Positions 1 through 21,871 of a DNA stretch of 21,871 bases are shown piece after piece. The notes below the pieces were generated by a model, which saw only the letters and a program-made list of their open reading frames with translations, did not search any database and had not been told where the DNA came from. Made by a program: the position numbers and the translations under genes. Positions within the stretch are counted from its first letter, which is position 1. The number at the start of each line of letters is the position of its first letter. Source of the stretch: a virus; IMG/VR virus record IMGVR_UViG_3300024475_000067, positions 1 through 21,871 of that record. The stretch is one strand, 5' to 3'.

Positions 1-554
1 CTGGCTGTACTAATGTCAAAAGCAGTGGTTAACGCATATTGAAAAATGGTATCTTGAGTAAGGCCAACCATTATCATTTTTGTTCCGCTGTCACCAAAAG
101 TAGCGGCAACAGGATTGTCATCTTGCGAGTTAAAACTAAAAGAAACGCTATCAGAAGACGCCGTAGAAATATCCCACGCTGTAGACAGACTAAACTGATA
201 AAAAGATTTATTGCTATAACCTAACACATATAATTTTGTTCCATCAGATTTAAACTCAAAATGTCTAGGGCTGGATGCCGTAGCTGCAACATTAAAAGAC
301 ACAGAGTCATAGCTGGCGGTGCTTACATCAAACGCTGTACTTAAAGAGTATTGGTACAGATATCCGGTTGATGCGCCTTGCATATACATCTTGGTGCCAT
401 CCGACTTAAATCTAGGGCCAGTTGGGTTTGCGTCTTGAGATGCTACACTAAAACTTTTATTAGCATAGCTCGCATTGGCTAAGTCAGGATTAGTCCACAC
501 AGGCCCAACAGACACGCCAGCCGCACCCATTTGCATTAACCTAGCTACACTCAT
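1..554 (-). CDS. Tail fibre/appendage protein with 52-residue repeats (partial, C-terminus off the window)
   Basis: The frame is open from an ATG at 554 to the window edge (184 codons, no stop), so this is the N-terminal part of a longer protein. The start forms an ATGA overlap with the stop of the upstream fibre gene. After a short leader (MSVARLMQMG) the protein becomes a tandem repeat with an exact 52-residue period. FKSDGTKMY, FKSDGTKLY and FGDSGTKMI begin at residues 49, 101 and 153. YQYSLSTAFD, YQFSLSTAWD and FQYALTTAFD begin at 67, 119 and 171. Beta-rich repeats of this size are typical of propeller-like blades in phage tail appendages. A role in host-surface contact is inferred from this architecture and from its place beside two other fibre genes. 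Blade number and C-terminus cannot be seen. Confidence 0.85.
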   Translation of the reverse strand, partial: MSVARLMQMGAAGVSVGPVWTNPDLANASYANKSFSVASQDANPTGPRFKSDGTKMYMQGASTGYLYQYSLSTAFDVSTASYDSVSFNVAATASSPRHFEFKSDGTKLYVLGYSNKSFYQFSLSTAWDISTASSDSVSFSFNSQDDNPVAATFGDSGTKMIMVGLTQDTIFQYALTTAFDISTA

Positions 555-2785
555 GCCATTGCATCCCCAGCTTGGAAGCCGTAATAGGTTGTGCCGCCGT
601 CCTGCGTGTAAAACGTAAACACATCTGTCTCACCGCTTGCTGGTGCAGTCGGCGCAGTGCCGCCAGCCCAATCGACAGAGGCAGGCCAAGTAACAGTATA
701 GGTTCCAGATGGCGTTACTTTAAGCGTAAAACCCTGTGCAGTACCAGAAGCAGGTGGGTTGCTAAAAACAAAAGTAGTGTTAGCGGTAGGTGTAAAGTTG
801 AAAACATTTCCACTCGACAAATCAATAGTGCCAGACGTGGACGTGCCTACCGTCTCAGTCGAAGGGGTGGCAGAATAGTTTGCAGGCTTTGTCGGGTCAT
901 ATGTTATCAATAAGTCTGTCGTTGATATAGCAATACCAACTTCTTTATCTGCAACAACGCTTGTGCCAAGAGTTCCATTCGTCTGCAAATAATATTTGCT
1001 GCCAATACTTAAACCACTTTGACCAGTATTTACGTCACTAAGGCTATGAATAGTTCCAGAAGCGTTGGCGGCTATAGTTTCACCTGATATGCCTATAAAA
1101 TCATCAATGTTAGAGGTGGAAAACCCTAACGCTATAACATTTATGCTTTGTGGCGAGTATCCTGCAAACTGAAGCAGTCTATTACCAGAAGCGTTTTTGC
1201 TTATACGTTTGTCTAACAGATAGCCAGACACACCAACTGGCAATGTAGATGAAGTACCAAGCGTTATAGTCGTACCAGATAGCGTTGCTGGTCTAATTTC
1301 TGGTGGGTTAGAATCCTCAAAGCCAAAAATGATTTGCGAAGTTGCGCTGTCGTAAAATCCCCAATTGTAATCTGACCTTCCGGCACATACTGAAACCTCA
1401 GTTCCAAGTGTAATAGTTGTACCAGAGATTGACCCAACTCTTGCTTTCGCCTCAAGACTACTTCCACTCACTCTGTTTCTGTAAATAAATCCGACAGAAC
1501 TTTGTCCGTGAATAGAAAAGGAATATCCTTGGTCTCCTGTTGAAACGCTTACTGGAGAGCCAATAGTAAATGTTGAACCGCTTAGCCCAATGACGTTTGC
1601 GTAAGCGGTATAGCCGGTGGCATCTGTATAAAATGCAACCGATTTTTGAGCAGTAGAATTGTAGACCAATTCGTGATTATAAGCATAAGTTATATTTTGC
1701 ACTAAGACTGGTGTATTAAATGAAACAGAAGTTCCAGAAATTGTTGTAGCTATAACATATGGGTCATCGTCACTGCTTCTTTTATATAAAAACACGCCCT
1801 TACTTTGTGACACATCATAATCACCAGCCCAGGCGGTGCCGTTTTGCGGTAAATTTGTAGTCGAATTTACGGTAACAGTCGTTCCACTGACACTAATAAC
1901 GTTTGCTTGTGCTTCATTTGTGTATGGGACAATTGTTAAAAACTTTCCCTGACTAGCATCGTAGATTACGGCTGAGGCGTCCCCCTGCCCCGCGCTTCTT
2001 AAAACGACTGGAGTGCCTGTGGTAATTGTAGTTCCCACAACAGTGTGTGCTACTACATACGGATAACCAAAATCAGCCCGATACAAAGTTACAAAAGTAC
2101 CACTGCCATCTGTAGCTACAGTGCTGTTTTTAATATATTGATTCCCAACAGTTGTAACTGTAGTGGATGAACCCGATAACAAATTACCACCAATATTAGT
2201 TTTACTTACTGTGCCATCAGTATTCAGCCCCACCAAATCCCCATTCACTAAATTTTCGGTGGTCTGCAAAGAAAGACCACCACCGCCACCACTTTGAGCA
2301 ACCCAGTCATAGTCAGAACCGTTCCAGCTTAAAACTTCACTTGATACTGCGGTTGATGTGTTTAGATGCGTGTCAACATCGCTGTCGCTGTACGCTGTTG
2401 CGCCCGCTGCAATACCATCGAGCTTAGTATGGTCAGCATCAGTGAACACATTGCTGTCAGTGGCTGCTTCTACTGCTGCTCTGATTTCAGCATCGGTTTG
2501 GTCAGCAGTAGCTCCAACCTCTATACCATCGAGCTTAGTACCGTCTGTCGCGACATCTCTGCCATCTATTGTTGATGTGGTGGTTAAAGCGCCACTCAAA
2601 GACAAGCTGTCGGCGGCCGGGCTTTCAAGAGACACCGCGCCAGTAGATACATCCTTGAGGTCAGCCATAACGCCCCTAATGGCGTCATTAATGCCAGCCG
2701 GAGAACAACCCTCAGAAATGTCAGCGCCGTCAACCGCAGTGTTTGAGGCGGCTGTCGCGGAATAATCTCTTATCGTGTTTGCCAT
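551..2785 (-). CDS. Tail fibre protein with six ~50-residue beta repeats
   Basis: This 744-residue protein is modular. Residues 1-50 form an N-terminal domain shared with the neighbouring fibre at 2796-3755 (YSA-AASNT-DG-SEG, then LKD). Two TKLDGI motifs with GATA follow at residues 83 and 120, as in many phage tail proteins. A Gly run occurs near 166-170. Six repeats follow, with GTTIT-like signatures at 251, 301, 351, 403, 455 and 504, suggesting a six-bladed propeller. The C-terminal domain (about 645-744) has the pattern FTPTANTTFVFSNPPASG and TVTWPASVDW, familiar as the terminal domain of phage tail proteins. The likely role is a receptor-contacting or structural tail appendage, anchored by the shared N-terminus (inference). 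Its stop overlaps the next gene's start (ATGA). The ribosome site is weak (TAGG about 10 bases before the ATG). Confidence 0.88.
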   Translation of the reverse strand: MANTIRDYSATAASNTAVDGADISEGCSPAGINDAIRGVMADLKDVSTGAVSLESPAADSLSLSGALTTTSTIDGRDVATDGTKLDGIEVGATADQTDAEIRAAVEAATDSNVFTDADHTKLDGIAAGATAYSDSDVDTHLNTSTAVSSEVLSWNGSDYDWVAQSGGGGGLSLQTTENLVNGDLVGLNTDGTVSKTNIGGNLLSGSSTTVTTVGNQYIKNSTVATDGSGTFVTLYRADFGYPYVVAHTVVGTTITTGTPVVLRSAGQGDASAVIYDASQGKFLTIVPYTNEAQANVISVSGTTVTVNSTTNLPQNGTAWAGDYDVSQSKGVFLYKRSSDDDPYVIATTISGTSVSFNTPVLVQNITYAYNHELVYNSTAQKSVAFYTDATGYTAYANVIGLSGSTFTIGSPVSVSTGDQGYSFSIHGQSSVGFIYRNRVSGSSLEAKARVGSISGTTITLGTEVSVCAGRSDYNWGFYDSATSQIIFGFEDSNPPEIRPATLSGTTITLGTSSTLPVGVSGYLLDKRISKNASGNRLLQFAGYSPQSINVIALGFSTSNIDDFIGISGETIAANASGTIHSLSDVNTGQSGLSIGSKYYLQTNGTLGTSVVADKEVGIAISTTDLLITYDPTKPANYSATPSTETVGTSTSGTIDLSSGNVFNFTPTANTTFVFSNPPASGTAQGFTLKVTPSGTYTVTWPASVDWAGGTAPTAPASGETDVFTFYTQDGGTTYYGFQAGDAMA

Positions 2786-2795
2786 TTATTTTTAC

Positions 2796-3755
2796 CTACC
2801 AAATCCACAGTTCAATGTAACCGCCACGCCCAGCTTCCGGCTGGATGCTGCCGCCAAGGGTTGTGGCAGTGCCACCAGCACCAAGAGCATATGTCAAAAC
2901 TTCACCGCCGACTGATGCGCCGGTAACGTATGTTTGCACCAACACACCATTTCCACCGTCTTGGCTTTGCCCATCAAAGTTGTTTGTGGTTGTCCGACCA
3001 CCCGCTGCGCCAGCATTGTAAAGAATATCACCACCAGCCGATGATGAACCTACATTCGTAAACCAGTTAGTTGTGTCGGTTCCAGCCCCCATATTGGTTC
3101 CGTGTGGCCCACCAGCCGCAGTGATGGCGATTGATAGCGTTGCGTTTGTGACCGTTGTTGTGCCACCATCGCCACCTACTGTTACACTATTTAGTCCAAG
3201 CCCACCAGTCGCTGGGTTAGCGTGTACTGAGCCTCCGCCGCCGCCGCCGGATGCTTTAATTAAAATAGCCTGTGCGTTAGCTGGAATTGTGTAGCTTGTA
3301 CCGCTTGTTAGCGTTGTTATGACTTGCGGATAAGAAGAAATAGTCGAAAACTCAAAGGCACCAGAGCCGTCACTGACTACAGCCTGACCAGCAGTGCCGG
3401 AGCCGCTTACGTCTAAGTTAGCCTCGGCCACCTTAGTCCAAGATAATGTGCCTGACCCATCTGTTGCCAAAGCCTGACCAACAGAGCCAGCACCGTCTGG
3501 CAGGGTAAGCGTGGTTGTTGTAGTGACCGTTGCTGGGGCTTGGAGCTTTATAGAGGCGCTTGCGTCATCATCGTGCAGGTTTAGTACATCAATGCCGCTA
3601 GTGCCGTCTGAGAAGTCTTTTAGGTGCTTCATCTGCTGCCGAATTGAGTTGTTCAAGTCGGATGGAACCATTACGCCTTCTGACAGATTGATACCGTCAA
3701 TGTCTGTGTTTGAAGCAGCGGCTGCGCTGTACTCAGAAATTTTAGTCTTTGGCAT
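2796..3755 (-). CDS. Tail fibre protein with glycine-rich tip
   Basis: This is a 319-residue fibre-like protein. Residues 1-50 match the N-terminus of the next gene (SEYSAAAASNTDIDGINLSE, later LNNSIR and HLKD), which points to a common attachment site on the virion. Two related motifs, SVGQALATDGSG and TAGQAVVSDGSG, sit 30 residues apart at 91 and 121. From about residue 165 (AILIKASGGGGGG) the protein is Gly/Thr/Asn-rich up to a hydrophobic C-terminus (GYIELWIW). Glycine-rich distal regions are known from receptor-binding tips of some tailed phages; that role here is inference. The start is supported by AGGAG six bases upstream of the ATG. A 42-base gap with no clear hairpin separates it from the upstream gene. 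Confidence 0.87.
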   Translation of the reverse strand: MPKTKISEYSAAAASNTDIDGINLSEGVMVPSDLNNSIRQQMKHLKDFSDGTSGIDVLNLHDDDASASIKLQAPATVTTTTTLTLPDGAGSVGQALATDGSGTLSWTKVAEANLDVSGSGTAGQAVVSDGSGAFEFSTISSYPQVITTLTSGTSYTIPANAQAILIKASGGGGGGSVHANPATGGLGLNSVTVGGDGGTTTVTNATLSIAITAAGGPHGTNMGAGTDTTNWFTNVGSSSAGGDILYNAGAAGGRTTTNNFDGQSQDGGNGVLVQTYVTGASVGGEVLTYALGAGGTATTLGGSIQPEAGRGGYIELWIW

Positions 3756-3797
3756 TATGTTCTCCTAAAAGCGTATGCCTTAGTTATACCATGTGCG

Positions 3798-5882
3798 CTA
3801 GTCGCCTGCTAGTAGACCGCCTGTTGTATCCCTTGCTGGCACAATCAGAGTGTTCAAAAAGGCAGCATACTGGTCTCGCGTAGCATTTGTTCTGGCAAGT
3901 TTTTCTAAAGCCTTAATACTATCGTCAGCTACCATTGCCTCCGCAAACTGCTTGTAGAACTTTTTTGCGCCCATGTTTCTAATTTTGTTAGATATAGTCT
4001 CAATGATGCCTAAAGGCCCACGACTTAATAGACCGCCTTCAGCTTTAACAGGCTCTGTAACACCTGATGGTGTTCTCAGGGCTTTAGTTTCTCCTGTGGC
4101 CTTTAGAACGTCCATAACTTTATTGACAGCGGTGACAACTTTTTTGGGGTCTTGACCTTTTGCCTTGGCAACACCAGCAATCATAGCGTCAAAGTTCTGC
4201 GCTTGTATTCCTTCTCCTCTAGCTGCCTTTTCAAAAACAACACCAATATTAGCGTCACGAGGGGCTTTAAACACAGTGTTTTCTAGCCAGTAACGAGTAA
4301 GTTTAGGAAACACAGTCTCATCTTGCTTGTTAAGGCTATCAGCGACTGCTGATATAGTCTTAGGCCGGTTTTCTTTTGATGCCGGAGAGATAATGTCAGC
4401 AGCCTTGCCTGGCTTTATATTGGCTTTAGCCATTGCCGCTACGCCAGAATCACCGACCACATTAACAACATCATTTGTAATTTGCTCGTGAGTGGCACGA
4501 GCTAACTTCAACTCTTCAACCCCGCCAGTGCCAGCTTTGCCCGCTAATATTTGGTCAAGTTTTTTATTTAACTCGCCAATAACACCCCTTGCCTCAGAAG
4601 ATGTAGATAGTTCGTTTTCAGATAATTTGTCTTTAAGCTTATCTCGCCACTCTTTTCTTGCGCTCTCAAGTCTATTTACCTCAACTACTGGCTTTCGTTT
4701 TGGCTGAGAAACGCTTGCTTCTGTCTTTACGCTTTTAAGACCAGCAGGCTTTTTTGCTTTTGTTGGGACAGACAACCTAGAGATAAATGTGTCTATAGCC
4801 TTTGCAGTTGGGCCGCCAGGACTAACTGTTTTCTTTGCTGCTTTTGCGGCAGCAATTAATGACTGTATAGATTCATCTTTTACCATCTTCTTGCCAGCAG
4901 CCGTATATAGAGGCGAAGTAACTGCGGCGCGTTGCTCCTTAACCGCCGCCATTTCTGCTGATGCCGCTGCCTGTGCTTCTCTTGCTACTGCTCTTGGGTC
5001 TGTTGTAGCAGGAGAAATATCATCTAAAAGACCCGCTTGTGCTGATGGCACTTGAGTTGCTCTTGCTTCAATCATAGGGTCTAGTATTCTGGCAGCAGAA
5101 GGCTGTTTAGCTGCTTGTTCAGCTAATGTTTTTACTTGTTCACTACCAAGTGTTTCAGCCGCTGATAGAGGCACACCCACTTCCCTACCAGCAGCTTGCA
5201 ACGCAAGAGCATCTGGGCCAGCAGACTTTATGTCTTCAAGAATTTTTGTAGCACGACCCTTTCTAGCCTGTGCGTAAACAACAGGCACACTCAGAGCCAT
5301 ACCAGCAGGGCCACCATATCCAGGAGCAACCTCTTCTATTGTACCAGCAGCACCACCGACAGCAGTGTACGGCAATACATTTTTAAGAACATTTTTTGTC
5401 AAGCTGCCAGGGAATAAAGCGCCGCCAGTAAACTCACCAGCAAGGCCAGCAATTCGCCCTGGTGCTGTTTTTGGCTCATAAGTCAAAGCAGGCTTTAACG
5501 ACTCAGGAAGCATGCTAGCTGCCCCAGAAATAACGTCAGAATATGTAGGCAAATATTGAGTAGGTTTAACTGGTGGTTTATCAACCATTGCCCCAACTGG
5601 TGAGCCAAGAATTTCTAAGTCACGCACCTGTGCTTTTTCTGATTCTGGTAAAACGTAAGCCTTCTGGCTAGAAGAGTATGCTAAGTTCTTTAATATTTCT
5701 TCTATAGAGCCAGGTACACCAAGTGTTCCTACGAGACCTTTTAAAAAACCAGAGCCGCCAGATTTTGACACATCCCCAACAGCAGAAACATCTTGTGTTT
5801 TGGCATTAACCTTTGGAGAAACTTCAAGTTCTTTATCAGCTTCTTTTTGTTTTTTAAGAAATCTTTTAGCTGCGTCATCCAT
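3798..5882 (-). CDS. Large putative internal virion / DNA-ejection protein
   Basis: This 694-residue protein has no enzymatic motif I can recognise. The N-terminus is charged and Lys-rich (residues 1-40). A Gly/Ala/Pro-rich, weakly hydrophobic stretch lies at about 140-205 (APGRIAGLAGEFTGG, then YTAVGGAAGTIEE), and long Ala/Lys/Glu-rich, probably helical segments follow. Such large helical proteins with a membrane-active-looking Gly/Ala region, encoded between tail hub and fibres in short-tailed phages, are usually packaged and ejected with the DNA. That role is inferred from position and composition. The ATG at 5882 overlaps the end of the upstream gene by 8 bases and has AAGGA about 9 bases upstream. 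It forms a consecutive set with the genes at 5875 and 7571. A large structural protein of another kind cannot be excluded. Confidence 0.8.
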   Translation of the reverse strand: MDDAAKRFLKKQKEADKELEVSPKVNAKTQDVSAVGDVSKSGGSGFLKGLVGTLGVPGSIEEILKNLAYSSSQKAYVLPESEKAQVRDLEILGSPVGAMVDKPPVKPTQYLPTYSDVISGAASMLPESLKPALTYEPKTAPGRIAGLAGEFTGGALFPGSLTKNVLKNVLPYTAVGGAAGTIEEVAPGYGGPAGMALSVPVVYAQARKGRATKILEDIKSAGPDALALQAAGREVGVPLSAAETLGSEQVKTLAEQAAKQPSAARILDPMIEARATQVPSAQAGLLDDISPATTDPRAVAREAQAAASAEMAAVKEQRAAVTSPLYTAAGKKMVKDESIQSLIAAAKAAKKTVSPGGPTAKAIDTFISRLSVPTKAKKPAGLKSVKTEASVSQPKRKPVVEVNRLESARKEWRDKLKDKLSENELSTSSEARGVIGELNKKLDQILAGKAGTGGVEELKLARATHEQITNDVVNVVGDSGVAAMAKANIKPGKAADIISPASKENRPKTISAVADSLNKQDETVFPKLTRYWLENTVFKAPRDANIGVVFEKAARGEGIQAQNFDAMIAGVAKAKGQDPKKVVTAVNKVMDVLKATGETKALRTPSGVTEPVKAEGGLLSRGPLGIIETISNKIRNMGAKKFYKQFAEAMVADDSIKALEKLARTNATRDQYAAFLNTLIVPARDTTGGLLAGD

Positions 5883-7560
5883 TGCGGAAAATCCTTGCCA
5901 TTTCGTTGTCTATAGCATCTTCTAAATCTTGGCCTACCAAGCCGTCATCCTTAAATCTTTCACGCAAAGAAGTCGCGGTGGCATCGTACATATAATTAAC
6001 GCTACCCTGAGACAAATCAACTAACCTGCCTTTTTTGTCTCTAAAGAAATATTCTTTCGTTCCATCTGGCATATCAACAAGTTGCGGTTGAATGCCGTTA
6101 GCAAGAAAATACTGCGCTCTTGTAATTGACGCATTAGCCTTTCGTTCTGCCACTTTCAAAGCAGCTAAATATTCTGTTGGTGTACCTTTGAAAGACCTTG
6201 GGTCTGGAAGTTCCTTCATAATTCTTTGTGCTTCTGGCTCAGACATTTGTGCGCCAGTCACAGCTTTAATTACAGCGTTAGCATATCCAAAAGCATTGTT
6301 CTTCCAAAATGTGTAAGCTTCAATAACTGCTTTATCTTCTGGGCTTGAAGAATTAAACAAATCCTTTAACTCAGCAATCCTTCTTTGAACTATGCCAGGC
6401 ACAGACAACATATCTGGGTCAAAGTATGTTTTTATTTCGGAAAGTTGCTGTTTAGCTACAAGCATATCATTTATGTTTAGTTCTAGCTTTGATTGAGTAG
6501 CTTTACCCATACCAAGCACTTCTTCTTCTGTGCCAGTAACCTGACCAGAATTTGTTATTTCGTAATCAGAACTTCCTTCATATTCTTTTAGTCTTTCGTC
6601 ATCTGCCCTAAATGAACCAATCCTCTTACCGCTTTTTGCTGAGTAAACATTTTTGAATAATTCAGACGGCTTATCAGGATTGTAAGGAGCAGAGGTCTTC
6701 CATCCTTCAATAGTGTAAACAGACTCTGTAACTGTTCCATCATCATTACGAGTTTTATAGTTTGTGCCTATGCTTGGAGATTTAGGCGCATCTGTTGGCT
6801 TTGGCTCTCCAATGTTTTTATAGCCGAAAGTACCATTACCCAAATCAGCAAATTCTTGAACTTGCTCATAACCACTTTGTGTCGGTATCGTTCTTGTATT
6901 ACCTATGTTTGGCATACCAGGTTTTTTTACCTCTGGTTTTTTGACGCCGCCGACATAAACAATCTGACCATCCTGCCCTATATATCCTTTTCTTGTACCG
7001 CCTTCGACTTGAAAGTCATATAAGGAACCAGGTTTGAAAGCAGTGGGGGTTTCCCTAACTTTTATCTGAGACTCAATATTTCTACGAGACAGTTCATCTT
7101 GTTCAGCCTGACGCTCGGCAGCAGCTTTCTCAGCCGCAATCTGACGCTGGCGCTCTTCTGCCGTACCATACGCCTCACGAGCCTTGCCAAGAGACGCACC
7201 CAAGATTTGCCCAAAAGTCATTGGCTTATCCTGCCAGCCACCTAGCTGCGACATAGTTTGACCAAACGCACCAAGTGCTGCTGAACCAGGGGTGCCGCGT
7301 CCAGGCAGCAAAGAACCGGCACCAGAGGCCGCTGATGTGGGTGTAATAAGCTTAGGCTTAGTTATACCCGCTGTAGGCTGTTGTGTCGCTCCTAGGGCTT
7401 TGAGGGCGCGTAAACGAGCGCTTTCAGCAATAGAAGGCATTGGGCCTTGAGGAGCTTGGCCTGTCTGTCCAGCCATATCTAAAAAAGCTGCGGCAGCAGG
7501 ACGGCGATTAGCGCCGGATAGCGCCATTTTCCTCATGTTAAGTAGGTCTAGTGGATTCAT
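5875..7560 (-). CDS. Putative internal virion protein
   Basis: This 561-residue protein starts at an ATG preceded by AAGGGG. Residues 1-125 are low-complexity and rich in Ala, Gly, Pro and Gln. Residues about 130-170 form a charged, probably coiled-coil helix (AEERQRQIAAEKAAAERQAE). A Gly/Lys-rich linker with a small beta-looking segment follows (YDFQVEGGTRKGYIGQDGQI, about 181-200). The C-terminal half looks mixed helical and contains no catalytic signature that I can identify. It lies between two other candidate ejection proteins and overlaps the next gene by 8 bases, as expected for proteins made together in fixed ratio. The internal virion assignment is inferred from context; only the coding status is directly visible. 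Confidence 0.78.
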   Translation of the reverse strand: MNPLDLLNMRKMALSGANRRPAAAAFLDMAGQTGQAPQGPMPSIAESARLRALKALGATQQPTAGITKPKLITPTSAASGAGSLLPGRGTPGSAALGAFGQTMSQLGGWQDKPMTFGQILGASLGKAREAYGTAEERQRQIAAEKAAAERQAEQDELSRRNIESQIKVRETPTAFKPGSLYDFQVEGGTRKGYIGQDGQIVYVGGVKKPEVKKPGMPNIGNTRTIPTQSGYEQVQEFADLGNGTFGYKNIGEPKPTDAPKSPSIGTNYKTRNDDGTVTESVYTIEGWKTSAPYNPDKPSELFKNVYSAKSGKRIGSFRADDERLKEYEGSSDYEITNSGQVTGTEEEVLGMGKATQSKLELNINDMLVAKQQLSEIKTYFDPDMLSVPGIVQRRIAELKDLFNSSSPEDKAVIEAYTFWKNNAFGYANAVIKAVTGAQMSEPEAQRIMKELPDPRSFKGTPTEYLAALKVAERKANASITRAQYFLANGIQPQLVDMPDGTKEYFFRDKKGRLVDLSQGSVNYMYDATATSLRERFKDDGLVGQDLEDAIDNEMARIFRNG

Positions 7561-7570
7561 GTTTAGCCCC

Positions 7571-8272
7571 TTAAATAAGCTTTAGGTCGCTAAGAAGACC
7601 CGCGCCTTGTGTCGCTAGCCCCAAGAAATCTGCCGTTGGATTTCTAAACTGAGGCGTAACTTGCTCACTACCAACAGTACCGCCAGCAACAGTCGCCATG
7701 TAATCACGCAGCTTCTGCTGTGGTCTGTTCTGCTCAAACTGGAAACGTTCGATATCTGCCGCCAACTCTGCCTGTGACTGAGCCTCTCTAGCACCGCCAA
7801 CACGCATCAATGTCTCAAGGTCGGCCATGCCAAACTGACGCGCTCCTGGAGCCTGCCCAATAGCCGCTTGCTGTGCCTCGTAAGCAAATGGTGCCAAAGC
7901 TTGACCCAGTGCAGCTTGTTGGTATCCTGAGCCGTAACGACCGGCTTTTGATGCTTGCGACTCTACCTGCTCGACAACAGGTCGGAATGCCGCACTCATT
8001 AAAGGGTTAGTACCCATTAGGTTTTGCATTACAACGTCTTGTGTCGCCTTAATGAATGGGCTTCCAGTAATAGCTTGGTCTCTAATGCCAGACAAAGCCA
8101 TCTCTGACTCAGGCGAAAAACCAACAGTGGTTTGCCCTGGGTAATACTCAGGAAGCTTTGAGCCATACAAGTCCTTTGCTTCTGATAGCCCATACTCAAG
8201 GAATGGTTGAGCATACGCTGGTGGATTAACCATCGTATTAATAGTTCTTGTGCTGCCGCCGCCTTTGCTCAT
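7571..8272 (-). CDS. Small putative internal virion / ejection protein
   Basis: This 233-residue protein begins MSKGGGSTRTINTMVNPPAY, a style I recognise from conserved proteins placed just after tail-hub genes in short-tailed phages. The middle is Ala/Gln/Gly-rich and helical (for example ALGQALAPFAYEAQQAAIGQ), with an amphipathic stretch ELAADIERFQFEQNRPQQKL before a Gly-rich C-terminus ending GAGLLSDLKLI. It has no enzymatic motif and no signal peptide. The ATG at 8272 sits one base past the stop of the upstream gene, with AAAGGA about 9 bases upstream. Together with the 561- and 694-residue proteins it resembles a three-protein ejection set such as those of P22 and T7. This is an analogy of layout; I see no sequence match to either. 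Confidence 0.75.
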   Translation of the reverse strand: MSKGGGSTRTINTMVNPPAYAQPFLEYGLSEAKDLYGSKLPEYYPGQTTVGFSPESEMALSGIRDQAITGSPFIKATQDVVMQNLMGTNPLMSAAFRPVVEQVESQASKAGRYGSGYQQAALGQALAPFAYEAQQAAIGQAPGARQFGMADLETLMRVGGAREAQSQAELAADIERFQFEQNRPQQKLRDYMATVAGGTVGSEQVTPQFRNPTADFLGLATQGAGLLSDLKLI

Positions 8273-8273
8273 C

Positions 8274-8648
8274 TTATATTTCCTTTGTAAGAACTACGGA
8301 CGATGCTTTGTATTCACTTAGCTGTCTTTCCCAGCCTTTTCGTCCAATGATTTCCATGCCGCTACAGCCAAGACCCCTGGCCCATTCGACAATCTTCTTT
8401 TCAGCTTCTAAAAGCTCTTCCATTTCTCCACCCGCAAGCCAGATACGGCATACAGACATTTGCGGATAATCAATTATCTCAGTCACTATAACAGAATTTG
8501 CAAGCGGAAAGAACTGTGCTTGTCCATTCTTTATAGCGTCCAGAACGTCTATAGACGTATGACTGCCGCCAGTGTAGCCCAATGCCGCATCAATATGATG
8601 CGCTAGGCGCTCGAATTCATCCAATAATGAGGTACGCAAACCGTGCAT
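8274..8648 (-). CDS. Conserved phage protein, GNAT acetyltransferase-like fold suspected
   Basis: The protein has 124 residues from an ATG at 8648, which is preceded by AGGGA and overlaps the upstream gene's end by 32 bases in another frame. A longer reading from 8705 exists, but its extra 19 residues lie wholly inside the upstream gene. Visible pieces are an N-terminal helix (LLDEFERLAHHIDAAL), a beta strand pair (SVIVTEII then RIWLAGG), a helix (EELLEAEKKIVEWARGLG) and a last strand-loop (CSGMEIIGRKGWERQL). The order beta - RIWLAGG - helix - IIGRKGW resembles the C-terminal half of GNAT acetyltransferases, and T7 gp13 is reported to be a GNAT-like internal virion protein. Function is unproven. 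The position before the ejection genes fits a virion or assembly role. Confidence 0.75.
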   Translation of the reverse strand: MHGLRTSLLDEFERLAHHIDAALGYTGGSHTSIDVLDAIKNGQAQFFPLANSVIVTEIIDYPQMSVCRIWLAGGEMEELLEAEKKIVEWARGLGCSGMEIIGRKGWERQLSEYKASSVVLTKEI

Positions 8649-8940
8649 TGTGTCCCTGATTGTCAAAGTTAATAACCATGGTTCCGTCTGTGCTAGTGTT
8701 GTCAATCCAAGGATTGTGGTGATATGGGCTGTGGCCGTATCCAGTAAAAATCACAATACTTTCAGTCGAAAACCTAGGGTCATCGTGGCTTACTTGTGTG
8801 CTGTTGGCAGGTAAAGTCACATAACCAACGCTGTTTAAACCGCCATTAATGGTACGGTTTAGCACCTCGGCAACCTCACGCGTTGTCGCTGTAATAGGAT
8901 TCAAAATCCTAAAGTTTGATGTACGTTCGTGAATAGTCAT
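8617..8940 (-). CDS. Conserved beta-rich phage protein next to tail hub
   Basis: This 107-residue protein has its ATG at 8940 in an ATGA overlap with the stop of the tail-hub gene, implying coupled translation. The sequence is rich in beta-formers: VGYVTLPANSTQVSH, then DPRFSTESIVIFTGYG, and a C-terminal TMVINFDNQGHNARFAYLII. The pattern DPR-S-IVIF followed by a terminal N-FAYLI(I)G resembles a family of small hypothetical proteins found after tail-hub or fibre genes in many short-tailed phages (from memory). No catalytic residues stand out. A structural or receptor-side tail role is a guess from context. Both ends overlap neighbouring genes. Confidence 0.72.
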   Translation of the reverse strand: MTIHERTSNFRILNPITATTREVAEVLNRTINGGLNSVGYVTLPANSTQVSHDDPRFSTESIVIFTGYGHSPYHHNPWIDNTSTDGTMVINFDNQGHNARFAYLIIG

Positions 8941-10388
8941 CGTCTGCCTATCTGCCGCGCTTCAATGTCTACACCAACAACTTTACTCCAGCCGTTTGAT
9001 AAAACAAGTTTTGCTCTATGATAACGGCCTTGAGACCTAAGAGGAGCAAACCCATCATTATTGGGCGCTATTGCGCTGCCGTAAGAGTGAGTAGCCGACT
9101 GCGTGTCTCTTGTACCAATAGCTATGGTTACATCGCCATCTTCATAGTAAGGATAGGCTCTAGTAACTATTGAGTGCTTGCCCATACTGAGTGGAACCTC
9201 TCCAGTTTCAATGGTGCCAATCAAAGGCGCACCAGAAAATGTGTAAATTTTATCACCATAAGCGCCGCCAAAGAAATACTGGCCACCTTTGAAAAAACGG
9301 CTATCTAACTGAATAGATAAACCATCAACGGTACCAGATAGATTGTCTAAGCCCTCAACGGTATAGCCAGAAGAAAAAAGAGGGGCTAACAAATCAGCCT
9401 CGATTTCAGCCAAAGACCATTTGTTCAAAACATAGTTGTACATAATAATTTTGTCAGGCTGGCCGGTTGGTGACTGTGTGCTGGTGTAGCTCCACATAGC
9501 CACCTCATTTAGCGGGTCTACACTGGCTGACATTCTGTAATCATAGTTACTGTCAAAGTCCTTAAGGAAAAATTCGTTTACACGTTCCGAACCAATAGAA
9601 GATAATTTTTGACCATCAAATGCGTAAAACCCATCTGAAGCCAAGAAAAATACTAAATTGCCGCTGTTGCAGACAGAACCACTAAAAGCGCACCCACGCT
9701 CAGACACAACCTTGTCAAACTGCCAGATTAGGGGCGGGCCTGTGTATGTGGCTCGGTAAATAGCTCTTTCTGTTAAAATTACGCAATACTCACCGCCGAC
9801 TAAACCAGTGATTGCGCCCGAGTCTGGCAAATCTTGAAAGTCAGCCTGGTCTACGCCTGGTGTCCAGCTTGTGATGTCGTTAAATCCAGACCACTGACAG
9901 CGGTAAGGTATTCGGCCTGACCCAGTGTCCACGTTTGCCGTCCAAACAAAGTCACGCACTACAGCAAGAAAATCAGACTTCGGCGCATTTGTCAGGTCTG
10001 CAAATACAGAGCTTGCGCCTAGCTGAAATGATTGCAGCGTCTCACCAATCCCGCCGGAGCATATAGCGTAATCTCCAAACTGAATAAAGCGCCACTTCTC
10101 GTTGTTTGTTAGTGTGTACCCGCCAACCTTACTAATATCGTCTAAGTTGTTTGTTGTCGCATTGTGCAAGTAAAGCTTTGTGGCATCACCAGCGAATAAC
10201 TTTGTGTTTGACGCAGTATCTTTAGCCGCAAAAATGCCTTTAATCGTCCCTGTAGCTGCGTTTGAGTAAGGCACAAAACCACTCATAGAGTGATAACCCT
10301 TAGCTGCTGGTAACACGTTTGTGGCCACAGTTACGCCTGCGTTCATTGTGTCAGCTTGGTCTGGTGTCCATTGCCCTAGTTCTATCAT
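8937..10388 (-). CDS. Tail hub / DNA-stabilisation protein, P22 gp10-like
   Basis: This 483-residue protein starts at an ATG (MIELGQWTPDQADTMNAG) that overlaps the upstream stop as ATGA. A TTG 12 bases upstream would add MGKA and is less likely. The N-terminal part (proline/aspartate-rich approach, then NVLPAAKGYHSMSGF) and the long beta-rich body with segments such as SGFNDITSWTP, ITGLVGGEYCVILTERAIYR and ASDGFYAFDGQKLSSIGSER resemble the P22 gp10 / packaged-DNA stabilisation family. That family forms a hexameric propeller-like hub closing the portal vertex. The position after the adaptor and before ejection and fibre genes fits this role. The assignment is by overall pattern; no single catalytic motif exists to confirm it. 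Confidence 0.82.
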   Translation of the reverse strand: MIELGQWTPDQADTMNAGVTVATNVLPAAKGYHSMSGFVPYSNAATGTIKGIFAAKDTASNTKLFAGDATKLYLHNATTNNLDDISKVGGYTLTNNEKWRFIQFGDYAICSGGIGETLQSFQLGASSVFADLTNAPKSDFLAVVRDFVWTANVDTGSGRIPYRCQWSGFNDITSWTPGVDQADFQDLPDSGAITGLVGGEYCVILTERAIYRATYTGPPLIWQFDKVVSERGCAFSGSVCNSGNLVFFLASDGFYAFDGQKLSSIGSERVNEFFLKDFDSNYDYRMSASVDPLNEVAMWSYTSTQSPTGQPDKIIMYNYVLNKWSLAEIEADLLAPLFSSGYTVEGLDNLSGTVDGLSIQLDSRFFKGGQYFFGGAYGDKIYTFSGAPLIGTIETGEVPLSMGKHSIVTRAYPYYEDGDVTIAIGTRDTQSATHSYGSAIAPNNDGFAPLRSQGRYHRAKLVLSNGWSKVVGVDIEARQIGRR

Positions 10389-11770
10389 TGCCTTGCCCAA
10401 ACCTCATTGCCAGTTGGTACTGCGCCCCAAATCTCTGAACCAACAGCAACGTCAGTCCAAGTTTCCGAGCCAATATCAGCATCAGTCCAAATCTCTGAAC
10501 CAACAGCAACGTCAGCCCAGACTTCTGTTCCAGACGCTACATCAATCCAGTCTTCGCCCAAAACGTGGTTATCTGAAACCGTTGTTATTGACGTTGTTAC
10601 ATTTGCATTATAAACGAATATACCACTAGATACAGCCGTTGTAGAGGTAGATACTTGGCCCTGCCCAGACATCACAAATAAAGCGTTGGATGATGCTGAT
10701 TCTGTGACAGACATTAACGCAGAGCCGACAAGCCCTCTTTTCCGGTCAACAGAACTTATCTGAGACACTGAAAGCAATACATTTCCAGTAACTTGCCTTA
10801 GAGGCTTCATAACAGCCGTTGCTGCGGCAGCGCCAGTTACTGAAGCCGACATCAACTCTATGCGATTAAAATTGGCATCAATAGAAGCAGAAACGCTTGC
10901 GGCTGCGCCAAACAAGTAAACAGCTTCTGCCGCACATACAGTAGACAAGTTGACGTTGCTAGCGGCTGTTAATTTTCTTTCCCGATTAATAAATCCAGAG
11001 CCAAGAACAACTATCTGAGGATTAGCTGTAGGCTGGGCTACTAGAATAGCGCCTGATTCAACAGAAGCAGTGACGCTTGCGGAACCCAACAAAAGTCTTT
11101 TGAGGCTCAAAGAGCAAGACGCGGAAGTGTTGATGTTTACTGCGGAGGCTGCAATAAATTCATATTTAGCTAACGCAGTAGAGCTAACAGAAATAGCTGC
11201 TATCGAATCAAATCGACCTTCAACGTAAGAGGCGCAAACAACCGAAAGGTTAACATTGATAAAAGAGTCAAAGAATTTTTTGCGTAGACAAACCCCTGTG
11301 CCAGAAACAGCTATCTGTTCAGCCGCGCTAGTTTCTTTGACGCGGTTTACAGAACTCGAAGCGGCTGTCGCAATGCTGGCAGAGCCAGAAAACTTTAATA
11401 TGCTATGAGGGCTTACCGCAACAGACAAGGCGGCATCAGCCGCACCAGCCATAACTAGCTCAGCCGCAGCGGCGGCTGATGAGTCGGCGGATATGTTTAC
11501 CGAAGCTCTAACAAAAAATTCAGCTATTTCGCCAGCAGCGGCTAAGGATATTGATGCGTTAGCGTTTGCAACAACAACGCACAATCTGTCAGAATTATCT
11601 AACTGCTCTAAAGTATAACCAAAACTGGCTATATACTCTAAGCTACCCCACGCATCTAGTTGCTCAAGCGTTGGATTACACCAAGGCAAAGCATCTAAAT
11701 TATCCAGACTAGCAGGCAGGTTATCTAAACTGCCTGATAGCTGTTCAAGTGTTGGGGTATTTGTAGCCAT
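10385..11770 (-). CDS. Tandem-repeat virion protein (20-residue and 10-residue arrays)
   Basis: This 461-residue protein is almost entirely periodic. Residues 7-58 carry three TLEQL(D) motifs (at 7, 34 and 53) with SLDNL variants between. From about residue 66 to 405 the protein is built of about seventeen 20-residue units rich in Ala, Ser, Val and Thr. Alternating small and beta-branched residues recur at fixed positions (for example GSASIATAAS at 129, GSASVTASVE at 229, AAASVSASID at 289). Residues 408-457 are five decapeptides beginning with Trp, such as WADVAVGSEI. This suggests an extended beta-solenoid or stacked-hairpin fibre. It lies directly before the tail hub gene (ATGA overlap), so a tail or vertex component is likely, but no function is known to me. 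No strong ribosome site precedes its ATG. Confidence 0.85.
   Translation of the reverse strand: MATNTPTLEQLSGSLDNLPASLDNLDALPWCNPTLEQLDAWGSLEYIASFGYTLEQLDNSDRLCVVVANANASISLAAAGEIAEFFVRASVNISADSSAAAAAELVMAGAADAALSVAVSPHSILKFSGSASIATAASSSVNRVKETSAAEQIAVSGTGVCLRKKFFDSFINVNLSVVCASYVEGRFDSIAAISVSSTALAKYEFIAASAVNINTSASCSLSLKRLLLGSASVTASVESGAILVAQPTANPQIVVLGSGFINRERKLTAASNVNLSTVCAAEAVYLFGAAASVSASIDANFNRIELMSASVTGAAAATAVMKPLRQVTGNVLLSVSQISSVDRKRGLVGSALMSVTESASSNALFVMSGQGQVSTSTTAVSSGIFVYNANVTTSITTVSDNHVLGEDWIDVASGTEVWADVAVGSEIWTDADIGSETWTDVAVGSEIWGAVPTGNEVWARQ
10400..10549 (-). repeat. Five 30-base repeats encoding a Trp decapeptide
   Basis: In-frame array at the 3' end of the repeat-protein gene, encoding five decapeptides that start with Trp (residues 408-457). 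Bases 10427-10455 and 10487-10515 are identical over 29 bases, 60 bases apart, indicating recent duplication or conversion. Confidence 0.85.
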
Positions 11771-11777
11771 TAGCTGA

Positions 11778-12164
11778 CTAGGCTGCCGTAATGTCTAAGT
11801 CACCAGCAGCTATTTTTAGGATGTCGCCTGTGTCGATAAGCTTGGCGGCTGTAAACGCACCATGAATAAGCAGATTGCCACCAGATACAGCGTCAAACAA
11901 ACCGAAATGGCTCACTGTACCCCAGCTTGCAGTAGCAGCAGAAAACTCAACAGCGCTAGTGTTGTCAGCAGTTCCAGCTATCGCTGCATCGAAGGCCATA
12001 ACCTTCCGAGTGTAGCCGTTTCCGGTTAGCTCAGTGCCGCTAGCGTCATCTCCAAATGAACCAGTAGACAACCCAATATAAATTGTTGACGGCATTGTAT
12101 ACGCGCCAGTTCCAAGGATATGGTCGAGAATCTCATTCTCTAAGTAATTACTCATTGCACTCAT
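11778..12164 (-). CDS. Small head-tail/tail structural protein, Gp80-like
   Basis: The protein has 128 residues. The sequence NYLENEILDHILGTGAYTMP then IYIGLSTG-FGDD-SGTEL-GNGYTRKV resembles a small phage structural family (annotated in actinophages as Gp80, from memory). In that family an N-terminal helix is followed by a beta sandwich opening with (Y/V)(I/V)(G/A)LST. Later strands include GLFDAVSGGNLLIHGAF and ILKIAAGDLDI. The first ATG at 12164 has GGAG nine bases upstream, inside the end of the adaptor gene; an ATG three codons later is the alternative. The position between adaptor and the repeat protein fits a neck or tail decoration role, which is inference. Confidence 0.8.
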   Translation of the reverse strand: MSAMSNYLENEILDHILGTGAYTMPSTIYIGLSTGSFGDDASGTELTGNGYTRKVMAFDAAIAGTADNTSAVEFSAATASWGTVSHFGLFDAVSGGNLLIHGAFTAAKLIDTGDILKIAAGDLDITAA

Positions 12165-12167
12165 AAT

Positions 12168-12809
12168 CTATTTCTCCGCTGTTGCATTCTGCCTCATGTA
12201 GACAGATTTGGTTTGTAGTGAGCCAGTACCGTAGTGTGAACGCTCCTCATCAATACGCACTTCATTTATACCACGAGTGAACTTTTCATCATACTGTGCT
12301 GCTCTTTGCTCATCTAGCAAGTAAGCATATGCCTCAGTCAAAGCGCCGTACAAATACAAATCAGGAGAGCGCAAAAACAATGTCGGTGTGCTAACTGCTG
12401 AAATTGCGTCTACATTCCCGATATAAACAATCTCCGCTGTATAAGCACTGTCAGGCACTGGACGCAACTTCATTTCCTTCCCGACAATGCTGTATCCTAA
12501 AGGCTTGCCCAGACCGTTACCAGAGTATGTTGTGTCTAGTGATGATGGACTTGCATAGTTAAGAACTGTAATCGGGCTTGTATTTAATTTTACTTCACGC
12601 ACTTCACGCAAATCTGTAGGCAAAGATATGTACTCATCTCCCGCAACAAGAGTTGCTGTAGAGCGTTTTTCTTGCTCACGAGTTTCTAACTCTCGGTTAA
12701 TTCGTGCTTCAGCAAGCTGAATAAAATCAGGAATAACTGAAGACAAATCGTTTCTAGCAAGAAAGTTCTCAATAGCCGTTTGCAGTTGTGCGTAAGAAGA
12801 AATAGCCAT
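12168..12809 (-). CDS. Head-tail adaptor protein, SU10 adaptor-like
   Basis: This 213-residue protein shows the pattern of the podovirus adaptor placed under the portal. The N-terminal helices are YAQLQTAIENFLARNDL and VIPDFIQLAEARINRELETR. A beta segment follows (ISLPTDLREVREVKL, with later MKLRPVPDSAYTAEIVYIGN). A C-terminal helical part holds LYLYGALTEAYAYLLDEQRA and a basic-acidic tail. The SIPDFI-LAE-RINRELR signature followed by LP-D-RE is typical of the SU10-type adaptor family. The adaptor binds the portal ring and provides the platform for the tail hub. The ATG overlaps the upstream stop as TAATG. Its neighbours (capsid upstream, tail genes downstream) agree. Confidence 0.86.
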   Translation of the reverse strand: MAISSYAQLQTAIENFLARNDLSSVIPDFIQLAEARINRELETREQEKRSTATLVAGDEYISLPTDLREVREVKLNTSPITVLNYASPSSLDTTYSGNGLGKPLGYSIVGKEMKLRPVPDSAYTAEIVYIGNVDAISAVSTPTLFLRSPDLYLYGALTEAYAYLLDEQRAAQYDEKFTRGINEVRIDEERSHYGTGSLQTKSVYMRQNATAEK

Positions 12810-13129
12810 TAAATGTTACCGCCACCTGTTCTAAACGCTTGGTTATCACTGCTGTTAAGCCATGCCTTCCAAGCCTTTGGGTTTTCGTTAGGCTTTCCTA
12901 ACGTCTTCAATAGGTGATGATACACTACATTGGGTATTTCTGCCACATGCTGAACATGCTTCTGTGTCCCAACAAGGTCGCCTTTGCGCCAATCATCACT
13001 CATCTGCTTGTTGATTTTAAGCAGTTGGTCAAAATTCTGTGTTTTATCAATAAAGGTAGAGCCGTCTGATTCCTGGCGCAGAACGGTCTGCTTGCCTGTT
13101 GCGGCGTCTGAGTTAAGTATTTTTTTCAT
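12809..13129 (-). CDS. Conserved hypothetical phage protein downstream of capsid
   Basis: This 106-residue protein starts at an ATG preceded by AAGGGG and begins MKKILNSDAATGKQTVLRQE. Its C-terminal half has HVAEIPNVVYHHLLK, then PKAWKAWLNSSDNQAFRTGG. The order H-VA-IP--V followed by K-WLN--DN--FRT is one I associate with a small conserved protein near the capsid gene in short-tailed phages. No enzymatic motif is visible. It is the first gene after the hairpin that follows the capsid gene, so it may be made at a lower level than capsid. Its stop overlaps the adaptor start by one base (TAATG). The function is unknown to me; a neck or head-associated role is inferred only from place. Confidence 0.75.
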   Translation of the reverse strand: MKKILNSDAATGKQTVLRQESDGSTFIDKTQNFDQLLKINKQMSDDWRKGDLVGTQKHVQHVAEIPNVVYHHLLKTLGKPNENPKAWKAWLNSSDNQAFRTGGGNI

Positions 13130-13146
13130 GCTATCCCCTTAAAGAA

Positions 13147-13172
13147 GAAGAGGGCGGTTTCCCGCCCCCTTC
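13147..13172 (-). terminator. Hairpin terminator after the major capsid gene
   Basis: On the minus strand an 11-base-pair stem (GAAGGGGGCGG / CCGCCCTCTTC, one G-T wobble) closes a GAAA tetraloop, beginning 6 bases after the capsid stop. The sequence after it is TTCTTT, a poor U-tract, then AAGGGG, which is the next gene's ribosome site. It therefore probably acts as a leaky terminator or 3' stabiliser, letting capsid mRNA dominate while some transcripts read on. Confidence 0.72.
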
Positions 13173-13178
13173 ATTTAT

Positions 13179-14126
13179 TTAGGAACCGTTAAGGTCAAGA
13201 ATCATCGCATGAGCTTTTGGAGCTTGTACTTTAAGCGCCCACTCAGTGACAATCTGGAACTTCTCGGCATCGCCTGTTGGTGCGATTTCGTTCTCTGCAA
13301 AGTTGCGACCATTGATGGTGCAAAGTGATGCAAAGTCTGGGTCAATCATGAACACACGGTCATTGCCGAGGAAGCGTGATGGAGCGACCTCAAGTGTGCC
13401 AAAGTCAGTCAAAAAGACTGATGTTGAACCAACGTAGGTGACTTCTTTTGCCTGAGTCATGTTTACCTGGTTGTTTACCAAGTTTGATGAAGCTGTCAGG
13501 TTTGAGAAGTTTGCGCGGTTTGTGGCAGACGCAATAAGCATCTTTGGATTGCCACCGTCTTCCCACGCTGCTTGCATACCGTCTTCGATAAGCTGCAATG
13601 TGAGAGCGCGGTCAGTACCACCAGTAACGGCGTCAGTTCCGTCACCAGTTGCGAATGCACCTGCTGCACCTACTGAACCATTTGTAATCCAGCATGACAG
13701 TGATGCTGATTTACGAGGGTCTGAACCAGAACGAGCAACGTCTGTGTCACCGATTGATTTTTCGATGTCACGGCGAAGTTCCAATGATTTCAGTACCTTC
13801 TGGTATGCCAGTTCCTTGTCGCGGCCTGCTTTTTCGACTGCATCAAGGGTCTTTGAAACAGCTACTGCTGCAACTGAAATCTGGTGGTAGTTGCCCAGAC
13901 GGCTAGTTGCTGTAGGTGTACCAATGCTGGCGTCTGCACCTTCATTGACGTAGTTGGTGCCAGATGCGGCTGCCAATTCTTGAACCTGCCACTCAGTAAA
14001 GATGCCGTTTGAGGTCTCTTTCTTGAGTGCGGAAAAAATTGGTGTCTCATCTGGGTCAATCCGGTAGATTACGTCTGCCAGTTGTTCTTTCTCGCCTACT
14101 GCGAGTGTGGTTGTGAATGTGGCCAT
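13179..14126 (-). CDS. Major capsid protein, SU10-like
   Basis: This 315-residue protein has the N-terminal signature of the SU10-type (DUF5309) major head protein: VIYRIDPDETPIFSALKK, then FTEWQVQELAAA and NYVNEGADAS. The rest fits an HK97-fold subunit. There is a long helix-forming segment (KELAYQKVLKSLELRRDIEK, about 105-124), P- and A-domain strands, and a C-terminal part with NDRVFMIDPDFASLCTINGR and AEKFQIVTEWALKVQAPKAH. It forms the icosahedral shell around the scaffold. The ATG has AAGGAG seven bases upstream, the strongest site in the head block, and a hairpin terminator follows the stop. The scaffold lies immediately upstream. I see no separate protease or decoration gene adjacent to it. 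Confidence 0.92.
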   Translation of the reverse strand: MATFTTTLAVGEKEQLADVIYRIDPDETPIFSALKKETSNGIFTEWQVQELAAASGTNYVNEGADASIGTPTATSRLGNYHQISVAAVAVSKTLDAVEKAGRDKELAYQKVLKSLELRRDIEKSIGDTDVARSGSDPRKSASLSCWITNGSVGAAGAFATGDGTDAVTGGTDRALTLQLIEDGMQAAWEDGGNPKMLIASATNRANFSNLTASSNLVNNQVNMTQAKEVTYVGSTSVFLTDFGTLEVAPSRFLGNDRVFMIDPDFASLCTINGRNFAENEIAPTGDAEKFQIVTEWALKVQAPKAHAMILDLNGS

Positions 14127-14139
14127 TTGAAAACTCCTT

Positions 14140-15162
14140 CTAAGTTTTGTTGCCCATCAAGTATTGTACGGCAGCATCAACTGAACGCTCTTTATTGAGA
14201 CGGTTCAATGCTTCCTGCCGCGAACGACTTGCAACTTGGCTCTTGGTTTTAGGCGTTCCAGCTTTAGCCATCTTAGGAGCTTGCTTTGTGCGTTTTTTAG
14301 CATCGGGTTTCCTCTTCTGAAGATTGTCCCACTGCATCGCTTTGTAAAGAAGTTCAATAGCCCTGGCATCTGATGCCGCTGCTACCTCTTCTTCGCTGAA
14401 CCCGACATTTCTAGCGTACTGGATTACCTTTACGCGCTCACTGTCTCTGCGTTCATCGTCCCGCCATTGCGGGATACGTTCTAGCATTTCTTGCCGTTGA
14501 GATTTCAAATGCTCCTTTAGAGCCTTCTCATTCTCAGCAGCCTGTTGTTGAGCGATATACTGTCGCTCTTGCTCCAATTTTGAAAGGTTTGCTTTACGGC
14601 TATCGTACTCCGCTTTAATTGCATTGTACTCCTCCGCTGTAACCTCTCTTGCTAATGAGACCCAATCAGGTTCCCCTTCTGGGATAGTCTGCTGAATCTG
14701 CTGTGCCGCAACCTCAAGTTGCTGCGCGTAGTAATCCCTTGCTGCTTTAGCTTCGGCAGCTTCTTTTTCTGCTGCCTTACGCATTTCTGCAAGTTCTTGA
14801 CTGCGCTTTGTGTAAGCCTGTTGCCTCTGATAACCTTGTAGGGCTTCGTCAAGCGTGACCTCGATTTCCTCACCGTCAACTTTAACACGGTATGTACTTT
14901 CTACAGGTTGCTCTTCGTCATCCTCATAGTCATCGTCTTCATCAGACTCATCAGTCTCATCAGCATCGTCCTCATCATCATCGTAGGATTCAGTCTGTGA
15001 CTGGTTATCCTCTTCAGTGATTTCGTCTTCTGCCTCCACTGATTCGGAGACTTCTGCCTCCTGTCGCTCTTCTTCAACCTTGTCCGTTTCGGGGGTCATT
15101 AGAAGGCTGTTTACTGCATCGCTTACTGAGATAGCTCCGGTTCCTTGCGGATTGTCGGACAT
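14140..15162 (-). CDS. Capsid scaffolding protein with acidic tract
   Basis: This 340-residue protein lies directly before the major capsid gene, the usual place of the scaffold. Residues 28-87 are strongly acidic, with runs of Asp/Glu (for example DDDEDDADETDESDEDDD). Residues 91-123 contain YRVKVDGEEIEVTLDEALQG followed by YQRQQAYTKRSQEL, a motif I recognise from phage scaffold proteins. Residues 125-225 are Ala/Glu/Lys/Gln-rich and coiled-coil forming. The C-terminal 60 residues are basic (KRKPDAKKRTKQAPKMAK), as expected of a scaffold tail that binds the inner capsid surface. Scaffolds assemble inside the procapsid and leave before or during packaging. The ATG at 15162 has AAGGA eight bases upstream. 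Confidence 0.88.
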   Translation of the reverse strand: MSDNPQGTGAISVSDAVNSLLMTPETDKVEEERQEAEVSESVEAEDEITEEDNQSQTESYDDDEDDADETDESDEDDDYEDDEEQPVESTYRVKVDGEEIEVTLDEALQGYQRQQAYTKRSQELAEMRKAAEKEAAEAKAARDYYAQQLEVAAQQIQQTIPEGEPDWVSLAREVTAEEYNAIKAEYDSRKANLSKLEQERQYIAQQQAAENEKALKEHLKSQRQEMLERIPQWRDDERRDSERVKVIQYARNVGFSEEEVAAASDARAIELLYKAMQWDNLQKRKPDAKKRTKQAPKMAKAGTPKTKSQVASRSRQEALNRLNKERSVDAAVQYLMGNKT

Positions 15163-15164
15163 GA

Positions 15165-15452
15165 TTATTTCCTTTTCTCAAATTGTTGACGATTTTGCAA
15201 CTCTTTCAAAGCCGCATTTGCCAATTTACCATCCTCAACAACTGATTCTATGTATCCTTTCAGTGCCGCGAGGTTTTGACAAAGCATATAGAGGTTCTCA
15301 CGAGCCTCTTTGTCACTCAGGGCGCTTTGTTTCCACGCCACTGTAAACTGTGTCTCCAAATACTCAAAGCTTTCTATGAGTATTTCGTTCCTAAGTAGCG
15401 CTTCAGCCTTTTCAGCCTTGGCTACCTTTTCCCTCGCTTTTCCTTCGTTCAT
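15165..15452 (-). CDS. Small all-helical head-region protein
   Basis: This 95-residue protein appears all helical and highly charged (EGKAREKVAKAEKAEALL, then ILIESFEYLETQFTVAWKQS and KEARENLYMLCQNLAAL). It has no membrane segment or signal. The ATG at 15452 overlaps the upstream stop as ATGA, and the stop lies two bases before the scaffold start. Small helical proteins with this style, including the central E-RE-L(Y/W) helix, are common between portal and scaffold genes in phages and prophages, but I know of no assigned function. A helper role in procapsid assembly is only suggested by its place. Confidence 0.75.
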   Translation of the reverse strand: MNEGKAREKVAKAEKAEALLRNEILIESFEYLETQFTVAWKQSALSDKEARENLYMLCQNLAALKGYIESVVEDGKLANAALKELQNRQQFEKRK

Positions 15453-16558
15453 GCTAGTAACGTGTATCCTGTCAAGTCATATGGGTCTGAGTAATACTCA
15501 GGCCGCGTTGCTGTTGCCATTCTGAATGCTCTGTTAGCAGCATCAAAGTCATATGGCTGTCCAGAGACCTGTAGCAAGCCTTGTGGTGTCTGGTCAAGCA
15601 GTCCCATACGAGCATATGCACCAGGTTCAAAAGGTTTAAATAAAATTTCTTCGTCAATTTCTTCTGCAACAGGTTCATTTAATATTGAATCTGTCAAATT
15701 TATTTCTTCATCCATTCCGCTGAAGTCAAAATCATTATAGCCTGTGCCTTCAACGCCCTCTACAGGCATCCCAGTATAGACTTCACCAAAGCCAAATGGG
15801 CCTTTGCTAAACACACCTTTAAGTTGACCCTGTGCGTCAAATACAGGACGGCCACCTTTTTCAAGAGCTTTTTGGATGCGACCAATACTAAACTGTCCTA
15901 TAGCGCCAAGTTTTCCAGGAATAGATTTTGCTCTTTCCATTCTGTTTTCAAATGTATTTTCCAGAAGACCAGAAAAAGCTTGGTTTACAGCGGGGTCATC
16001 AAAATAATTAGAATAACTAGGAACGCCCATAAGCGCAGAAAAATCGCGGCTTTTTATTGCAGCAGGAATAGACCCACCAATACGATTATCAGAAAAAACT
16101 TCCGGCCCCATAATGCCTGCATAATCAATATAGCTTTGAGCTATTCTTTGTGCTGCTGGCGTTTGCTGAAAAGCCATTTCTTGCGGCGTCATGCTTGATG
16201 GCGCTGTTGGGCCGTACTTTCCCATGCTATCGGCAAGCGCTAGTTGCGCGGAAACGACCCTATTTGCTTCTGCAATTGCATTTCCAACATCGTTGCCACC
16301 AAAATCAGCACCACTATCGTCACCGACTGTTGTGCCAAGATTTGCGCCAGTATCAGCATCCGTTGCGTTAGGGCCACTATAATCATCGCCCTCGTCATAA
16401 AACGCAGGAATACCCATAGGGCCAGGCTCGCCAGCCCCGCCATTGTCCATAAGCAACTGCGCTTCTTCTGGGGTGATATAGGCTAGCAAATGGTCTTGAC
16501 CACGGATTTCTACACGGCGTGGTGGATTATTATCTTGTAGTTTTTTGCGCTTGGCCAT
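15449..16558 (-). CDS. Uncharacterised 369-residue protein between portal and scaffold
   Basis: The coding status is clear: the ATG at 16558 has AAGGGTG five bases upstream and lies two bases after the portal stop. The N-terminus is basic (MAKRKKLQDNNPPRR), followed by a compact segment HLLAYITPEEAQLLMDNGGA and GEPGPMGIPAF (residues 23-53). This segment has the look of a conserved module. A Gly/Asp/Ala-rich linker follows (about 55-95), then a helical stretch with TPQEMAFQQTPAAQRIAQSY, a segment NYFDDPAVNQAF, and Asp/Glu-rich sections before a C-terminus rich in Tyr, Asp and Leu. No known catalytic motif can be assigned. The position in the head block suggests an assembly or structural role. 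I cannot name a function. Confidence 0.78.
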   Translation of the reverse strand: MAKRKKLQDNNPPRRVEIRGQDHLLAYITPEEAQLLMDNGGAGEPGPMGIPAFYDEGDDYSGPNATDADTGANLGTTVGDDSGADFGGNDVGNAIAEANRVVSAQLALADSMGKYGPTAPSSMTPQEMAFQQTPAAQRIAQSYIDYAGIMGPEVFSDNRIGGSIPAAIKSRDFSALMGVPSYSNYFDDPAVNQAFSGLLENTFENRMERAKSIPGKLGAIGQFSIGRIQKALEKGGRPVFDAQGQLKGVFSKGPFGFGEVYTGMPVEGVEGTGYNDFDFSGMDEEINLTDSILNEPVAEEIDEEILFKPFEPGAYARMGLLDQTPQGLLQVSGQPYDFDAANRAFRMATATRPEYYSDPYDLTGYTLLA

Positions 16559-16560
16559 GA

Positions 16561-18606
16561 TTACACCCTTGGTAGGTTCGTTGAAATCTGCGAGTCAGTA
16601 ACAGCCTTTGCCATGCGTAGCTCGGCCTCAGCCTGTAGCTCTTGACGGCGTAGTTCTGTGTTAATAGTAAGTTTTTCGCGCTGTAGCTGAATTTCAGCCT
16701 CTGCTTTTTCGCGGGCAAGCTGCATTTCGGCTTGAGCCTTTTCACGAGCAAGTTGAATTTCTGCCTGAGCTTTTTGCTGCATAAACATCAGGTTCGGGTC
16801 TTGCTGTGGCGGCTGCTGTGCTTGCTGTTGCTCTGCCATCTGTATCTGCTGGGCATTGTTAAAGAACTGGTCAGCATCCTTAAAGCCACCAATTTCTGCA
16901 ATGCTACGCAGTGTATTAACGTACTGAGACATAGTAACAATCGGGTTGTTTGGCCCTAATTGCTGCAAAATCTGTTCTTGCTTGGTAGCAATCTGCGTCA
17001 GGAACGCAATCTTTTGCTCATCATCAGCAGTGCCAAGACCAACCTGCACCACAACGTCATACTCGCTAGTCCATTCACGCGGGTCAATCGGCACAAAGTT
17101 GTTACGCAAACGTGCAATACGCGGCTTGTTATCGTACTTGGTAACTAGATGCAGGATGCCTTTAAACAGTTCCTTAACACCAGTCTCAGCCATTGTACGA
17201 GCATAGCTCTCAAGCTTAACCTGAGCGCCGCGAACGGTAGCACTAATTGCACTAGCGGTCGTTGATTGCAGGGCATTGGCATCCAGTCCTTGTGATGCCT
17301 TGCTCATGCCGGTGCGCTGTTCCTTGATGTTGTCGAGGTAATCCATCAGTGGGCGAACCTCGCCGCCAACAGAAGCGCCAGTAATAGGCTGAACCATGCC
17401 AGGCGCACGAGCGCGGATAATTCCACCGGCAGTTCCCTCAAGCAAGTCATCGAGATTAACCTGCCCCTCAACAGCAATCATACGCGGCAATGTGCTGCTG
17501 TAAACGCTGTCTAGGTACTGACGTAACAATGTTGACTTGATTACCTGCAAATCCTCAGTCATGTCGTAGATGCTACGGCCAATCAGGCGGTGTGGCATCA
17601 ATACAGGGCTGACAACGGCAAATGGAACATGGTCGAATGGCTCGTTATGCAAGACATGCGAACCATTAGAGCCAATAGCGCAGACACGGCGGCGTTCTGC
17701 AATGCCGTCACCGTCAAAGTCTACGTTCATAATACATTCGTAGTAAGTAACCTCACGCAATGTAGGGTCTGCGGCATCTGTGCCTGTGACAGCTTCTAGG
17801 TCTTGGAAGCGGTTTGTACGCTCTTCATCAACATTCAAGTCAGATGTGCCAGCGTGTGCCTCAACCTCATCGCGGTCATAACCCATAGCAACCAGGTCAG
17901 AAACCGTCATAGTGGTGCGGTGGCAGATAAAATAGGCGTCTTCTAGGCTTGTAGCGCGTTTATTGACCAGAAATTCCTCTGGCGGCACGTTTATAACTTT
18001 GATTTTACCTTTTTTCTCAGTGACGCGAACAGAGAGGTCATAGCTGCTTTCAAGCGGGACAACAGTTCCATCATCTTCCATATAAGAATTAATGACAGTT
18101 TCTTGCTGCTCGACAATATCGATGTCAGGATTTGCAAGCAAAGATGCAAGCTCTTCTTCAGAAAGTCCATTATACTCTTCTTCAGTGACATTCTCTTCTT
18201 CCTCATAGAAATATTTAACGACACCTAACCGGAACAGGAGCGCATCCTTGAACCAGTTATACATAATCTTGTAGCCTTCATTGTCGTGATTGATTACATA
18301 ATTGACGTAATCACTAATTTGTTCTGCCTTTTCAACGTCTTCTGATGTTCTTGCATTAAAGCGTACATATTTGTCATTGGCTGTAAATACGCGCATCAGG
18401 TTCGGCATAATAGCTTCTACCGTATCTGCGACCTCTGTGCTTACTACAGAAGACCTGCCGCTTACCTCGTTGCCGAATGGCTCCCCCATATAGAAGTCCA
18501 TTGCACGGATGCGGTCTTGAGAATACTCGCTGTCAAAATGATTTAGCGCATCTGTAATCTCGGAAGACACAATGCTCTTTAGCTGGTACTCATCCATTTT
18601 TGACAT
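16561..18606 (-). CDS. Portal protein, P22-type
   Basis: This is a 681-residue protein (MSKMDEYQLKSIVSSEITDA) whose ATG has AGGA seven bases upstream; a longer frame from 18675 lacks such support. Recognisable portal features include DRIRAMDFYMGEPFGNEVSG and SSVVSTEVADTVEAIMPNLM near the N-terminus. The mid part has NVPPEEFLVNKRATSLEDAY and FDHVPFAVVSPVLMPHRLIG, followed by SIYDMTEDLQVIKSTLLRQY, a typical portal block. The C-terminal 95 residues are Gln-rich and then a long 11-residue repeat helix, which fits the P22-type portal barrel extending into the head. The portal forms the 12-subunit ring through which DNA is packaged with the terminase. It overlaps the preceding small gene by 17 bases. 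Confidence 0.93.
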   Translation of the reverse strand: MSKMDEYQLKSIVSSEITDALNHFDSEYSQDRIRAMDFYMGEPFGNEVSGRSSVVSTEVADTVEAIMPNLMRVFTANDKYVRFNARTSEDVEKAEQISDYVNYVINHDNEGYKIMYNWFKDALLFRLGVVKYFYEEEENVTEEEYNGLSEEELASLLANPDIDIVEQQETVINSYMEDDGTVVPLESSYDLSVRVTEKKGKIKVINVPPEEFLVNKRATSLEDAYFICHRTTMTVSDLVAMGYDRDEVEAHAGTSDLNVDEERTNRFQDLEAVTGTDAADPTLREVTYYECIMNVDFDGDGIAERRRVCAIGSNGSHVLHNEPFDHVPFAVVSPVLMPHRLIGRSIYDMTEDLQVIKSTLLRQYLDSVYSSTLPRMIAVEGQVNLDDLLEGTAGGIIRARAPGMVQPITGASVGGEVRPLMDYLDNIKEQRTGMSKASQGLDANALQSTTASAISATVRGAQVKLESYARTMAETGVKELFKGILHLVTKYDNKPRIARLRNNFVPIDPREWTSEYDVVVQVGLGTADDEQKIAFLTQIATKQEQILQQLGPNNPIVTMSQYVNTLRSIAEIGGFKDADQFFNNAQQIQMAEQQQAQQPPQQDPNLMFMQQKAQAEIQLAREKAQAEMQLAREKAEAEIQLQREKLTINTELRRQELQAEAELRMAKAVTDSQISTNLPRV
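16687..16780 (-). repeat. 33-base tandem repeat encoding the portal C-terminal helix
   Basis: Two full units (16687-16719 and 16720-16752) and a partial third (16753-16780) lie in frame in the portal gene. They encode the undecapeptides AQAEIQLAREK, AQAEMQLAREK and AEAEIQLQREK, giving an 11-residue helical period. The repeat arises inside coding sequence and has no sign of mobility. Confidence 0.8.
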
Positions 18607-18829
18607 TTCGTTTTCCTTTTGGCTTTCTGTTGCCGTACATGCAAGTGCCTGAGTCAGCACATAGTTTCCTGGCAACGCACCCTTTACATGGCGTGAAACC
18701 TACAGGCTCTACTGCTTCTACTGTTGCAGATGCAGAAACGGAAGCCGTGGCTATTGCCTGGGCTTCCTTGCTTAGTTCAATTGGCCTTGGTCGTGCAACC
18801 GGCGGCCTTCTCATCACCCGCGTGAACAT
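18590..18829 (-). CDS. Small cysteine-motif protein A
   Basis: This 79-residue protein starts at an ATG in a TAATG overlap with the preceding 51-residue gene, and its 3' end overlaps the portal start by 17 bases. The first half is Arg/Pro and then Ala/Ser/Val-rich. The second half has four cysteines (48, 51, 57, 63) spaced C-x2-C-x5-C-x5-C, then a Lys/Arg-rich tail (GNRKPKGKRNVKNG). The spacing suggests a metal-binding knuckle, and the basic tail could contact nucleic acid. The same spacing occurs in the protein encoded at 18974-19192. I do not recognise the family. A role in packaging or regulation is only suggested by its place between terminase and portal. Confidence 0.65.
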   Translation of the reverse strand: MFTRVMRRPPVARPRPIELSKEAQAIATASVSASATVEAVEPVGFTPCKGCVARKLCADSGTCMYGNRKPKGKRNVKNG

Positions 18830-18984
18830 TAGTCGCTTGCGTAATTCCCTGTTGTTACACGGCTAGGCTTTGGTTTTGGAATTGTTGTCATCCGTGCTGG
18901 CTTAGACTTTGGCAATGGCATAGGAGCAGGCTTAGTAAGCTCTGCGTTCATCGCATGCCGTGGGTCTGATTTGCTATACTTCAT
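18829..18984 (-). CDS. 51-residue Pro/Lys-rich mini-protein
   Basis: This short frame fills the gap between the two cysteine-motif genes. It starts at an ATG at 18984, overlapping the preceding gene by 11 bases, and its TAA overlaps the next ATG (TAATG). The product begins MKYSKSDPRHAMNAELTKPA and is rich in Pro, Lys and Met (PMPLPKSKPARM, then TIPKPKPSR), so it is probably unstructured. Support comes from the exact fit of its ends to both neighbours and the gap-free arrangement. No ribosome site stands out, consistent with coupling. The function is unknown and the call is less certain because of its length. Confidence 0.55.
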   Translation of the reverse strand: MKYSKSDPRHAMNAELTKPAPMPLPKSKPARMTTIPKPKPSRVTTGNYASD

Positions 18985-19192
18985 TTTTCTTAGCTTTCTT
19001 TTTCGCTGGCTTCTTGATGAATCCTGTCATGCTAATACCAGTGCTAGTCAAAACCGGCACAGGTGTAGGCTCGGTCATAATAGCAGGCTTTGCGTCCTTT
19101 TTATAGGCTATACAGCGACCCTGCGGCTTACAACGCCGTGGGTACGGACAATTCTCACAAACATTGTGGATATTATCGTAAAGACCAGCCAT
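18974..19192 (-). CDS. Small cysteine-motif protein B
   Basis: This 72-residue protein (MAGLYDNIHNV) starts at the ATG at 19192, which overlaps the preceding stop as TAATG and has AAGGTG eight bases upstream. An ATG two codons earlier (19198) is the alternative. Cysteines 12, 15, 21 and 27 show C-x2-C-x5-C-x5-C (VCENCPYPRRCKPQGRC), the same spacing as the protein encoded at 18590-18829. A Thr/Pro-rich middle and a very basic tail (FIKKPAKKKAKKNEV) follow. A small metal-binding, nucleic-acid-contacting protein is plausible but not shown. It overlaps the downstream 51-residue gene by 11 bases. Confidence 0.68.
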   Translation of the reverse strand: MAGLYDNIHNVCENCPYPRRCKPQGRCIAYKKDAKPAIMTEPTPVPVLTSTGISMTGFIKKPAKKKAKKNEV

Positions 19193-19473
19193 TACCATTT
19201 CACCTTATCTGCCCAATAGGCTGCTGAACACCTGCCACGCGCAATATTCTTGGCATGTCTTGCTTTAAATGATTTACGCCGCGCTTTTTCTGACGCGGAG
19301 CTTGGGTTTTTTCCTGCGCCGGAAACACCCTGTTGCCCAAACCGTATTGTCTTTACGCTACCATCTTCGCATTTTGCCACAACAACGTGGCTTTTGGTCG
19401 GGTGGCTCGGAGTGCGCTTGGGTTGATTATAACCCGCCACGCCAACTCTTTCTAGTCGGGGGTCTTTACTCAT
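19192..19473 (-). CDS. Small basic conserved phage protein (KARRKSFKARH family)
   Basis: This 93-residue basic protein has two recognisable parts. The N-terminus is DPRLERVGVAGYNQPKRTPS then HPTKSHVVVAKCEDG and KTIRFGQQGV. The C-terminus is KARRKSFKARHAKNIARGRC then SAAYWADKVKW. I have seen this combination in small proteins of many tailed phages, especially marine ones, where it is annotated only as a domain of unknown function (perhaps DUF6321; unsure). The basic helix and the terminal SAAYWA(D/N)KVKW suggest nucleic-acid or capsid binding, unproven. The ATG overlaps the upstream stop by 8 bases. It sits in the terminase-portal interval. Confidence 0.8.
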   Translation of the reverse strand: MSKDPRLERVGVAGYNQPKRTPSHPTKSHVVVAKCEDGSVKTIRFGQQGVSGAGKNPSSASEKARRKSFKARHAKNIARGRCSAAYWADKVKW

Positions 19474-19744
19474 CTAACTCTACCTCATGTATCTTTGCAT
19501 TTTGCAGCAAGGTGGTAATCTCATCAGTGTCCATACCGGCTCGCAGCCCAGCACTAACAGCCAGCGACATACAAGCGTCCATAACATGCGGCCACTCAAT
19601 GTCCGTTGTCACCATCATACCAGCTACTTGCATCTCAAGCATTGTATTAACCGCGTGAACAATCTCAGAATAATCGTCCTCGCCCTCAAACTCAATGTTT
19701 ACATCAAGCTCCTTTTGTGGAAACTCAACTACATTATCGGTCAT
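19466..19744 (-). CDS. Small acidic protein after large terminase
   Basis: This 92-residue acidic protein (MTDNVVEFPQKELDVNIEFE) starts at an ATG in an ATGA overlap with the large terminase stop. A start three codons upstream (19753) is possible but would overlap more. It seems mostly helical (YSEIVHAVNTMLEMQVAGMM, then HVMDACMSLAVSAGLRAG and DEITTLLQNAKIHEV). No motif is recognised. Its coupling to the terminase gene and the following basic protein suggests a packaging-time role, but this is context only. It overlaps the next gene by 8 bases. Confidence 0.72.
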   Translation of the reverse strand: MTDNVVEFPQKELDVNIEFEGEDDYSEIVHAVNTMLEMQVAGMMVTTDIEWPHVMDACMSLAVSAGLRAGMDTDEITTLLQNAKIHEVELDE

Positions 19745-21156
19745 ACAATCCATCCTGTGTCCGGTTTCAAGCTCTTGCGACTAGCATAGCCCCTAGAGTA
19801 CCCACCAGCAATGGCACCATTGCCAGCAAAGGTCAAGACAAACGCATCAGCAACATCTGGACTACGCTGTCCACGGCGCTTCATTTCGTCTTTACTCTCA
19901 ATCTTCAGCTTGCCATTAGATAGGTACTTGTACCGAATGCCGGTAATCTCCTGTATCAACGCATCATCCTTAGGTATATGACAGTCTCTCGACTCAAACC
20001 ACTCACGAGCATTCCAGAACAACTCGTCCCGCAGCCGGTTAAACCTGTCCTTCAAACTAGCTGTCTCCGACACAGAAATTGCAACGGCTGGTAAATCCAA
20101 CTCACGCAGTCTATCTGCCAGGCCAGCACCAATGCCAATAGCATCAATGTAAATGCTTTGAGGGCGCATACGGTAATGGCATGCCTCATACTCAGACAGC
20201 ACAATACCGGCCATTTCCATCAAATCACGGCCTTGATACGTCTTAATAGGCTCTGTAAGTACGTTACCTTGGCGCTTTGCAATGGCACTTCTGTCGGCTC
20301 CGAACCGTGCAACGTCCACTCCCCAGACAACCGGCGCAGTGGGTGATTGCTCAACATCTCTTTTTGTTGCTTCCTCAACCAAATATAGCGGCAACAATAC
20401 ATCATCCGACTGGGTAGGAAACTGACCCAGGACACGAACGCGGAACACATTAGACTCTTCACCGTATTTTTCCTTCATCTCTTCAAGGAATTGCTCAGAA
20501 ACGGTGGTAGAATCATAGCAGCTTACCGTCATGGCATGCCATCTGTGCCTTTGAGAATGGTGGCTCTCAAAGAAAAAGCCCTCAGAACGTGTCGGGTTGC
20601 CACACATAACCGTCTTAGCACCCTCAGTAGACATGGCACCCTCACCAACCTGGAACACAATGTCAGGGATACCAGACGCCTCTTCGCACAAGAATAGCAT
20701 ATTCTCAGAGTGAAAGCCCTGCAAAGCCTCTGGGTTCTCCCTGCGACTTGTTCGCGCAACCGCAAAGCTGTCACTAGCACCTCTGAGGCTAATCTTGTCA
20801 CTTTTGAACTCCAACAAGTTCTTAAAACCATCGGGCAGCTTTCGCGCCCATTTGTCAATCTCAGTCCAAAGCACATCACTCAACTGATGCGCCGTGTTCG
20901 CCGTTACAGCAACTTTGCACGGATAATGCGTAATCAACCACCACAGCACTAGCCAACTCTGAAACGCGGTCTTGCCGACACCGTGACCAGAAGCAATGCT
21001 TACCCTGTCATTTTTTGCAACGGCCATGAGTGCCTCGGCTTGCCACGGCTGCGGTTTTGCCTTTAGGATACTGGTGACGAACAACACTGGGTCACTGTGC
21101 AGCTTAACAAGCAGGTCGGTATTCTCAGTCTTTTTCAACTTCGACAGCCTCCACAT
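19741..21156 (-). CDS. terL: Terminase large subunit (ATPase and nuclease)
   Basis: This 471-residue DNA-packaging motor and headful nuclease is counted here from the ATG at 21156. The Walker A motif is SGHGVGKTA (about residues 56-64), Walker B is MLFLCEEASG (about 153-162), and the coupling motif follows as VMCGNPTR. The C-terminal RNase H-like nuclease has its acidic residues in WGVDVARFGADRSAI, IYIDAIGIGAGLADRL and SPDVADAFVLTFA. The protein cuts concatemers and pumps DNA through the portal. The true start is uncertain: a TTG at 21138 has GGAGG nine bases upstream and would give MKKTENTDLL. The ATG has no clear ribosome site. The gene overlaps the small terminase gene by 32 bases from the ATG, or 14 from the TTG. 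Confidence 0.96.
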   Translation of the reverse strand: MWRLSKLKKTENTDLLVKLHSDPVLFVTSILKAKPQPWQAEALMAVAKNDRVSIASGHGVGKTAFQSWLVLWWLITHYPCKVAVTANTAHQLSDVLWTEIDKWARKLPDGFKNLLEFKSDKISLRGASDSFAVARTSRRENPEALQGFHSENMLFLCEEASGIPDIVFQVGEGAMSTEGAKTVMCGNPTRSEGFFFESHHSQRHRWHAMTVSCYDSTTVSEQFLEEMKEKYGEESNVFRVRVLGQFPTQSDDVLLPLYLVEEATKRDVEQSPTAPVVWGVDVARFGADRSAIAKRQGNVLTEPIKTYQGRDLMEMAGIVLSEYEACHYRMRPQSIYIDAIGIGAGLADRLRELDLPAVAISVSETASLKDRFNRLRDELFWNAREWFESRDCHIPKDDALIQEITGIRYKYLSNGKLKIESKDEMKRRGQRSPDVADAFVLTFAGNGAIAGGYSRGYASRKSLKPDTGWIV

Positions 21157-21601
21157 CAATGGTCTTGTCTTCTAGCTTCTGCGCCTCAATCTGGGCAGCA
21201 GCAAGTTTCAACTCGTCCACAAAGCTGACAACCTTATGCTCATGCTCGACCTTCTGATTTTCTCCATAAAAGCGGGGGTACAACTTCGCAGCCCGCCACT
21301 TGTAAGTGTCAATCACAACTCTCGCCTGCTGGGCATCCAAGTCACCATAGCGCATCTGCTCAATGGCATCGTCAATGTCATCGTCAATCTTCTGCGCTCT
21401 CAACTCCATCGCCAGACGGTACTTATCACGGAACTCAGCGTCATCTCGTAGCCAGCGGCTAATCGTCATAAAGCTTGGCATACCCTCAATAGCACACGCC
21501 TTACGCGCTGACAGACCATCAGAGACCATCTCTATGAAGCTGTCACGCATCTTAGCGGCTACTTCTACGTCCATAGGCTTGCGACCTGGTTTTTTCTTCA
21601 T
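21125..21601 (-). CDS. terS: Terminase small subunit, Sf6-like
   Basis: The protein has 158 residues from an ATG at 21601 preceded by a perfect AGGAGGT five bases upstream, which fixes the start. The N-terminus is basic (MKKKPGRKP). A helix-turn-helix follows (DGLSARKACAIEGMP, then SFMTISRWLRDDAEFRDKYR), and next YRLAMELRAQKIDDDI and DTYKWRAAKLYPRFYG. That order matches the Sf6-type small terminase, which binds the packaging start site and regulates the large subunit. The C-terminal part is acidic. The frame stays open to the right edge, but the upstream reading has poly-Pro/Leu, off-family sequence and no support. It is the first gene of the block. Confidence 0.9.
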   Translation of the reverse strand: MKKKPGRKPMDVEVAAKMRDSFIEMVSDGLSARKACAIEGMPSFMTISRWLRDDAEFRDKYRLAMELRAQKIDDDIDDAIEQMRYGDLDAQQARVVIDTYKWRAAKLYPRFYGENQKVEHEHKVVSFVDELKLAAAQIEAQKLEDKTIDVEAVEVEKD

Positions 21602-21606
21602 ACAGT

Positions 21607-21613
21607 ACCTCCT
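21607..21613 (-). promoter_or_regulatory. Strong ribosome site of the small terminase gene
   Basis: On the minus strand this is AGGAGGT with a 5-base spacer to the ATG at 21601. It decides the start within a frame that stays open upstream to the window edge. Confidence 0.9.
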
Positions 21614-21662
21614 GCCACTACATAACTGCTTTTTGTTAGCAGTGCAATAGTTGCAACGGCTA

Positions 21663-21704
21663 GGGGTGTCAAGGGGGGTGTGTAGTTGAAGGGGGGGTAG
21701 GGGG
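21663..21704 (+). other. Four G-tracts on the plus strand
   Basis: G4, G6, G7 and G5 tracts at 21663-21666, 21673-21678, 21691-21697 and 21700-21704, with loops of 6, 12 and 2. They could fold as a G-quadruplex. The G-rich strand is the template for leftward transcription, so a leftward transcript would be C-rich here. Confidence 0.5.
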
Positions 21705-21716
21705 TGAGAAGGTACT

Positions 21717-21722
21717 ATTATA
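21717..21722 (-). promoter_or_regulatory. Candidate -10 box upstream of terS
   Basis: TATAAT on the minus strand, in an AT-rich stretch about 115 bases before the terS ATG. No TTGACA-like -35 lies at 16-18 bases; that place is GC-rich (ACGCGC). It may need an activator, may be read by a phage polymerase, or may be chance. Confidence 0.35.
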
Positions 21723-21757
21723 TATTTATGACGCCCCCCGCGCGTGATTGAAGGGGG

Positions 21758-21780
21758 GGTTAACCGAAATCCAGTTAACC
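21758..21780. repeat. Inverted repeat GGTTAAC / GTTAACC
   Basis: Two 7-base perfect arms with a 9-base loop. The left arm shares bases with the neighbouring G7 tract (21753-21759), which can also pair with C6 at 21734-21739, so two alternative hairpins compete. It may be an operator or part of a terminator-like structure. Confidence 0.5.
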
Positions 21781-21801
21781 AGGCAGACCTGTGACATTTT
21801 T

Positions 21802-21814
21802 GCAACACTGTTGC
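21802..21814. promoter_or_regulatory. Operator-like palindrome GCAACA-C-TGTTGC
   Basis: A perfect inverted repeat with 6-base arms and a 1-base centre. A close relative lies at 21845-21856. It is a candidate binding site for a dimeric regulator. Confidence 0.45.
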
Positions 21815-21844
21815 CCATTTGCAACGCTGACTGTGGTATAAATA

Positions 21845-21856
21845 CAACACCTGTTG
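21845..21856. promoter_or_regulatory. Operator-like palindrome CAACA-CC-TGTTG
   Basis: An inverted repeat with 5-base arms and a 2-base centre, sharing the CAACA/TGTTG arms of the palindrome at 21802-21814, with centres about 43 bases apart (four helical turns). Confidence 0.4.
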
Positions 21857-21871
21857 CATCCAGGACACACC

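Follow-up and report, generated by a model that had tools for sequence, protein, structure and literature searches.

A 20-residue-repeat protein as a probable rope for gp80 beads in the tail fibre of a marine phage

A 461-aa protein encoded in the window (the whole 21,871-nucleotide stretch of viral DNA that was analysed) is built around seventeen units of 20 residues, differs from its relatives by whole units, and is encoded between a homologue of the phage fibre protein gp80 and a tail nozzle. In unrelated podo-, sipho- and myophages, gp80 homologues were also associated with proteins that carry 20-residue repeats but are otherwise dissimilar. Because the rod changes in steps of 20 residues, gp80 is adjacent and the same bead is paired with other repeat proteins elsewhere, this protein probably serves as both rope and ruler in the tail fibre of a marine phage, holding gp80 beads and setting fibre length by its number of units. 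From these observations we infer gp80 binding and copy number, the ruler role, the docking end and orientation of the protein, and its presence in the virion.

The repeat protein and its relatives

The following features were assigned to the repeat gene.

10385..11770, minus strand: ORF of the repeat (rope) protein, 461 aa, with relatives in IMG/VR
11576..11770, minus strand: N-terminal segment, residues 1-65, with LDxL/LEQL motifs; candidate virion anchor, a putative role suggested by invariant alignment columns
10556..11575, minus strand: rod spanning residues 66-405, made of 17 units of 20 residues each, from period tests
10388..10561, minus strand: C-terminal Trp ladder, residues 404-461, from invariant Trp columns in alignments A2 and A3
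10427..10549, minus strand: DNA tandem repeat of 60 nt (equal to 20 residues) within the Trp ladder, present in 2 copies (77%), from Tandem Repeats Finder

The initial annotation had described a 20-residue period between residues 66 and 405 (10556-11575), and this period was significant when the region was compared with itself. Using BLOSUM62, the z score was 6.0 at lag 20, 3.9 at lag 40 and 6.1 at lag 60, against a top z of 4.55 at any lag in 1,000 composition-keeping shuffles. Lag 20 was at or near the top in each half of the rod taken separately, and a second script, run on the window ORFs of 90 aa or more on the minus strand, ranked it first only in the repeat ORF (z 9.0). The number of units, previously estimated at about 17, is exact, as the rod measures 17 × 20 residues without drift. 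Pairs of units shared a mean identity of 16% at the amino acid level and 35% at the DNA level, which supports the earlier view that structure, and not similarity of the DNA, maintains a beta-type period. Tandem Repeats Finder identified no DNA repeat within the rod, its sole result being the 60-nt repeat of the Trp ladder, so the description of the units as having little DNA identity was also right. Of the Lys and Arg residues in the rod, 17/20 occupied unit positions 18-20 and 1. The protein matched none of the Pfam, PHROG or NCBIfam families above cut-off, and a scan of genome contigs with the repeat family returned no match. The initial annotation knew of no assigned role, but the adjacent gp80 homologue points to one as the rope of a bead-and-rope tail fibre.

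Both end segments, and the variation in length among relatives, are additions to that annotation. The N-terminal segment contains the motif string TLEQL..GSLDNLP..LPWCNPTLEQLDAWG..FGYTLEQLD and holds many of the most invariant columns in alignments A1 and A2. At the other end, the ladder consists of LGEDW followed by a Trp every 10 residues, giving six in total (W408, W418, W428, W438, W448 and W458).

Relatives were collected from IMG/VR, with 37 found in one search and 80 loci listed in another. A comparison of unit number across related phages, as the initial annotation had suggested, revealed that the rod is gained or lost in whole 20-residue units, with 3, 7, 8 or 17 units present; natural versions of the protein include ones of 162, 239 and 461 residues. 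The distance from the N-terminal anchor to the first Trp of the ladder was 123, 183 or 201-203 residues in one subfamily and 66, 146-147, 168 or 345 residues in the other, values that fit 20-residue steps to within about 2 residues. The ladder itself had either 4 or 6 Trp residues, never 5, in all proteins measured. Two relatives showed further differences. In the first (L083:1-1929, plus strand), the rod was interrupted by ~210 residues carrying no repeat; this insertion had no match to a Pfam family or, by PDB sequence search, to a solved structure, and its lectin-like appearance was judged by eye only and is not claimed here. The second, a protein of 488 aa (L004:3899-5362, plus strand), had 27 additional N-terminal residues resembling a duplicated LDxL segment.

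Genes beside gp80 homologues

Three neighbouring genes on the same strand could be assigned.

11778..12164, minus strand: gp80 homologue, candidate bead (PF23140, E 5e-44; PDB 8jou_a, E 3.1e-12)
8937..10400, minus strand: tail nozzle (PDB 8zkk "nozzle gp16", E 8.5e-21; PHROG 3287); the program placed the ORF start at a TTG at 10400, not at the ATG
12168..12809, minus strand: SU10-type tail adaptor (PF24175)

PF23140 is named "Podophage GP4 fiber I protein gp80", and the gene that matches it lies directly upstream of the repeat gene. Downstream, the nozzle ATG (10386-10388) overlaps the stop codon of the repeat gene (ATGA); the match to 8zkk bears out the earlier placement of the repeat gene just before the tail hub. 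Among the relatives, the order fibreI-repeat-nozzle was found in 159 loci and fibreI-repeat-contig end in 15, counts that are not independent because some loci represent one contig with different flanks. Fourteen loci lacked a gp80 gene directly upstream; 12 of these start on or close to the end of a contig, and the remaining two are in the named phages MW202481 and Venkman, where other tail genes intervene. Elsewhere in the window, two proteins (551-2785 and 2796-3755, both minus strand) carry an N-terminal podophage tail-fibre motif (EYS..AASNT..EG), and conventional fibres are therefore probably encoded as well.

Genes adjoining gp80 homologues in unrelated phages were all scored with one lag test. 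Lag 20 ranked first or second beside gp80 in MEP401 gp59, phiM5_18, Ochrobactrum phage OH p46, BcepIL02 gp56 (z 8.0), DC1 gp54 and the mycobacteriophage proteins Vincenzo gp31 and Megabear gp25, the last of which had first been entered as a control and was later seen to lie directly upstream of a gp80 homologue. The same was observed for the N-terminal parts of Lietuvens ORF27 and PVJ1_58. For CRP-4 gp54 the highest score was at lag 8, with lag 20 reaching only z 2.8, and many gp80 neighbours were ordinary tail fibres without the period. Vincenzo gp31, a minor tail protein (L201:2821-3978, plus strand) encoded directly upstream of the gp80 homologue, gave z 9.1 at lag 20; its 20-residue repeats lie within the N-terminal half, ahead of a glycine-rich domain (PF21722).

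Across gp80-anchored loci, lag 20 was on top with z ≥ 4 in 51/112 proteins encoded by the next gene, versus 23/758 at other distances. After gp80 was clustered at 60% identity (21 clusters), positives numbered 11/73 within two genes and 0/84 farther away (Fisher p 1.4e-4, for a near/far split picked after the distribution had been seen). Counted by protein cluster, lag-20 positives were 4/20 at position +1 versus 5/207. A lag of 20 is not diagnostic in its own right, because a tail-fibre protein of Pelagibacter phage HTVC106P (L190:6111-7982, plus strand), with repeats of the ITTAKI type, shows it with no gp80 in the stretch examined. A mixed gp80 alignment contained no stretch conserved enough for scanning. 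Profiles of residue class along the unit, compared across the candidate ropes, gave p values of 0.01-0.03 for three and 0.13-0.8 for the others; as a common unit profile was mostly not significant, no claim of rope homology is made. Judged by their sequences, the repeat proteins beside gp80 have a period in common rather than a demonstrated common origin.

Comparison with known fibre systems

The arrangement in the window resembles that of fibre I in the Ralstonia podophage GP4 (gp80; PDB 8jou), with a gp80-family gene adjacent and adaptor and nozzle genes around it. The GP4 study reportedly named a rope protein and described fibre I with five gp80 dimers, a number in agreement with the 10 gp80 chains contained in 8jou. 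GP4 gp80 is a dimeric fibril that connects an adhesin to the nozzle collar (PMC13243795). In BcepIL02, a Bcep22-like relative, a 20-residue repeat protein lies between homologues of two 8jou proteins. This protein, gp56, has ~10-11 units as counted by eye, compared with the 10 gp80 chains of 8jou, and shares its period with the window protein (z 8.0 and z 6.0, respectively). Using phmmer, BcepIL02 gp56 had no match at E ≤ 5 among the window ORFs, and it matched no rope chain in the PDB. No homologue of 8jou_D, a candidate fibre-tail adaptor, was found among the window ORFs, the 21,871-base record possibly being a fragment. The repeat protein would probably work in the manner of the GP4 fibre, as a likeness of mechanism rather than a membership shown by sequence.

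In phage JC1, virion mass spectrometry identified gp53 (the gp80 homologue) and gp55. JC1 gp54, whose best match is DC1 B862_gp29, a homologue of the BcepIL02 rope candidate, was absent from the JC1 virion mass-spectrometry list, which speaks against the rope explanation.

The neck fibres of Anabaena myophage A-1(L) (gp82-gp81-gp80) are also like the proposed fibre in that they are extended and bead-like, with five per virion projecting from the neck. Unlike the proposed fibre, their beads are gp81 trimers that N-terminal hairpins link head to tail, and no repeat rope has been described for them. The name gp80, common to A-1(L) and GP4, is assumed to have arisen by chance from the gene numbering.

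A further comparison was provided by phages LSH1 and Slicko01. LSH1 gp35 matches 8JOU_g, the dimeric fibril protein of GP4, and in LSH1 gp34 and proteins related to it there are long stretches of beta structure that were unexplained by the authors and perhaps repetitive (PMC13243795). If the rope model is right, stretches like those of LSH1 gp34 should carry the 20-residue period. This prediction was made beforehand, and in Slicko01 WGH49683, taken as a relative of LSH1 gp34 by its size and neighbours rather than by alignment, lags 20 and 40 reached z scores of up to 11.3 and 12.6 over approximately residues 960-1720. Two genes on from WGH49683, WGH49681 had a weak match to PF23140 (E 0.0036, below the curated cut-off). 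In LSH1 (gp34-gp36) and Slicko01 (WGH49683-WGH49681), as in the window, a gp80-like protein adjoins one whose long beta region is poorly predicted, and in Slicko01 a region of ~750 residues has the 20-residue period. These two phages differ from the window in that the repeats are fused to a large N-terminal adhesin- or lyase-like part and that gp80 is matched weakly.

Fold, alternatives and the proposed fibre

The AlphaFold model of the window protein had a mean pLDDT of 44 and was set aside as uninformative. For a relative of 276 residues, AlphaFold predicted strands of 6 and 10 residues alternating with two-residue turns (pLDDT ~60-78). Searched against PDB folds, this model gave nothing at E ≤ 0.001 (best E 0.52), and a BFVD search gave three matches at E ≤ 0.001, all to viral proteins listed in the output without an assigned function. 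Profile searches of the PDB with alignments A2, A3 and A4 produced matches at chance level. A "poor beta helix" was seen by another group in AlphaFold models of a protein from a gp80-type module (PMC13243795), and because of this similarity the solenoid prediction is not to be trusted here. Of the beta-solenoid or stacked-hairpin rod initially proposed, the beta-type period of 20 residues thus stands, but the fold was not established by a model of pLDDT 44 and a best PDB E of 0.52. The modelled protein may take the form of a solenoid, a hairpin stack or an extended strand bound to gp80.

A less likely explanation, though one that deserves some weight, is that the protein forms a self-standing beta-solenoid or stacked-hairpin shaft of a fibre or spike and merely adjoins gp80, with the N terminus docking, the rod projecting, the Trp ladder at the tip, and gp80 belonging to a separate appendage. 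The regular strand pattern modelled for the relative would suit such a shaft, as would the tail-fibre genes that other phages have in the adaptor-nozzle interval, and the ~210-residue insertion noted above is something that a fibre shaft bearing a domain might have. However, no solved fold was matched, the window model says nothing on the matter, and a free shaft does not account for the presence of unrelated 20-residue repeat proteins next to gp80 homologues in several types of phage.

A head- or neck-associated protein, or a length ruler inside the tail, appears improbable. gp80 homologues are often annotated as "head protein" (PHROG 240), but the Pfam model calls the family a fibre protein, the GP4 protein is a fibril (PMC13243795), and in mycobacteriophages and a Sporosarcina phage the pair is found among minor tail or baseplate genes. 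It is most improbable that the period is a product of low-complexity composition lacking structural meaning since, even with Ala and Ser at 35% of the rod, composition-keeping shuffles fell short of the observed z and neither the whole-unit length steps nor the positional Lys/Arg would be expected.

In the rope explanation that we favour, gp80-family proteins from the adjacent upstream gene would be threaded as beads on a beta-rich chain composed of 20-residue units, whose count would determine bead number and hence fibre length. The LDxL segment and the Trp ladder would be the two end pieces, one for attachment to the tail near the adaptor and nozzle and the other for capping or carrying a payload. 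A broader proposal is put forward tentatively, at odds somewhat short of even: across podo-, sipho- and myophages, gp80 beads could sit on ropes that share a 20-residue unit length and little sequence, with the number of units, which ranges from 3 to 17 in the window family, acting as a genetic ruler for bead number and fibre length.

The rope explanation offers a testable role for a class of Ala/Ser repeat proteins without a family model, and a possible reason for the unpredictable beta regions that others have met beside gp80-like proteins. If it is true, fibre length should change stepwise with the number of 20-residue units.
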